61,972 nucleotides of DNA from Lachnospiraceae bacterium. GTDB taxonomy: Bacteria > Bacillota > Clostridia > Lachnospirales > Lachnospiraceae. This document shows, piece after piece, positions 1-61,972 of this stretch; position 1 is the stretch's first letter, and each line of letters opens with the position of its first letter. The stretch is taken from positions 1 to 61,972 of the forward strand of contig JAFZQY010000124.1 of assembly GCA_017620155.1 (NCBI GenBank). The letters run 5' to 3'. Made by a program: the position numbers and the translations under genes. Below the pieces are notes generated by a model, which saw nothing but the letters and a program-made list of their open reading frames with translations, ran no database searches and was not told the DNA's origin.

Positions 1-1
1 C

Positions 2-1573
2 GGTTATGAATTCTGCGGTGAGGCATCTGACGGTGAGCTTGCCCTTCCTCTGATTCGTAAGACGCTGCCCGATATCGTGATCACGGATATCAAGATGCCG
101 TTCATGGACGGTCTTGAACTGACGAGACAGATCCGCAGGGAATTTCCCGACATGGAGATAATCATACTGTCCGGATATGAGGAATTCGAATATGCACGTG
201 ATGCCATTTCACTGGGCGTATCGAAGTACCTGTCAAAGCCCATCGGCGCGACTGAACTGATCAGGGAACTTGATGATCTGAAAGAAACGATAGAACAGAA
301 AAAACTCGAACGGGAGATGATGCTTCAGTATCAGAAGGATATTTCTGAGGATGTGAGCAGCATGCGCAGAGCCTTTTTCAAGGATCTGGTAAGCGGAAAT
401 CTGTCGGTATCACAGCTGATCGAAGAGGCGGAAGAAAACGGCATAGATCTGGTCGCATCGGCGTATTGTATCCTGCTTTGCAACGTTACTGCTGTATCTG
501 GAAACGAAGACGATGCCGGTGCGGATGTCGATCGCATCTATTCTTCGTTAAGCGACTGGTCAGACAGATTCAGTGAAGAATTTCTGGTATTCGAGAGAGA
601 TTTAGATGGCGTGGCCATACTTTTCAAAGGACCTGATACAGACAGTGTGACAGAGTCGGTCAAGACACGCAGCCGTGAATTCGTGGGACTGATGAATGAG
701 CATGAGGGAATCAGGTTCTACGCCGGGATCGGATCGGTGGTTGAGCGTGTCAGCGAGATAAGCGCGAGCTTTGATATGGCTTCCAAGGCCTTTGCAACCC
801 GGTATTTCAATCATGAGAGCAGGATCGTGACGTTTGATCCTAAGATGTATGAAGCCGATCATATCGTTTCTGCGGATGATCGTGATCCGGGTGATCGCAG
901 GGAAGATAAGGATATTGAATTCAGTGCTATAGATATAAATGACGCTTCCAGAAACATGCTTCTTGAATACTTAAGGACCGGCGATGAAGCTGACGCAGGC
1001 TATTTCGCCTCTGAATACCTGGATCAGGTGGGCGGAAGTGCGTTAGAATCGCTGCTGTTTAGGCAGTATCTCGTGATGGACGTGTATTTTACCGTAGCCG
1101 GGTTCGTTACGGACTTAGGCTTCGCCAAAGAGGATATAGAAGCTCCCGACAGCGCGATGAGCATGGCGCAGAGCATAGATAAGGTCCGGGATTTTTGCAG
1201 ACGCATCGTTTCTTCGGCCATGGAACTCAGGAATTCCTCGTCCAGGAACAAATACAAGGATGTGGCCGAAACCGCTGTGGCCTATATAGAAGAGCACTAT
1301 ATGGACGAAGACCTGTCGCTGAATACTCTGGCAGAGCATGTGCGGTTCAGTCCGAATCACCTGAGCATGATCTTTTCGCAGCAGATGGGCGTGACATTCA
1401 GCAAGTACCTGATCGAATACAGGATAGGCAAGGCCAAGGAAGCGCTGAAATGCACTTCCATGAAGAGCTCCGAGATAGCGCTTGAAGTGGGCTACCGCGA
1501 TCCGCACTATTTCTCGTATATGTTCAAGAAGATCACCGGACAGACTCCGACACAGTACCGGGAAGGTAAATGA
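2..1573 (+). CDS. Response regulator, receiver + AraC-type DNA-binding domain (YesN-like), 5' partial
   Basis: The reading frame is open from base 2, so the gene begins upstream of the window; 523 residues are visible. The first part is a receiver domain lacking only its N-terminal strand and acidic pair. The phospho-acceptor Asp is visible residue 29, in the context ITDIKMP, and the conserved Lys sits in LSKPIG. A long middle region of about 260 residues follows, as is usual for YesN proteins. The C-terminus is a double helix-turn-helix of AraC type (LSLNTLAEHVRFSPNHLS, then EIALEVGYRDPHYFSYMFKK). The stop overlaps the start of the kinase gene by four bases (ATGA), so the two are translationally coupled. 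By context it probably activates the sugar ABC transporter starting at 3200. GTG at 77 is not the true start because conserved receiver sequence lies upstream. Confidence 0.93.
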   Translation, partial: GYEFCGEASDGELALPLIRKTLPDIVITDIKMPFMDGLELTRQIRREFPDMEIIILSGYEEFEYARDAISLGVSKYLSKPIGATELIRELDDLKETIEQKKLEREMMLQYQKDISEDVSSMRRAFFKDLVSGNLSVSQLIEEAEENGIDLVASAYCILLCNVTAVSGNEDDAGADVDRIYSSLSDWSDRFSEEFLVFERDLDGVAILFKGPDTDSVTESVKTRSREFVGLMNEHEGIRFYAGIGSVVERVSEISASFDMASKAFATRYFNHESRIVTFDPKMYEADHIVSADDRDPGDRREDKDIEFSAIDINDASRNMLLEYLRTGDEADAGYFASEYLDQVGGSALESLLFRQYLVMDVYFTVAGFVTDLGFAKEDIEAPDSAMSMAQSIDKVRDFCRRIVSSAMELRNSSSRNKYKDVAETAVAYIEEHYMDEDLSLNTLAEHVRFSPNHLSMIFSQQMGVTFSKYLIEYRIGKAKEALKCTSMKSSEIALEVGYRDPHYFSYMFKKITGQTPTQYREGK

Positions 1574-3027
1574 GCAAAACACAAAGGATAAAGACATATT
1601 ACAGAAATTTGAGCCTGGCAGATAAGCTCAGGCTTTCTTACTTTGCGGTCCTTATCCCGATGCTGATCTTAGTCATTATCAGTGTCGTCAATATGTATGT
1701 CGGAAATGCCAGGTACAAGGACATAGTCGAGTCTGCAGTGGTTGCGGGCGAGTTCTCTCTGGATTTCAAGGAAGAATTCGACTATGAGACGTATCTCCTG
1801 GTCGTTGAAAACAAGACGATAGAAGAGTCTGCCGTATATCCGATGCTTGATGAGGCAGGCAGGATCGTAGACAGGCTGAATGAGCTGACCGAGGATGATG
1901 AGGAAGATTCCAGACTCTCGAGCGCCAAGCAGTATCTGACCAATCTTCATAAATATATAGAGAGGATCGAGCTTAATCTTCTGACCGGAAACATGTATGA
2001 GGAAAACATGGTCATCTGGGAGAATGATGTCCAGATAGTTACAGCGCTGTTAAGCGAAACTCTGAATGAGTATATCTATAACGAGATCCGTAATATCCAG
2101 GCCGCGAGAGACGATCTTGAACGAAAGACCGTCATATCCATGGTGATGACAGCTGTGGGCGCTGTTTTGCTGCTTGGAGCGACATTGCTTTTCTCCATAA
2201 GGATCCCGCGTTCGATCATAAGGCCCATATACGAGATAAGGGATGTCACGGGACAGGTTGCCGAAGGAAACTTAAGCGTCCGTACGCATATAGAGTACGG
2301 GGACGAGGTGAAGGAACTCGGCGAATCCTTAAATGTCATGATCGACAAGATAGAGGAACTGCTCGATCAGGTGACCGTGGAGCAGGAGAGACTACACCAC
2401 GCCGAACTTGAACTTTTACAGGCGCAGATCAACCCGCACTTCTTATACAATACGCTTGATACCATCGTTTGGCTGGCCGAGAGCGGAGAGCAGGCCAAGG
2501 TGGTCAGCATGGTCGGTTCACTGTCCAAGTTCTTCAGGACATCTCTGAATCAGGGAAAAGACAATATATCCATAGGCGAGGAACTGCAGCATGCGGGAAG
2601 CTATCTTGAGATCCAGCAGGTGAGATATCAGGATATCCTTTCTTATGAAATAGCCGTACCCGAGAAACTGTGGAAATACATGATCCCTAAGATCACAATT
2701 CAGCCTTTGATCGAAAATGCCCTTTACCACGGGATAAAGAATAAACGCGGAATGGGATGTATACGTGTTACCGGAGAAGCCTTTGACGATCATTTCTGTA
2801 TATATGTGAGTGATGACGGCATAGGCATGTCCGATGAAAGGCTTGAAAAAATCCGCAACCGTATCAGCCATATGGATCCGGCCAAGGGTGAGATATTCGG
2901 ATTGTATAATGTTAATGAAAGAATACGTCTGCGCGCAGGCGATGATTACGGCATATCCATAGACAGTAAGTATGGATATGGTACTACCGTATGCATCAAA
3001 CTACCATATATGGTATCTGAAGCCTGA
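1570..3027 (+). CDS. Sensor histidine kinase, YesM family
   Basis: A membrane kinase of 485 residues. Transmembrane helices are at about 22-45 and 187-212, enclosing an extracellular sensor region of about 140 residues that is rich in acidic residues. A HAMP linker follows (about 210-262). The phospho-acceptor His290 lies in QINPHFLYNTLD, the typical His_kinase (YesM/LytS) motif rather than HisKA. The ATPase domain has the N box (IQPLIENALYHG) and the G1 box (DDGIGM). It starts within the stop codon of the response regulator, so the two form a pair. In this family the partner regulator controls carbohydrate uptake genes, and the transporter 170 bases downstream is the evident target. The ligand is unknown; it may be sensed through one of the binding lipoproteins (inference). 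Confidence 0.94.
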   Translation: MSKTQRIKTYYRNLSLADKLRLSYFAVLIPMLILVIISVVNMYVGNARYKDIVESAVVAGEFSLDFKEEFDYETYLLVVENKTIEESAVYPMLDEAGRIVDRLNELTEDDEEDSRLSSAKQYLTNLHKYIERIELNLLTGNMYEENMVIWENDVQIVTALLSETLNEYIYNEIRNIQAARDDLERKTVISMVMTAVGAVLLLGATLLFSIRIPRSIIRPIYEIRDVTGQVAEGNLSVRTHIEYGDEVKELGESLNVMIDKIEELLDQVTVEQERLHHAELELLQAQINPHFLYNTLDTIVWLAESGEQAKVVSMVGSLSKFFRTSLNQGKDNISIGEELQHAGSYLEIQQVRYQDILSYEIAVPEKLWKYMIPKITIQPLIENALYHGIKNKRGMGCIRVTGEAFDDHFCIYVSDDGIGMSDERLEKIRNRISHMDPAKGEIFGLYNVNERIRLRAGDDYGISIDSKYGYGTTVCIKLPYMVSEA

Positions 3028-3057
3028 TCGGGTATCAAAATATACTTCTCGCGTAAG

Positions 3058-3096
3058 ATATTCAACTTCTTGTATATCAGTCATAAAATCTTCAAC
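3058..3096 (+). promoter_or_regulatory. Candidate direct-repeat operator for the AraC-type regulator
   Basis: Two copies of AT-N-TTCAAC start at 3058 and 3088, exactly 30 bases apart, which is close to three helical turns. They lie 44 bases or more upstream of the likely -10 box of the transporter operon. Direct half-sites on one face of the helix are typical of AraC-family activators. Assignment to the adjacent YesN-like regulator is inference from position. Confidence 0.35.
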
Positions 3097-3139
3097 CATC
3101 TCCACACAATACTTAATTTATGTCTTCCCTGAGAGTTAA

Positions 3140-3145
3140 TATAAT
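3140..3145 (+). promoter_or_regulatory. -10 box of the sugar transporter operon
   Basis: A perfect TATAAT lies 55 bases before the start of the binding-protein gene. At 17-base spacing the -35 position reads TTTATG, a poor match, which suits a promoter needing an activator. A short inverted repeat (AAAGGA-ATGG-TCCTTT, about 3155-3170) lies in the leader. Confidence 0.5.
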
Positions 3146-3199
3146 GAGACCATCAAAGGAATGGTCCTTTGGGTAAACTTACGTAGGAGGAATTATCTT

Positions 3200-4195
3200 A
3201 TGAAGAAGAGAGTATTGGCAGTTCTTATGGCTGCAGCCATGGTAGTTGGTCTTACCGCTTGTGGCGCAACAGGTGCAGCATCTACCGATTCCGGATCATC
3301 GGGATCATCAGGTGGACTTATCAAAGTTGGTATCATCAACAACGACCCCAACGAGTCCGGTTATCGTACAGCTAACGATAAGGATCTGAAGGCTACATTT
3401 ACTGAGGCAAACGGCTATGAGGCATCATTCGCTTACTCACTGAAGAACGACGAGCAGATCGCAGCAGCTCAGAAGTTCATCCAGGACGGCGTTGATTATC
3501 TGCTTCTCTCTGCAGCTGACACTTCAGGATGGGATTCGGTTCTTAAGGATGCACAGGATGCAGGCATCAAGGTTATCCTTTTCGACCGTACTATCGATGC
3601 TAGCGAAGATCTCTATGTAGCAAGTATCGTTTCCGATATGGCACAGGAAGGCCAGACAGCAGTTGACTGGCTTGCAAGCCAGAACCTTCCTGAGTACAAC
3701 ATCATCCACATCCAGGGTGTTATGGGTTCCGCAGCTCAGCAGGGACGTACCGGCGCACTTGATACCAAGGTAGCAGCTGAGTCTAACTGGAACATCGTTA
3801 CACAGCAGACAGCAGAGTGGAACGCAGAGACAGCACAGCAGATCGTTCAGTCACAGATCGACGCAGGCGCAGACTTCAACGTAATCTACGCTGAGAACGA
3901 CGACATGGCTAAGGGTGCTGTAGCAGCTCTTGACGCAGCAAACATTTCTCACGGCGTTGACGGCGATGTCATCATCATGGGCTTCGACTGCAACAAGTGG
4001 GCACTTCAGGAACTGCTTGACAAGAACTGGAACTATGACGGACAGTGCAATCCTTTCCAGTCTTCTTACATCGACGAGATCATCAAGAAGCTTGAAGCAG
4101 GCCAGACAATCTCTGACAAGGTCATCATCATGACAGAGAAGGGCTTTGATGCTACAACTATCACTGAGGACGATGTAAACAACTACGGTATCTAA
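3200..4195 (+). CDS. Sugar-binding lipoprotein of ABC transporter (YtfQ-like)
   Basis: The start is the ATG at 3200, preceded by a strong AGGAGG at about 3185-3190. The 331-residue product has a lipoprotein signal with lipobox LTAC, Cys21 being the lipidated residue. The mature part is a periplasmic-binding-protein fold of the ribose/galactose (Peripla_BP_4) class, with VDYLLLSAADTSGWDSVL, GVKVILFDRT-like and IIHIQGVMGSAAQQGRT segments that resemble the galactofuranose-binding protein YtfQ. It delivers a monosaccharide, possibly in furanose form, to the permease encoded downstream. A hairpin just after the stop separates it from the ATPase gene, a common way to make the binding protein in excess. 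Codon use is strongly biased (GCA, GTT, CTT, AAG), fitting high expression. Confidence 0.9.
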   Translation: MKKRVLAVLMAAAMVVGLTACGATGAASTDSGSSGSSGGLIKVGIINNDPNESGYRTANDKDLKATFTEANGYEASFAYSLKNDEQIAAAQKFIQDGVDYLLLSAADTSGWDSVLKDAQDAGIKVILFDRTIDASEDLYVASIVSDMAQEGQTAVDWLASQNLPEYNIIHIQGVMGSAAQQGRTGALDTKVAAESNWNIVTQQTAEWNAETAQQIVQSQIDAGADFNVIYAENDDMAKGAVAALDAANISHGVDGDVIIMGFDCNKWALQELLDKNWNYDGQCNPFQSSYIDEIIKKLEAGQTISDKVIIMTEKGFDATTITEDDVNNYGI

Positions 4196-4224
4196 TCTGA
4201 TTACCGGAATCTAAAAGTATCTGT

Positions 4225-4264
4225 AGGGCGCGGAAGCGTAGAATGCGCTGTCCGCGCCCTTTCG
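4225..4264 (+). terminator. Intra-operon hairpin, partial terminator
   Basis: Ten-base arms AGGGCGCGGA and TCCGCGCCCT enclose an inner AGCG/CGCT stem. Only a short T-rich tail follows. Lying between the binding-protein gene and the ATPase gene, it probably lowers transcription into the permease genes or stabilises the upstream mRNA. Confidence 0.6.
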
Positions 4265-4289
4265 TTAAGAAACGGCGGAGGTGACTTGC

Positions 4290-5804
4290 GTGAAAGAAAA
4301 CGCTGTGCTTAGTATGAAAGGCATCGATAAAGTCTTCCCCGGTGTAAGAGCACTCCAGAATGTAGACTTCACATTATGCGAAGGCGAGATTCATGCTCTG
4401 ATGGGAGAAAATGGTGCCGGAAAATCCACATTGATCAAAGTCTTGACCGGTGTATATGTTAAAGACGGAGGACAGATATTCTTAAAAGGACATGAAGGAG
4501 AGATTCATATCAAATCTCCCCAGGATGCTCAGAATCTCGGGATCAGCACGGTGTATCAGGAGATCACGTTATGTCCCAATCTGTCTGTTGCAGAGAATAT
4601 GTTCATAGGACGTGGCAAGGGAGCGACGCTCAACTGGTCACAGATGAACAAAGCCACTACGGAGATACTTAAGTCTCTCGATATCCCCGCAACTGCGACC
4701 ATGCAGCTGTCCAACTGTTCCATAGCGGTTCAGCAGATGATAGCCATAGCAAGAGCAGTAGACATGGAATGCAAGGTTCTGATCCTCGATGAACCCACAT
4801 CCAGTCTCGACGATAATGAAGTGGCCAAGCTTTTTAAGCTCATGAGAGACCTTAAGGCGAAGGGCGTAGGCATAATCTTCGTTACACACTTCCTGGATCA
4901 GGTATACGAAGTGTGTGATAAGATCACAGTTCTTCGTGACGGCCAGCTCGTCGGAGAGTATGAGATAGAGAATCTCCCCAGACTCGAACTGGTTAGCAAG
5001 ATGCTTGGTAAGGAGATGGATGATCTTTCGGAGATCAAAGACAACTCCGAAGAGACTGTATCCGTCAAGGATGAAGTTCCCGTACTCGAAGCTGAGGGAC
5101 TGTATTCCAATTCGGGCATCAAACCGTTTGATTTCTACATAAACAAGGGTGAGGTAAACGGATTCACAGGCCTCCTCGGTTCGGGCCGAAGCGAATGTGT
5201 CAGAGCCATATTCGGTGCTGACAGAGTCGTGGGCGGAACCGTAAAGGTAAACGGACAGGTTGCGAAGATCAAGGCTCCCATAGACGCCATGAAGAAGGGC
5301 ATCGGATATCTGCCTGAGGACCGTAAGGTTGACGGCATAATCGGTGACCTGAGCGTAAGAGAGAACATCATTCTGGCTTCGCAGGTGCTCAAGGGATTCT
5401 TCAAACCATATAAGAAATCCGAACAGTATAAACTTGCTCAGGAGTATATCAGGATGCTGTCCATCAAGACCGCGAGCGAAGATACTCCGATCAGGTCTCT
5501 GTCCGGCGGTAACCAGCAGAAGGTTATACTGGCCAGATGGCTTCTTACACATCCCGAATATCTTATCTTGGATGAGCCTACAAGAGGTATCGACATCGGT
5601 ACCAAGGTCGATATCCAGAAACTGGTTCTCAAACTTGCTTCCGAGGGCATGAGCGTAACATTCATTTCTTCGGAGACTGATGAGATGCTCAGAACATGTT
5701 CTCGACTCATCGTAATGAGAGACCTGAACAAGGTCGGAGAGTTATCGGGTGATGATCTGAACCAGAGCAAGATCATGAGTACTATCGCAGGAGGTGACAA
5801 ATAA
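4290..5804 (+). CDS. Sugar ABC transporter ATPase, two nucleotide-binding domains (YtfR/RbsA-like)
   Basis: The chosen start is GTG 4290, five bases after the long GGAGGTGA (4277-4284); GTG 4281 overlaps that site and is unlikely. The protein has 504 residues and two ABC domains, as in RbsA, MglA and YtfR. The first has Walker A GENGAGKST (about 39-47) and Walker B LILDEPTSSLD. The second has the degenerate Walker A GLLGSGRSE usual for this family, an intact signature LSGGNQQK and Walker B LILDEPTRGID. It powers import through the two permeases that follow. It overlaps the next gene by one base (TAATG). Confidence 0.95.
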   Translation: MKENAVLSMKGIDKVFPGVRALQNVDFTLCEGEIHALMGENGAGKSTLIKVLTGVYVKDGGQIFLKGHEGEIHIKSPQDAQNLGISTVYQEITLCPNLSVAENMFIGRGKGATLNWSQMNKATTEILKSLDIPATATMQLSNCSIAVQQMIAIARAVDMECKVLILDEPTSSLDDNEVAKLFKLMRDLKAKGVGIIFVTHFLDQVYEVCDKITVLRDGQLVGEYEIENLPRLELVSKMLGKEMDDLSEIKDNSEETVSVKDEVPVLEAEGLYSNSGIKPFDFYINKGEVNGFTGLLGSGRSECVRAIFGADRVVGGTVKVNGQVAKIKAPIDAMKKGIGYLPEDRKVDGIIGDLSVRENIILASQVLKGFFKPYKKSEQYKLAQEYIRMLSIKTASEDTPIRSLSGGNQQKVILARWLLTHPEYLILDEPTRGIDIGTKVDIQKLVLKLASEGMSVTFISSETDEMLRTCSRLIVMRDLNKVGELSGDDLNQSKIMSTIAGGDK

Positions 5805-6889
5805 TGGAACGTACAAAACAGAAATTTGTCATGGCTAATATATTCAGAAATCAGATGTTCATTCCGATCGCGGCTCTGCTCATCATCTTCATTTTCAATC
5901 TGATCGCCGATCCTACTTTCTTCAAGATCACGCTCGGATATAACAATGCGGGCAATCCGCTTCTTAACGGATATCTGATCACGATTCTTGACTACGGTTC
6001 GGAACTTGCGATCCTTGCGATAGGCATGACGCTTGTTACCTCAGCCAGCGGCGGACAGGATATCTCGGTAGGTGCTGCCATAGCAATTGCGGGCTCGGTC
6101 ATCCTGAGGATCCTGTGCGGATCAAATTCCAGATCCGAAGAGCTTCAGGCTCCCATCATCGTGGCTTTCCTCGTTGCATGTGTGGTTGCCGCTTTATTCG
6201 GCGCATTCAACGGTGTGCTCGTAGCAGTATTCAAGATCCAGCCGATGGTTGCTACCCTGATCCTTTATACGGCAGGCCGTTCCATAGCTGCATGGATCAA
6301 CAATAACGAGCTTCCCATAGTAAATGACGTAAGATTCACATACTTTGGCGGACTGATCCCCGGCATACCGATCCCGGTTCCGTTCTTCATAGCTGTAATA
6401 TGCGTGATCATCATTTTCCTGATACTGAAGTTCACGACTCTGGGGTTATACACACAGGCCGTAGGTATCAATGAGAGAGCAGCCAAGTTAAACGGACTTA
6501 ATCCCGTAGTCATCAAGATCCTTACCTTTGTTATATTAGGTCTTTGCGTTGCAGTATGCGGTCTCATCAAGACCAGCCGTCTGTCAACGATCAACTACTC
6601 GGTTATCGCGAAGGATATAGAGATGGATGCGATCCTTGCCGTAGCGCTCGGCGGAAACGCTTTAGGCGGCGGTAAGTTCAACATGTGGGCATCGATACTC
6701 GGTGCATATGTAATCCAGGCGCTGACCACAACACTTTACAAGTTCAATGTAAAGTCAACAGCCCTGCCCGCATACAAGGCAGTAGTCGTTATCATCCTGG
6801 TCGTAGCTTCCGCACCGGTAGTAAGAGAGAAGGCACAGGAGATCATCAAGAAGATCAAACACGGCAATATCGAGAAGGAGGTGGCTTAA
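5804..6889 (+). CDS. Sugar ABC transporter permease (YtfT-like)
   Basis: A very hydrophobic protein of 361 residues with about ten predicted membrane segments, belonging to the branched-chain/ribose permease family (BPD_transp_2). The family motifs are visible: SASGGQDISVGA near residue 86, VAVFKIQPMVATLI, and the EMDAILAVALGGNALGGG loop that contacts the ATPase. Together with the next gene it makes the heteromeric membrane channel, the same two-permease arrangement as E. coli ytfT-yjfF. Its start overlaps the ATPase stop. Confidence 0.93.
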   Translation: MERTKQKFVMANIFRNQMFIPIAALLIIFIFNLIADPTFFKITLGYNNAGNPLLNGYLITILDYGSELAILAIGMTLVTSASGGQDISVGAAIAIAGSVILRILCGSNSRSEELQAPIIVAFLVACVVAALFGAFNGVLVAVFKIQPMVATLILYTAGRSIAAWINNNELPIVNDVRFTYFGGLIPGIPIPVPFFIAVICVIIIFLILKFTTLGLYTQAVGINERAAKLNGLNPVVIKILTFVILGLCVAVCGLIKTSRLSTINYSVIAKDIEMDAILAVALGGNALGGGKFNMWASILGAYVIQALTTTLYKFNVKSTALPAYKAVVVIILVVASAPVVREKAQEIIKKIKHGNIEKEVA

Positions 6890-6890
6890 T

Positions 6891-7919
6891 ATGGAACAGA
6901 AGAAGTCATTTAAGACCATCCTCAAGAATATGTCGGATACGAACCTGCTTCTTTTGATCACGGTAGTAGTATTCGTAATCATGTATGCATTTGCCATGAT
7001 CTTTTTGGGCAAAGGATTCCTGAAGCCTCAGACATTCTGCAATATCTTAAACGAAAATGCGGCTCTCATCATCCTTTCATGCGGAATGAGTCTGGTCATG
7101 ATCACCGGCGGTATCGATATCTCCGTAGGTGGCGTCACGGCTCTCGTATGCATGAGCTGTGCGGTATATATCGACTATAAGGGCGGATCGATCGCAGGTT
7201 CCATAGGCATCGCGCTTCTTATCGGATTACTCTTTGGACTTTTCCAGGGATATCTGGTAGCATATCTTGAGATACAGCCGTTCATCGTTTCCCTTGCGGG
7301 CATGTTCTTCGCAAGAGGTATGACGACCATCGTTAATACCGAGCCTTTCAACGTGGCAAACGAAGCTTTTGTGGCTCTGAAGGATACGAGAGTATCTCTG
7401 CCCGGTATCGGCAGCGTGAATAAGAACGGTGATTTCGTAAATGCATATGTTGAGATAGGAGTCGTAGTTGCTCTGATCATCGTTATCCTGATGTTCGTAT
7501 TCTTAAGATGGACCAGGATCGGCCGTAACTTCTATGCAGTCGGCGGCAACAAGCAAAGTGCACTGATGCTCGGTATCAATGTCAAGAGAACGAAATTCAT
7601 CGCACATCTGATCTGTTCGATACTTGCAGGCATAGGCGGCTATGTATACTTCCTGCATGTAGGCAGCGGCTCTGCATCACATGCGAGCGGTGCCGAGATG
7701 AATGCGATCGCTTCATCCATAATCGGCGGTACAATGCTTACAGGCGGTGTCGGCAACATCATAGGAACTTTCTTCGGTGTGCTGTCACTCAGTACCATCA
7801 AGAACATAGTTGCCAGCGCCGGATTCGATCAGGCATGGTGGACCGGTATCACCGTTGCGGTCATGTTGTGCATATTCCTGGTGATCCAGAGTATAGTGCT
7901 CGCACGTAAATCAAAGTAA
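6891..7919 (+). CDS. Sugar ABC transporter permease (YjfF-like)
   Basis: The second permease of the transporter, 342 residues and about ten membrane segments. It carries MITGGIDISVGGV, LEIQPFIVSLAGM and the cytoplasmic NAIASSIIGGTMLTGGVGN loop typical of the family. It starts one base after the previous stop and is preceded by GGAGGTGG. The order binding protein, ATPase, permease, permease matches the ytfQRT-yjfF galactofuranose system, so a furanose sugar is a reasonable but unproven substrate. The GH127 enzyme 6 kb downstream would fit an arabinofuranosyl substrate. Confidence 0.93.
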   Translation: MEQKKSFKTILKNMSDTNLLLLITVVVFVIMYAFAMIFLGKGFLKPQTFCNILNENAALIILSCGMSLVMITGGIDISVGGVTALVCMSCAVYIDYKGGSIAGSIGIALLIGLLFGLFQGYLVAYLEIQPFIVSLAGMFFARGMTTIVNTEPFNVANEAFVALKDTRVSLPGIGSVNKNGDFVNAYVEIGVVVALIIVILMFVFLRWTRIGRNFYAVGGNKQSALMLGINVKRTKFIAHLICSILAGIGGYVYFLHVGSGSASHASGAEMNAIASSIIGGTMLTGGVGNIIGTFFGVLSLSTIKNIVASAGFDQAWWTGITVAVMLCIFLVIQSIVLARKSK

Positions 7920-7932
7920 GTCAGTTTTTCGG

Positions 7933-9012
7933 ATGATAAACAGAATCTGTGTAAAAAGAATACTTTCCGCAGTCTGCGTGTCCGTGATGTGCTGCATCAT
8001 GGCGACGGGCTGCGGATCGTCACGTAATGAGGAGGAAAACGCATCCCCCGCTAACGAAGCCATCGTTGTGGGATTCTCCCAGCTGGGTGCCGAATCGGAC
8101 TGGAGAAGCGCCAATTCCGAATCCATGAGAGATGCTTTTACGGAAGAGAAGGGGTATGAGCTCATCTTCGAAGACGGACAGCAGAAACAGTCCAAGCAGA
8201 TAACTGCTATCAGGAGTTTCATTCAGCAGGGAGTGGATTATATTGTGCTTGCTCCGGTGACTCAGGACGGCTGGGACAGCGTATTGGAAGAAACTCGTGA
8301 TGCAGGCATCCCGGTCATCATCGTGGACCGCATGGTACAGACAGCCAATGACGACCTGTTTACGTGCTGGGTCGGAAGCGATTTCCATCTGGAAGGCTGC
8401 AAAGCATGTGAATGGCTGTACAGATATGCCCGTACTCAGGGTATGTCCGGAGATGATCTTCATATCGTTAACATCCAGGGTACCATCGGATCTTCGGCAC
8501 AGATAGGACGGACAGCCGGATTGGAGGAGTATTCCGAGAAGTACGGATGGGACTTAAGAGAAGAGACTCCGGGTGATTTCACACAGGCAAAAGGGCGTGA
8601 GGTCATGGCTCAGATGCTTGTTACCTATAACAACATTAATGTTGTTTACTGTGAAAATGACAACGAGGCTCTCGGTGCTATCGAGGCGATAGAGGCTGCC
8701 GGCAAGCATGCTGGCGGCGACCTGAAGAACGGCGACATACTGGTCATGTCATTTGACGGAGTCAATGAAGATGCGATCAATTACTGTCTTAACGGAACCA
8801 TTGCCTGCATCGTGGAATGTAATCCGCTTCACGGTCCGAGAGTGGAGAGCATCATCAGTACACTGGAAGCAGGAGGTACTCCCGACAAGCTCGAATATGT
8901 TAATGAAACCTTGTACAGTTCATATGAATCCGTGGACGCCGTGACCATTGATTCAGTGGCTTATCCGGTGACCATCCTCACTCAGGATATAATTGACACC
9001 CGGGCGTACTAA
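7933..9012 (+). CDS. Second sugar-binding lipoprotein, paralogue of the first
   Basis: A 359-residue Peripla_BP_4 lipoprotein with lipobox MATGC (Cys27). It shares the layout of the protein at 3200: DWRSANSESMRDAFTEE near the start, VDYIVLAPVTQDGWDSVLEE, GIPVIIVDR, and INIQG-type TIGSSAQIGRT. It is closer to YtfQ in its QLGAESDWR opening. No strong ribosome-binding site precedes ATG 7933, so it is probably made at a lower level than the first binding protein. Two binding proteins on one permease may widen substrate range. Alternatively this copy may act as a receptor for the YesM-type kinase; neither is shown by sequence. Confidence 0.88.
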   Translation: MINRICVKRILSAVCVSVMCCIMATGCGSSRNEEENASPANEAIVVGFSQLGAESDWRSANSESMRDAFTEEKGYELIFEDGQQKQSKQITAIRSFIQQGVDYIVLAPVTQDGWDSVLEETRDAGIPVIIVDRMVQTANDDLFTCWVGSDFHLEGCKACEWLYRYARTQGMSGDDLHIVNIQGTIGSSAQIGRTAGLEEYSEKYGWDLREETPGDFTQAKGREVMAQMLVTYNNINVVYCENDNEALGAIEAIEAAGKHAGGDLKNGDILVMSFDGVNEDAINYCLNGTIACIVECNPLHGPRVESIISTLEAGGTPDKLEYVNETLYSSYESVDAVTIDSVAYPVTILTQDIIDTRAY

Positions 9013-9022
9013 GGGGTAAGAT
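8993..9022 (+). promoter_or_regulatory. Sigma-A promoter for the PilZ-tRNA-Gly-GDPD unit
   Basis: TTGACA at 8993-8998 and TAAGAT at 9017-9022 are separated by 18 bases. It begins inside the last codons of the second binding-protein gene and is the only good promoter before the PilZ gene and tRNA-Gly. Confidence 0.6.
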
Positions 9023-9072
9023 AAACAGGTAAGTACGCGGTTTTCTGCAGTATTTCTGCACGGGAGAAAGAT

Positions 9073-9414
9073 ATGGAAGAAAGAAGAAAAAGCGAAAGAC
9101 ACCCCATGGAAAGTACCATATTGATCAAGAGACTTGACGGAAAGACTGCCGAAGAAGTCACGATCGATATAACCGATGTATCCAAGACGGGTATCGGCTT
9201 CACCTGTTCTGAAGCACTTCAGATCGGTGCCATATATGAGACATTCTTAAAGATCTGGACTCAGGAAACACTCCACGCATTCGTTGAGATCGTGCGTATC
9301 GTCAAGGAAGCCGACAAGAAGTTCAATTACGGCTGTATCTTTATCGGCATGCCCGAGATGGACAACTCGCGTATCATGGTATACGAGACTGTTCAGCATA
9401 TGACGCAGCAATAA
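9073..9414 (+). CDS. PilZ domain protein, likely c-di-GMP receptor
   Basis: A stand-alone PilZ domain of 113 residues. The two c-di-GMP-binding motifs are present: the Arg-rich RRKSERH at residues 4-10 (RxxxR) and DVSKTGIGF (DxSxxG) at about 36-44. The protein would change conformation or partner on binding c-di-GMP, but nothing here tells its output. GGAG precedes the start. The gene is followed after only seven bases by a tRNA gene with no terminator between them. Other cyclic-nucleotide-type domains in the window (24421 and 29138) carry altered GGDEF motifs, so the c-di-GMP would have to come from elsewhere. Confidence 0.88.
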   Translation: MEERRKSERHPMESTILIKRLDGKTAEEVTIDITDVSKTGIGFTCSEALQIGAIYETFLKIWTQETLHAFVEIVRIVKEADKKFNYGCIFIGMPEMDNSRIMVYETVQHMTQQ

Positions 9415-9421
9415 GTAAGTT

Positions 9422-9492
9422 GCAGGATTAGTACATCGGTAGTATATCAGCTTCCCAAGCTGAGGAGGCGGGTTCGACTCCCGTATCCTGCT
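9422..9492 (+). tRNA. tRNA-Gly (anticodon CCC)
   Basis: A cloverleaf of 71 bases. The acceptor stem is GCAGGAT/ATCCTGC, the anticodon loop is CTTCCCAAG with anticodon CCC (reads GGG), and the T loop is TTCGACT. CCA is not encoded. It lies between the PilZ gene and the GDPD gene with no promoter or terminator of its own, so it must be processed from a mixed transcript. Confidence 0.94.
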
Positions 9493-9505
9493 TTATGGTT
9501 CTTTT

Positions 9506-10360
9506 ATGAATATTCTTTGGATCATATTAATCATCATAGGCGTTTTAGCCATCCTGTTTCTTTTTGCCGTCAAGCCCCGCAACCAGGCTATACACGACTG
9601 GAAACCGCATCAGGAAGTCCTGTATGCCCACCGCGGTCTGCATGATAAGAAAAAGAACATCCCCGAAAACTCAATGGCCGCTTTCAGAAGAGCAGTCGAT
9701 GCCGGCTATGGTATCGAACTCGACGTACAGCTCACCAAGGATCGCATTCCGGTCGTATTTCACGACTTTACGCTGGAGCGCATGACAGGTCAGCCCGGCA
9801 AGGTATATGAATATACACTTGAAGAATTAAGGGAGTTCAGACTGGACGGGACCGACGAGCAGATCCCTACATTCGAAGAGTTCCTGAACATGGTAGACGG
9901 TCGTGTTCCTTTGATAGTAGAGTACAAGGTTGAATGGATGGATTTCTCGGTTTGTCCCATCGGAGATGCACTGCTTAAGAATTATAAGGGGCTCTATATC
10001 ATCGAGAGCTTCAATCCTCTGGCACTGTCCTGGTACCGTAAGAACAGAAACGAGATCATACGCGGTCAGCTTTCCGACAGATTCAGACGCAAAGACGGAT
10101 ATAAAGGAGCGCTATATTTCTTCCTGAAGCACCTGATGCTCAACTGGATGACCAGACCGGACTTCATAGCATATAATCATGAGAACTGTTCGGATCCCGG
10201 ATTCCTTACGGCCACGAAGTTCTTTAAGGCAAAGCCGGTAGCCTGGACGATCAAAAGCCAGGCCGAACTGGATAAAGCGAAAGAGCACTTCGATATCTTT
10301 ATTTTTGAGCAGTTTATCCCGAATAACAGAAGCATCGTATATCTGGATAAGAAAAAGTAA
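9506..10360 (+). CDS. Membrane-anchored glycerophosphodiester phosphodiesterase
   Basis: A 284-residue protein with one N-terminal membrane helix (about 3-23) followed by a GDPD TIM-barrel domain. Catalytic motifs are present: AHRG (about 41-44), PENSMAAF, then ELDVQLTKD and PVVFHDFTLERMTG, giving the His-Arg-Glu-Asp-His set of the family. It hydrolyses glycerophosphodiesters to an alcohol and glycerol 3-phosphate, perhaps from deacylated phospholipid or teichoic-acid-type polymer at the membrane. The gene lies 13 bases after tRNA-Gly and has only a weak ribosome-binding site. A bidirectional terminator follows. Confidence 0.9.
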   Translation: MNILWIILIIIGVLAILFLFAVKPRNQAIHDWKPHQEVLYAHRGLHDKKKNIPENSMAAFRRAVDAGYGIELDVQLTKDRIPVVFHDFTLERMTGQPGKVYEYTLEELREFRLDGTDEQIPTFEEFLNMVDGRVPLIVEYKVEWMDFSVCPIGDALLKNYKGLYIIESFNPLALSWYRKNRNEIIRGQLSDRFRRKDGYKGALYFFLKHLMLNWMTRPDFIAYNHENCSDPGFLTATKFFKAKPVAWTIKSQAELDKAKEHFDIFIFEQFIPNNRSIVYLDKKK

Positions 10361-10381
10361 GAATATTAAGAAAACGACAAG

Positions 10382-10411
10382 AAAAAGGCGGATGATTTCA
10401 TCCGCCTTTTT
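10382..10411. terminator. Bidirectional terminator between gdpD and tRNA-Thr
   Basis: Fourteen-base arms AAAAAGGCGGATGA and TCATCCGCCTTTTT with a two-base loop. The A and T runs make it work in both directions, serving the GDPD gene on plus and tRNA-Thr on minus. Confidence 0.85.
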
Positions 10412-10421
10412 GCTGTATCGA

Positions 10422-10493
<72 letters not shown>

Positions 10494-10518
10494 ACTTGTC
10501 CTTTCGGGCACAAATTGG

Positions 10519-10547
10519 ATTATAACATAGGGATAGATGGTACGCAA
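10519..10547 (-). promoter_or_regulatory. Promoter of tRNA-Thr
   Basis: On the minus strand TTGCGT (10542-10547) and TATAAT (10519-10524) are 17 bases apart. The -10 box ends about 25 bases before the tRNA, giving a short 5' leader. Confidence 0.75.
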
Positions 10548-10554
10548 GGAATAA

Positions 10555-10583
10555 TTGCATACTTGCATCGTTAATCCTATAAT
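10555..10583 (+). promoter_or_regulatory. Promoter of the gldA-gldFG-GH127-ispF-cysES operon
   Basis: TTGCAT (10555-10560) and TATAAT (10578-10583) at 17-base spacing, divergent from the tRNA-Thr promoter. The next good promoter on this strand is at 20816, so this one may serve about 10 kb. Confidence 0.7.
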
Positions 10584-10648
10584 AGTTTAGTTTGGACACA
10601 TTATTTTCACATATGTGGAATATATTAGTGCTTCAAAGGAGGCGCAAG

Positions 10649-11701
10649 ATGATCAAGATAGAGCACTTAACCAAGAAATACGGTAACCACACCGCAGTCG
10701 ATGACCTCAGCCTGAATATTGAACCCGGGCGGATATACGGATTCCTGGGTCCTAACGGTGCCGGCAAGTCAACTACGATGAACATCATCACAGGATATCT
10801 GGCAGCAACGGCAGGTACGGTCACGATTGACGGACACGATATTTTCAAAGAGCCCGGCAAAGCTAAGCAGCACATAGGGTATCTTCCCGAGATACCGCCG
10901 CTTTATCCGGATATGACCGTTCTGGAGTATCTGGAATTTGCCGCAGAGTTAAAAGGCATCCCCAGAGCAAAGAGGACAGAAGAGGTCGACGAAGCATGCA
11001 TCACTTCAGGAATCACTGATGTAGCAGACCGTTTGATCAAGAACTTAAGTAAAGGTTATAAGCAGAGAGTTGGTATCGCGCAGGCAATCCTCGGCGCACC
11101 GGATGTGATCATACTGGATGAGCCTACAGCAGGACTTGACCCCGCACAGATAATAGAAGTCAGGGATCTGATCAGGAGCCTCGGAAAAGAGCATACAGTC
11201 ATCCTGAGCTCACATATCCTATCTGAGATATCCGAAGTATGTAATTATGTGTTCATCATTTCGAAGGGTAAGCTTGTTGCAGCCGATGAGACGGAAGAAC
11301 TCCTTACACATATGAACGGTTCGCAGGAAGTCGATCTTACCGTAAAAGCAGACCTGTCACAGGCAGACGGTATCATCTCAGCGCTCAGCGCAGCAGACGG
11401 AGTGGACAATGTTGAAGTTAATGACAGCACCGAATCCGGATGCATATCCGTAAAGGCACATGCCGGTAAAGATCATGATATCCGCGAAGCCGTATTTAAG
11501 GCTGCGGTAGGTGCAGGACTTACAGTGCTGGAGATGACAACCAGATCGAGATCTCTTGAGGATGTATTCCTTGAACTTACTACTGCAGAGGATACTGCCG
11601 ATGAAACGGATGAAGCATCAGAAGATTCCGATGCTCCGGCCAAAGAAACACCAGAATATAACACAGATGAAACACTTAAGGAAGGAGGCGATGAAGAATG
11701 A
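10649..11701 (+). CDS. ABC transporter ATPase, GldA/CcmA-like
   Basis: The start is ATG 10649 behind AAAGGAGG. The 350-residue protein is a single ABC domain of the ABC-2 exporter class, with Walker A GPNGAGKST, signature LSKGYKQRV and Walker B VIILDEPTAGLD, then a C-terminal extension of about 100 residues. The end is a very acidic, Thr/Glu-rich tail of some 40 residues. It overlaps the next gene by four bases (ATGA), and that gene encodes the cognate membrane component. The pairing with a GldF/GldG fusion makes it a GldA-type ATPase; the transported substrate is unknown. Confidence 0.92.
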   Translation: MIKIEHLTKKYGNHTAVDDLSLNIEPGRIYGFLGPNGAGKSTTMNIITGYLAATAGTVTIDGHDIFKEPGKAKQHIGYLPEIPPLYPDMTVLEYLEFAAELKGIPRAKRTEEVDEACITSGITDVADRLIKNLSKGYKQRVGIAQAILGAPDVIILDEPTAGLDPAQIIEVRDLIRSLGKEHTVILSSHILSEISEVCNYVFIISKGKLVAADETEELLTHMNGSQEVDLTVKADLSQADGIISALSAADGVDNVEVNDSTESGCISVKAHAGKDHDIREAVFKAAVGAGLTVLEMTTRSRSLEDVFLELTTAEDTADETDEASEDSDAPAKETPEYNTDETLKEGGDEE

Positions 11702-13809
11702 TAGCAGTTTTTAAGAGAGAATTCAAAGCCTGCTTCACCGGTATCGTAGGATGGCTCTTCATGGCCGTGATACTGGCACTTTTCGGATTATACTTCTTCG
11801 TATATAACCTGCTGAGCGGATATCCTTATATATCCTATACGCTGAGCTCAATGGCATTTCTGGTTCTGCTTGCTGTTCCCGTTCTTACGATGAGGATACT
11901 GTCGGAGGACAGACGCAATAAGACGGATCAGCTCATGCTCACATCCCCGGTTTCGGTCATCAGGATTGTTCTGGGTAAGTATCTTGCCCTCGGAGCACTT
12001 TATACGCTGGATATGCTGATCATCTGCATCACGCCGCTGGTTCTTTCACAATACGGCACTGTGCCTATGGGTGAGAGCTACACGGCCATCCTCGGATTCT
12101 GGCTTTACGGAATGGCATGCATCGCAATCGGTCTGTTCTTTTCAGGGTTAACCGAGAGCCAGATCATTGCGGCTGTTTCGACCTTCGTAGCGCTTTTCAT
12201 CGGGTATATGATGCCCAATCTGTGTTCGCTCATATCCAGCGGCGGAAATATAGTTACCAAGATTCTTTCATGCTATGATCTGTATTCGCCGATGGGGCCT
12301 TTCATGGCCGGTACTCTCGATCTGACATGCGTGGTATACTTCATCACTCTGATCGCAGTCATGATCTTCCTGACCGTACAGCTCATCGAGAAGAGAAGAT
12401 GGAGCATGAATGTTCACCGCATAGGTCTCGGCGTATTCAGCGTTACCACGATAGTCGCCGTGATCGCTGCAGCCGTTCTCATCAATTTCGGCGTGAAGAA
12501 GATCCCTGTGGAATATACGAGCATCGATGCTACATATAACAAGATGTTCGCACTGTCTGACGAGACGAAGTCATATGTGAACGCTCTCGATCAGGATGTC
12601 ACGATATATGTATGGGGCTCAAGGAATCTGACAGATACAACCCTGAATGAGACCCTGGACCGCTTTGCGGACTCGAGTTCACACATTAAGGTGAAATACA
12701 TCACCCCTTCGGAAAATCCGACGTTTTACACTGCATACACGACCGAGGCTCCGGCAGATAATTCACTGATAGTCGTAAGTGATAAGAGGAGCAGGATAGT
12801 GGACTATGGTGATGTATATGTCTATTCGTACGATTATCAGACCTATTCACGCAATATAGATGCATATGATGCCGAGGGTCAGATCGTGAGCGCGATCGAA
12901 TATGTCACCATGGCTAATGACATGATGCCCAAGGTCTGCGTCCTCGAGGGACATGATGAAGTTGCTCTCGGAGAAGCCTTCAGTACGGCTCTGACCAAAG
13001 CAAATATCACACCCGAGACGATCAACCTCCTTAAAGCAGATTCCGTGCCTTCGGACTGCCAGCTGCTTATCATAAACGGTGCAATGTCCGATCTGTCCAA
13101 AGATGATATCGATAAGATAAGCGCATATATCGCAGACGGAGGAAATATACTTCTTACCACAAGCTATGATGCCGGGAAGCAGCCCAATCTCGAAGGCTTC
13201 CTTTCTACTTACGGAATAACCAAAGAAGAAGGCATCGTCATGGAATACGATACCGGACATGTATACAGCAATATCGGTTATTATCTGCTTCCGGAAGTAC
13301 TGGATTGTGAATACACAAACCAGATATCCAACGGATATATATTTGCTCCTTTTGCCAGCGGCTTAACGATCGATGAAGATAATCTTGATTATGATTTCAC
13401 GACTATCCTGGCTACAAGCGATAAATCCAAGGCCGTATCAGTCGGTGAGGACGGCGGCGTAGACGAAAACGGAAAGACCGTTGACGGGCCGTTTGCGCTC
13501 GGTGTAGCCGTAAGACGCGCAGACGAAGCAGGAACACTCCTTGTATTCGGAAGCATAGACATATTTAACGATGATGCGGACAGCATTGTAGCAGGTTCAA
13601 ATAAGAATCTGTTTAACTCTATAGTGTCTACTCATGTTAATGAGAGCGCACTTGATCTTCCGGTCATCCCCGCCAAGTCATATACCGTTCAGAATCTTGT
13701 CCTTACAAGTCTTACGGGGGCTATTGTCGGACTCATTATTATGCTACTATTACCTATAGCGATGATAGCAACCGGAATAGCCATCTGGGGATCCAGAAGA
13801 AAGAGATGA
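11698..13809 (+). CDS. GldF-GldG fusion: ABC-2 permease joined to auxiliary extracellular domain
   Basis: A protein of 703 residues. About 1-240 form an ABC-2-type permease with six helices. A further helix (about 245-268) leads into a large outside domain (about 270-660) of the GldG/ABC_transp_aux type, with VYVWGSRNL, LLIINGAMSDLSKDDI and GGNILLTT segments. A closing helix (about 670-695) and a basic tail follow. In Bacteroidetes these parts are two proteins of gliding and secretion machinery; in Clostridia fused versions occur without gliding genes. It overlaps the ATPase gene by four bases and is three bases from the GH127 gene. The exported substrate is unknown. Confidence 0.87.
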   Translation: MIAVFKREFKACFTGIVGWLFMAVILALFGLYFFVYNLLSGYPYISYTLSSMAFLVLLAVPVLTMRILSEDRRNKTDQLMLTSPVSVIRIVLGKYLALGALYTLDMLIICITPLVLSQYGTVPMGESYTAILGFWLYGMACIAIGLFFSGLTESQIIAAVSTFVALFIGYMMPNLCSLISSGGNIVTKILSCYDLYSPMGPFMAGTLDLTCVVYFITLIAVMIFLTVQLIEKRRWSMNVHRIGLGVFSVTTIVAVIAAAVLINFGVKKIPVEYTSIDATYNKMFALSDETKSYVNALDQDVTIYVWGSRNLTDTTLNETLDRFADSSSHIKVKYITPSENPTFYTAYTTEAPADNSLIVVSDKRSRIVDYGDVYVYSYDYQTYSRNIDAYDAEGQIVSAIEYVTMANDMMPKVCVLEGHDEVALGEAFSTALTKANITPETINLLKADSVPSDCQLLIINGAMSDLSKDDIDKISAYIADGGNILLTTSYDAGKQPNLEGFLSTYGITKEEGIVMEYDTGHVYSNIGYYLLPEVLDCEYTNQISNGYIFAPFASGLTIDEDNLDYDFTTILATSDKSKAVSVGEDGGVDENGKTVDGPFALGVAVRRADEAGTLLVFGSIDIFNDDADSIVAGSNKNLFNSIVSTHVNESALDLPVIPAKSYTVQNLVLTSLTGAIVGLIIMLLLPIAMIATGIAIWGSRRKR

Positions 13810-13812
13810 TAT

Positions 13813-15960
13813 ATGGAAAAATCTAAGACATCCGCACCGCTTTCACTCCGTTCAATGAGGATCACGGACGATTTCTGGAAAAAGGAGATCGAACTGGTCC
13901 GCACCGAGGTGATACCCTACCAATGGGAGGCCATCAACGACCGTGTTGAAGGCGCTTCTCCGAGTTTCTGCATGCGGAACTTCAAAGTAGCGGGCGCTCT
14001 TAACGAGAAAAAGCGCGTTCAGGGTGCGGCCTATATTCCTCCGGCATACACGTTCAGAGGATTCGAGGCGCTGCCCGAAGATCCCGAGCATCCCGATCCC
14101 GATAAGTTCTACGGCTTTGTTTTTCAGGATACGGACTTTTCCAAATGGATAGAGGCAGTCTCGTATTCGCTTGCCCAGTATCCGGATCCTGCGCTTGAAC
14201 ATATCGCTGACGGTGCGATAGATATCGTGTGCGAAGCTCAGGCCGATGACGGATATCTGGATACATACTACATAATCAACGGCCGTGATAAGGAATTCAC
14301 CAACCTCAGGGATCATCACGAGCTGTACTGTCTGGGACATCTCATAGAAGGTGCCGTGGCATATTTCGAGGCTACAGGCAAGGATAAGCTCCTTAATGCG
14401 GCAAAAAGATTCGCAGATTATGTGGATTCAAAATTCGGCCCCGAACCTGATAAATGCAAAGGTTATCCCGGACACGAGATCGCAGAGATGGCTCTGGTTC
14501 GCCTCTATAATGTGACCGGAGAGGAAAAGTATCTTAATCTCAGCCGTTTCTTCATCGATGAGCGCGGTAAGCGTCCGTATTATTTTGATAAGGAGCATCC
14601 CGAAGCCGTAATTCGCGGTCATGAGGATGACGAACGATATGCATATCATCAGGCCAACAAGCCCGTGCGTGAACTGACCGAAGCTGCAGGTCATGCGGTA
14701 CGTGCCGTGTACCTGTATTCCGGCATGGCTGATGTTGCGAGGCTGACCGATGATGATGAACTGTACGAAGCATGCAAGCGTCTCTGGGAAAACATGGTCG
14801 ACAAACGCATGTATGTCACCGGAGGAATAGGTGCTACTCATTTGGGAGAGGCTTTTTCTTTTGACTATGATCTGCCCAATGATACGGCATATTCGGAGAC
14901 TTGTGCGGCGATCGGTCTGATCTTTTTTGCAAGAAGGATGCTTCAGATACACCCCGACAGCAGATATGCCGATATCATGGAGAGGGCGCTGTATAACGGA
15001 GCGCTTTCCGGTATGGCTCTCGACGGTAAGAGCTTCTTCTATGTAAATCCGCTGGAAGTCGATCCTAAGGCATGTGAGCTTGATGAGCGGAAAAAGCATG
15101 TGAAGAGCGTCAGACAGAAATGGTTCGGATGTGCATGCTGTCCTCCGAATATCGCAAGGCTCATCACATCCATCGGAGAGTATGCTTATACCGAATCGCA
15201 TGACACTCTGTATATTCATCAGTATATCGGAGCTTCGATCACGAAGACCGTTAAGACAGGTTCAGGTGCGGAAGTACCCGTAGATGTCAGCATCCGTTCC
15301 GGGTTCCCATGGGACGGTGAGGTGAAGATAGTCGCCGGATTCCATGAAGGTGATGAGTCCGATATCGCCTCGGCCGCTGAGGCTTTTGTACTGGCATTAC
15401 GCATACCTGATTGGTGCGGTAATTCATATGAGCTGACAGGGGCCGATGATTTTGAAAAAAATATAAAAGACGGATATCTGTATCTGAAAGGTAACTGGGG
15501 CGAAGAAGCGGTCATAAAGATCAGCTTCCCGATGGATATCCGACTGATCAGTGCCAAAGAGAATGTCAGGGAAGATTTCGGCCGTGTGGCTGTCATGAGA
15601 GGACCGGTAGTGTACTGTCTGGAGAGCCGTGATAACGGTGACGGTCTGTACAGACTTATCGTCGATGCAGCCAAATTTGAAGCGCAGGCTCATGCAGAGA
15701 TGTTTGACATATGCGGAGATACCTGCAGGATGGTATATGCGCCCGGATTTATCAGGAGTGATTATACCAGCGGAGATCTTACCGTAGATATAGCGGCCAG
15801 CCCCAACGGACAGCTTGAACTTAATGATTCGAGTACGGGATTGTATGCCGTATACAGACCGCTTGTTTCGGAGATCAAGACGCTTAAGTTCATCCCGTAT
15901 TATATGTGGGCGAACCGCGGTGAGAACGAGATGAGCGTTTGGGTTGATGTGAGGGAATAG
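13813..15960 (+). CDS. GH127 beta-L-arabinofuranosidase
   Basis: A 715-residue enzyme matching HypBA1 of Bifidobacterium across its length. The catalytic Cys and zinc site are complete: Glu346 in HLGEAF (HypBA1 Glu322), Glu362 and Cys364 in YSETCA (Glu338, Cys340), and Cys440, Cys442 and Cys443 in [10 protein letters not shown] (Cys415, 417, 418), all offset by a constant 24-25 residues. It removes terminal beta-L-arabinofuranose from oligosaccharides such as those on plant hydroxyproline-rich glycoproteins. There is no signal peptide, so it acts in the cytoplasm on imported sugar. It sits between the GldFG gene and ispF with gaps of three bases and one base, an odd place for a catabolic enzyme. 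Confidence 0.93.
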
Positions 15961-15961
15961 A

Positions 15962-16501
15962 ATGCGAGTAGGAAGCGGATATGATGTACACAGGCTGGTC
16001 GAAGGACGTAAGCTGATCATCGGCGGCGTGGACATCCCATATGAAAAAGGACTTGACGGACATTCGGACGCCGATGTTCTTACGCATGCGATCATGGATG
16101 CTCTGCTCGGAGCAGCCGGCCTCGGAGACATAGGTCTTCATTTCCCGGATAACGATCCGGAATATGAAGGAGCCGATTCACTGAAACTGTTGAGCCATGT
16201 GGTTGACATAATATCGGAAGAACGTTTCGTGATCGAAAACGTTGATGCAACGATTATCGCACAGGCTCCGAAGATGAGGCCTCATATCGATAAGATGCGA
16301 GAGAATCTTGCCGGTGTCATGGGCCTGGATGTATCCTGTGTCAATGTAAAAGCAACTACGGAGGAGCATCTGGGATTTACCGGCGAAGGGCTGGGAATCT
16401 CGGCGCAGGCCGTATGTTTGCTCACAAGTGCGCGAGATATGGTATCATATGATGTGACGGATGCACGCTGCGCAGCATGCGGCGGCTGCCCGAAAGTTTA
16501 G
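15962..16501 (+). CDS. ispF: 2-C-methyl-D-erythritol 2,4-cyclodiphosphate synthase with Cys-rich tail
   Basis: The 179-residue protein has the IspF zinc ligands Asp8, His10 (GYDVHRL) and His42, the [11 protein letters not shown] motif, and the closing [14 protein letters not shown] motif. It catalyses the cyclising step of the non-mevalonate isoprenoid pathway in the cytoplasm. IspF normally ends near residue 158; here about 20 residues are added, finishing in CAACGGC, a CxxCxxC cluster at 170-176. The gene starts one base after the GH127 stop, with GAGGGA as ribosome-binding site inside that gene. ispF next to cysE and cysS is a common order in Clostridia. Confidence 0.95.
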
Positions 16502-16524
16502 TATATATCCGATGAAAGAATAGC

Positions 16525-17199
16525 ATGAAATGGCTTGAGGAGATAAAAGAAGAAATAGAAGTGATCAAGGAGCGCGATCCTGCGATCCATTCTGATCTGG
16601 AGGTCTTGTTGTACCCCAGTTATCAGGCTTTGCGTGCATACAGGCGTGCACATAAGCATTATCTTAAAGGGCATTACTTCCGTGCCAGGTTTATATCCCA
16701 GAGAGCAAGACATAAGACCGGTATCGAGATACATCCCGGAGCCACCATAGGCAAGAGGCTCTTCATAGATCACGGCGCCGGAGTCATCATCGGTGAGACT
16801 ACAGAGATCGGCGATGACGTAACACTCTATCAGGGCGTGACTCTCGGCGGTACAGGCAAGGAACAGGGGAAAAGACATCCTACTATCGGCAACAATGTCA
16901 TGATATCTACCGGAGCCAAAGTCCTCGGTAGTTTTAAGATAGGCGACAACAGCAAGATAGGAGCAGGCAGTGTGGTCCTCGAAGAAGTTCCGCCCGGATC
17001 GACCGTGATCGGCGTTCCCGGCCGTATAGTAAGACGGCTTGTGGACTCGCATCCTCAGGATACACTCGATCATATCAGACTGCCCGACCCTGTCAAAGAA
17101 GATATCACATGCTTAAAGAGAGCGAATGCGGAACTTACGAACAGACTGATCGAGGTAGAACAGCAGCTCAGGGAGCTTAAGAAGAAAGAACAGGAGTAG
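16525..17199 (+). CDS. cysE: Serine O-acetyltransferase
   Basis: A 224-residue left-handed beta-helix acetyltransferase with hexapeptide repeats (IHPGATIGKRLFIDHGAGVIIG, GVTLGGTGKEQGKRHPTIGNN). The catalytic His and Asp lie in IDHGAG, and the serine-site Asp and His are in the N-terminal helical part. It makes O-acetylserine, the precursor of cysteine. The C-terminal part after about residue 195 is a predicted coiled coil, slightly longer than usual. It is the second member of the ispF-cysE-cysS run and supplies the amino acid used by the next enzyme. Confidence 0.94.
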   Translation: MKWLEEIKEEIEVIKERDPAIHSDLEVLLYPSYQALRAYRRAHKHYLKGHYFRARFISQRARHKTGIEIHPGATIGKRLFIDHGAGVIIGETTEIGDDVTLYQGVTLGGTGKEQGKRHPTIGNNVMISTGAKVLGSFKIGDNSKIGAGSVVLEEVPPGSTVIGVPGRIVRRLVDSHPQDTLDHIRLPDPVKEDITCLKRANAELTNRLIEVEQQLRELKKKEQE

Positions 17200-17216
17200 A
17201 TTCACCGGGAGTTATT

Positions 17217-18614
17217 ATGAAGATCTATAATTCACTGACCAGAAATGTTGAAGAATTCGTGCCGAATGAGCCGGGTAGGGTTTCCATGTATACCTGCGGC
17301 CCTACGGTCTATCATTTTGCGCATATAGGTAACCTGAGGACATATATATGTGAAGACGTCCTGGAGAAGATCCTGCGGTTTTCCGGTTATGATGTAAAGC
17401 GTGTAATGAACATAACCGATGTGGGACACTTATCATCCGATGCCGATACGGGTGAGGATAAGATGCTCAAAGGTGCTCAGAGAGAGCATAAGACCGTCAT
17501 GGAGATCGCTAAGTTCTATACCGATGCTTTCTTTCAGGACTGTGAGAAACTCAATATCAAGATGCCCGATGTTGTTGAACCGGCTACCAACTGTATCCCC
17601 GAGTTCATACATATGGTAGAGGTCCTGCTTGAGAAAGGCTTTGCTTATAAGGCAGGAGAGAATGTGTATTTTGATACATCCAAGCTGAATGAGTATTATG
17701 TGTTCGGTAACCAGAACGAAGATGAGCTCATGGTAGGAGTCCGCGATGATGTATCCGAAGATTCGAATAAGCGGAATAAAAATGATTTCGTCTTATGGTT
17801 TACCAAGTCCAAATTCGAAGACCAGGCTCTTAAGTGGGAGAGTCCCTGGGGCGTGGGTTATCCGGGATGGCATATCGAGTGTTCCTGCATCAGCATGAAG
17901 CATCTGGGCGAAAAGATGGATATCCATTGCGGCGGAGTTGACAATATGTTCCCCCACCATACCAATGAGATCGCACAGAGCGAAGCCTATCTTGGGCATA
18001 AATGGTGTAATTACTGGTTCCACGTTCATCACTTAAACGATGAAACGGGTAAGATGAGCAAGAGTAAGGGTGAATTCCTTACGGTATCCCTGCTTGAGAG
18101 TAAAGGTTACGATCCGATAGTTTACAGGCTGTTTGCCCTTCAGTCTCATTACCGCAAGCCTCTGACATTCTCGTATGAGACACTTGACCAGACTGCGGCG
18201 ACCTATAAGAAGCTTAAGAACAGGATCGCATCAATCAAAGCAGACGGTGAAGTTGATGAAGCGGTTGTTAAGGAGTGGCACGATAAGTTTGCCGAAGCTG
18301 TCGGCAATGACTGTAATACGGCTATGGGATTAACCCTTCTGTATGATGTGCTCAAGTCGGACTTGAGCGGATCTGCGAAGCTTAAAGTCATAGAGGATTA
18401 CGATTATGTATTATCCCTTAACCTGCTTAAAGCTGAAGAAGCAGGAGAGGATGATGACGAGCTTACAGCATATGTAGAGGGCAAGATCGCCGAGCGTGCG
18501 CAGGCCAAGAAGGATAAGGATTTTGCACGCGCAGATGCGATCAGAGACGAGCTGGCGGAAAAGGGCATCATCATAGAGGACACAAGAGAAGGGGTTAAGT
18601 GGAAGAGAGCATGA
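17217..18614 (+). CDS. cysS: Cysteinyl-tRNA synthetase
   Basis: A class I synthetase of 465 residues. The HIGH-type motif is FAHIGN, the KMSKS motif is GKMSKSKG, and zinc ligands occur in MYTCGPTVY and GWHIECSC plus HHTNEIAQ. It charges tRNA-Cys in the cytoplasm. No T-box leader precedes it; expression follows the operon. The stop codon overlaps the start of the LtaS-like gene by four bases, an unusual neighbour because mrnC is more often found here. Confidence 0.96.
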   Translation: MKIYNSLTRNVEEFVPNEPGRVSMYTCGPTVYHFAHIGNLRTYICEDVLEKILRFSGYDVKRVMNITDVGHLSSDADTGEDKMLKGAQREHKTVMEIAKFYTDAFFQDCEKLNIKMPDVVEPATNCIPEFIHMVEVLLEKGFAYKAGENVYFDTSKLNEYYVFGNQNEDELMVGVRDDVSEDSNKRNKNDFVLWFTKSKFEDQALKWESPWGVGYPGWHIECSCISMKHLGEKMDIHCGGVDNMFPHHTNEIAQSEAYLGHKWCNYWFHVHHLNDETGKMSKSKGEFLTVSLLESKGYDPIVYRLFALQSHYRKPLTFSYETLDQTAATYKKLKNRIASIKADGEVDEAVVKEWHDKFAEAVGNDCNTAMGLTLLYDVLKSDLSGSAKLKVIEDYDYVLSLNLLKAEEAGEDDDELTAYVEGKIAERAQAKKDKDFARADAIRDELAEKGIIIEDTREGVKWKRA

Positions 18615-20794
18615 TCTTTTCACTGATCATACTGTATTGTGAAACAGTATTTAAGATCGCGACAGGGACAGAGATCACACCTAAGTCGGTGCTGATCAAT
18701 GTCCTTTTCTCTTTATGTTACGGATCAATAGCAGCTATTCTGTGCAGGATGTTCCGCAAGGAAACAGTAAACAGGGTGATCACCGGGATAATCCTGTTTG
18801 TGATACCGGCTGTATATACGATCGAGTTCTTCGTATACCGTTCGTTCAATGTGTTCTATGACATCAATACCGTGTTTAACGGAGCAGGCGGGGCGCTTGC
18901 GTATTTTCAGGGCGATATCTTAAGGCTCATTATCTCTCCGGCGGGCATAGCTGCTATCATCTTCATGTTTGCTCCTTTTCTCGTATATGTTTTCTTCGGC
19001 CGGAAAAAACTGCCAGCCACCCGGTTCCTTAAATCAGACTTCGCATTACTCATGATCGCGGCGTTTGTTTTTTTAATGATCGCCAGAGCGCGCATCGATA
19101 CCGATGAGAGCATGAGGCTGATGTATACGAGCGGATACAGCTTTCAGAATGCTGTAGCAGAGTTTGGATTCGCAACGGGTTTAAGACTTGATTGCATGCA
19201 CTTAAACGGCGGTGATGATTCGGACTTCGTCTATCTGGAGAATGATTATGACGATGAGGTTAATGCTGATGTGGAAGAGGGGGAGTCGGGCTCGGAGTAC
19301 GGGGATGGCCCCGGAGCACAGACAGAGGCCGCCTTGGAGCTGGAGGATGTACCCGGAGCAGAGACTGAGGCGGAGAGTGTGGCTGACTCTGATACGGGAT
19401 CAGGCGTAGAAGCAGGAGACGGACCTGCCACAGAAAAAGAAGACGAAACTGCCACAGAACACGGATCTGAAACGGATTCTGAAACGGATTCGGAACCGGA
19501 AGTTAAGGAATACGGCGTAAATGCGCTTGATATAGATTTTGAAGCTCTTGCGGAAGAGGCCGGAGGCAAACTCGCAGATATGGACAGATATGTCTCTTCG
19601 ATCGAACCTTCGAAGCAGAACGAGTATACGGGCTTTTTCAAGGGAAAGAATCTGATCTTCTTTACTGCCGAGGCGTTCTCAGGATATCTTATCGATCAGG
19701 ATATGACTCCGACTCTGTACAGACTGGCAACAAAAGGAATGCAGTTCACCGATTTCTATCAGCCGGCCGTAGCCGGTACCACAGGCGGGGAATACGAGAA
19801 TCTGTTCGGCATGATCCCGACTTCCGGCGGCAGATCCATGGACAGGATGACCAGCCAGAATACCGCCATAACCATCGCAAACAGGCTTGGGGACGAATAC
19901 TTCGGCAAGGCATATCACAACAACACTTACACCGTATATAACAGGGATGAGACTCATAACAGACTCGGATACTCCGAAGGATTTATGGGGGTCGGTAACG
20001 GAATGGAGGAATATCTTCCGCGAGGAGGGTTCCCGGCAAGTGACCTTGAGATGGTGCAGGGGACTCTTACCGAATACATAGACAATCAGCCTTTCGATAT
20101 ATACTACATGACGGTTTCCGGACACGGACAGTACGGGCGGAGCATCAATCAGATGTCTTCATGGAATTATCACCGCGTGGCAGATATCGATCATTCCGAG
20201 ATCGTAAAGTGCTATCTGGCGAACAATCTGGAACTTGAGGATGCGCTCACATATCTGGTATCCGAACTGGAAAGGACAAGGATCGCCGATGACACTGTCA
20301 TAGTCCTGTGTGCGGATCATTTCCCTTATAATCTCGATACCGGTGCCTCACCCGGCAATATGCCCAACCTTTCCGAACTGTACGGTTTTGATGTGACCAA
20401 TTATCTTGAGCGTGATTCCAACCGTCTCATAATCTGGAGCGGCTGTCTCGAAGATGAAGATCCGATCATCGTTGATGAGCCGGTGTTCAGCCTGGATATA
20501 CTCCCGACACTTTGCAACCTGTTCGGAGTGGAGTTTGACTCTAGACTCCTGCCGGGAAGGGATGTTTTTTCCGACCGTGAAGCTCTGGTGTTTGACGGAA
20601 ATTACGACTGGAAAACGACATACGGTACCTATATCTCTTCAAGAGGCAGATTCATCCCGGCTTCGGAGGATACCGAACTTCCCGAGGATTATATAAAGAG
20701 GATGCAGGTTGAAGTCTCCAACAGGATGAAGTATTGTAAGAACGTCCTGGAATACAGATACTTTGATCATGTTTTCGGCAGTCCCGATCATTAA
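18611..20794 (+). CDS. LtaS/sulfatase-family membrane phosphotransferase with acidic insert
   Basis: The start chosen is ATG 18611, overlapping the cysS stop (ATGA); GTG 18599 would add four residues. The 727-residue protein has five N-terminal membrane helices and a large outside domain of the alkaline-phosphatase fold. Metal and catalytic residues match lipoteichoic acid synthase: Glu in FTAEAFSGY (about 354), the nucleophile Thr in AGTTGGEY (about 391), and Asp-His in CADHFPY. Between the membrane part and the catalytic domain lies a stretch of roughly 100 residues almost wholly Glu, Asp, Ser, Thr, Gly and Ala. It probably transfers phosphoglycerol or a similar group to a surface polymer; the acceptor is unknown. 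Confidence 0.88.
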   Translation: MIFSLIILYCETVFKIATGTEITPKSVLINVLFSLCYGSIAAILCRMFRKETVNRVITGIILFVIPAVYTIEFFVYRSFNVFYDINTVFNGAGGALAYFQGDILRLIISPAGIAAIIFMFAPFLVYVFFGRKKLPATRFLKSDFALLMIAAFVFLMIARARIDTDESMRLMYTSGYSFQNAVAEFGFATGLRLDCMHLNGGDDSDFVYLENDYDDEVNADVEEGESGSEYGDGPGAQTEAALELEDVPGAETEAESVADSDTGSGVEAGDGPATEKEDETATEHGSETDSETDSEPEVKEYGVNALDIDFEALAEEAGGKLADMDRYVSSIEPSKQNEYTGFFKGKNLIFFTAEAFSGYLIDQDMTPTLYRLATKGMQFTDFYQPAVAGTTGGEYENLFGMIPTSGGRSMDRMTSQNTAITIANRLGDEYFGKAYHNNTYTVYNRDETHNRLGYSEGFMGVGNGMEEYLPRGGFPASDLEMVQGTLTEYIDNQPFDIYYMTVSGHGQYGRSINQMSSWNYHRVADIDHSEIVKCYLANNLELEDALTYLVSELERTRIADDTVIVLCADHFPYNLDTGASPGNMPNLSELYGFDVTNYLERDSNRLIIWSGCLEDEDPIIVDEPVFSLDILPTLCNLFGVEFDSRLLPGRDVFSDREALVFDGNYDWKTTYGTYISSRGRFIPASEDTELPEDYIKRMQVEVSNRMKYCKNVLEYRYFDHVFGSPDH

Positions 20795-20815
20795 CCCACT
20801 GACCATATTCGCCAC

Positions 20816-20844
20816 TTGTTGTACGTCGGGGCTTTTATTATAAT
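20816..20844 (+). promoter_or_regulatory. Sigma-A promoter of the accessory block
   Basis: TTGTTG (20816-20821) and TATAAT (20839-20844) with 17-base spacing, 40 bases before the next start codon. It shows that 20884-25485 can be transcribed independently of cysS. No clear terminator follows the LtaS-like gene. Confidence 0.75.
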
Positions 20845-20883
20845 TTAATAAGGCGATTTTTTGTTTTATAAGGAGAGGCGATT

Positions 20884-22095
20884 ATGGATCTTAATGTTTT
20901 GCAATTCAGAAAGGTGACTGACAAAGCTTATTCGATCGATATGATCGACGATGTGATGGAGGCCATAAAAGAAGAAATTGAAGGTAAGGACTTAAGAGAA
21001 TTTGAACTAAGAGAGAAGCTTGAACCCGTATATCTTGATAAGATCAATCTCCAGTTTCAGACAGCCAGACTGTTTCATCCGATGTCGGAGTTTGGCAGGA
21101 TGGTGCTTAAAAGTGCACTTGATACACAGAAGGAATATGAGGACAACGTAGGTGCACTCATTACGCTTGTTACCGATGACAGCATAAGAAAATATAAACC
21201 TTTGCTTACCGATGATGTCATGGAAGATATCATGGTGGGCAAAACCCAGGCCATTGCCGCTCTCAGATACAGAGACGGTGCGGTATATGCACCGGGAATC
21301 ATAGCCTACGATGTTGATACCGATCGTTTGCAGGAGAACATCGTGGTCCGGATCGAATGGCTCTACATCGCCGAAGAGTTCAGGGGAGAGGGCATTGCGG
21401 ACATGCTGCTCGGAAACATCATAGGCAGATGTATCGATCTCGGGATAGAGAATATCACGTTTGATTTCCCGGAAGAGTCGGAATACGCGCAGGCATATTA
21501 CAACCTGTTAAGCGACTGGCATTTCAGTTTTACGTCAGGTATCTCATCCGACTTCGTGACCGAAGTTACCAAAGATACCGTAAAAAAGAATATTGTGGCT
21601 ATGTCTTATACGGCGCAGGCGATCGAGGAACTCTCCGAGAAAGAGTTTATGGATGTCGCAAAGAAGCTGCTTTCGGACGGAACTCTTGACACGATGTTGA
21701 AGGGAGAATTCCCGCCGGACTACTTTGATCCGAAGTTAAGCTGTGTGGCCCGCAGAGATTCAATGACGGGCATGCTCTTAGCGCACCGCCTTCCGAGCGG
21801 ACTGGTCAGGACCGAGTATCTCGGATGGGGCGAAGGAAGCGGTCCGGCACTCAAAGGACTCGTAAGCTTCCTTGCGGTTAAGGCTCTGGAAGTATATGGC
21901 AAAGGAACAATGATTTCCGTGCCGGTAGAGTCGGATGAACTTGCAGCTTTTATTGATGAGACGTTTGAAGTGCAACTCAGGAAACCGATGATAGAAGCAT
22001 CGCTTTTTGCTCCGCTTCCCGAAGAAGATGTGGACCTGGAAATGGCTGCAGCAATTCTCACCGTACCGGGCGGGCCTGAGGAAAGCGAGGAGTAA
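20884..22095 (+). CDS. Tandem GNAT-like protein, function unknown
   Basis: A soluble, acidic protein of 403 residues preceded by AAGGAGAGG. The middle region (about 155-215) looks like a GNAT acetyltransferase core, with the acetyl-CoA motif RGEGIADMLL fitting RxxGxA. The second half (about 240-385) resembles a second, degenerate GNAT domain and contains LSCVARRDSMTGMLLAHRLP. That segment is clearly related to one in the protein at 23560 (LSCCVITDKKLSGLFLIHRFP), so the two are paralogues. The substrate cannot be named. It is first in a four-gene block inserted between cysS and mrnC. Confidence 0.6.
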   Translation: MDLNVLQFRKVTDKAYSIDMIDDVMEAIKEEIEGKDLREFELREKLEPVYLDKINLQFQTARLFHPMSEFGRMVLKSALDTQKEYEDNVGALITLVTDDSIRKYKPLLTDDVMEDIMVGKTQAIAALRYRDGAVYAPGIIAYDVDTDRLQENIVVRIEWLYIAEEFRGEGIADMLLGNIIGRCIDLGIENITFDFPEESEYAQAYYNLLSDWHFSFTSGISSDFVTEVTKDTVKKNIVAMSYTAQAIEELSEKEFMDVAKKLLSDGTLDTMLKGEFPPDYFDPKLSCVARRDSMTGMLLAHRLPSGLVRTEYLGWGEGSGPALKGLVSFLAVKALEVYGKGTMISVPVESDELAAFIDETFEVQLRKPMIEASLFAPLPEEDVDLEMAAAILTVPGGPEESEE

Positions 22096-22186
22096 GCGTC
22101 CGACGGCGACAGGTAAGGAAGATGAAGCGCCCGGCGGCGATAAGTGATTAAAGCGAAGCGCCCGACGGCGGCAAGTGAAAAGAAGC
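22094..22186. repeat. 31-bp tandem repeat, about three copies
   Basis: Copies begin at 22094, 22125 and 22156. Each opens with AAGCG, continues YCCGRCGGCG, and ends in a GNNAAGTGA-like part; a partial fourth AAGCGATT starts at 22183. They fill most of the 121-base gap between two genes and are more GC-rich than their surroundings. The repeat is not protein-coding in any sensible frame. Its function is unknown; it could be a remnant of slippage or a protein-binding array. Confidence 0.75.
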
Positions 22187-22216
22187 GATTAATAATCAGT
22201 TGAGGAGATAAAGAAT

Positions 22217-23524
22217 ATGGATTCAAAAGAACTAATGCGGAACCAGTCTAAAATGACTGAGATCAATACTCAGATAAACGAGGAAAAACAGGATAATGCC
22301 TTTATGAACGTCGGCGATGTGCAGGAAAACCTGAAGATCGACGAGATCAGGATCAATTCGGACTTCAGTGACCTTGAAGCAAAAAAAGAAAACCCCGTAA
22401 TGGATGATAAGATCGAGAAGATAAAAGACGACTTCAAGGATTCCGTGAAGGTTTATGACAAAAAGAAGATAAAGTCAGTCAGGGAGCAGAACATCGTTGA
22501 CAGATCAAAGTTCGTGAGCCTGTACAGGAACAATGTAGTCGTCGAGCGTGACAGTGAGAAGATGGCAGCCGTAAAGAATGCGATAAACCGCTATCTGGAG
22601 CACAAAGGAGAGGCTGTCGAGTCAAACCTGCTCGAGACCATTATCCGGGTTTGTGACCAGTACACAAGCGGAAAGATATCTTTTCTGAGACTGGGAGAAG
22701 CCGGACGCAGGCTTAAGGAAGTCAAGGAAGTCAGGAAGCAGGCCGATCTCGAACTCCTTAAGATCAGAGCTCAGGAAAAGAGGATGTCAGACGAGCAGCT
22801 TCGGGAAAAGAGAAGAGAACGCACCAGGATCATAAAGGCGGATGAGGAGTATTATGCCCCCGAACTGGATGCTCACTACAGAAAACTTGCTGCAAAGACG
22901 AATTACAGATCGTTCCTGCCTGAAACAAAGGTCGTGATCAATATCCTCAGGGACTACTATCCGGCCATGAGCTTTAAGGAGGCAGAAGCACTGGCCATCA
23001 GGAACAAAGAGATAAAGCTCGTAAGGCATGACAAATCGATAGACATGAAGCTGGCCGATAAGCTCATAAGCAAGGAGAACAAGCAGAGTGCGATCGACAG
23101 ACAGGAAAGAGAGAAGGTTGAGGCGATAAATGATCGCGCGGCCCAGATAAAGGAAAACATTCCCTACATGTTCGACAAACTGGCTCTCCGCGTGGCAAAG
23201 AAGGAGGCTGAGATCGGAAAAGAATATACTGACCGGGAGATAATCGCCAAATACATGGGGTCGGCCTTCTGGGGGCCTTATCTGGTACAAATGGCTGATC
23301 GCAAAGCAATACAAAACGCCAAGAACTCCAATATAGTGCACAGATTCTTTTCATGGATCACAAACTATGCCTTCGATAAAGAGGAAGCTTATCAGGAAGT
23401 ATTGGATGATGTGTTATTTGAACAAGGCAAAGAATTCGTATATACAACTAAAGATGAGAAAACGGGCAAAGTGGAATACGACACGGATAAGCACAACGAG
23501 GACTATGAAGATACCTTCATCTAA
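22217..23524 (+). CDS. Uncharacterised highly charged, coiled-coil-rich protein
   Basis: Not recognised. The 435-residue product is extremely rich in Lys, Glu, Asp and Arg, has no signal peptide or membrane helix, and is predicted mostly helical. A likely coiled coil covers about 155-215 (RRLKEVKEVRKQADLELL region), and another long helical stretch covers about 250-340. A short aromatic patch (MGSAFWGPYLVQM) occurs near 350-362. A good ribosome-binding site (GAGGAG) precedes ATG 22217. It is flanked by the two GNAT-like paralogues, which suggests a joint function, but none can be assigned. Confidence 0.75.
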   Translation: MDSKELMRNQSKMTEINTQINEEKQDNAFMNVGDVQENLKIDEIRINSDFSDLEAKKENPVMDDKIEKIKDDFKDSVKVYDKKKIKSVREQNIVDRSKFVSLYRNNVVVERDSEKMAAVKNAINRYLEHKGEAVESNLLETIIRVCDQYTSGKISFLRLGEAGRRLKEVKEVRKQADLELLKIRAQEKRMSDEQLREKRRERTRIIKADEEYYAPELDAHYRKLAAKTNYRSFLPETKVVINILRDYYPAMSFKEAEALAIRNKEIKLVRHDKSIDMKLADKLISKENKQSAIDRQEREKVEAINDRAAQIKENIPYMFDKLALRVAKKEAEIGKEYTDREIIAKYMGSAFWGPYLVQMADRKAIQNAKNSNIVHRFFSWITNYAFDKEEAYQEVLDDVLFEQGKEFVYTTKDEKTGKVEYDTDKHNEDYEDTFI

Positions 23525-23559
23525 TCTTACCGTTTTACCCGTCTTACCCGGAGGAGTCT

Positions 23560-24405
23560 ATGAAGATCACAGATCTGAATGTGGACAATATATCGGATTA
23601 TGATGAGATCCTTGATGAGGATATTGCGGAGAGCATAGGCAGAGAGTTTTACTTCGGGATCTCGGCTTCTGAAGAAGGGAAAACTGCGTCCGGAGCAGTG
23701 ATCTGGGAATACAGGAATCTCGATGATGAGGCAGGAGCTTCTGCGGAACTCATGTATTTCAACGCGTGCACAAAAGAAGATGCGGATGTTTTACTTACGG
23801 AGTTTTCCGAACAGGCATCCGCTGAGAATGTTACAGACGTCTTCTTTGAGACCGCTAAGCTTTCCGATGATGTATCGGCTGTATTTGAGACTTATGGCTT
23901 CAGGCTTAAGGCTGATGAGAGCCGGGATATAGTTGTCAGCGTTTCCGAACTGTCCAAACTGGCAGCTATGGTCAAAAAGATCCCCGACAATATAGAAGGC
24001 CTTGAAGATATTAAGGAAGTGCAGTTCATGCAGGGTGTTACCAACTGCATCTTTAACGGCAAGAAGGGGCTTATGGAGGATCTGGAATATATCGAGAAGG
24101 ACTGGTTTGCCGAAGATCTGTCATGCTGTGTGATAACGGATAAGAAACTTTCCGGGCTGTTTCTGATACACCGCTTCCCTTCAGGCACGCTCATGCCGGT
24201 GCTTCTTACGGCCATCGGGCCCGATGCGCGCAAGGATATTCTGTATATGATCTGCTACAGTGCCAAGAAGGTGCTGTCATCATATCCCGCGGACACAAAA
24301 GTCATAGTCCGACGTCATAATGATTCCGTAAAAGCTCTGGCCAAAAAACTATTTCCCGACAGATCAGGAGAGACGGTCATCCTTGGAGAAAAGGACAGTA
24401 AATAA
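23560..24405 (+). CDS. GNAT-like protein, paralogue of the one at 20884
   Basis: A 281-residue soluble acidic protein. The first half is a degenerate GNAT-like domain without an RxxGxG/A acetyl-CoA loop. The second half (about 140-275) aligns by eye with the C-terminal half of the protein at 20884, sharing the LSC...SG(L/M)(F/L)L(I/A)HR(F/L)PSG pattern and a following helix before VIVRR. This looks like a shortened copy that may have lost enzymatic activity. A GGAGG site lies eight bases before the start. It follows the charged protein after 35 bases. Confidence 0.6.
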   Translation: MKITDLNVDNISDYDEILDEDIAESIGREFYFGISASEEGKTASGAVIWEYRNLDDEAGASAELMYFNACTKEDADVLLTEFSEQASAENVTDVFFETAKLSDDVSAVFETYGFRLKADESRDIVVSVSELSKLAAMVKKIPDNIEGLEDIKEVQFMQGVTNCIFNGKKGLMEDLEYIEKDWFAEDLSCCVITDKKLSGLFLIHRFPSGTLMPVLLTAIGPDARKDILYMICYSAKKVLSSYPADTKVIVRRHNDSVKALAKKLFPDRSGETVILGEKDSK

Positions 24406-24420
24406 AAAGGAGAGCATCTT

Positions 24421-25485
24421 ATGTTCAACGTTTGTGTGATGCAGCTGACACCGATCATCATCCTGACGTATCTAATATTTAAGGATAAGCATTTAAGGAA
24501 ACGGGATACGCCCGAGGCAAAAAAAGTATTCCTTATATCCGTTATCGGTATCCTGATCGGTCTGGTCTATCTTATGTCGGGGCTGTGTAAGTTCACTTCA
24601 TTGTATTCCGTAGTTCCAATAGTGTTAAAAGAAGAACCGTATGCTTACCTGACCTGGGGTTGTATCGGAGAGATCCTTGCGGCATGGGCGATCATCGAAT
24701 GGAATCTTTTTGTGGAATATGCCATCTTCAGAAGCAGTGATTATGAGGCAAAAAGAAGCAGACTCTTTAAGATCTACGGTATAGCGGTCGTGTGCGGATT
24801 TGTGATCGTTTATCTGCTTGCCGTTCGTTTCCTCGGAGCCGGTCTGAATCTGATCAGTTTCCTGGGTGTATCCATGTTTGTGTTTTTTGCTCTCGGGATC
24901 TACTTTATGATCAGATCCGTAGTTGCCGTGCGGTTATCGAAGAAGACCAGACAGGCGCCCTCGTTTCTCAGGCTTGACGGATTTATCATCCCGATCGCTC
25001 TGACTTACCTGCTGAGTTTTTTGTCCATAATACTTCAGGAATGGGACGCCAGGAGCCTTGGAATCGCGATAGCAGTCGTGCTGACATGGCGAAGCGTGAC
25101 GAACCGGTATAAATATGTCGATCCGTACACCGGATTCTTCAACCGGAGTTTTCTTCAGTCCATGAATGAGTATATGGAAAAGAGCGGATATCCGAATGGG
25201 ATCGGAGTGTTTTTTAAGGCGCCCGGGACAGGAGACCGGCTCGTACCTGTTTTAGACAGTTTCAAACCCGCTGATTCCGAGATCTTTTCGTTCGGAGACG
25301 GAGAGTTCCTTCTCATGGCAGGACCGCAGAAGGAGTCTGTTATAAAACTGCTCATCAACGGTGTTAAGCTCACCGCTTCCGAAGAAGGCGACATACAGGA
25401 GATCGAGACTGAGTATGCCATGCGGAATGCGGATGAGACCGCAGAGGAATTTACCGCAAGATTGATCAAACTCTCAGAGAGGTAA
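24421..25485 (+). CDS. Membrane protein with truncated, degenerate GGDEF domain
   Basis: A 354-residue protein with about six or seven membrane helices in residues 1-225, then a short cytoplasmic region that begins like a GGDEF domain (YVDPYTGFFNRSFLQ for the usual DxLTGLxNR). The active-site loop is FGDGEF (292-296 being GDGEF) and about 60 residues of the normal core are missing before it. It is probably not a diguanylate cyclase and may be a sensor or scaffold. It closes the accessory block, four bases before mrnC. Confidence 0.7.
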   Translation: MFNVCVMQLTPIIILTYLIFKDKHLRKRDTPEAKKVFLISVIGILIGLVYLMSGLCKFTSLYSVVPIVLKEEPYAYLTWGCIGEILAAWAIIEWNLFVEYAIFRSSDYEAKRSRLFKIYGIAVVCGFVIVYLLAVRFLGAGLNLISFLGVSMFVFFALGIYFMIRSVVAVRLSKKTRQAPSFLRLDGFIIPIALTYLLSFLSIILQEWDARSLGIAIAVVLTWRSVTNRYKYVDPYTGFFNRSFLQSMNEYMEKSGYPNGIGVFFKAPGTGDRLVPVLDSFKPADSEIFSFGDGEFLLMAGPQKESVIKLLINGVKLTASEEGDIQEIETEYAMRNADETAEEFTARLIKLSER

Positions 25486-25489
25486 TGAA

Positions 25490-25936
25490 ATGGAAAACGA
25501 TCTTACGGGATTGATCTATGAGTCATTCGGACAGGGCACTCACGGGCCGGATTCACAATCTGCCTTAAGCCTCGCTTATATCGGTGACTGTATTTATGAT
25601 CTGGTTGTACGGACTGTTCTTATCACCCATGAGGGCGGGAAGAATGGAAGTTTACATAACAAAGCAAAAAAGGTTGTTAACGCCTCAGCGCAGGCTGATC
25701 TATTTGATGCCATAGAAGCCGATCTGACCGAAGAGGAGACCAAAGTCTATCACAGAGGACGCAATGCCAAGAATTCTTCATCGGCTAAAAATGCATCGAT
25801 CGTTGCGTACAGAAAGGCTACAGGACTTGAGGCACTGATAGGGTATCTGTATCTGGACGGCAGATATGAAAGGATCGTGGAACTTATGAAGATCGGACTC
25901 GACAGGACCGGTCAGATGGATAACCGACGGGAGTGA
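25490..25936 (+). CDS. mrnC: Mini-ribonuclease III
   Basis: A 148-residue RNase III catalytic domain without the double-strand-binding domain. It has the signature LSLAYIGDCIYDLVVR (about 24-39), KAKKVVNASAQA and the closing GLEALIGYLYL, with catalytic acidic residues retained. MrnC matures 23S rRNA ends in Firmicutes. It overlaps or abuts the rRNA methyltransferase rlmB, the usual partner. In many Clostridia it directly follows cysS; here about 6.9 kb separates them. Confidence 0.95.
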   Translation: MENDLTGLIYESFGQGTHGPDSQSALSLAYIGDCIYDLVVRTVLITHEGGKNGSLHNKAKKVVNASAQADLFDAIEADLTEEETKVYHRGRNAKNSSSAKNASIVAYRKATGLEALIGYLYLDGRYERIVELMKIGLDRTGQMDNRRE

Positions 25937-25938
25937 AC

Positions 25939-26691
25939 ATGCTGGAAAGAGAACTTACGATAGAAGGCAGAAATGCAGTTATAGAAGCAATGCGTGCGGG
26001 GACACCGATAGATAAGCTGTTCATATTGGACGGCTGCCAGGACGGACCGATGTCTACCATTCGAAGAGAGGCGAAGAAACGTGACATATATGTGAAGTAT
26101 GTCTCGAAGGATCGTCTGGATCAGATGTCGGCTACCGGCAAACATCAGGGTGTTATAGCTTACGGTGCAAGCTATGAATACTCGACTGTGGAAGATATCA
26201 TGGCACGCGCACGCGATAAAGGTGAGGATCCGTTCATCATACTGTTGGACGGCATCGAGGATCCGCACAATCTGGGAGCGATCATCAGGACAGCCAATCA
26301 GGCCGGAGCGCACGGTGTGATCATTCCGAAGGACAGAGCAGTGGGCCTTACGGCTGCTGTGGCGAGAGCATCGGCAGGAGCGATCAGCTTTACTCCCGTA
26401 GCGCGGGTCACGAATATCGGTCAGTGCATAGAAGACCTCAAGAAAGAGGGACTGTGGTTTGCATGCGCCGATATGGAAGGCGAAGTCATGTATAACTGTA
26501 ACCTCACAGGTCCGATAGGACTTGTGATAGGTTCCGAGGGTGACGGTGTAGGCCGTCTGGTCAAGTCTAAATGCGACTATGTCGCATCTATCCCCATGAA
26601 AGGGGACATAGATTCTCTTAATGCTTCCGTTGCCGCCGGTATTCTGGCATATGAGATCGTAAGACAGCGGATGAGTCAGCCAATGAACTGA
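25939..26691 (+). CDS. rlmB: 23S rRNA (guanosine-2'-O-)-methyltransferase RlmB
   Basis: A SpoU-family methyltransferase of 250 residues. ATG 25939 is preferred over GTG 25933 because GGGAG lies five bases before it. It has an N-terminal RNA-binding domain and the knotted catalytic domain with motifs LDGIEDPHNLGAIIRTA, LVIGSEGDGVGR and PMKGDIDSLNASVAAGI, the last holding the conserved Asn and Ser. It methylates G2251 of 23S rRNA (E. coli numbering). It lies between mrnC and sigH, as in other Clostridia and Bacilli. Confidence 0.94.
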   Translation: MLERELTIEGRNAVIEAMRAGTPIDKLFILDGCQDGPMSTIRREAKKRDIYVKYVSKDRLDQMSATGKHQGVIAYGASYEYSTVEDIMARARDKGEDPFIILLDGIEDPHNLGAIIRTANQAGAHGVIIPKDRAVGLTAAVARASAGAISFTPVARVTNIGQCIEDLKKEGLWFACADMEGEVMYNCNLTGPIGLVIGSEGDGVGRLVKSKCDYVASIPMKGDIDSLNASVAAGILAYEIVRQRMSQPMN

Positions 26692-26713
26692 ATAATATGA
26701 TATACTCATATCT

Positions 26714-27343
26714 ATGAGTAAAGTCCAAACGACACAGTCAGCCGCGATCACAGATGAACAGTATATAGCCGCATACCGCGAGGGTGATACCGATACCATA
26801 GAAGTCATTTTGGACCGGTATAAGAATCTTGTGCGTGCCAAAGCGTCCAAGATGTATATCTTAGGCGGTGATGTGCAGGATCTGATCCAGGAAGGGATGA
26901 TAGGTCTTGTCAAGGCTGTCAGAGATTATGATTTCGGCCGTGATGCGAGCTTCGCCACATTCGCGGATCTGTGTGTGTCCAGACAGATATATAATGCGAT
27001 CCAGTCATCAGCCAGACTCAAGAACCTTCCGCTCAATGACTATGTATCCCTGACGGCTGGACATGACTATGAGGACGAAGAAGACAGTCAGGCTCTTATA
27101 GATGAACTGCCGGACATAAGCTCCGCCGAGCCGGAGAGTGCGTTTATCAGTCAGGAAACCGTCGATGAGATCAATCATCTTGTTGATACGATACTTACCG
27201 ATGCGGAGAGAGATGTGTTCAGACTTTATGTGGCCGGACTTGCGACATCTGATGCTGCGGCGATCCTGTCCATGGAACCGAAGTCTGCTGACAATGCTCT
27301 ACAACGGGCAAAAATGAAGCTCAGGAAGGAATTGAGTAAATGA
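26714..27343 (+). CDS. sigH: RNA polymerase sigma factor SigH-like
   Basis: A sigma-70 family factor of 209 residues with region 2 (YKNLVRAKASKMYILGGDVQD, then LIQEGMIGLVKAVRDYD) and region 4 (LTDAERDVFRLYVAGL...). The order mrnC-rlmB-sigH is characteristic of spore-forming Firmicutes, where SigH drives early sporulation and stationary-phase genes. Region 2.2 and the core-binding helix look intact. Between regions 2 and 4 the linker is acidic. Whether this strain sporulates cannot be told from the window, although two CotH-family genes are also present. Confidence 0.88.
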   Translation: MSKVQTTQSAAITDEQYIAAYREGDTDTIEVILDRYKNLVRAKASKMYILGGDVQDLIQEGMIGLVKAVRDYDFGRDASFATFADLCVSRQIYNAIQSSARLKNLPLNDYVSLTAGHDYEDEEDSQALIDELPDISSAEPESAFISQETVDEINHLVDTILTDAERDVFRLYVAGLATSDAAAILSMEPKSADNALQRAKMKLRKELSK

Positions 27344-28092
27344 AATACATATCATGGAATGTAAACGGTCTGCGCGCCGTGATGGGCAAGAACTTCATGG
27401 AGGTTTTTGAATCACTTGATGCCGATGCATTTTGTCTTCAGGAGACCAAGCTTCAGGAAGGACAGATCGAACTGGATCTCCCCGGATACGAACAGTACTG
27501 GAATTATGCCGAGAAAAAGGGATACTCCGGGACCGCAGTCTTCACGAAGCACAAGCCGCTTAACGTGACCTACGGGATCGGAGTGGAGGAGTACGATCAT
27601 GAGGGCCGTGTGATCACCCTTGAGTATGAGGATCATTACCTCGTATGCTGCTATACACCGAACTCTCAGAACGAACTTGCGCGCCTTGATTACCGCATGA
27701 CGTGGGAGGCCGCATTTCTTATATTTCTTAATGATCTGAAATCCCGAAAAAGTGTTGTCCTGTGCGGAGACTTAAATGTAGCGCATAAGGAGATCGATTT
27801 AAAGAACCCTTCCGCCAATCATCACAATGCCGGCTTTACCGACGAAGAGAGAAACTGCATGACTGCACTTCTGGATTCAGGATATACAGACACGTTCAGA
27901 TACTATTATCCCGATAAAGAGGATATCTATTCATGGTGGTCGTACCGCTTCCAGGCCAGGAGCAGGAACGCAGGGTGGCGTATCGATTATTTCATCGTAT
28001 CGGATGATATGAAGGACAGGCTTAAGGACGCACATATCCATACCGATATCACAGGCTCCGATCACTGTCCGGTGCAACTTGACTTCGACTGA
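27340..28092 (+). CDS. exoA: Exodeoxyribonuclease III / AP endonuclease
   Basis: A 250-residue endonuclease/exonuclease/phosphatase-fold enzyme. It begins KYISWNVNGLRA, has the metal-binding Glu in CLQETKL, then CGDLNVAHKEIDL and the closing GWRIDYFIVS and GSDHCPV with catalytic Asp-His. It cuts at abasic sites in base excision repair. It overlaps sigH by four bases. A promoter for the next gene lies directly after its stop. Confidence 0.96.
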   Translation: MKYISWNVNGLRAVMGKNFMEVFESLDADAFCLQETKLQEGQIELDLPGYEQYWNYAEKKGYSGTAVFTKHKPLNVTYGIGVEEYDHEGRVITLEYEDHYLVCCYTPNSQNELARLDYRMTWEAAFLIFLNDLKSRKSVVLCGDLNVAHKEIDLKNPSANHHNAGFTDEERNCMTALLDSGYTDTFRYYYPDKEDIYSWWSYRFQARSRNAGWRIDYFIVSDDMKDRLKDAHIHTDITGSDHCPVQLDFD

Positions 28093-28104
28093 GCCCGGGT
28101 TTTT

Positions 28105-28113
28105 TGTTATACT
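28105..28113 (+). promoter_or_regulatory. Extended -10 promoter before the NYN gene
   Basis: TGTTATACT fits the extended -10 pattern TGnTATAAT with one mismatch. It lies 37 bases before the start codon and just after a GC-rich/T-rich stretch. No good -35 box is seen at normal spacing. Confidence 0.5.
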
Positions 28114-28150
28114 TATTGAGAAATTTTATTTTTCCGAAAGTGAGATCCAT

Positions 28151-29119
28151 ATGGAAAAGAAATACGCACTTCTGATAGACGCGGAGAATGCGGATATCAA
28201 ATATTTGAGCAATATTCTTAACGAACTGAAGACATACGGAAATGTAACATACAAGCGCATGTACGGCGACTTCACCTCGTCATCCATGAAGGACTGGAAC
28301 AGGCGCGCCCTCGAATATGCGATAGTGCCGATCCAGCAGCCTCACTATTCAAAATATAAAAATGCAGCGGATATAATGCTCGTCATAGATGCGATGGACA
28401 TTCTTTATAACAAGTCCGTAGACGGTTTCTGCATCGTATCCAATGATTCCGACTATACCAGACTCGTTAACCGCCTCTGTGAGGCCGGATACGAAGTCAT
28501 AGGAATGGGCTCGAGCAATGCATCCAAAACCCTTAAGGCAGCGTGTACCGAGTTTAAGAACCTGGAGAAGATCTTCTCAGATGATTTGGACAGCGTTGAC
28601 AGCAAACCTCAATCATTGAAGAAGGGCAAAAAGACCAATGCCACCGTATCCGAGGATGAATATGATGACAAGGGCTCGATCACTCCCGTTGAGGAGATCC
28701 GTCAGGCCATCATGGATCTTATCGGAAAAGAAGATGACAGGGCAGGACTCGGAGGGATCAAATCCACACTTCAGAGACAGTATACCGATTTTGATGAACG
28801 TAACTACGGTTTTACTTCGATCCGCAAGTTCATCGAGAGCATGAAGGATTTTCAGGTCATTCAGGAAGACAGCACGGTTTATGTTACACTGAAGAAGCCG
28901 GATATCGGCGAACTGGAGGTCAATCAGTTCATTCGCAGCCTGCTTTTCCAAAAGGCCTATGAGATGGGCGAACTGTCCAATAAGGTTCATGAAAGATTTG
29001 ATGGATTCAATCCGAAACATTACGGTTATAATCAGTTCGGCAAATTCGTATCCAATATAGACGGCGTTGAAGTCGTCAGAGACGATAACAACAATGCGAT
29101 CGCCAAACTCGAAGAGTAG
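28151..29119 (+). CDS. NYN-domain putative RNase with two OST-HTH/LOTUS domains
   Basis: The start is ATG 28151 (322 residues); upstream in-frame codons lack conservation and overlap the promoter. The N-terminal NYN (PIN-like) domain has the acidic residues expected for metal-dependent nuclease action: LLIDAENAD, DIMLVIDAMD and VSNDSDYTRLV. Two C-terminal modules of about 70 residues look like LOTUS/OST-HTH RNA-binding domains, each ending in a GF/GY-(T/N)-(S/Q)-(I/F)-(R/G)-KF pattern. This is the LabA/MARF1-like architecture known in bacteria but poorly studied. Substrate RNA is unknown. Confidence 0.87.
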   Translation: MEKKYALLIDAENADIKYLSNILNELKTYGNVTYKRMYGDFTSSSMKDWNRRALEYAIVPIQQPHYSKYKNAADIMLVIDAMDILYNKSVDGFCIVSNDSDYTRLVNRLCEAGYEVIGMGSSNASKTLKAACTEFKNLEKIFSDDLDSVDSKPQSLKKGKKTNATVSEDEYDDKGSITPVEEIRQAIMDLIGKEDDRAGLGGIKSTLQRQYTDFDERNYGFTSIRKFIESMKDFQVIQEDSTVYVTLKKPDIGELEVNQFIRSLLFQKAYEMGELSNKVHERFDGFNPKHYGYNQFGKFVSNIDGVEVVRDDNNNAIAKLEE

Positions 29120-29137
29120 ACAGGTTCAGGAGGGTAT

Positions 29138-30067
29138 ATGGCATATAACACTTTGTCATTTGACGAGAGATTATCGGAAAATATCAAGAACTACGCTTTA
29201 AGCACTCTGTATGACGAAAAAAAGGTGATGGGGGTCATCAAACGTCTTGCCAGACTGACCGGCATGGAGATCATGCTTACGGACAGACACGGTGAGAAGG
29301 CACTTGTATGCGGAGATTTTTCTCATTTTGCAATAGATGTGGTAAACGATCCGGGTTATAAGATCAGGGTCCAGAACAGGACCATCGCTCATCTGTATGT
29401 CAAGAAGGAGAGTATCGATCCTTCACATGAAAAAGAGTCCGAGGAACTCATAGGCGACCTCGTGGCACTTCTTTCATATCTTGGTGAGGAATCTTACAGA
29501 TACCGTGAATCATCGATCTATATCGATGAACTCGAAAGTCAGGTGAAGGCGAGTGCTGACAGACGATCCGGACAGGAGAAGACAGATCCTCTTACAGGCG
29601 TGTTCAACAAGACCTACTTTGATAAGCGCGCATCGATAATCGACAGATCCGAAGTCGCTCCCGTGGCTGTCATCGAAGCCAACATCAATGACTGGAAAGT
29701 ACATAACGACAATTTCGGAGATGAAGGCAGCGACCGTTTGATCCGTGTGATCGCCGGGATCATCAGCTCCGAAGCCAAGAAGGAATATGTGATCGGCAGG
29801 ACTGACGGAGATGTATTCGTTATTCTTATTCCGATGCCCGAAGACGGAGAGGCAGAAGATTATGTAAACCGAATCCGTGCCTGCTGTGAAAACTTTGAGG
29901 ATCCCTATCTTGTTCCTTCCATAGCATGTGGTCTGGTATATAAGGAAAATGTTGAGGAAACGATTGCTGACAAGATCTCGGATGCCGAGTACCTGATGTT
30001 TGAGAATAAGATCGAGATCAAGAATTCTCCTGAATATCAGGCAAGAATCGCCGGTATAACCGGCTAG
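29138..30067 (+). CDS. GGDEF-family protein with altered active site (DGDVF)
   Basis: A soluble 309-residue protein. Residues 1-120 look like a small GAF-like sensor domain. From about 148 there is a GGDEF domain starting TDPLTGVFNKTYFDKR, with the substrate-side motif EANINDWKVHNDNFGDEGSDRL reduced in places. The signature at 223-227 reads DGDVF instead of GG(D/E)EF, so the first Gly and the catalytic/metal-site Glu are replaced. It is more likely a sensor or GTP-binding regulator than an active cyclase. It sits between the NYN gene and a two-component system with short gaps. Confidence 0.82.
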   Translation: MAYNTLSFDERLSENIKNYALSTLYDEKKVMGVIKRLARLTGMEIMLTDRHGEKALVCGDFSHFAIDVVNDPGYKIRVQNRTIAHLYVKKESIDPSHEKESEELIGDLVALLSYLGEESYRYRESSIYIDELESQVKASADRRSGQEKTDPLTGVFNKTYFDKRASIIDRSEVAPVAVIEANINDWKVHNDNFGDEGSDRLIRVIAGIISSEAKKEYVIGRTDGDVFVILIPMPEDGEAEDYVNRIRACCENFEDPYLVPSIACGLVYKENVEETIADKISDAEYLMFENKIEIKNSPEYQARIAGITG

Positions 30068-30086
30068 ACCTGACAGGGGTAAGCTT

Positions 30087-30764
30087 ATGCGTATCCTTAT
30101 AGCCGAAGATGATGTGGCAACAGCGAAGGCTCTTAAGCTGCTGCTTGAAAAATCCAAATATTCTGTAGATATAGTTCATAACGGGACCGATGCCTGGGAT
30201 TACATATCCGAGGGCTCTTATGATGTCATCGTACTCGATATCATGATGCCGGGCATGAGCGGTCTTGAAGTTCTTTCCCTTATCCGCAAAAACCGTATAA
30301 CTACTCCGGTACTTATGCTGACTGCCAAGGCCGAGATCGAAGATCGCATCGCAGGCCTTGAAGCGGGTGCCGATGATTATCTTCCGAAACCGTTTGTGAC
30401 AGGAGAACTTATCGCAAGGATCAAGGCGCTCGGCAGGCGAAGCGAGACCTATACCGAAGATGTTCAGTCATTGGGGAATCTGGTTCTGGACAGCAACCGG
30501 TATGAGATGCGGGTTCAGGATAAGAGTATCGCTCTTACCAACAAGGAGTTCCAGCTGATGGAACTGTTCATTAAGCATCCCGGACATGTCTTTTCCACCG
30601 AGCATCTGATGAATAAGATCTGGGGATATGACTCCGAATCCGATATCGATGTCGTATGGACACATATCGGATATGTCCGTAAAAAACTCCGTAAGATTGG
30701 CGCCAATGCAGAAATAAAGACGATGCGCGGATCGGGATATGCGCTGGAGGTGACATCATGCTGA
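30087..30764 (+). CDS. OmpR-family response regulator
   Basis: A 225-residue regulator. The receiver domain has the acidic pair in AEDD (7-9), phospho-acceptor Asp51 in IVLDIMMPG, Thr in LTAKAE and Lys in LPKPF. The winged helix (about 130-222) ends with the usual HIGYVRKKL and MRGSGYAL. It overlaps the kinase gene by seven bases. The next operon, starting at 32100 with VTC, DUF4956 and CotH genes, is the nearest candidate target. Confidence 0.95.
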   Translation: MRILIAEDDVATAKALKLLLEKSKYSVDIVHNGTDAWDYISEGSYDVIVLDIMMPGMSGLEVLSLIRKNRITTPVLMLTAKAEIEDRIAGLEAGADDYLPKPFVTGELIARIKALGRRSETYTEDVQSLGNLVLDSNRYEMRVQDKSIALTNKEFQLMELFIKHPGHVFSTEHLMNKIWGYDSESDIDVVWTHIGYVRKKLRKIGANAEIKTMRGSGYALEVTSC

Positions 30765-31984
30765 AGAAGATGCGAAGACGCATGATCCTGGCCGCCATGC
30801 TTGCATTCTCTGCGGTCATATTGCTGATAGCTGTTCTTGTCAATCTCGTTAACTCAGCGGCTGTAGCCGGACGCGCGGATCAGACACTGTCTTATATCTT
30901 AAACTATGAAGCGCATCCCCCCACGGATCAGGGACCGGGAAAACCGCCCGGAGGCCCGTTTATGGCACTTCCCGATCTGGAAGCAAACTACATGACGCGT
31001 TTCTTCATAGTCCGCTTTGATACCGATAAAAATGTGATGTTTACATCCACCGATTATATTGCGGCCATAGATGAAGATGAAGCGGTCAGGTTTGCAGAAC
31101 GGGCTCTTAATCGAAAGTCAGACCGCGGATATATGGGTGAATACCGGTACTGTAAGTCCGAAACGAACGGATCCACCGTAGTAGTATTTCTTAATGTCAG
31201 CAGGGAAATACAGGAGATGAGGACCCTGAGGGTTCTTACTATCATGGTCTGTGCAGTGAGCCTTTTGCTGGTATTCGTACTTGTAGCGATCCTGTCGCGC
31301 AGGGCTATCAGACCTATCGCCAAAAACATAGAGAGACAGAAGCAGTTCATCACCGATGCGAGTCACGAGCTGAAGACTCCGCTCACCTCCATATCCACCA
31401 GCCTCGATGTGATCACGATGGAGCATGGAGATGATGAGTGGACCGATAATATCAGAACCCAGACTTCAAGAATGAGTAAGCTTGTTGCTGAGCTCGTTGC
31501 GCTCTCCAGGCTAGACGAAGAGATACCGCTCCCGAACAAGGAGAGTTTTTCGTTAAGCGCTGCCGCCTGGGAGACGGCAATGGTATATGAAACTCAGGCA
31601 AAAGCATGCGGAAAAGAACTGAACCTGGAGATAGCCGAGGACGTATCTGTACTAGGAGATAAGGCGGCGGTACAGCAGATGATATCTGTTCTTCTCGATA
31701 ATGCGATCAGGTATTCGGATCCCGAAGGGGAGATCAGGTTCAGTGTATATAAGAAAAGAAATAAGGCTGTGATCGAAGTGTTCAACACATGTGACTATGC
31801 CGAGCCGCCGGATACGGACCGTATGTTTGACAGATTCTACCGCCCTGACAGTTCAAGAAGCACCGAAACAGGCGGTAACGGAGTGGGCCTTGCGATCGCG
31901 AAGGCTGTCGCGGAAACGCACGGAGGAAGCATATCGGCCCGCTGCCCGAGCGGAAAGACCATGACGATCAAGGCCGTTTTATAG
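30758..31984 (+). CDS. Sensor histidine kinase, HAMP-less EnvZ/PhoR class
   Basis: A 408-residue kinase with membrane helices at about 10-31 and 158-180. The outside loop of about 125 residues starts with a Pro/Gly-rich piece (around 53-68). His203 in DASHELKTPL is the phosphorylation site of the HisKA domain. The ATPase domain has an N box (VLLDNAIRYSD) and the late GGNGVGLAIAK motif, but the usual DxGxG of the G1 box is not obvious (EVFNTCDYAEPPD instead). That may indicate reduced activity or a divergent lid. It pairs with the upstream OmpR regulator. Confidence 0.93.
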   Translation: MLKKMRRRMILAAMLAFSAVILLIAVLVNLVNSAAVAGRADQTLSYILNYEAHPPTDQGPGKPPGGPFMALPDLEANYMTRFFIVRFDTDKNVMFTSTDYIAAIDEDEAVRFAERALNRKSDRGYMGEYRYCKSETNGSTVVVFLNVSREIQEMRTLRVLTIMVCAVSLLLVFVLVAILSRRAIRPIAKNIERQKQFITDASHELKTPLTSISTSLDVITMEHGDDEWTDNIRTQTSRMSKLVAELVALSRLDEEIPLPNKESFSLSAAAWETAMVYETQAKACGKELNLEIAEDVSVLGDKAAVQQMISVLLDNAIRYSDPEGEIRFSVYKKRNKAVIEVFNTCDYAEPPDTDRMFDRFYRPDSSRSTETGGNGVGLAIAKAVAETHGGSISARCPSGKTMTIKAVL

Positions 31985-32001
31985 CAATTCATCATTCAGT
32001 T

Positions 32002-32031
32002 GAGGATGTCGAAAGACATCCTCATTTTTTT
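32002..32031 (+). terminator. Rho-independent terminator after the two-component operon
   Basis: Nine-base arms GAGGATGTC and GACATCCTC, loop GAAA, followed by A and seven T. It is a strong, classical terminator, so the VTC operon needs its own promoter in 32032-32085. That gap also holds two ATTTCA motifs 16 bases apart. Confidence 0.92.
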
Positions 32032-32099
32032 ATTTCACTTCAAGTACATTTCAGGTTGGGGTCATAGAATGAGAACAGATCACGAAAGGAGGACATAAA

Positions 32100-32792
32100 G
32101 TGGAACAGGAAAAGCATTACCGTCATGAACTGAAATACTCCATTCCGTACGCCGAATATCTGGCCATGAGGATGCGGCTTAGAGCAGTCATGACGACGGA
32201 TCCGCACACGGATGAGTCGGGATTATATCAGATAAGGAGCATATATTTTGATAACAGCGATGATAAGGCGCTGAAAGAAAAGATCGACGGCATCGCTTTG
32301 CGTGAGAAGTTCAGGATCCGGTATTACAACGACGATCTTTCCTTTATCACCCTTGAGAAAAAGATGAAAGTCGATAATCTCTGCGTGAAATACGACGCTC
32401 CGATCACCGAAGATGAGTGCAGAAGGATACTGGCGGGTGATACGGCCTTTATGAAAGATCATCCGGAAGACCTGGTCAGGGAACTTTATGTCAAGATGAA
32501 ATACCAGAGGCTCAGACCGCGAGTTCTGGTCTCGTATGTAAGAGAACCGTATATATACGCTCCGGGAAACGTGCGGGTCACATTTGATTCGCAGATACGG
32601 ACCAGCCTTTTTACGCAGGAGTTCCTAAATGGTGGGGTATCCGATATCAGTGCTACGGACAAGCCTCAGGATATGATACTCGAGATCAAGTATGATGCAT
32701 TTCTGCCCGGGGTCATACAGGACCTGGTAAGGGTCACATCCTTAAGACAACAGGCATTTTCAAAATACGGCGCATGCCGCAGATTCGGTTGA
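32100..32792 (+). CDS. VTC-domain protein, putative polyphosphate polymerase
   Basis: Starts at GTG 32100, seven bases after AAAGGAGG. The 230-residue soluble protein is a bare VTC domain, a tunnel-fold triphosphatase relative. The lining residues of the polyphosphate polymerase tunnel are recognisable: HRHELKYSI, IRSIYFDN, REKFRIRYY, ITLEKKMKV, LRPRVLVSYVREPY and the late Glu/Lys pair LEIKYDAFLP. It should make polyphosphate from nucleoside triphosphate if it acts like yeast Vtc4. It lacks the SPX and membrane domains of the yeast proteins, and the DUF4956 protein encoded 35 bases downstream may provide the membrane part. Substrate in bacteria is unproven. Confidence 0.88.
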   Translation: MEQEKHYRHELKYSIPYAEYLAMRMRLRAVMTTDPHTDESGLYQIRSIYFDNSDDKALKEKIDGIALREKFRIRYYNDDLSFITLEKKMKVDNLCVKYDAPITEDECRRILAGDTAFMKDHPEDLVRELYVKMKYQRLRPRVLVSYVREPYIYAPGNVRVTFDSQIRTSLFTQEFLNGGVSDISATDKPQDMILEIKYDAFLPGVIQDLVRVTSLRQQAFSKYGACRRFG

Positions 32793-32827
32793 TCAGACAT
32801 TTAAGTTAAGAAACGGAGGAAAAACAA

Positions 32828-33499
32828 ATGTCATTCAGTGATATCTTCAAATCCAGTTTTCTGGAAAGTGTAACGGAGTTTTCTGCTATCGATACTCTTA
32901 TCGGTATGCTCTTTGCCCTGGTGATCGGGCTGTTCATTTTTCTCATATATAAGAAAACGTTCAGCGGGATCATGTATTCGACCGGGTTTGCAATGTCTCT
33001 TGTGGGCTTAAGCCTTGTTACGACGCTTGTTATCATGGCCGTAACATCCAACGTGGTATTGTCACTCGGCATGGTCGGTGCGCTGTCTATCGTACGTTTC
33101 CGCGCAGCTATCAAGGAACCCATGGAGATCGTATTTCTGTTCTGGTCTCTGGCAGTCGGAATCGTGATCGGCGCGGGCATGATCCCTCTTGCAGTCATCG
33201 GCTCCGCTATCATCGGCGTGATCATGGTTCTGTTTGTAAATGTAAAAGTACGCAATACACCTTATATCCTGATCGTCAACTGTGCGGATGAGAAGGCTGA
33301 GGAGAGCGCTGTAAATATCATAGAAAAGTCAGTTGATAAGTATATCGTCAAGTCCAAGACAGTGAACGCTGCAGGAATCGAGCTTACCGCAGAGATAAGA
33401 GTTAAGGATGCTGCTACCGATTTCGTGAACCGCATCAATACCATTACCGGTGTATCGGGTGCGACCCTTGTTACCTTTAACGGAGAGTATATGTCCTAA
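32828..33499 (+). CDS. DUF4956 membrane protein
   Basis: A 223-residue protein with four membrane helices in residues 22-135 and a soluble domain of about 85 residues after them. The family hallmark GMVGALSIVRFRAAIKEP is present at about 84-101. The family has no assigned biochemical role, but it is repeatedly found next to VTC-domain and CotH genes. Gene order and spacing (35 bases after VTC, 12 before CotH) point to one complex. It may be a channel or export partner for the polyphosphate product (inference). Confidence 0.88.
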   Translation: MSFSDIFKSSFLESVTEFSAIDTLIGMLFALVIGLFIFLIYKKTFSGIMYSTGFAMSLVGLSLVTTLVIMAVTSNVVLSLGMVGALSIVRFRAAIKEPMEIVFLFWSLAVGIVIGAGMIPLAVIGSAIIGVIMVLFVNVKVRNTPYILIVNCADEKAEESAVNIIEKSVDKYIVKSKTVNAAGIELTAEIRVKDAATDFVNRINTITGVSGATLVTFNGEYMS

Positions 33500-33511
33500 G
33501 GGGGATCGGTC

Positions 33512-35257
33512 ATGGTTACGAATAAACATATATCCAAGATCATAATCGCTCTCATGGCCGTGGCCGTCATCGTGTGTCTGCTCGCTGTCGGATTTGCCGA
33601 CAAACTAAGCGGCATGCTCGGCGGGACCGGTGTGAAGATGGAGTATGAATCCCAACTCTTTGATACGGATGAGATCATCAGTGTAGATATTCAGATGGAC
33701 GAAGAAACATGGGAAGAAATGTTAAAGAACGCCATGTCCGAGGAATACTACGTATGTGATGTGGTGATCAACGGACAGAAACTGTATAACGTGGCGATCC
33801 GCCCCAAGGGTAATACCAGCCTGTCGTCGATCGCTATGGATCCCGATACCGACAGATACAGTCTGAAACTTGAATTTGACCATTTTGTGGACGGGCAGAC
33901 CTGCTACGGCCTCGATAAACTGATACTGAACAATAATTATGCCGATGCGACCAACATGAAGGAAGCGATCATATATGATATGTATCAGTATCTGGATGCG
34001 GACGCTTCGCTTTACAACTATGCTTCGGTCTCTTTGAACGGAGAATACCGGGGAGTATACCTCGCGCTTGAAGGCGTGGAAGAGAGCTTCATGCTCAGAA
34101 ACTACGGTACACAGGACGGAGAACTCTATAAGCCCGAAAGTATGGGCATGGGCGGCGGAGACGATAACGGCGGTATGAGCATGCCCGGAGGGGATTTCGA
34201 GGTCGATCCGGAGAACATGCCGGAAATGCCCGAGGGTGACTTCGAGTTCGATCCGGAGAATATGCCTGAAGGATTTGATTTTGATCCCGGAAACATGCCT
34301 CAGATGCCCGGCGGCGGAGGATTCGGACCCGGAAATAAACCGGAAGGCGGATTCGGACCATCAGAGGATGAAGCTTCCGACGATACAAGTGAGGCTCCGT
34401 CAGGTGACAGGTCGGATATGGGGGATTTCGAACCCTCCGAAGATAAGCCGGAGATGGGCAGCGGCGGAGGCCCGGGCGGTTTCTCGATGGGCGGTAACGG
34501 CGGAGCCAACCTGAATTATACTGATGATGATCTTGACAGTTATTCCACGATATGGGACGGAGAGGTGACAGGCACCGGTAAGGCCGACCATAAGAGAGTA
34601 GTCAAGGCTCTTAAGAACATCAGTGAAGGAAACGAGATTGAGAAATATCTCGATGTTGATAACATACTCAAATACATGGCGGTTCACACTTTTGCAGTAA
34701 ATATGGACAGCCTGTCGGGGAATATGGCCCACAACTATTATCTGTACGAGTATGACGGACAGCTGAACATCATTCCCTGGGACTACAACCTTTCATTCGG
34801 CGGCATGGGCGCAGGAGGCGGGGATGCCACGGAGATGATCAATGACTCGATAGATACTCCTTTTTCCGGGACTGAATTCTTCGATGCTTTGCTTGAGAAT
34901 GAAGAATATCTCGAGAAATACCACAGCTATCTTCAGCAGCTTGTAGACGAATATGTATATGGCGGGAGATTTGATGAGGTTTATAACAGGATCAGGAACC
35001 AGATAGATTCACTGGTTGAAACGGATCCTACGGCATTCTACAGCTATGACGAATATCTGACGGCTGCGGATATGTTATATCAGACGGTTATGCTCAGGGC
35101 TGAATCCATAGACGGACAGTTAAACGGAATGATTCCTTCAACTGATGAAGGACAAAGACAGGACAGTTCTTCTTTGGTAGATGGTTCATCTATTGATATT
35201 GAGGCAATGGGACAATTTGATATGGGTGGGGGCTCCGACCGGAGCCCCGATAACTAA
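33512..35257 (+). CDS. CotH-family atypical protein kinase, membrane-anchored, with Gly/Met/Pro-rich acidic insert
   Basis: A 581-residue protein with an N-terminal membrane anchor (about 9-30). The CotH kinase fold spans the rest, with RPKGNTSL (basic nucleotide-binding region), YLALEGVEESFMLRNYG and the metal-binding WDYNLSFG (423-430). An insert of about 125 residues (about 210-336) is made of Gly, Met, Pro, Asp, Glu and Phe, with an irregular repeat of the form FD/EPENMPEG. CotH in Bacillus phosphorylates spore coat proteins; here the kinase is outside the cytoplasm on vegetative membranes by topology. A GC-rich hairpin lies at its very 3' end. Confidence 0.85.
   Translation: MVTNKHISKIIIALMAVAVIVCLLAVGFADKLSGMLGGTGVKMEYESQLFDTDEIISVDIQMDEETWEEMLKNAMSEEYYVCDVVINGQKLYNVAIRPKGNTSLSSIAMDPDTDRYSLKLEFDHFVDGQTCYGLDKLILNNNYADATNMKEAIIYDMYQYLDADASLYNYASVSLNGEYRGVYLALEGVEESFMLRNYGTQDGELYKPESMGMGGGDDNGGMSMPGGDFEVDPENMPEMPEGDFEFDPENMPEGFDFDPGNMPQMPGGGGFGPGNKPEGGFGPSEDEASDDTSEAPSGDRSDMGDFEPSEDKPEMGSGGGPGGFSMGGNGGANLNYTDDDLDSYSTIWDGEVTGTGKADHKRVVKALKNISEGNEIEKYLDVDNILKYMAVHTFAVNMDSLSGNMAHNYYLYEYDGQLNIIPWDYNLSFGGMGAGGGDATEMINDSIDTPFSGTEFFDALLENEEYLEKYHSYLQQLVDEYVYGGRFDEVYNRIRNQIDSLVETDPTAFYSYDEYLTAADMLYQTVMLRAESIDGQLNGMIPSTDEGQRQDSSSLVDGSSIDIEAMGQFDMGGGSDRSPDN
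35229..35248. terminator. GC-rich hairpin at the convergent gene end
   Basis: GGGGCTCC and GGAGCCCC enclose GACC inside the last codons of the CotH gene, between convergent genes. No T tract follows on either strand, so termination strength is uncertain. Confidence 0.45.
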
Positions 35258-35264
35258 ATAAATA

Positions 35265-36599
35265 TCAGATACTTTCAACGACTGCCTTCGCATCTTCTAT
35301 GATGCGATCGCAGTCGGCTTCCGTTGCAGCCTCTGCCATGATACGGATCAGAGGCTCGGTGCCCGACTTACGAAGAAGCAGTCTTCCCGAACCGTTAAGC
35401 TTACTATTTGTTTCTTCTATATAACTAAGGATCTTCGGATCTTCCATGATCCTGTCTTTATCGGTGACAGCTATATTCACGAGCTTCTGGGGAAGGATCT
35501 TAAGGCCCAGAGGAAGAGCTGATGCAAATGTCTTTTTGTTCACTAGGATCTCGGTAACGATGATGGCGGTAAGGATGCCGTCACCGGTATTTGCATATTT
35601 GGATATGATGATGTGGCCGGACTGCTCGCCGCCGATCTTGTATCCGTGCTCTGCGATCTCGGCTGCAACATACTTGTCACCTACATCTGTGATGACCACA
35701 TCGATATCATTGGCTTTGAGGGCATTGATGAGGCCGAGGTTACTCATTACCGTGATAACGGCTTTGTTTCCGGTGAGCTTGCCCTGTTCCTTTAACATGC
35801 AGGCGATCATATATATGATGTAGTCGCCGTCCATGACTTCGCCTTTTTCATTGACAGCAATACATCTGTCGGCGTCTCCGTCAAAAGCAAAGCCTATATC
35901 GAGGCCTTTTTCCACAACGAAATTCTGAAGCGCTTCAATATGAGTGGATCCGCAGCCGCGGTTGATGTTCTTGCCGTCGGGCTGATCGGAGATAACATAG
36001 GTATCTGCGCCGAGCATTGCAAAAACGTTTTTGGCGATAGTTGATGATGCTCCGTTTGCACAGTCGAGACCTATCTTGTAGCCTCTGAAGCTTCCCTCGG
36101 GAATGGATGCGAGATGACCGATATAGGAGTTACGGCCTGCGAGATAGTCGATGCATCGGCCGGTTTCCTCGCTGACGGGGATAGTTCTTATTCCGTCGAT
36201 ATAGTCCTCTATCTCCTGAAGGAATTCTTCGTTCATCTTGTTTCCTTCGGAGTCGATGATCTTGATGCCGTTGTCATAGTAGGGATTATGGCTTGCGGTG
36301 ATCATGATGCCGCAGTTGAATTTCTCGCGCTTGGTTATATAGGAAACACTGGGAGTGGTTGTAACGTGCATGATATATACATCGGCACCCGAAGAAGTGA
36401 TCCCCGCACAGAGACCATACTCGAGCATGTAGCTGGAGCGGCGGGTATCTTTACCTATCACTATGCTGGCAGGAGTTCCTCCCTGAGAGAAGTACCAGCC
36501 TATATACTGGCCGATCTTTAATGCATGTTCTACGCTTAAGTCCTTATTGATACGGCCTCTGAAGCCGTCAGTTCCGAAATATTTCATATCTGTCTCCAA
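35265..36599 (-). CDS. glmM: Phosphoglucosamine mutase
   Basis: A 444-residue alpha-D-phosphohexomutase. The phospho-Ser is Ser103 in TASHNP, the metal loop is DGDADR, and the sugar-binding GGEQSGH and the phosphate loop RKSGTEPLIR are complete. It converts glucosamine 6-phosphate to glucosamine 1-phosphate for cell-wall precursor synthesis. It starts with KYFGTDGFRG, typical for GlmM, with ATG at either residue 1 or 5. It is divergent from groESL and has its own promoter. Confidence 0.96.
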   Translation of the reverse strand: METDMKYFGTDGFRGRINKDLSVEHALKIGQYIGWYFSQGGTPASIVIGKDTRRSSYMLEYGLCAGITSSGADVYIMHVTTTPSVSYITKREKFNCGIMITASHNPYYDNGIKIIDSEGNKMNEEFLQEIEDYIDGIRTIPVSEETGRCIDYLAGRNSYIGHLASIPEGSFRGYKIGLDCANGASSTIAKNVFAMLGADTYVISDQPDGKNINRGCGSTHIEALQNFVVEKGLDIGFAFDGDADRCIAVNEKGEVMDGDYIIYMIACMLKEQGKLTGNKAVITVMSNLGLINALKANDIDVVITDVGDKYVAAEIAEHGYKIGGEQSGHIIISKYANTGDGILTAIIVTEILVNKKTFASALPLGLKILPQKLVNIAVTDKDRIMEDPKILSYIEETNSKLNGSGRLLLRKSGTEPLIRIMAEAATEADCDRIIEDAKAVVESI

Positions 36600-36638
36600 T
36601 CCGGTTTTTCATGTTTTTTCGCTCACGCGAACACTACA

Positions 36639-36667
36639 ATTATATAAAAAAGGGGTGAAAATAACAA
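36639..36667 (-). promoter_or_regulatory. Promoter of glmM
   Basis: On the minus strand TTGTTA (36662-36667) and TATAAT (36639-36644) are spaced 17 bases. It lies about 40 bases before the glmM start codon. The surrounding sequence is very AT-rich. Confidence 0.75.
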
Positions 36668-36724
36668 TTCAAAAAACACTTATAAAAAAACTATAAAGTT
36701 GTGGAAATTGGCAACAAGGGGTAG

Positions 36725-36730
36725 TATAAT
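36725..36730 (+). promoter_or_regulatory. -10 box of groESL
   Basis: TATAAT 12 bases before the CIRCE element. A -35 box at normal spacing is not clear; TTGTGG lies 20 bases upstream. Confidence 0.6.
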
Positions 36731-36742
36731 ACATTTCAGTTG

Positions 36743-36769
36743 TTAGCAATCGCTTGCGTAGAGTGCTAA
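36743..36769 (+). promoter_or_regulatory. CIRCE operator (HrcA binding site)
   Basis: TTAGCAATC, nine bases, GAGTGCTAA. The right arm is the consensus and the left arm differs from it at one base. It sits between the -10 box and the groES start, the standard place for HrcA repression of chaperonin genes. Confidence 0.92.
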
Positions 36770-36804
36770 CAGGACACGATCAATCATTTGAAGGAGGCAT
36801 TAAA

Positions 36805-37089
36805 ATGAAACTAGTTCCATTAGGCGACAGAGTTGTTTTAAAGCAGCTGATAGCTGAGGAGACCACTAAGTCCGGAATCGTTCTTCCCGGTCAGAACAAG
36901 GAAAAGCCCCAGCAGGCAGAAGTTATAGCAGTAGGCCCCGGCGGAATGGTAGATGGCAAGGAGATCGCCATGCAGGTTAAGGTCGGCGACCAGGTAATCT
37001 TCTCCAAATACTCCGGAACGGAAGTTAAGATTGAGGAAGAAGAATACATCATCGTTAAGCAGAGCGATATTCTCGCAATCATTCAGTAA
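36805..37089 (+). CDS. groES: Co-chaperonin GroES
   Basis: A 94-residue GroES. ATG 36805 is seven bases after AAGGAGG, and a longer frame to 36754 would run into the CIRCE element. The mobile-loop segment (EETTKSGIVLPG) and the beta-barrel ends (VPLGDRVVLK, YIIVKQSDILAI) are typical. It forms the seven-subunit lid for GroEL, which is encoded 23 bases downstream. Regulation is by heat shock through HrcA. Confidence 0.97.
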   Translation: MKLVPLGDRVVLKQLIAEETTKSGIVLPGQNKEKPQQAEVIAVGPGGMVDGKEIAMQVKVGDQVIFSKYSGTEVKIEEEEYIIVKQSDILAIIQ

Positions 37090-37109
37090 TAAGCATTAGG
37101 AGGTCATAA

Positions 37110-38738
<1,629 letters not shown>

Positions 38739-38745
38739 AACAGTT

Positions 38746-38780
38746 AACGCCCGGCCATTTGGCCGGGCGTTATTGATTTT
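38746..38780 (+). terminator. Terminator of groESL
   Basis: Eleven-base arms AACGCCCGGCC and GGCCGGGCGTT with loop ATTT, then ATTGATTTT. The T tract is interrupted but the stem is very stable. It lies before the convergent DtxR-type gene. Confidence 0.85.
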
Positions 38781-38810
38781 ATCCTCATATATTTCTTCGT
38801 TTTTTGCGAC

Positions 38811-39170
38811 TCACTGGATCACTTTCTTGATGGCGTCGAAGCTTTCCTTGCTCATGCAGTGCTCGATGGCGCAGGCATCTTCGACAGCTACGGTAGGCTC
38901 TACGCCAAGTTTGATCAGCCAGTTGGAGAGCAGCTGGTGCCTCTCATATATCATCTCGGCGATCTCACGGCCGGTTTCGGTCAGAGTTATGAATCCTTCT
39001 TCACTGACCTCAATATGTCCTTTTTCACGCAGGTTCTTCATCGCTACCGATACACTGGGCTTCTTAAATCCCATATGTGTGGCGATATCTACGGAACGGA
39101 CTCCGGGTTTTGATTTATTCAGTATCAGAATGGCTTCAAGATAATCTTCAGCGGATTCATTTCTTTTCAT
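38811..39170 (-). CDS. DtxR/MntR-family metal-dependent repressor, short form
   Basis: A 119-residue protein with the family's N-terminal winged helix (SAEDYLEAILILNKS, VRSVDIATHMGFKKPSVSVAMKNLREKGHI) and a dimerisation domain with likely metal ligands (ERHQLLSNWLIKLG, DACAIEHCMS). It is about 20-30 residues shorter than MntR and lacks the SH3-like domain of DtxR. It would repress metal-uptake genes when Mn or Fe is plentiful. No metal transporter lies beside it in this window, so its targets are elsewhere. Confidence 0.87.
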   Translation of the reverse strand: MKRNESAEDYLEAILILNKSKPGVRSVDIATHMGFKKPSVSVAMKNLREKGHIEVSEEGFITLTETGREIAEMIYERHQLLSNWLIKLGVEPTVAVEDACAIEHCMSKESFDAIKKVIQ

Positions 39171-39195
39171 GGCTCATCTCCTTTATATATTCAGA

Positions 39196-39204
39196 ATTAT
39201 ATCA
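39196..39204 (-). promoter_or_regulatory. Extended -10 promoter of the DtxR-type gene
   Basis: On the minus strand TGATATAAT matches the extended -10 consensus perfectly (TGnTATAAT). The spot lies 26 bases before the start codon. The -35 region is weak. Confidence 0.65.
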
Positions 39205-39330
39205 TATGCATTCCGATAATAGAAACATCATGCTTGTTCCGTCACATGCGGACATATAGGGAAAAGCTGTGGTAAGATGATAGAAGGTACATCAACCCTA
39301 TGCGCAGCTTAAACGCGGAGATGATTTGTG

Positions 39331-40203
39331 ATGAATAAAGACTCGATCAATCTCAGGAAAAACATGACAGTCAGGGTCATAGCGGTTTCGGTAGCTTCGC
39401 TGATCATGGCTCTTAACATCAATACCTTCATACATACAGGAGGCTTGCTGCCGGGTGGTGCGAGCGGACTCACTCTGCTGATCCAGGAGATATGTTTCAA
39501 GTTCCTTAACATATCGGTTCCTTATACACTGATAAATGTTCTGATCAACGCGATCCCCGTTTACATCGGTTTCAAGTTCATAGGGAAGCGCTTCACATTG
39601 CTTTCGTGCTGGGTAATAGTGCTGACCAGTGTGCTCACGGATATTCTTCCCAGCTGGGTGGTAACCCAGGATACGCTTCTTATCAGCATCTTCGGAGGCC
39701 TGATCAACGGGTTTGCCATCAGCATCTGCCTTCTGGCGGATTCGACCAGCGGCGGTACGGATTTCGTGGCCATCTATCTGTCTGAGAAAAAGGGCATCGA
39801 CTCGTTTCATGTTCCGCTCTTCATCAATGCCGGTATCCTGACCGCGGCAGGTCTTTTATTCGGATGGGACAAAGCGCTGTATTCCATCCTTTTCCAGTAT
39901 GCATCGACAGCCGTTATCAGGACGCTTTACCGCAAATTCCAGCAGGCTACGCTCTTCATCGTCACGAACCATGCAAAAGAGGTCGCTGATGTGATATATA
40001 AGACAAGTAATCACGGAGCCACGATATTCGAGGGTGAGGGCGCTTTTGAGCATTGCGAGCGCAGAGTAGTCTATTCCGTCATATCGAGTGCGGAATCGAG
40101 CAAGGTCACCAAGGCCATCAAGGAGATAGATCCCGAAGCGTTCGTGAATGTCTTAAAGACCGAGAGGGTGCTCGGCAGATTCTATCAGAGACCTACGGAT
40201 TGA
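39331..40203 (+). CDS. YitT-family membrane protein
   Basis: A 290-residue protein from ATG 39331; GTG 39328 fits the GGAG site slightly better and is equally possible. Five or six membrane helices span residues 12-180 (the DUF161 repeats with GGLLPGGASGLTLL and DSTSGGTDFVAIYLS). A soluble DUF2179 domain of about 85 residues follows, starting FIVTNHAKEVADVIYK. The family is widespread in Firmicutes, and its role is unknown. A -10-like TAAGAT at 39273-39278 precedes it. Confidence 0.9.
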   Translation: MNKDSINLRKNMTVRVIAVSVASLIMALNINTFIHTGGLLPGGASGLTLLIQEICFKFLNISVPYTLINVLINAIPVYIGFKFIGKRFTLLSCWVIVLTSVLTDILPSWVVTQDTLLISIFGGLINGFAISICLLADSTSGGTDFVAIYLSEKKGIDSFHVPLFINAGILTAAGLLFGWDKALYSILFQYASTAVIRTLYRKFQQATLFIVTNHAKEVADVIYKTSNHGATIFEGEGAFEHCERRVVYSVISSAESSKVTKAIKEIDPEAFVNVLKTERVLGRFYQRPTD

Positions 40204-40255
40204 CAGGGCTAATTTCCGGATGAAGGACATCCGACGATGTGGTAAACTATTTATT

Positions 40256-40660
40256 ATGAATGCGAATATTACAGACTTGGGAGAAAGCACTCCCGTATAT
40301 GAGAAAAAAGAAATTATCTACAGTTCCACGATGGGTGTATGCATCGTATCTGATCTGACGAAACTCTCGGCAGACAAAAATACACCGCCGATTCCCTATT
40401 ATGTCCTCAAATCATATTATGACAGGACACATGTGGCATATATCCCGATAGAAAACCATGAGGTTGAATTAAGGCCGCTTATGGATGAAGAAGCGGCGGA
40501 GTCAGCGTTTGAAGATCTGAAGCAGGCCTATGAAGAAGACCGGGATCATGTGCCCGATGAACTCATGGTTGGTGAACTGGCGTATATTATGAAGCTTAAC
40601 CCCGAAGAGTTAAAGATAAAGGCCGGTGCGCCGAAACCGGACGAAGAAGACGAGACCTGA
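40256..40660 (+). CDS. CarD-like RNA polymerase-binding domain protein
   Basis: A small acidic protein of 134 residues from ATG 40256; an alternative ATG at 40220 adds 12 residues, and neither has a clear ribosome-binding site. Residues about 10-75 resemble the N-terminal domain of CarD/TRCF, which binds the RNA polymerase beta subunit (YEKKEIIYSSTMGVCIV, then YYVLKSYYDRTHVAYIPIEN). The rest is helical and acidic with a low-complexity end. It may modulate transcription initiation. Lachnospiraceae contain several such small CarD-like proteins with no studied role. Confidence 0.75.
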   Translation: MNANITDLGESTPVYEKKEIIYSSTMGVCIVSDLTKLSADKNTPPIPYYVLKSYYDRTHVAYIPIENHEVELRPLMDEEAAESAFEDLKQAYEEDRDHVPDELMVGELAYIMKLNPEELKIKAGAPKPDEEDET

Positions 40661-40696
40661 TCATTTCGGCCTGAAGCGGTCAGACAGAAGGAATAT

Positions 40697-41113
40697 ATGA
40701 TAATAGACGGATCCGGTAAACCGGTAGACATCCATGACAAAGAGATAGAAGATGCCGCACATACCTGGTCGAAAGCCCTGTGTGAATGTGCGGGACGTAA
40801 TGAGGCGTATGCGGATAAGTTCTGGCAGCGTCTTATTTCATCGGAAGGAGTGTATTCTGAGTTTGTATGCTATATGCTCACTCAGAACTTCGAATGCTCC
40901 TATAATATAGACGGAGTGACCATTGTAGATATCATGGTCTGGCAGGTGGATCTGTTCAAGGCGGGCATGGACATGGGCAGGCCGGAGAGGGACGATCCCG
41001 ATGCACTGCTGCTTGCCGCATTTAATGCCATGCTTGATATGGAGGGTGATCCGGACACATATCTTACCGCATACAGGCACGATACCGGCACGGATTATCC
41101 CGGAAAATTCTAG
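40697..41113 (+). CDS. Conserved-looking hypothetical protein
   Basis: Not recognised. The 138-residue soluble acidic protein has a good ribosome-binding site (AAGGA) and is 36 bases after the CarD-like gene, so probably in the same operon. It is mostly helical by composition, with a run of Met, Asp and Leu around LLLAAFNAMLDMEGDPDTY. There is no signal peptide, membrane helix or known motif. A terminator hairpin about 100 bases downstream ends the unit. Confidence 0.7.
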   Translation: MIIDGSGKPVDIHDKEIEDAAHTWSKALCECAGRNEAYADKFWQRLISSEGVYSEFVCYMLTQNFECSYNIDGVTIVDIMVWQVDLFKAGMDMGRPERDDPDALLLAAFNAMLDMEGDPDTYLTAYRHDTGTDYPGKF

Positions 41114-41194
41114 GCCAAACAACTGAATAAGCTTACAAAATATGGTATATTTGCTTACGAAAATCATTTCAGAAAAGGTTTTTGTAAAATATAC

Positions 41195-41223
41195 TTGACA
41201 TTATTCTATGGAGACGTTATTAT
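41195..41223 (+). promoter_or_regulatory. Strong promoter of the small membrane protein/Xre operon
   Basis: A perfect TTGACA (41195-41200) and TATTAT (41218-41223) with 17-base spacing. The first arm of a terminator hairpin lies within its spacer. The leader of about 90 bases also has a hairpin with arms GAAACTC and GAGTTTC (41268-41288). Autoregulation by the Xre protein encoded last in the operon is likely by analogy. Confidence 0.8.
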
Positions 41224-41259
41224 ATGCTCATGAAGGGCACAGACGTCTCCTTTTCTTTT
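41210..41259 (+). terminator. Terminator overlapping the downstream promoter
   Basis: GGAGACGT (41210-41217) pairs with ACGTCTCC (41243-41250), followed by TTTTCTTTT. Its left arm lies upstream of the -10 box, so only transcripts arriving from upstream can form it. RNA starting at the local promoter escapes it. Confidence 0.65.
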
Positions 41260-41322
41260 AGGAAAAAGAAACTCCCGATCAGAGTTTCGAAAAGATGAAA
41301 GGTTAAGAAAGGAAAATAAAAA

Positions 41323-41538
41323 ATGAAAAAGATAAGTTTTGAAGAATTAGGAAAAGCACCCAAGAGCATAATAGCAATGTATATCGTATCTCTGCTCGTA
41401 GTTATAGCCGGAGTCGTCTTGCTGGTAATGAACATGCTTGACTTAGGAAACGTAACTCTGAGCGCAGCTCTTGCCTGCATAGTAGCATCACAGTTCATAT
41501 CTTTGTTTGCTCTCAGCAAACACAGAGCTCAGTCATAA
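41323..41538 (+). CDS. Small two-helix membrane protein
   Basis: A 71-residue protein with two hydrophobic segments (about 16-36 and 43-65) separated by a short loop. It is preceded by AAGAAAGGAAAA. The function is unknown. It is the first gene of an operon with a second membrane protein and a small Xre-type regulator, an arrangement common in Firmicutes. Confidence 0.7.
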   Translation: MKKISFEELGKAPKSIIAMYIVSLLVVIAGVVLLVMNMLDLGNVTLSAALACIVASQFISLFALSKHRAQS

Positions 41539-41566
41539 ATTAATAGAATCAGAGGAGGAAATGAAA

Positions 41567-42109
41567 ATGACACACAATGTAGGTTTGGCAACAGGTTTTA
41601 CCATAGGTTTGATAGCAGGTTTGATCCTGGTCGGTGTACTTCTGAAGTTTGCAAACAAAGATAAGAAGATCAAGACCGAATATGATGAACGTCAGAAAGA
41701 GATCAGAAACAAGGGTTATGTGATAGGATTTTATACATTGATCATACTCATGGCAGTAGAAGCAATATGGTCGATCTCCGGTATAGAATTTCCGATGCCT
41801 GAGTACCTTATTAACTTCATGATCATGATCATAGGCGTTACAGTAATGTGCTCTTATTGCATCTGGAAGGGCGTATATTGGGGCATGAACAACGATCCGA
41901 AGCGGTACATGGCTATTTTTGCGATAGCAATATTCCTGAACTTCATCCCGATCGTTAACGCTATCAGGAAAGGCGGCATGGACCTTAACGATTCCATAGA
42001 CTCACTGCCCGTGCTGAACATAATCGTGATCGCCATGATGGTTACTGTATTGCTCGTAATGCTCATCAGAAAACTCACTGACAAGTCATCTGACGGAGAG
42101 GAGGAGTGA
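41567..42109 (+). CDS. Membrane protein linked to a small Xre regulator
   Basis: The start is ATG 41567, eight bases after AGGAGG; ATG 41561 is too close to it. The 180-residue protein has about five membrane helices. After the first helix comes KTEYDERQKEIRNKGYVIGF, a YDERQ motif often seen in small membrane proteins encoded beside YozG-like regulators. Its function is unknown. The regulator gene begins four bases after its stop. Confidence 0.78.
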   Translation: MTHNVGLATGFTIGLIAGLILVGVLLKFANKDKKIKTEYDERQKEIRNKGYVIGFYTLIILMAVEAIWSISGIEFPMPEYLINFMIMIIGVTVMCSYCIWKGVYWGMNNDPKRYMAIFAIAIFLNFIPIVNAIRKGGMDLNDSIDSLPVLNIIVIAMMVTVLLVMLIRKLTDKSSDGEEE

Positions 42110-42113
42110 TCTT

Positions 42114-42311
42114 ATGAAGAATCTGAAACTTAAATCGGCACGTGCCGCCCTCGATCTCTCCCAGGAAGAACTGGCGAAGAAGTGCGGCGTATCCAGGCAG
42201 ACAATGAGCGCCATTGAAAAAGGCGATTACAACCCGACGATCAACCTGTGCATCTCGATATGCAAAGTGCTCGGAAAGACTCTTGATGAGCTGTTCTGGG
42301 AAGAAGATTGA
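42114..42311 (+). CDS. Small Xre/Cro-type transcriptional regulator (YozG-like)
   Basis: A 65-residue helix-turn-helix protein: DLSQEELAKKCGVSRQTMSAIEKG is the DNA-binding unit, followed by NPTINLCISICKVLGKTLDELF. This minimal form usually represses its own operon, here probably at the promoter at 41195. A terminator follows the gene. Confidence 0.93.
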   Translation: MKNLKLKSARAALDLSQEELAKKCGVSRQTMSAIEKGDYNPTINLCISICKVLGKTLDELFWEED

Positions 42312-42343
42312 TCTACCTGAAACAGAATAAAGGATATGACAGA

Positions 42344-42379
42344 GACCTCCGCAGGTTATGTATTGCGGAGGTCTTTTGT
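42344..42379 (+). terminator. Terminator after the Xre gene
   Basis: AGACCTCCGCA and TGCGGAGGTCT with a ten-base loop, then TTTGT. It is a strong GC-rich stem ending the small operon. Confidence 0.85.
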
Positions 42380-42431
42380 GCTATCATTGAATAGGCCTTT
42401 GTTTTGTCCTATCTATACGGAGGAGTTCCTT

Positions 42432-43817
42432 ATGTCGATAGCAGCTGCATATATGGTACCGCATCCGCCGCTCATAGTTCCCGATGTCGGACGGGGCGGG
42501 GAAAAACAGATAGAAATAACGACCGCTTCATATGAGCGCGTTGCGCAGGAGATCGCTCGTCTTTCTCCTGAGACGATCATCATATCCAGCCCGCATGCGA
42601 CCATGTATGCGGATTATTTCCATATATCGCCGGGACGGGGAGCTAAGGGATCTTTTGCCGGATTCAGAGCGCCCGGTGTTAAGTTCAATGAGGATTACGA
42701 CACGGAACTGGTAGATGCCATTTCCGAGATCGCTTTTGAACGGACTTTTCCGGCAGGCACTATGGGAGAGAGGGACAGGGAACTTGATCACGGCACGATG
42801 GTTCCCCTGTATTTCATAAGAAAATATTTACCGGCCTGCAAGATCGTAAGAGCAGGCCTATCAGGGCTCCCGCTTACGGATCACTATAAGTTCGGTCAGA
42901 TCATCCGTGATGCAGTGGAAGAAACCGGCAGAAAAGCCGTATATGTAGCGAGCGGAGATCTTTCTCATAAACTTCAGGAATACGGACCATACGGATTTGC
43001 TCCCGAAGGTCCCGAATATGATAAACGGATCATGGATGTATGCTCAAGAGCATCTTTCGGGGAACTTTTCGACTTCGATGAAGCCTTCTGCGACAAGGCG
43101 GCCGAATGCGGCCACAGATCATTCGTGATCATGGCCGGCGTATTTGATGGGCTGGCAGTTAGAGCAGAGCAGTATTCGCACGAAGATGTGACCGGCGTAG
43201 GCTACGGTATATGTTCATTTACGCCCGAAGGACCGGACGAGAGCAGGCGTTTCCTGGACATGAGGCTTAAGAAAACGGAGGCGGAATTGGAAGAGAAAAA
43301 AGCAGCCAGCGACGAATATGTAAGACTCGCCAGAAAGACCATAGAAACCTATATATCCGAAGGCCGGACCATAGATATTCCTTCTGATGCCTCAGAAGAA
43401 CTTACAGGAAGGCGGGCCGGAGCCTTTGTGTCTATTCATGAACACGGCCGTCTCAGAGGCTGCATAGGCACGATACTTCCGACCACCGACTGCGTTGCGC
43501 AGGAGATAATCAATAATGCTATAAGTGCTTCAACCAACGATCCCAGGTTCGACCCGATAGAGTCGCATGAACTTAAATGGCTCGATATCAATGTGGACAT
43601 ATTGGGCGATCCCGAGGACATCTCATCACCCGATGAACTGGATGTAAAGAGATACGGCGTCATCGTGACAAGCGGCTTCAGGCGGGGGCTCCTTTTGCCT
43701 GATCTTGACGGGGTGGATACTGTTGAAGACCAGATCGACATCGCCAGGCGCAAGGCCGGCATAGGACCGAATGAAAAAGTGAAACTCCAGAGATTTGAAG
43801 TGGTAAGGCATATCTAG
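42432..43817 (+). CDS. LigB-like + AMMECR1 fusion (AmmeMemoRadiSam system protein A)
   Basis: The start is ATG 42432 behind CGGAGGAG; upstream in-frame sequence overlaps the terminator. The 461-residue protein joins a class III extradiol dioxygenase-like domain (about 1-270; YMVPHPPLIVPDVG, SSPHATMYADYF, SGDLSHKL hold the metal-type His residues) to an AMMECR1 domain (about 285-461; GAFVSIHEHGRLRGCIGT, LKWLDINVDIL, GVIVTSGFRRGLLLPDLDG). The genomic AmmeMemoRadiSam set also has a radical SAM enzyme, which is not in this window. The system's chemistry is not established. The short gap to the next gene suggests co-expression. Confidence 0.9.
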   Translation: MSIAAAYMVPHPPLIVPDVGRGGEKQIEITTASYERVAQEIARLSPETIIISSPHATMYADYFHISPGRGAKGSFAGFRAPGVKFNEDYDTELVDAISEIAFERTFPAGTMGERDRELDHGTMVPLYFIRKYLPACKIVRAGLSGLPLTDHYKFGQIIRDAVEETGRKAVYVASGDLSHKLQEYGPYGFAPEGPEYDKRIMDVCSRASFGELFDFDEAFCDKAAECGHRSFVIMAGVFDGLAVRAEQYSHEDVTGVGYGICSFTPEGPDESRRFLDMRLKKTEAELEEKKAASDEYVRLARKTIETYISEGRTIDIPSDASEELTGRRAGAFVSIHEHGRLRGCIGTILPTTDCVAQEIINNAISASTNDPRFDPIESHELKWLDINVDILGDPEDISSPDELDVKRYGVIVTSGFRRGLLLPDLDGVDTVEDQIDIARRKAGIGPNEKVKLQRFEVVRHI

Positions 43818-43826
43818 GGCGTAAAT

Positions 43827-44054
43827 ATGCTTTTCAAGAAAAAAGACAAATCCGAAAAACCTCATAAGACATACGATCACGAGAATCAAAAGCCTGTGAT
43901 AAGATGCAGCATCTGCACGGGAGAACAGGTTGCGGGTTTTAAAGATATCCACGGAGGCGATTTTGAAGAGATAATGCTGATCCGTAATAACGAAGACCTG
44001 TGGCAGTTCAAGCAGATGTACGGAATAGAAGGCGAGATAGAGAAAGTCTACTGA
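43827..44054 (+). CDS. Small conserved-looking CxxC protein
   Basis: A 75-residue protein starting nine bases after the AMMECR1 fusion. A basic N-terminus (KKKDKSEKPHK) is followed by PVIRCSICTGEQVAGFKD, with a CSIC pair that could bind metal or form a disulfide, and a closing EIMLIRNNEDLWQFKQMYGI. Similar small proteins occur in other Clostridia as far as I recall, without a known role. The reading frame is well bounded and its codon use matches its neighbours. Confidence 0.7.
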   Translation: MLFKKKDKSEKPHKTYDHENQKPVIRCSICTGEQVAGFKDIHGGDFEEIMLIRNNEDLWQFKQMYGIEGEIEKVY

Positions 44055-44075
44055 TCCGGGGGAATCGCGAAATAT

Positions 44076-45026
44076 ATGGATATGACCGTAAATAATCTTG
44101 AACAGATCATACATGAATTCATCGATTCTCCTGTGGAAGATATGGGACCGCTCGGAAACGGCCACATAAATACGAGCTTTTTTATCAGTGCCGGTGACAA
44201 TTATGTGCTGCAGAAAATGAATCGGGATCTGTTTGCGGATCATCTGAAGCAGCTGGAGAATAACTACCTGCGATATAAATTCTGCTGTGTGCGTGCACAT
44301 GATGCTGCAGGGTGGATCTGTCCCGATATGATGAAGACGCGCGAAGGCGGATTATTCCATATCTGTGATGACGGGATATGGCGTATGTATCGGTATGTCA
44401 GGAGTGATCGGATTAGCCGCGATGAACTTGATCCATATGCGATAGGAGCCGGGATCGGGAAGCTGCACAGGATACTTAAGATGAGCAGTGCCGGAGACTA
44501 TAGCGCAGTGATCCCTCATCTTCACGATCTGGGATACTATTATGATCAGTATCTGATGCAGAAGGATTCCGGCAGAACGAGGGATACTGAACTCGATGAA
44601 ATGATAGCTGATAATATCGGTCATTTCATGAATATATTCATTCCCGAAGGTGATGTGATCCACGGAGATGCCAAACCCGATAACATGATATTCAGAGACG
44701 GAAAAGTGGTCGGATTCATCGATCTGGATACGATGATGCCCGGATCGATTTTTAATGATATTGCAGACGGAATGAGATATTGCTGCGAGACAGAAGATCA
44801 CATGTTTAATCCTTCCAAAGCAGGCAGCCTGATAACCGGTTACTGTGACGGTGCGGATGCTGAGATAACAGACGATGCGATCGAACTGCTCGGACACACC
44901 TATTACAGAAACCGCTTCATGCTGGGGCTCAGGTATTATACCGATTACCTGGCCGGAAATGTGTATTTTACGGAAAACTATCCCGGACAGAGCCTCGAAA
45001 AAGCAAGACAGTTAATGGTTATGTAA
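44076..45026 (+). CDS. APH-fold sugar/choline kinase-like protein (NahK-like)
   Basis: A 316-residue aminoglycoside-phosphotransferase-fold kinase. Its catalytic loop is VIHGDAKPDNMI (about 196-207) and the metal Asp lies in FIDLDTMMPG. The N-lobe Gly-rich loop GNGHINTSFF and Lys in VLQKMNRD match N-acetylhexosamine 1-kinase type proteins. It probably phosphorylates a sugar or amino-sugar rather than an antibiotic. It stands 21 bases after the CxxC protein gene. The exact substrate cannot be given. Confidence 0.82.
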   Translation: MDMTVNNLEQIIHEFIDSPVEDMGPLGNGHINTSFFISAGDNYVLQKMNRDLFADHLKQLENNYLRYKFCCVRAHDAAGWICPDMMKTREGGLFHICDDGIWRMYRYVRSDRISRDELDPYAIGAGIGKLHRILKMSSAGDYSAVIPHLHDLGYYYDQYLMQKDSGRTRDTELDEMIADNIGHFMNIFIPEGDVIHGDAKPDNMIFRDGKVVGFIDLDTMMPGSIFNDIADGMRYCCETEDHMFNPSKAGSLITGYCDGADAEITDDAIELLGHTYYRNRFMLGLRYYTDYLAGNVYFTENYPGQSLEKARQLMVM

Positions 45027-45068
45027 ACCAAACTAAGACAGAACCCGCGTAACGGACGGAGGAACAAT

Positions 45069-45584
45069 ATGGAGATAAAAGCTATCCTTGGAGATATAAC
45101 TAAACAGACTGATGTCGAAGCAATAGTAAATGCCGCAAATGAGAGCCTTTTAGGCGGCGGTGGTGTAGACGGTGCGATACATCGCGCAGCCGGCCCTAAG
45201 CTTCTCGAAGAGTGCCGGACTCTTCACGGATGTCCGACCGGAGAAGCGAAGATCACTTTGGGCTATAGCCTGCCCTGCGAATATGTGATCCATACTGTCG
45301 GTCCGGTATGGTTCGGGGGTAAGGACGGCGAACCCGATAAACTCAGGAACTGCTATATCAACTCACTTAAGATAGCGAAGGAAAAAGGCATCCGCAGGAT
45401 CGCTTTTCCGTCCATATCGACAGGAGTATACGGCTATCCCATCGACCGCGCAGCGATAGTTGCGTATGAAGCCGTGAAGGATTTTACCGAGGCTGAACCC
45501 GCCGCATTCGATCTTATCGAGTGGGTCTGCTTTGATGAACGTACGCTGAGAGCGTATACTGATGTAATAGAAAACGGAGATTGA
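45069..45584 (+). CDS. Macro-domain protein, O-acetyl-ADP-ribose deacetylase type
   Basis: A single macro domain of 171 residues. ADP-ribose-binding motifs are present: [35 protein letters not shown] and ISTGVYGYP. It matches the MacroD/YmdB class that removes ADP-ribose from proteins or deacetylates O-acetyl-ADP-ribose. A GGAGG site precedes it. It immediately precedes the MBOAT gene. Confidence 0.95.
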
Positions 45585-45598
45585 GACGGTGCACGAAG

Positions 45599-46993
45599 AT
45601 GCTTTTTTCAGATCTTAATTTCATATTCAGAGCGCTGCCTCTGTTTCTCATCATATATTACCTGACTCCGTATAAGCTTCGTAAAGCAGTTTTACTGCTG
45701 GCCTCTTTGGCTTTTTATTTATATTCTGCAGGATATTTCGTTATCGTTCTGGTGGGAGCGGTAGTTATCAATTACGCCCTGTCTGCAGGCGTATCCCGTA
45801 AGAAAAAGGTCCCTTTTGTAATATCTCTGGTGATCGATGCCGGATTGCTCGTAATATTCAAGATCACGAGCTGTCTCGGCCTCGGGATTCCTTTTCCCGA
45901 TGGATCGATATTTAACCTGGTGCTCCCGCTCGGGATCAGCTTCTATGCATTCAAACTCATTTCGTATCAGGCCGATCTGTACATGGGCAGGACTAAAAAG
46001 GCATCGTTCATTAATCTGGCCGTCTATATCACGGACTTCACACAGATCGTATCGGGTCCGATAGGCAGATACGGAGATTCCATCGTATGCACCAACAGGA
46101 TAGTATCATCATCCGAGAAGGCTCTCACGCGTATTAAAGGTGCACTTTCCAATATCAGCAACGGTCTTACTTATTTCATTGCGGGATTGTTTCTCAAGAT
46201 CATTCTGGCGGATCATCTGGCGATCCTGTGGAACGAGATCGGAACCATCGGATACGACAGCATATCAACCCCGCTGGCATGGATAGGCGTATTTGTTTAT
46301 TCCATGAATCTGTACCTGGACTTCTGGGGTTATTCGCTGATGGCCGCGGGGCTGGGCGTGATGCTCGGAGGTGTTTTCGTCCGGAACTTCAAGAATCCGT
46401 ATGCCGCAAAGTCAGTCAGTGACTTTTATCGCAGATGGCATATCACATTAGGGGACTGGTTCAGGGATTATATCTATATACCTCTTGGCGGAAGCAGATG
46501 CGGAAGCCTTAGAACGATCTTCAGCCTGAGCGTAGTGTGGTTTCTGACCGGATTATGGCACGGAGTCACCGTCAATTATCTGATATGGGCGGGGATACTT
46601 CTTATCCTGATCATATGCGAGAAATTCATTCTCTCGCGCAATGAAACACTGTATTCGATAGTAGGCCGCATCAATGTCTGGGTCATCATCCCCCTCACCT
46701 GGATCGTATTTGCGATCAGATCCTTTGGCGATCTTGAGGTGTATTTCATGCGTCTGTTCGGGCTTGTTCCTTCATCGGCCGTCATAAACGCTTCGGATTA
46801 TTCGGGGATACTTTCGGAGGGCTGGGTTTATATCGCGGCATCCGCGGTCATTCTTTTGCCCGGTATCCGTACATCGTTTATAGAGCACAGACGGGGAAAA
46901 GTCTGGTCGGTGCTTCTTTTCATTATGTTCTGGCTGAGTATTTACAGTATATGCGGAGCGGTAACCAATCCGTTCATGTACATGAGTTTCTGA
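45599..46993 (+). CDS. MBOAT-family O-acyltransferase (AlgI/DltB-like)
   Basis: The start is taken as ATG 45599, which gives the usual MLFSDLNFIF beginning; TTG 45581 overlaps the preceding stop. The 464-residue polytopic protein has about ten to twelve helices. The family motif is clear: SDFYRRWHITLGDWFRDYIYIP, then WFLTGLWHG with the catalytic His. It moves acyl groups, usually acetyl, across the membrane to a surface polysaccharide. An SGNH protein that would finish the transfer is encoded three bases downstream. The polymer acted on is unknown. Confidence 0.93.
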   Translation: MLFSDLNFIFRALPLFLIIYYLTPYKLRKAVLLLASLAFYLYSAGYFVIVLVGAVVINYALSAGVSRKKKVPFVISLVIDAGLLVIFKITSCLGLGIPFPDGSIFNLVLPLGISFYAFKLISYQADLYMGRTKKASFINLAVYITDFTQIVSGPIGRYGDSIVCTNRIVSSSEKALTRIKGALSNISNGLTYFIAGLFLKIILADHLAILWNEIGTIGYDSISTPLAWIGVFVYSMNLYLDFWGYSLMAAGLGVMLGGVFVRNFKNPYAAKSVSDFYRRWHITLGDWFRDYIYIPLGGSRCGSLRTIFSLSVVWFLTGLWHGVTVNYLIWAGILLILIICEKFILSRNETLYSIVGRINVWVIIPLTWIVFAIRSFGDLEVYFMRLFGLVPSSAVINASDYSGILSEGWVYIAASAVILLPGIRTSFIEHRRGKVWSVLLFIMFWLSIYSICGAVTNPFMYMSF

Positions 46994-46996
46994 TAG

Positions 46997-48169
46997 ATGG
47001 CTAAAAGTAAGAAGAAAAAGAGAAGGATAAAAAGCAGAAAGGAAAGTTACTCGCTGCTCATATCATTGATGATATCAGTATTCATCGTTGCAGCCTGGAG
47101 TTATATTCAGCTGCCGCGCATGTATGCTTCCTATGTCTATTCACCCGTCGATCATCCGATCGTTGCGGTAGCCATGCAGGGAATCCATGACGGCGTCTAT
47201 CCGTGGGACGAGCCTTTGGAATATGTGTCTTCGTGGCTTAATCCGAAGTCTGTATCTCAGCAGCCGGTAGAGGAGACAGTTTCGGATACGGATGTTCAGC
47301 CTGCAGAAAGTGAAGTAGTCCAAACTGAAGCCGATACAGGCATAGAAACTATTGAACCGGCTCAGGATACTGTTCCGGATGCTACAGAATCGGGAGACGG
47401 AACAGAAAACCTGACGGAAAGCGGTATCGAACCTGCGACTGAGACGGCAACAGAAGCGGAAACGGCAGCTCAGCCGGTAGAAGATATCTCTCAGGTGGAG
47501 GAAACAGAACCTGCCCCCAAGGATTTCATCGCTGTCAATGACGATTACTTCAGGGATGCGCTTTTCATCGGGGATTCCAGGATGGTCGGACTGTCCGAAT
47601 ACTGCGAACCCCTCGATACCAGAGCTGATTTCTATGTCAAGAAAGCGCTGACCATATACAACATCTTAGACGGAAAGCCCATCAGATCCTTCGACGGCAC
47701 CAGCAAATCCTTATGGGAAGTGCTGGAAGAGAAGCAGTATGCCAAGATCTACATAATGGTAGGAATAAATGAGATAGGTGTAGGAAACTCCGAATATTTC
47801 AAGGATGCCTACTCACAGGTCGTTGACCGTATCAGGGAGGCCGAACCTCATGCACTGATCTTCATCAACAGCATTATGCATGTATCTAAATCGAAGAGTG
47901 ACAGCGACGGCCTGTATAATAATCCGAACATTAATGCCCGGAATGATGCGATAGCTTCACTGGCCGATAACATATCAATCTTTTATCTCAATGTTAACGA
48001 AGCGGTGGATGACGAGAACGGTGCCCTGCGGGCCGATCTTACTTTTGACGACATACATCTGCGCGGCTCATCCTATGAGCCCTGGCATGAATATCTGCTT
48101 TCTCATGGTATCGAAGCAGAGCCCCTTCCGGAGGTCCATCACGTCCTGGAAGGCCATCCTGTCGAATAA
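46997..48169 (+). CDS. SGNH/GDSL-family surface hydrolase or acetyltransferase with acidic spacer
   Basis: A 390-residue protein with a very basic N-terminus and one membrane helix (about 20-42). A spacer of about 85 residues (roughly 90-172) rich in Glu, Thr, Pro, Ala and Ser follows. The SGNH domain then has the nucleophile Ser194 in IGDSRMVG, the Asn in VGINEIG, and the Asp352-His354 pair in DDIH. All catalytic blocks are therefore present. It is co-expressed with the MBOAT protein, the same logic as PatA/PatB or AlgI/AlgJ O-acetylation pairs. It may add or remove acetyl groups on wall polymer. Confidence 0.87.
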   Translation: MAKSKKKKRRIKSRKESYSLLISLMISVFIVAAWSYIQLPRMYASYVYSPVDHPIVAVAMQGIHDGVYPWDEPLEYVSSWLNPKSVSQQPVEETVSDTDVQPAESEVVQTEADTGIETIEPAQDTVPDATESGDGTENLTESGIEPATETATEAETAAQPVEDISQVEETEPAPKDFIAVNDDYFRDALFIGDSRMVGLSEYCEPLDTRADFYVKKALTIYNILDGKPIRSFDGTSKSLWEVLEEKQYAKIYIMVGINEIGVGNSEYFKDAYSQVVDRIREAEPHALIFINSIMHVSKSKSDSDGLYNNPNINARNDAIASLADNISIFYLNVNEAVDDENGALRADLTFDDIHLRGSSYEPWHEYLLSHGIEAEPLPEVHHVLEGHPVE

Positions 48170-48192
48170 AAAAGAAATACTTAAGAAATCAT

Positions 48193-48221
48193 TTGACAAT
48201 TGTTCTGATACGAGTTAAGAT
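48193..48221 (+). promoter_or_regulatory. Promoter of tRNA-Leu(AAG)
   Basis: TTGACA (48193-48198) and TAAGAT (48216-48221), spacing 17 bases. It is 22 bases before the mature tRNA. Confidence 0.85.
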
Positions 48222-48242
48222 ATCACTTGCGTCAAGTCGTAT

Positions 48243-48326
48243 GCGGAAGTGCTGGAACTGGCAGACAGGCTAGACTAAGGATCTAGTGTTGGAAACGACG
48301 TGTGGGTTCAAGTCCCATCTTCCGCA
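48243..48326 (+). tRNA. tRNA-Leu (anticodon AAG)
   Basis: A class II tRNA of 84 bases. Acceptor stem GCGGAAG/CTTCCGC with discriminator A, anticodon stem CTAGA/TCTAG, loop CTAAGGA giving anticodon AAG, long variable arm GTTG-GAAA-CGAC, and T loop TTCAAGT. All stems pair well. An A at position 34 is rare outside tRNA-Arg in bacteria and would be changed to inosine by TadA. CCA is not encoded. Confidence 0.93.
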
Positions 48327-48337
48327 TTATCATTTAT

Positions 48338-48372
48338 AGCATTTCATCAGTAATGATGAAGTGCTTTTTTTG
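48338..48372 (+). terminator. Terminator of tRNA-Leu(AAG)
   Basis: AGCATTTCATCA pairs with TGATGAAGTGCT across loop GTAA (one G-T pair), followed by seven T. The tRNA is a single-gene unit. Confidence 0.9.
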
Positions 48373-48469
48373 TTGATGACAAATCCATTTCAAGTGGTAT
48401 CGATGTTCAAATTATGCTAAAATTATACAGGCTGTATGCCAAATGTGAACGTTTGAGGTTAGCTGATCA

Positions 48470-49387
48470 GTGGTTCATGTTTTTATACTAAATCCCGAAT
48501 ATGTTCAGAAAGGGTTTGCGGAGCAACTCAGACAGAAACTGGCCCGGATACCGGACCTGACTTACTATGTCTTCCTGACTGGTGCGGCCGGAGACGAGAC
48601 CAGGCTTGCTTCCACTATCGAAGATATCTTTCAGGAGGATCAGCTTCGTATCTACAGCTGCGGAGGCATTTATTCGGCTCGTAAGGTGCTGGCCGGGATC
48701 AACGATATCAGCAAGGTTGAACTGGCGATCATTCCCACAGAACCGATCCATTTTCTTGAGGCATTCGGCAAGCAGCAGGATTTTGCCGATATCGAATCCA
48801 TGATCAACGGTTCCGTGACCAGGGTTGACTATATACGTACCAATCACGGAGTCGCGATCAACAGCGTAACGTTCGGATTGGAATCATACGCCTACAGAGG
48901 CCATGACAATCTCATAGGCTTAAGCGTGATGGGACGGGGGCTTATATGGGTTCTTGCCAGTCTTTATGCGCTCATTCTTACTCCCAATTACATGTATTCC
49001 GTTGATATAGAGAAGAATCCCTGCAGATACAGGGCGATGGAGGTCAGCATATACAATGTGCCGATCACTTCGAGTCATACGGTTTTTTCGGATGATTGGA
49101 GCGTTAATGACGGACTTGTCAAGTTTATTCTTGTTTCCAGGTTCGGGGCGATCGGCCGTTTTATCTATGCTATCAGAGCATCCAGACACAAGATCGCATT
49201 CAGCGAGGATAATCCGAAGAACATGATGTGTGACGTCAGCAATGTTAAAGTGCGTCATGAAAACGGCGTTCCGATCTGGGGCTGTCTGGACGGAAGTCTG
49301 ATCAATGCTGTCGACTGGAATATTGATGTTGTAAAGCACGGATTGAAACTGGTTATTCCTGCGAGGTACGAGCATGAAGAACAATAA
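48470..49387 (+). CDS. Diacylglycerol kinase-like protein lacking catalytic motifs
   Basis: GTG 48470 is the only sensible start, with a weak site (GAGG) upstream. The 305-residue protein has the DAGK/YegS fold pattern (VHVFILNPE start, RIYSCGG, IIPTEPIHFLEAFG, HGVAINSVTFGLES). The nucleotide motif that should read GGDGT is CGGIYS (64-69), and the GTGND-type motif is TEPIHF. Key Asp, Gly and Thr residues are therefore gone and kinase activity is unlikely. A hydrophobic stretch lies around 148-170. The gene overlaps the hybrid kinase gene by 14 bases, suggesting it works as its input or partner. Confidence 0.78.
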   Translation: MVHVFILNPEYVQKGFAEQLRQKLARIPDLTYYVFLTGAAGDETRLASTIEDIFQEDQLRIYSCGGIYSARKVLAGINDISKVELAIIPTEPIHFLEAFGKQQDFADIESMINGSVTRVDYIRTNHGVAINSVTFGLESYAYRGHDNLIGLSVMGRGLIWVLASLYALILTPNYMYSVDIEKNPCRYRAMEVSIYNVPITSSHTVFSDDWSVNDGLVKFILVSRFGAIGRFIYAIRASRHKIAFSEDNPKNMMCDVSNVKVRHENGVPIWGCLDGSLINAVDWNIDVVKHGLKLVIPARYEHEEQ

Positions 49388-51779
49388 GCTCGGCGTCATC
49401 ATCAATATGATCTGCAGTTTCATAGTGATCATCATCTATCTGATCATAATCAACACTGCGAGTGATCTGATGGAGAGTCAGATCGTTTTTCTGAATCTGT
49501 TTTTGGCGATAGCCTGTGTGGTTCTTATCGTCAGTGCATTAAGTTCCGATATCAATCCGCGTATTCCGAAACTTGTAATAGTTCTGTTGTATGCCGCACT
49601 TTGTGTGGTATCCCTGTTCGTTAACGGAAGCAATTATATGCTTTTCCAGCTTATGATGCTTTCTCTCGGAGCAATTTCGCTCCTGATGAGCAGGAATTCG
49701 TTCCATCTGATGATGGCATTAAATACTTTGCTAGCCCTGGTGTTATGGGTTATCCCCATACCCGGTGTAGACTATGCCTTTTCAAACAGGGATTATGCGC
49801 TTAATCTGCTGATCCTGGCATCCGAATATGTGATCCTATATATCGTATTAAGCGCCATTCACAGAAGGGAAATGCTTCAGATAGAGTCCAACCAGACTGT
49901 TGAAGAACTTATCAAGGTCATCGGCGCCAAGAGAGAAGCCGCCATGGATGCCAGCCGTGCCAAGAGTGACTTCCTTGCAAATATGTCCCATGAGATCAGA
50001 ACTCCCATAAATGCGATCCTGGGATTTAATGAGATGATCCTCAGAGAGAATTCGGATGCGAACGTCAACGAATTTGCTCTGGATATCAGAAGCTCAGGCA
50101 ATTCACTGCTTGCTCTGATCAATGACATACTCGATTTCTCCAAGATCGAAGCCGGCAAAATGGAGATCCTGCCCGTAACATATGATCTGGGAACCATGCT
50201 TAACGACATGATCAATGTCATCGGATTCAGGGCATCGGAGAAAGGCTTAAGTCTCAAGTTTGACGTGGATCCGTCTGTTCCGCATGTATTATACGGAGAT
50301 GAGGTCAGGATCAAACAGGTCATCACCAATATACTTACCAATGCCGTCAAATATACACAGGAAGGTTATGTGGACATGACGGTGGGCTTTGAACAGATAG
50401 ATGACTATCAGATCATGCTCAAGGTCAGTGTAACTGATACGGGACAGGGCATAAAGGAAGAAGATATAGATAAACTCTATCAGCCGTTTGAGCGTGTGGA
50501 CGGTGTTAAGAACCGCAATATCGAGGGTACCGGACTTGGCATTCCGTTGACTTGTACGATCCTGGGCCTGATGGGTTCCAAACTCGATATACAGTCGACA
50601 TACGGTGTGGGCTCCACTTTCTCTTTTATGCTCAGACAGGAAGTGGAGAACTGGGAGCCTCTCGGATCTCTTGATGAGGCGATCCGCAGGGCCAAGGCGG
50701 AGACAACTGAAGAACATCAGTACTTCAAGGCTCCGGCTGCCAGAATACTCACTGTCGATGATATACCTCTTAACCTCAAGGTATTCCAGTCGCTCCTTGC
50801 CAGAACCGAGATCCGCATAGATACGGCTTCCGGCGGTATGGAAGCTCTGTCCTTGATGCGTAAGACCAAATACGATATGGTTTTCCTGGATCATATGATG
50901 CCCGAGATGGATGGTCTGGAAACATTTGAACGAATGAAGTCGGACAGATTCAATGTCAACCGCTACGATACGCCCGTCATAGCACTTACTGCCAATGCGG
51001 TATCGGGAGCGCGTGAACTTTACATGGACAAAGGGTTTGAAGATTATCTGACCAAACCCATCAATTCGATCAAACTGGAGAATCTGATCCTTAAATACCT
51101 GGATCCTTCGCTTGTGACCATGATCGACAAGGAGGAAGAACAGGAGAGTAAGGAGGATGAAGTATCCTCCGAGATGAAGGACTTCCTGAGCGCTGTCCGT
51201 AAGATCCCCATGATCGAGGTCAATGTCGGTGTGGATGCTTCGGGCGGAGTAGAACTGTACAAAAGCGTTCTGCATGACTATATGGAGACCATTGAGCCGT
51301 ATTCGGCCAGAATAGAAGGCTTCTATAATGAGCGTGACCTTGATAACTACCGTATTCAGGTTCATGCACTTAAGAGCACATCGCGTATGGCCGGTGCTTC
51401 CAGAGTATCGGAACTGGCCAGAGAACTGGAACGTGCCGCAGACACGGGAAATCTGGAATTCATCCAGGAGAACACCGCAGAACTCTTAAGGCTGTATCGT
51501 GAGCTCAGGGATCCGCTCAAGGCCGTATTCGGAGTGGCTGATGAGCAGGACGACAGACCCGAGATAGATCCGGGGATGTTTAAAGAAGGATTGACGGCCA
51601 TGAGAGAAGCTGTTGATTCATTTGACTATGATCTGATAGAATCTGTTATGTCCGAATTTGAGAATTACCGCATGCCGAACGGCTTTGATGAGGATTATTC
51701 GAAACTTAAGCTTCTTATCGCCGAAGTTGCCGGAGACGATATAGCGGCTTTGCTTGATAAATGTTTGGAGAAACTGTGA
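49374..51779 (+). CDS. Hybrid sensor histidine kinase with receiver and Hpt domains
   Basis: An 801-residue protein. Residues 1-163 hold about six membrane helices with very short outside loops. Then come HisKA (His206 in MSHEIRTPI), the ATPase domain (N box ILTNAVKYT, G1 DTGQGI, G2 GTGLGIPL), a receiver domain (Asp506 in VFLDHMMPEMDG; Lys in LTKPIN) and an Hpt domain (His664 in VHALKSTSR). The phosphorelay is complete up to Hpt, but no DNA-binding regulator is encoded next to it. The signal is probably sensed in the membrane or through the overlapping lipid-kinase-like protein. Confidence 0.95.
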   Translation: MKNNKLGVIINMICSFIVIIIYLIIINTASDLMESQIVFLNLFLAIACVVLIVSALSSDINPRIPKLVIVLLYAALCVVSLFVNGSNYMLFQLMMLSLGAISLLMSRNSFHLMMALNTLLALVLWVIPIPGVDYAFSNRDYALNLLILASEYVILYIVLSAIHRREMLQIESNQTVEELIKVIGAKREAAMDASRAKSDFLANMSHEIRTPINAILGFNEMILRENSDANVNEFALDIRSSGNSLLALINDILDFSKIEAGKMEILPVTYDLGTMLNDMINVIGFRASEKGLSLKFDVDPSVPHVLYGDEVRIKQVITNILTNAVKYTQEGYVDMTVGFEQIDDYQIMLKVSVTDTGQGIKEEDIDKLYQPFERVDGVKNRNIEGTGLGIPLTCTILGLMGSKLDIQSTYGVGSTFSFMLRQEVENWEPLGSLDEAIRRAKAETTEEHQYFKAPAARILTVDDIPLNLKVFQSLLARTEIRIDTASGGMEALSLMRKTKYDMVFLDHMMPEMDGLETFERMKSDRFNVNRYDTPVIALTANAVSGARELYMDKGFEDYLTKPINSIKLENLILKYLDPSLVTMIDKEEEQESKEDEVSSEMKDFLSAVRKIPMIEVNVGVDASGGVELYKSVLHDYMETIEPYSARIEGFYNERDLDNYRIQVHALKSTSRMAGASRVSELARELERAADTGNLEFIQENTAELLRLYRELRDPLKAVFGVADEQDDRPEIDPGMFKEGLTAMREAVDSFDYDLIESVMSEFENYRMPNGFDEDYSKLKLLIAEVAGDDIAALLDKCLEKL

Positions 51780-51787
51780 GGAGTATC

Positions 51788-53455
51788 ATGAGAAAGGCAT
51801 TACTGAAAATATTAGGCTTGATGACTGCGTTTCTGATATGTCTGTCTTTTGCGTTAGCGCTTGATCAGACTGAGGCTTATGCGGCCGAAGGCGGCATCGC
51901 ATCTGATGTATTTGTGTATGTTCCGTTCGGAGAAGGACGAAGCGTCAATATTTCTCTTACCGATGTCGGCGGCAGAACCTGTCTTTTCCTTCCTTCCGAC
52001 ATGAGCGTTACCGGCGTGGTATTCCATTATGATACGGAGAGTGAAGAGATAAGATTTGCAGACGGAACCGTTCTGGTACCGGATACCGCTGTCGATATAA
52101 GCAGGTATCTTTCCAAGGATACGGGTGACGGAAGCCGCGTGCTCACCCTTACGACAGTCAAGGCCGGAGCCGAGGCTTCATATGATATCTATGTGATGCA
52201 GTCTGCCAATATACCCAGCGTATTCATAACCAGTTCCGATCCGGCTCACGGCAGGACCTATGTAGATGAATCCAAATCTAATAAGGCGACCGGCTCCATG
52301 ACCATGCTCACATCTTCCGGAGCAGTCGTTTATGACGGCGCATTAAGCCAGATCAAAGCCAGAGGAAATACTACTTTTAATGCCGATAAGAAGGCTTACC
52401 AGATCAAATTGGGTGCGGCCGTGGATCTTACCCAGACAAGCTCAGCCCAGGCGAATAAGACATGGATCCTTCTTGCGAATGCATATGATCCGACACTTAT
52501 CCATAACACTGCGGCGTACAGAATGGCGGATTCCTTCGGATTGAACGCACCTGATTGCAGACCTGTAGACCTGTATTATGACGGTATCTACAGGGGCAAT
52601 TATCTGCTCTGCGAGAAAGTCCAGACCGGTACGGGGCGTGTGGAGATCCCGGATCTTGAGAAGATGACCGATGATGCAAATTCGGGCAAGGATCTGTCAA
52701 AGCTTCAGACAGCGACCGGTGCAAACAGATACGGCGATATATATCAGTATGTAACGGGAGTGAAAACTCCGGATAGCTATGACGGCGGATATCTTCTCGA
52801 ACTTGATAATGCATATTACAAGGGGGAGAGAAGTTACTTCATCACATCGACCGGAGTGGCATTTGTAGTCAAGAGTCCCGAAAACTGCTCCAAAGAAGAG
52901 ATGATATACATCTCCGAGTATGTTGAAGAGATGATATCAGCTTCGTTAAACGGCGGCGTTAATCCCATGACCGAAAAGAGCGTATGGGATTATATCGATC
53001 TTAAATCGCTTGCAAGATTCTTTGTATTGCAGGAGACGGTATGCAATGCGGATTCATTTGCGAGCTCCAACTATTTCTATCTGGCGGGAGCAGGTGAGCC
53101 GATGGTAGCCGGCCCTGTATGGGATTTCGATGATTCGTACGGCATAAGAGATGACAGGACTTCCGCAGAAGGCTTCGTCGGGGGCACTTTCATTGAGCCG
53201 TTCATGAACCTGCCCGAATTCAGGAAAGAAGTTAAGAACTTCGTATCTTCGGGAACATACACCAAGGCTGTTTCCGGCAAGATCGATACATATGTCTCCG
53301 AGATAGCAGCTTCCCAGAAGATGAACCGCATATTGTGGAATGATTCGGACCAGATGTATACCAAGCTCGAGTCTTATGATGCCGATATCACTTATATGAA
53401 GAACTATGCTGCATCCAGAGTTAAGTGGCTTAAGGGCGTCTTTGCCACCTGGTAA
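51788..53455 (+). CDS. CotH-family secreted protein kinase
   Basis: The start is ATG 51788 after GTGAGGAG, giving 555 residues. Residues 1-30 form a signal peptide ending near AYAAEGG. An N-terminal beta-rich domain (about 35-155) precedes the CotH domain, with KARGNTTFNADKKAYQIKL (basic/nucleotide region), YLLCEKVQTG and the metal motif WDFDDSYG (445-452). It has no membrane anchor after cleavage, so it is probably released or held at the wall. It is the second CotH gene in the window and, unlike the first, has no VTC or DUF4956 partner. It lies eight bases after the hybrid kinase gene. Confidence 0.85.
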   Translation: MRKALLKILGLMTAFLICLSFALALDQTEAYAAEGGIASDVFVYVPFGEGRSVNISLTDVGGRTCLFLPSDMSVTGVVFHYDTESEEIRFADGTVLVPDTAVDISRYLSKDTGDGSRVLTLTTVKAGAEASYDIYVMQSANIPSVFITSSDPAHGRTYVDESKSNKATGSMTMLTSSGAVVYDGALSQIKARGNTTFNADKKAYQIKLGAAVDLTQTSSAQANKTWILLANAYDPTLIHNTAAYRMADSFGLNAPDCRPVDLYYDGIYRGNYLLCEKVQTGTGRVEIPDLEKMTDDANSGKDLSKLQTATGANRYGDIYQYVTGVKTPDSYDGGYLLELDNAYYKGERSYFITSTGVAFVVKSPENCSKEEMIYISEYVEEMISASLNGGVNPMTEKSVWDYIDLKSLARFFVLQETVCNADSFASSNYFYLAGAGEPMVAGPVWDFDDSYGIRDDRTSAEGFVGGTFIEPFMNLPEFRKEVKNFVSSGTYTKAVSGKIDTYVSEIAASQKMNRILWNDSDQMYTKLESYDADITYMKNYAASRVKWLKGVFATW

Positions 53456-53482
53456 AGAATATTCGAACCCTTTTTCTCATAA

Positions 53483-53511
53483 TTGACAACTTAGATTCTT
53501 TGCTGTATTAT
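53483..53511 (+). promoter_or_regulatory. Promoter of tRNA-Leu(CAG)
   Basis: TTGACA (53483-53488) and TATTAT (53506-53511), spacing 17. The tRNA starts 13 bases after the -10 box, so the leader is only a few bases. Confidence 0.85.
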
Positions 53512-53523
53512 ACAGTTTGTCGC

Positions 53524-53607
53524 GCAGGAATGGCGGAATTGGCAGACGCGCACGGTTCAGGTCCGTGTGGTAGCAATACCATGAGAGTTCAAGTCTCTTT
53601 TCCTGCA
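53524..53607 (+). tRNA. tRNA-Leu (anticodon CAG)
   Basis: Class II tRNA with acceptor stem GCAGGAA/TTCCTGC, anticodon stem CACGG/CCGTG, loop TTCAGGT giving CAG, a long variable arm and T loop TTCAAGT. CCA is not encoded. It reads CUG codons. Confidence 0.95.
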
Positions 53608-53615
53608 CTGAAAAG

Positions 53616-53647
53616 CCGCCGGATTTAGATCCGGCGGTATCTTTTTT
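53616..53647 (+). terminator. Terminator of tRNA-Leu(CAG)
   Basis: CCGCCGGAT and ATCCGGCGG with loop TTAG, followed by TATCTTTTTT. It is a strong terminator, and the following gene starts 29 bases later without an obvious promoter of its own. Confidence 0.9.
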
Positions 53648-53675
53648 AACAGCGTGGAAGACGCTAGGAGGTAAC

Positions 53676-53993
53676 ATGGCAGACACTATAGAATTCAGAT
53701 ACGATACCCAGCTTTTACTTGATAAGTACAACACCGAAGGAGTGGATGTTGACGATCTGGCCGATGATCTCGTTGACGAGGTCAGGGATCATATCCTTGA
53801 AGCATTTAAGGGCGATTGCCTCGTGGTCGCAGCGGACAGCGGTGAGGACGAATTCGGAGAGAAGGCAACTCTTAAGCTTCATTTCCATACCAATGAGCCC
53901 TGGGATGTACTTAAGTACTGCAGGAGCCTCGGCGAGATCTACGATATAGTTGTGGAAGACATGGACAGACAGTCCAGAGATTTAAAGGGCTGA
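53676..53993 (+). CDS. Stand-alone FakA/YloV middle-domain-like protein
   Basis: A 105-residue acidic protein with AGGAGG before its start. It resembles the repeated domain in the C-terminal part of fatty-acid kinase subunit FakA (YloV): a start like TEF (here TIEFRYD), GDCLVVAADSG, KLHFHTNEPWDVLKYC and GEIYDIVVEDM. The zinc-binding HxHT of FakA is kept as HFHT, whereas the Cys that usually precedes TEF is Ile. The DhaL ATP-binding domain is absent, so it cannot be a kinase by itself. It might bind a FakB-type protein or metal. trpS follows after 12 bases. Confidence 0.72.
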   Translation: MADTIEFRYDTQLLLDKYNTEGVDVDDLADDLVDEVRDHILEAFKGDCLVVAADSGEDEFGEKATLKLHFHTNEPWDVLKYCRSLGEIYDIVVEDMDRQSRDLKG

Positions 53994-54005
53994 CAGGGTA
54001 AAGTT

Positions 54006-55019
54006 ATGGATGCACAGAATACTAACGAAAAAAAGGTAATGCTCTCGGGAATCCAACCCAGCGGAGATCTGCACATAGGTAACTACTTAGGTGCGATCAA
54101 GAACTGGGCTGACCGTGTGAACGATTACGAATGCTATTATTTCATGGCTGACCTTCACACCATCACGGTGAGACAGGACCCGAAGGAACTGCGCCGCAGA
54201 TCGATAGAGATGCTGGCTCTGTATATAGCGTGCGGACTGGATCCGCAGAAGAACACGCTCTTTCTGCAGTCTCATGTGCCTGCTCATGCACAGCTCGCAT
54301 GGGTTCTCGATTGTTATACGATGTTCGGCGAACTCAGCCGCATGACGCAGTTCAAGGATAAATCCGAGAAGCACAAGGATAATATAAACGCGGGTCTCTT
54401 CACATATCCTGCTCTTATGGCAGCCGATATTCTGCTGTATCAGCCTCACTATGTGCCCGTAGGAGAGGATCAGAAGCAGCATGTTGAGCTTACGAGAGAC
54501 TTGGCGATCAGATTCAACAATATCTACGGTGATGTATTCCGCGTTCCCGAGCCTTATATCAATAAGGTTGGCGCAAGGATATACGGTCTGACAACTCCGG
54601 GACAGAAGATGTCCAAGTCCGAGCCTAACGGATGCGTATTCCTGATGGATGAGCCCGATGTGATCATGAAGAAGTTCAAACGCGCTGTCACCGATTCGGA
54701 TACGGAGCACTGCGTAAGATATGATAAGGAAAACAAACCCGGCGTAGCCAATCTGATGGCCATCTATTCGACAGTGACCGGAAAGAGCTACGAAGAGATA
54801 GAAAAAGAGTTTGACGGCGCAGGATACGGCGTGTTCAAGCCTGCGGTAGGCGAGGCGGTAGTTGAGATGCTGCGTCCGATCCGCGAGGAGGCCACGAGGC
54901 TCATAGCCGACAAGGAATACCTGAATAATGTATACAAAGAAGGCGCGGAGAAAGCATCTTACATCGCAAACAAAACACTTCGCAAAGTATACAAAAAAGT
55001 CGGATTCTACCAGCTTTGA
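54006..55019 (+). CDS. trpS: Tryptophanyl-tRNA synthetase
   Basis: A class I synthetase of 337 residues with the HIGH-type motif PSGDLHIGNYLGA, the tryptophan-pocket MADLHT, and the KMSKS motif GQKMSKSEPNG. It charges tRNA-Trp. No T-box leader precedes it, unlike many trpS genes in Firmicutes. The ribosome-binding site is weak. A terminator follows. Confidence 0.97.
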   Translation: MDAQNTNEKKVMLSGIQPSGDLHIGNYLGAIKNWADRVNDYECYYFMADLHTITVRQDPKELRRRSIEMLALYIACGLDPQKNTLFLQSHVPAHAQLAWVLDCYTMFGELSRMTQFKDKSEKHKDNINAGLFTYPALMAADILLYQPHYVPVGEDQKQHVELTRDLAIRFNNIYGDVFRVPEPYINKVGARIYGLTTPGQKMSKSEPNGCVFLMDEPDVIMKKFKRAVTDSDTEHCVRYDKENKPGVANLMAIYSTVTGKSYEEIEKEFDGAGYGVFKPAVGEAVVEMLRPIREEATRLIADKEYLNNVYKEGAEKASYIANKTLRKVYKKVGFYQL

Positions 55020-55057
55020 TCATTTATTAAGAATTTATAAACAAAAAAGGATTTTGA

Positions 55058-55095
55058 AGGCCCGCATTGAATAATAACAGTGTGGGCCTCTTTTG
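55058..55095 (+). terminator. Terminator of trpS
   Basis: AGGCCCGCA and TGTGGGCCT close a 14-base loop (one G-T pair), then CTTTTGTATT. Confidence 0.78.
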
Positions 55096-55128
55096 TATTA
55101 TCGGCCCCCTCATTACTTCGAGGTGAAC

Positions 55129-56133
55129 ATGAACATACGTGAAAGTCAGGAAAAACGCGAGAAAGAGTATTTAAGTCCCTATGCTTCGCTGAGCGGCGAA
55201 TCAAAGGGCCGCCTTAAAGAAGAGGAAGAATGCGATATACGTACTGTTTTCCAGCGTGACCGTGACCGTATAATTCATTCCAAATCATTCAGAAGACTCA
55301 AAGATAAGACTCAGGTCTTCTTAACGCCTGAAGGTGATCATTACCGTACCCGCCTGACACATACGCTTGAAGTTTCACAGACCGCCAGGACCATAGCCAA
55401 GGCACTCAGGTTAAACGAGGATCTGACGGAGGCCATTGCTCTCGGGCATGACCTTGGACACACGCCTTTCGGACATGCGGGAGAAAGAGCATTAAACGAT
55501 GTCTGTCCTCATGGATTCGAGCACAACGTACAGTCGGTAAGAACCGTGGATATTCTTGAAAAGGACGGCCAGGGACTGAACCTGACGATGGAGGTCAGAG
55601 ACGGCATCTTAAATCATCAGATGAGTTCACATCCGGCGACTCTGGAAGGCCAGGTCGTCAGACTTGCCGATAAACTGGCTTATATCCATCATGATGTGGA
55701 TGATGCCATCCGCGCGGGGATCCTCACGGAGAATGATCTCCCCGCCGGTATAACGAATATCATTGGCCATACCTGCAACAAAAGGCTCGACTGCTTCATA
55801 CATGACATAGTAATCACAAGCACGGATCAGCCTGAGATCAGGATGAGCGACATGATCGGCCAGGCCATGCAGGATCTTCGCAGCTTCATGTTTGAGAATG
55901 TATATACCAATCCGGTTGCCAAATCCGAGGAAGGCAAGGCCGAAGCGCTTGTAAAGACTCTGTACGGCTACTATCTGGATCACACCGAGATGCTTCCCAA
56001 ATATCTGGTCGAACTGATATGCCGCGGCGAAGACAGAGAACAGGTGGTATGCGATTACATCGCTTCCATGACAGACAGATTCGCCACAGCGAAATATGAA
56101 GAGATATTTGTGCCCAAGACATGGCACGGCTGA
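55129..56133 (+). CDS. Deoxyguanosinetriphosphate triphosphohydrolase-like dNTPase (HD domain)
   Basis: The start is ATG 55129 behind GAGGTG. The 334-residue protein is an HD-domain phosphohydrolase with the family N-terminus SFRRLKDKTQVF, then TRLTHTLEVSQ (first His), ALGHDLGHTPFGHAGE (His-Asp) and a closing DKLAYIHHDVDDA (Asp). It cuts dNTPs to nucleoside and triphosphate, helping control dNTP pools. It lies three bases upstream of dnaG, as in many Clostridia. Confidence 0.94.
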   Translation: MNIRESQEKREKEYLSPYASLSGESKGRLKEEEECDIRTVFQRDRDRIIHSKSFRRLKDKTQVFLTPEGDHYRTRLTHTLEVSQTARTIAKALRLNEDLTEAIALGHDLGHTPFGHAGERALNDVCPHGFEHNVQSVRTVDILEKDGQGLNLTMEVRDGILNHQMSSHPATLEGQVVRLADKLAYIHHDVDDAIRAGILTENDLPAGITNIIGHTCNKRLDCFIHDIVITSTDQPEIRMSDMIGQAMQDLRSFMFENVYTNPVAKSEEGKAEALVKTLYGYYLDHTEMLPKYLVELICRGEDREQVVCDYIASMTDRFATAKYEEIFVPKTWHG

Positions 56134-56136
56134 TAT

Positions 56137-57903
56137 ATGAGATATTCCGATGAACTGATCGAGGAGGTCAGATCCAAAAACGACATAGTGGATGTCATAG
56201 GCGGATATGTACATCTGCAGAAAAAAGGGAGCACGTACTTCGGACTGTGCCCGTTTCATAATGAAAAAACAGCATCTTTTTCCGTGACACCGTCCAAACA
56301 GATGTATTACTGTTTCGGATGTCATAAGGGCGGGAATGTATTCACTTTTCTCATGGAATATGAGAATTACAGCTTCCAGGAAGCCATGACAGCACTTGCC
56401 GAGAAGGCCGGCGTGGAGCTGCCCGAACCCGATCAGGCCGCAGCGGACAGGTCCCGCGATATCCTGAGAAAAAGGATGCTCGAGGTCAATAAGGAAGCCG
56501 CCAGGTACTATGCTTATCTGCTCAGGTCTCCCAAGGGTGAACCCGGGATAAACTATCTGAAGGGCAGAGGCTTAACGGATGATACTCTTAATAAGTTCGG
56601 ACTCGGTTTTGCCGATGTGAGTTCCGATTCGCTGGTCAAATATCTGGTATCAAAAGGTTATGACGATCAGCTGCTCATAGATTCAGGGCTTGCAGTATTT
56701 GATGAAAAATCGGGACTGCACGACAGGTTCTGGAACCGTGTAATGTATCCGATAATGGATGCCAATAACAGAGTCATCGGCTTCGGCGGCAGAGTAATGG
56801 GCGATGCAAAGCCCAAATACTTAAACTCCAAAGAGACTTTTGTCTTTGATAAGAGCCGTAACCTCTACGGATTAAACCTCGCCAGGAGTTCCAGAACGGA
56901 TTATTTCATCCTCTGTGAGGGATATATGGATGTCATCGCCATGCATCAGGCCGGATTTAACATGGCTGTTGCGAGTCTCGGAACCGCCTTTACTTCCGGG
57001 CAGGCCACGCTCCTTCGCAGGTTCGTCCGCAAGGTCTATCTGGCCTATGATTCCGACCAGGCGGGAGTCGATGCGGCGCTCAAGGCCATAGCCGTGTTCA
57101 GGGACATGGACATGAACTGCCGTATCATCAACATGGAACCCTATAAGGATCCTGACGAGTTCATCAAGGGAGAAGGAAAAGAAGAGTTCCAAAAGCGCAT
57201 AGATAATGCGGAAGACGGATTCTTCTTCGAACTGAGGATCATGGCCGGGGATTATGATCTCAAAGCCCCGGATTCAAGATCGGAGTTCACATATCGCGTA
57301 GTTGACAAACTGCTCGGATTTGAGGATGAGATCAAGCGGGAAAACTACACGGTCGCAGCCGCAGATAAATACTCGATACCCGTCGATCAGTTAAAACGCG
57401 AGATCATCAAACGAGCCGCCCAGGGCAGACCGGTGAATTACGACGCACCTAAGAGCGGTATTCAGAAAACCGTTACGAACGAGGAACTGATCTTAAAGAA
57501 ACAGCGTAATCTGATCACTTGGCTGAGCGAGGATCCGTCGATCTTTTCGGTAGTTAAGAAATACATAGAACCTTCGGATTTCACGGATCCGCTCTATGAA
57601 GAAGTGGCCAGACAGCTTTTCGCCGATCTTGAGAGAAGCGGAGAACCCAGGCCCGCCGCGATCATCTCGACATTTGATGATGAGACCGACCAGAGCCGGG
57701 TGGCCGAACTGTTCAATACCTCTCTGGTACTGGACGCCGACAATGATAAAGCTCATGCTCTGCATGATGTTATATATATGGTGAAAAAAAGCGCAGTGGA
57801 AGCGAGGAGTGCCTCGGATGTTTTGGACGCCGAGTCCATCACCAGGCAGATGAATGATAAGAAAGCGCTGGAAGAACTGCGTAAAACAACTATAACGCTG
57901 TAA
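56137..57903 (+). CDS. dnaG: DNA primase
   Basis: A 588-residue primase. The CHC2 zinc finger has [13 protein letters not shown] and [11 protein letters not shown]. The TOPRIM domain shows the catalytic Glu in [10 protein letters not shown] and Asp pair in YDSDQAG. The C-terminal helicase-binding part is less conserved. It makes RNA primers at the replication fork. Gene order dNTPase-dnaG-rpoD is the macromolecular synthesis operon type of Firmicutes. Confidence 0.96.
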
Positions 57904-57920
57904 ACGGAAAGAGGAGAATT

Positions 57921-59156
57921 ATGCCAAGGAAGAAAAAAGAACCCGAAATAATCGTGGAAGAGGAGATCAGCCTGGAAGAAGCCGAGGATATCATCAACGA
58001 TGACGGCCTGGATGACGGTATCGAACTTCCCCCTCAGGCTGAGGAGAAACTTCAGGAGCTCATCGATCTGGGCAAGAAGAAAAAGAATGTTCTCGAGCTC
58101 AGCGAAGTGGCTGATTTCCTGAACGAGGTCAATCTGGACGATGATCAGCTTTCTCATGTGATGGATGTACTTGCTCAGCATGAGATCGATATCTTAAGCA
58201 TCTCCGAGAATGATCCCGATGCCGATGACGATCAGATGGATGATCTTGACGATGATGCCGAGATCGAAGAAGAGGAAGTTGACCTTGATAACATCGAGGG
58301 CTTCATCCCCGAAGGCGTAAGCCTTGAGGACCCCGTCCGCATGTATCTCAAAGAGATCGGTAAAGTTCCGCTCCTCAGCGCAGATGAGGAGATCGAACTT
58401 GCTCAGGCCATGGAAAGAGGCGGAGAAGAAGGCGAGGAAGCCAAGAAGAAACTGGCTGAGGCGAATCTCAGGCTTGTTGTTTCCATAGCCAAAAGATATG
58501 TGGGACGAGGAATGCTTTTCCTTGATCTGATTCAGGAAGGCAACCTGGGTCTTATAAAGGCTGTAGAGAAGTTCGATTACCATAAAGGTTATAAGTTCTC
58601 GACATACGCTACATGGTGGATCCGTCAGGCCATAACCAGAGCCATAGCCGATCAGGCCAGAACGATCCGTATACCCGTGCATATGGTTGAGACCATCAAC
58701 AAACTGATCCGTGTATCAAGACAGCTCCTTCAGGAACTCGGACGTGAACCTACCCCCGAAGAGATCGGTGCCGAGATGGGCATGCCGGTCGAGAGGGTAA
58801 GAGAGATACTCAAGATCTCTCAGGAGCCCGTGTCACTCGAGACTCCCATCGGTGAGGAGGAAGATTCACATCTCGGTGATTTCATTCAGGACGATAATGT
58901 GCCCGTTCCTGCCGATGCCGCTGCTTTCACGCTTCTTAAGGAGCAGCTTGTCGAGGTTCTCGGTACTCTTACCGAAAGAGAACAGAAGGTGTTAAGACTC
59001 CGTTTCGGTCTTGATGACGGAAGAGCACGTACTCTCGAAGAGGTAGGCAAAGAGTTTAATGTAACCCGTGAGAGGATCAGACAGATCGAAGCCAAGGCTC
59101 TGCGCAAACTGCGTCATCCCAGCCGCAGCCGCAAGTTAAAGGATTATCTTGAGTAA
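57921..59156 (+). CDS. rpoD: Primary RNA polymerase sigma factor
   Basis: A 411-residue sigma-A. The N-terminal ~130 residues are very acidic, as in sigma 1.1-type regions. Region 1.2 ([11 protein letters not shown]), region 2 ([27 protein letters not shown]), region 3 and region 4 ([35 protein letters not shown]) are all intact. It recognises the TTGACA/TATAAT promoters seen in this window. It follows dnaG by 17 bases with AAAGAGGAG. Confidence 0.97.
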
Positions 59157-59950
59157 TGACGGGAGATGACCTTTCGGCCAGACTGCTCACCGTAGCAGGC
59201 ATGGTAACTCCGGGCATGTATGTATATGATGTCGGATGCGATCATGCTTTTCTGTCCATATATCTGGTCAGACAGGGGATCGCTCCGGGGGCTTATGCAT
59301 CCGATGTACGGCCCGGGCCGGTAGAAACCGCGCGCGAACACGTTTCTTCGGAGAAACTTGACGAAAAGATCAGTGTATCGCTTCGTGACGGAATACAGGG
59401 CATCGGTGAACCAATTCGCCCCTCATCGCTTGTCCTTACTGGTATGGGAGGTCCGCTGATCCTGCAGATCCTTAATGCGGACGCTGGCACTGCGCATTCG
59501 TTTGATGAGCTTATAGTCTCTCCGCAGTCCTGCATCGAAGAATTCAGATCGGGTCTCATCGGGCTGGATCTTCGGATTACGGATGAACGCATGGTATATG
59601 ATGCCGGCAAGTACTATACCGTGATGAGGCTTAAGCCCGGCTTGACAGACGGATGCAGATGCGGACATGAGCGGACATCATACGAGGTGGATGAATCCGT
59701 TTTTCCGGAGCTTAAGGATGATCATTGCAGGCATATATACGATCTGTACGGATATGCACTGATCGTAAGACGCGATCCGGTGCTCACGCAGTATCTGGGT
59801 TTCGAGAGAAAGGTATTAGATGACATAGCGGGCGAACTTGACCCCGCGCAGCATAAAGAAAGATTTGATCTGCTTAAGGGGCAGATGGCCGATAACGAAC
59901 TGGTAAGCAAACTTATGGAGGGATGCGCGTATGGTAACAGTAACGATTGA
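59156..59950 (+). CDS. trmK: tRNA (adenine(22)-N1)-methyltransferase
   Basis: A 264-residue Rossmann-fold methyltransferase of the TrmK family. The SAM-binding loop is VYDVGCDHAFLSIYL, followed by YASDVRPGPVETAREHV and the motif LVLTGMGGPLILQIL. It methylates A22 of tRNA in Gram-positive bacteria. It starts within the rpoD stop (TAATG) and is about 30 residues longer than B. subtilis TrmK. Confidence 0.92.
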   Translation: MTGDDLSARLLTVAGMVTPGMYVYDVGCDHAFLSIYLVRQGIAPGAYASDVRPGPVETAREHVSSEKLDEKISVSLRDGIQGIGEPIRPSSLVLTGMGGPLILQILNADAGTAHSFDELIVSPQSCIEEFRSGLIGLDLRITDERMVYDAGKYYTVMRLKPGLTDGCRCGHERTSYEVDESVFPELKDDHCRHIYDLYGYALIVRRDPVLTQYLGFERKVLDDIAGELDPAQHKERFDLLKGQMADNELVSKLMEGCAYGNSND

Positions 59951-61529
59951 AGGCAAAGAGTACTATTACGAAGAAGGTATCAAATACGAAATCATAGCGA
60001 AAGAGTTCCAGAAGAATTACGATACCCCGATCGCCCTGGTCATCGTAGACGGTAAGATCCGTGAACTCATGAAGAGAGTGACCAAGGATTGTACCATTGA
60101 CTTTATCACTTTCAAGAGCGTTATCGGTCATAAGACTTTTGTACGTACTGCCGTCATGATGATGATGAAGGCGATCCATGATGAGTACGGAGCAGGGGCT
60201 ACCAATAATGTAAAGGTCAACTTTACCATAGGCCCCGGCTATTATTGCTCCTTTAAGGGCGACTTAAAGATCGATGCCGCAGGCATTGAACGGATCAAGA
60301 CCCGAATGCAGGAGATGATAGATGCGGATATTCCTTTTACCAAGAAGAGCTATCCGACTGACGAGGCGCTTGCCCTGTTCAGAAAGCTCGGCATGACCGA
60401 CAAGGAGCAGCTGTTCAAATACCGCAGGTCTTCGAGCATCAATATCTACTGCCTCGGTGATTATTATGATTACTACTACGGATATATGATGCCGAGTACA
60501 TCATATGTCACGAAGTTTGATCTTATCCCTTACGAAGAAGGCATGATGCTCATTCTTCCACAGCACGGAACCGGAAACGGAGTTGAGCAGTTTGTTCCCA
60601 GAAAGAAACTGTTCGCAACTCTTATGCAGGCATCCGACTGGTCAGAGGATATGGGTATCGATACCGTTGGTGACCTTAACGACTGGGTATGCTCGGGACA
60701 GGTTGAAGATCTGATCCTTGTTCAGGAAGCACTTCAGGAAAGACGTATAGGTGAGATCGCCAGAGAAATATCCGAAAGAGACGGCGTGAAGTTCGTAATG
60801 ATCGCCGGCCCTTCTTCATCGGGCAAGACGACATTCTCGCACAGATTGTCGATACAACTGCGTACTTATGGCCTTACGCCTCACCCCATAGCTTTGGATA
60901 ACTATTACAAGGATCATAAGGATACACCTCTCGATGAGGACGGAAATCCCGATTATGAGTGTCTGGAGGCTCTTGATGTAGAACAGTTCAACAAGGATAT
61001 GACCGAACTGTTAAACGGACAGGAAGTGGAACTGCCTACATATAACTTCAAGACCGGTAAGAGAGAGTACAAGGGCAACATCCTTAAACTTGGCGAGGAT
61101 GATATACTTGTTATCGAAGGAATTCACGGACTTAACGAGAAGATGTCTTACGCACTTCCCGCAGAGAGTAAATACAAGATCTATATCTCCGCACTTACCG
61201 CGCTTAACGTAGATGATCATAACCGCATACCTACCACCGACGGCAGGATCATCAGACGCATGGTAAGAGACGCAAGGACAAGAGGTGCTTCCGCCCAGAA
61301 GACCATCGCAATGTGGCCTTCGGTCCGCAAGGGAGAAGAGATGAATATCTTCCCGTATCAGGAAGATGCGGACGCAATGTTCAATTCGGCGCTCATATAT
61401 GAGCTGGCAGTTTTGAAGCCTTATGCCGAGCCTCTTCTTTACAGCATAGAAAAAGGAGAGCCCGAGTATTTCGAGGCGAGAAGACTGCTTAAGTTCCTTG
61501 AGTATTTCATGACGATAGGATCGGACTGA
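59931..61529 (+). CDS. Nucleoside (uridine-like) kinase with N-terminal TGS/ThrRS-like domains
   Basis: A 532-residue protein overlapping trmK by 20 bases, with GGAGGG before its start. The N-terminal ~265 residues look like the TGS and second additional (editing-like) domains of threonyl-tRNA synthetase. The C-terminal half is a P-loop kinase of the uridine kinase family: Walker A AGPSSSGKTT (about 290-299), ALDNYYKD and VIEGIHGLNE. It is annotated as nucleoside kinase or uridine kinase in Clostridia. Its real substrate is uncertain. It ends the dnaG-rpoD unit. Confidence 0.92.
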   Translation: MVTVTIEGKEYYYEEGIKYEIIAKEFQKNYDTPIALVIVDGKIRELMKRVTKDCTIDFITFKSVIGHKTFVRTAVMMMMKAIHDEYGAGATNNVKVNFTIGPGYYCSFKGDLKIDAAGIERIKTRMQEMIDADIPFTKKSYPTDEALALFRKLGMTDKEQLFKYRRSSSINIYCLGDYYDYYYGYMMPSTSYVTKFDLIPYEEGMMLILPQHGTGNGVEQFVPRKKLFATLMQASDWSEDMGIDTVGDLNDWVCSGQVEDLILVQEALQERRIGEIAREISERDGVKFVMIAGPSSSGKTTFSHRLSIQLRTYGLTPHPIALDNYYKDHKDTPLDEDGNPDYECLEALDVEQFNKDMTELLNGQEVELPTYNFKTGKREYKGNILKLGEDDILVIEGIHGLNEKMSYALPAESKYKIYISALTALNVDDHNRIPTTDGRIIRRMVRDARTRGASAQKTIAMWPSVRKGEEMNIFPYQEDADAMFNSALIYELAVLKPYAEPLLYSIEKGEPEYFEARRLLKFLEYFMTIGSD

Positions 61530-61604
61530 CTGCCGAACAATTCACTGATCAGGGAATTCGTCGGCGGCGGATGCTTTAATTTATGATTTGGGAAAGTACG
61601 GAAT

Positions 61605-61959
61605 GCAGGTTTGAGTCGGACTGTAAGCCGGGTTCTGTCTGGAATGATCATCTATCTAGGACTGACGTTACCGACAGCCTCAAGCGACCTACCTGAGGAA
61701 TGGTCGGGCAAACCTTAGCTCCTCTGTTTGGTCTTGCTTCGGATGGGGTTTACACAGCCTCATCTGTTACCAGATGAGCGGTAGTCTCTTACACTGCCAT
61801 TTCACCCTCACTATACTTACGTATAGCAGTTTTATTTCTGTTGCACTGGCCTGGGAGTCACCTCCACCGGACGTTATCCGGCATCCTGCCCTGCGAAGCC
61901 CGGACTTTCCTCACCTGCGTACGCAGCCGCGATCATTCATCCGGCTCAAACATGCAGGA
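61605..61959 (-). ncRNA. rnpB: RNase P RNA (bacterial type A)
   Basis: Read on the minus strand it has the universal 5' segment GAGGAAAGTCCGGGC (61898-61912), the ACAGAA of the core, the GGTAAACCCC-type region (here GTGTAAACCCCATC), and the 3' conserved CAGAACCCGGCTTACAG. The ends pair as P1 (GTTTGAG with CTCAAAC). The length of about 350 bases is normal. It is the catalytic RNA that cuts 5' leaders from pre-tRNAs, including the four tRNAs in this window. The exact ends are approximate. Confidence 0.95.
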
Positions 61960-61966
61960 GAATGAT

Positions 61967-61972
61967 ATCATA
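61967..61972 (-). promoter_or_regulatory. -10 box of rnpB
   Basis: TATGAT on the minus strand, about eight bases before the presumed RNA start. Its -35 box lies beyond the window edge. Confidence 0.6.

Follow-up and report, generated by a model that had tools for sequence, protein, structure and literature searches.

A VTC-DUF4956 gene pair with a CotH-family kinase gene: a candidate split polyphosphate synthase and translocase under two-component control in a Lachnospiraceae bacterium

What can a VTC-domain protein, a DUF4956 membrane protein and a CotH-family kinase do together when their genes follow each other behind a two-component system? This question is raised by a locus of the window, i.e. 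the whole stretch of 61,972 nucleotides analyzed here, in which the cassette has a GGDEF protein, the two-component system, glmM and groES/groEL as neighbors. The arrangement proposed from the sequence alone (an OmpR/histidine kinase pair, a terminator, then VTC, DUF4956 and CotH, all on one strand) was confirmed by ORFs and Pfam (Table 1), with scores above the curated cut-offs for VTC (PF09359, 131.9 bits against 23) and CotH (PF08757, 188.5 against 23.8) and of 43.6 bits against 30.6 for DUF4956. The regulator and kinase ORFs overlap by 7 nt, gaps of 115, 35 and 12 nt separate kinase from VTC, VTC from DUF4956 and DUF4956 from CotH, and glmM, on the reverse strand, bounds the operon end at 35265. 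The proposed GTG start holds for VTC but, if it was meant for all three genes, not for DUF4956 and CotH, which both start with ATG. The terminator scan of the region found 8 sites compared to 5.1 expected in shuffles, a count that is not significant by itself; the longest stem listed (10 pairs, then T7) falls exactly between the two-component unit and the VTC-DUF4956-CotH unit.

Table 1. Features of the locus (positions in the window)
Feature	Position	Strand	Basis
OmpR-family response regulator (Response_reg + Trans_reg_C)	30087..30764	+	ORF, Pfam
Sensor histidine kinase (HisKA/HATPase_c)	30758..31984	+	ORF, Pfam
Stem-loop resembling a terminator, followed by T7, in the kinase-VTC gap	32001..32024	+	
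Direct repeat TTCAAGT-ACAT-TTCAGGT with a period of 11 bp, operator-like; candidate site of the response regulator	32039..32056	+	
-10-like hexamer TAGAAT, 8 nt after repeat end	32065..32070	+	
VTC-domain protein, 230 aa, predicted soluble, Vtc4-type tunnel residues	32100..32792	+	
DUF4956 membrane protein, 223 aa	32828..33499	+	Pfam, predicted structure
CotH-family kinase protein of 581 aa with a membrane segment near the N-terminus (residues 10-28)	33512..35257	+	
Gly/Met/Pro/Asp-rich insertion within CotH, splitting the CotH domain match	34157..34507	+	

The association of these families was searched for in two samples, one of 148 genomes of the class and one of 249 Bacillota genomes. In the phylum sample, VTC and DUF4956 occur in the identical 35 genomes with 42 copies each, and 41 of the 42 pairs lie on the same contig and strand. 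In the class sample, 72 genomes carry both, four VTC only, one DUF4956 only and 71 neither; DUF4956 directly follows 78 of the 89 VTC ORFs (median gap 4 nt). The two proteins co-diverge (r 0.91 over 77 pairs, uncorrected for shared species ancestry). The VTC-DUF4956 pairing is not due to chance. The expected co-occurrence was thus found to be nearly absolute for this pair, and 54 of the 59 CotH-bearing genomes of the class sample have VTC. All three families also occur in Corynebacterium glutamicum, included as a control species. As a fixed set of three families, the proposal stands for VTC and DUF4956, which are invariant, but not for CotH, since the gene that follows the pair encodes CotH in 28 of 78 cases and the unrelated surface protein Cthe_2159 in 20 (class sample). 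CotH being exchangeable with Cthe_2159, the invariant core is therefore VTC plus DUF4956.

The window VTC protein has VTC as its sole Pfam match and no hydrophobic segment. Among 11 mapped tunnel residues of yeast Vtc4, ten are identical (K200=K12, R264=R72, R266=R74, K281=K88, K294=K97, R361=R148, R373=R159, E426=E195, K428=K197 and K458=K222) and the eleventh, R253, is K61, so that the tunnel indeed looks intact, as had been suggested. Each of the ten is 99-100% conserved across 120 VTC proteins. Furthermore, a profile built from 52 diverse VTCs matched yeast Vtc4 at E 8e-19, and its remaining matches above E 0.02 were VTC subunits only.

The DUF4956 protein appears to be distantly related to MgtC and has a conserved R90-F91-R92 motif. 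A model of moderate confidence (pLDDT 75.8, pTM 0.57) gives it five membrane helices (predicted at 20-44, 52-72, 76-94, 98-115 and 119-143) and an ACT/ferredoxin-like C-terminal domain (about 145-216). The proposed relationship to MgtC/SapB comes from a profile match over 202 columns, in a comparison run without negative control; in the window protein, Pfam gave no MgtC (PF02308) match at E up to 0.01, DUF4956 alone being matched. Among the solved-structure matches listed, only the C-terminal domain was matched and none covered the membrane helices.

The CotH residues K119, N397-x-D399, N408 and D424 are invariant in 29 proteins, and the window protein aligns with 5jd9. Its membrane segment and charge distribution suggest, in agreement with the sequence-only reading, an anchored protein whose kinase domain would lie outside the cell. 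In our sample, all 15 insertion-split CotH proteins, read by hand, are encoded directly downstream of VTC-DUF4956. Segments rich in G, P and M (at least 40% G+P+M in 50 residues) were also considered as a VTC-specific signature. They are frequent near VTC in CotH (53/92) and Cthe_2159 (18/31) compared to other ORFs (6/1514). However, they also occur in the same families away from VTC (CotH, 3/23 away and 13/43 near in the class sample, p 0.14; Cthe_2159, 9/20 away and 18/28 near, p 0.24) and are family traits.

Upstream of VTC, a direct repeat TTCAGGT-N4-TTCAGGT is present in 17 of the 20 loci with an adjacent two-component system. The TTCAGGT repeat upstream of VTC is a new observation and, because of this conservation, control of the VTC promoter by the adjacent kinase/regulator pair through the repeat is strongly suggested; the switching by the neighboring kinase that had been proposed earlier thus gains a candidate operator. 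The kinase has two membrane segments flanking a small sensor outside the cytoplasm, in which a PPGGPF...TRFF stretch occurs. This sensor is not exclusive to VTC loci, as its profile has 42 matches, spread over 36 of the 148 genomes, with nine of the matches within 5 kb of VTC (counted by eye). A scan of 299 genomes of the family, in which the consensus was allowed no more than one mismatch, detected 14 sites in 13 genomes, compared to none for the reversed pattern. Six belong to a VTC ORF, at a distance of 61-65 nt (L246, L249, L254), about 320 nt upstream (L251) or inside an over-long ORF call (L245, L256). Four adjoin a kinase/regulator pair with a non-VTC target, an SLH protein (L247/L257 and L255) or an HlyD-like protein (L250); one (L248) precedes a short BNR-repeat ORF with a regulator behind that ORF, and three (L244, L252, L253) lie inside other ORFs. 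Four genomes (G026, G087, G113, G137) carry VTC and no repeat site, which counts against exclusivity. The window repeat itself differs from the scanned consensus by two mismatches. A larger regulon in the window genome was rejected, the three further two-mismatch sites all lying inside ORFs.

Taken together, this small regulated gene set of a rumen-type gut bacterium probably serves to produce a phosphate polymer intracellularly and to pass it through the little-known DUF4956 protein, with an outer-surface kinase alongside. We give a probability of about one half to the full reading, a split bacterial VTC synthase/translocase under two-component control that serves the cell surface. Judging from its residues, the soluble VTC protein would make polyphosphate from ATP in the cytoplasm; the conserved arginines and ACT-like cytoplasmic domain of DUF4956 would receive the chain and pass it across the membrane, DUF4956 replacing the three-helix membrane part fused to yeast Vtc4. 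The third gene would supply a surface protein, here the anchored extracellular CotH kinase and elsewhere the Cthe_2159 beta-helix protein, and the kinase/regulator pair would switch on a single promoter before VTC via the TTCAGGT repeat. The product may serve the cell surface or matrix, because the third gene encodes a surface protein and the cassette often lies beside exopolysaccharide genes. ATP is scarce outside the cell. Exported polyphosphate as phosphoryl donor of the CotH kinase, a speculative extension that we consider rather improbable, would explain how a kinase works there and why insertion-type CotH was found only behind VTC-DUF4956 in our sample.

Other readings have to be weighed against this synthase/translocase. 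The pair could be a membrane enzyme that transfers the ATP gamma-phosphate to a polysaccharide, a lipid carrier or a surface-bound molecule, CotH and Cthe_2159 acting on the same matrix polymer. This is unlikely, even though the cassette is repeatedly found in exopolysaccharide loci: beside Pel-type genes in L047, L085 and L096 (PelG-, PelF- or DUF2194-type neighbors), beside a GT2/HEAT/GH72-like gene set in seven loci and, in Pseudobutyrivibrio, beside a plasmid-borne polysaccharide cluster. An ordinary PPK1 encoded in the same genome also speaks for it, the cassette therefore not being the only candidate polyphosphate route there. (VTC does not behave as a PPK1 substitute: their presence is independent, with both in 27 of 148 genomes compared to 23.6 expected, p 0.29. 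This independence and the PPK1 of the same genome also weigh against the synthase/translocase reading.) However, the mapped Vtc4 residues for ATP, metal and growing chain are kept, except for the R253 to K61 change, among them basic ones where hydrolytic relatives have glutamate, and many cassettes, including that of the window, which has no contiguous pel genes, lack adjoining polysaccharide genes. That the window protein is instead a CYTH-type tripolyphosphatase is very improbable. It belongs to the same tunnel superfamily and, by motif-spacing alignment, its E10 (threonine in Vtc4) occupies an acidic position of the hydrolytic members; however, the four-glutamate patch of AtTTM3 (Glu-2, 4, 90, 171) is absent and replaced by R8, E10, K97 and K197 (the Glu-90 match being inferred), three of the four thus being basic as in Vtc4. 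Furthermore, K458, which PMC4641920 describes as catalytic for Vtc4 but not required in AtTTM3, is kept as K222.

MgtC proteins are thought to be regulators or sensors at the membrane. Their possible likeness to DUF4956, its ACT-like domain and the adjoining two-component system would fit a pair that senses or regulates phosphate, magnesium or ATP and exports no polymer, but regulation alone hardly accounts for the surface partners, the exopolysaccharide context and catalytic VTC residues that do not vary, and we regard such a role as just as unlikely as the alternative acceptor. Somewhat less doubtful is that CotH phosphorylates a surface or polysaccharide-machinery protein with ATP supplied by an unknown route, unrelated to VTC, the genes lying together for co-expression only: CotH also occurs away from VTC (e.g. 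23 proteins), and a Pel regulation by CotH is proposed in the relevant part of PMC7112168. The strict location of the insertion-split CotH proteins behind VTC-DUF4956 argues against it.

If the synthase/translocase reading is true, bacteria possess, alongside PPK1, an equivalent of the eukaryotic polyphosphate synthase/translocase, and polymer would reach the cell surface through it. DUF4956 would then have a function, as the membrane partner that VTC always needs, and it could be tested where the extracellular CotH kinases of bacteria obtain their phosphate. Should polyphosphate also be the phosphoryl donor, a relay from ATP via polyphosphate to surface phosphorylation would depend on one two-component switch. 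The operator-like repeat offers a direct handle on the timing of the activation of this system.

A search of the open-license PMC literature found no VTC-DUF4956 pair with an assigned role; DUF4956 is named there in three papers, one of which contains the cassette. The grouping of the three families is already reported: the part of PMC7112168 on Gram-positive pel clusters places cotH, a poly-phosphate polymerase and DUF4956 beside them. The window shares these three families side by side but adds a dedicated two-component system, an operator and a long-insertion CotH, without pel neighbors. In NELoc-2 of Clostridium perfringens (CP4_0460-0468), VTC, a small membrane protein, CotH, a HEAT protein and a GT2 are found together, as they are in L075, L078, L084 and L087 of our sample; the passage of PMC2879425 on these genes calls the small protein tubulin/FtsZ-like and mentions no two-component system. 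The matching N-x-D and D kinase residues relate the window CotH to the spore-coat kinase of Bacillus subtilis, from which it differs by its membrane anchor, its insertion, its VTC-DUF4956 partners and a locus that is not a spore-coat one. DUF4956 may resemble the MgtC/SapB family, to judge from the profile match (obtained without negative control) and the ACT-like domain, but differs by falling below Pfam MgtC detection, by its obligate VTC partner and by its RFR motif. Finally, the eukaryotic VTC complex (Vtc4/Vtc3/Vtc1) shares the Vtc4-type tunnel domain and its catalytic residues, and its description in part of PMC9911596 makes cytoplasmic synthesis beside a multi-helix membrane part plausible. 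Compared to this complex, the bacterial protein has neither SPX nor fused membrane domain, and is instead accompanied by a separately encoded, putatively MgtC-like DUF4956, a surface protein encoded by the third gene and two-component control.

The five plus-strand genes described in the sequence-only reading were all found, as was the hairpin that separates the kinase gene from the VTC gene. The window spans the whole of contig C28 from a draft genome of 2.84 Mb; judged by VTC, Lachnospiraceae bacterium XBB2008 is the closest named relative (86% identity).

Features of the VTC locus and of other regions of the window
Feature	Positions	Strand	Basis or remark
NYN nuclease + OST-HTH/LOTUS domains	28151-29119		two genes ahead of regulator
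GGDEF-domain protein	29138-30067		immediately before regulator
Response regulator	30087-30764	+	ORF + Pfam
Histidine kinase	30758-31984	+	ORF + Pfam
Terminator-like hairpin, kinase/VTC intergenic	32001-32024	+	terminator scan
Direct repeat TTCAAGT-ACAT-TTCAGGT	32039-32056		upstream of VTC
VTC	32100-32792	+	ORF + Pfam
DUF4956	32828-33499	+	ORF + Pfam
CotH	33512-35257	+	ORF + Pfam
Second CotH group	48470-53455
Hybrid kinase, receiver + Hpt domains	49374-51779		precedes second CotH
Second CotH	51761-53455

The signature region of the GGDEF protein reads TDGDVF, so its cyclase motif looks degenerate. Downstream of the five genes lie glmM, on the opposite strand, and genes that we take, from reading their translations, to be groES/groEL. 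The second CotH is also preceded by a 305-aa protein without Pfam match, with MBOAT and GDSL genes just upstream of the group.

The core of the cassette is VTC plus DUF4956. Among 148 genomes of the class, 72 carry both, four VTC alone, one DUF4956 alone and 71 neither. In a phylum sample of 249 genomes, which partly overlaps the class sample, both families occur in an identical set of 35 genomes, each family with 42 copies. Of the 42 pairs, 41 share contig and strand (VTC-DUF4956 in 34, DUF4956-VTC in seven) and the remaining one is split over two contigs. The co-occurrence anticipated earlier thus holds for this pair, and extends to CotH in that 54 of the 59 CotH-bearing genomes of the class sample have VTC. 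VTC and DUF4956 also coincide in the control set, where the same three of 14 named genomes match both (Bacteroides ihuae, Corynebacterium glutamicum and Methanosarcina acetivorans); CotH matches C. glutamicum, M. acetivorans and Bacillus subtilis. In the fetched class loci, DUF4956 directly follows 78 of 89 VTC ORFs (median gap 4 nt), the 11 exceptions being in part contig ends or wrong choices of the simple ORF caller; at locus L111 DUF4956 precedes VTC. Distances of the two proteins correlate (r 0.91, 77 pairs, raw and including shared species ancestry). Records labelled Atopobiaceae, Solobacterium and Erysipelotrichaceae (loci L133, L126, L147, L148) contain VTCs 73-79% identical to that of the window, through either lateral transfer or binning errors. 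A Hymenobacter plasmid (L219:3488-6600) has DUF4956 without recognised VTC, preceded by 235-aa and 359-aa proteins lacking Pfam matches. A lipoprotein-like metallo-beta-lactamase-fold protein lies immediately upstream of VTC at three loci (L062, L067, L070).

The window VTC appears to be a functional enzyme of the Vtc4 type, with activity predicted from its residues. A profile of near relatives matched yeast Vtc4 weakly (E 0.014); with a diverse profile of 52 proteins it reached E 8e-19, and the only other proteins above E 0.02 were VTC subunits. The tunnel residues had been judged intact, and ten Vtc4 positions are indeed identical: K200, R264, R266, K281, K294, R361 and R373 correspond to K12, R72, R74, K88, K97, R148 and R159, and E426, K428 and K458 to E195, K197 and K222, these three aligned in an additional HMMER domain of low score, in which the spacing agrees with positions 426 and 458. 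R253 is replaced by K61. Over 120 proteins K61 is conserved at 65% and the other mapped residues at 99-100%. Apart from R264, R266, E426 and K458, the positions are presumed tunnel residues. Both R264 and R266 have been reported as essential in yeast (PMC8749416), E426 was mutated to inactivate the VTC complex (PMC9911596) and K458 is described as catalytic (PMC4641920). Triphosphate-hydrolysing relatives have four glutamates (PMC4641920), whereas the window VTC is basic at three of these positions and acidic at the fourth, E10.

The five genes occur in the same order and strand for 18 of 48 VTC ORFs at named loci and three of 89 at class loci; in these two sets 22 and 23 VTC ORFs, respectively, have both a regulator and a kinase no further than five genes away. 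The repeat (consensus in relatives TTCAGGT-TCAT-TTCAGGT), a layout that we would liken to PhoB/PmrA-type boxes, is the sole window match at ≤3 mismatches (shuffles, 0.01). Across 53 loci (946 kb), from which the consensus was itself built, 35 sites were found against one for the reversed pattern. The more independent search of family genomes gave 14 sites in 13 of 299 genomes, six of them at VTC (control, 0). The repeat lies just upstream of VTC in 26 of the 53 loci, including 17 of 20 with an adjacent regulator/kinase pair (it is absent there in L161, L162 and L165), and in 21 of these 26 the best -10-like hexamer stands 8 nt past it, the best of offsets 5-12. Five loci (L129, L130, L132, L151, L170) have a further repeat ~2 kb more upstream, probably near the regulator gene judging from the spacing. 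In two family genome loci (L247, L255), the repeat and the same kinase/regulator type adjoin SLH-domain surface-protein genes. Since the same site and kinase type precede such genes elsewhere, an envelope signal fits.

The window CotH retains its kinase residues and has an N-terminal membrane segment; many relatives have an extra C-terminal one followed by basic residues. Together these segments suggest that the kinase domain lies outside the cell. The CotH domain is split by a Gly/Met/Pro/Asp-rich insertion. By manual reading of the match lists, 15 CotH proteins have a split match inside one ORF, and every one of them is encoded immediately after the VTC-DUF4956 pair. Rich segments in themselves were rejected as a VTC-specific signature, as they are not specific to VTC neighbours. 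At L092, the CotH adjoining the pair is broken by a single in-frame TAA.

The slot directly after the pair is variable and points outside the cell: among 78 pairs it holds CotH (28), Cthe_2159 (20), other ORFs (12), a regulator (two) or nothing close (16). One half of the tree of these pairs is CotH-rich and the other Cthe_2159-rich, with swaps inside well supported groups (e.g. L043/L049 and L086/L109).

Overall, the cassette is real, conserved and regulated. Putative polyphosphate export is the best single reading of it, at about even odds. The genome also has PPK1, whose presence is independent of VTC.

An exopolysaccharide context recurs around the pair. PelF-, PelG- and DUF2194-type genes occur at three loci, and a Pseudobutyrivibrio plasmid carries CotH-VTC-DUF4956 inside a polysaccharide cluster; the trio of CotH, polyphosphate polymerase and DUF4956 beside pel was already noted (PMC7112168). 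At seven loci VTC, DUF4956 and CotH are followed, in this order, by the gene for a 720-residue protein; on contigs long enough to show them, HEAT and GT2 genes come next. This arrangement resembles that of Planococcus plasmid H2 and NELoc-2 of C. perfringens (PMC2879425).
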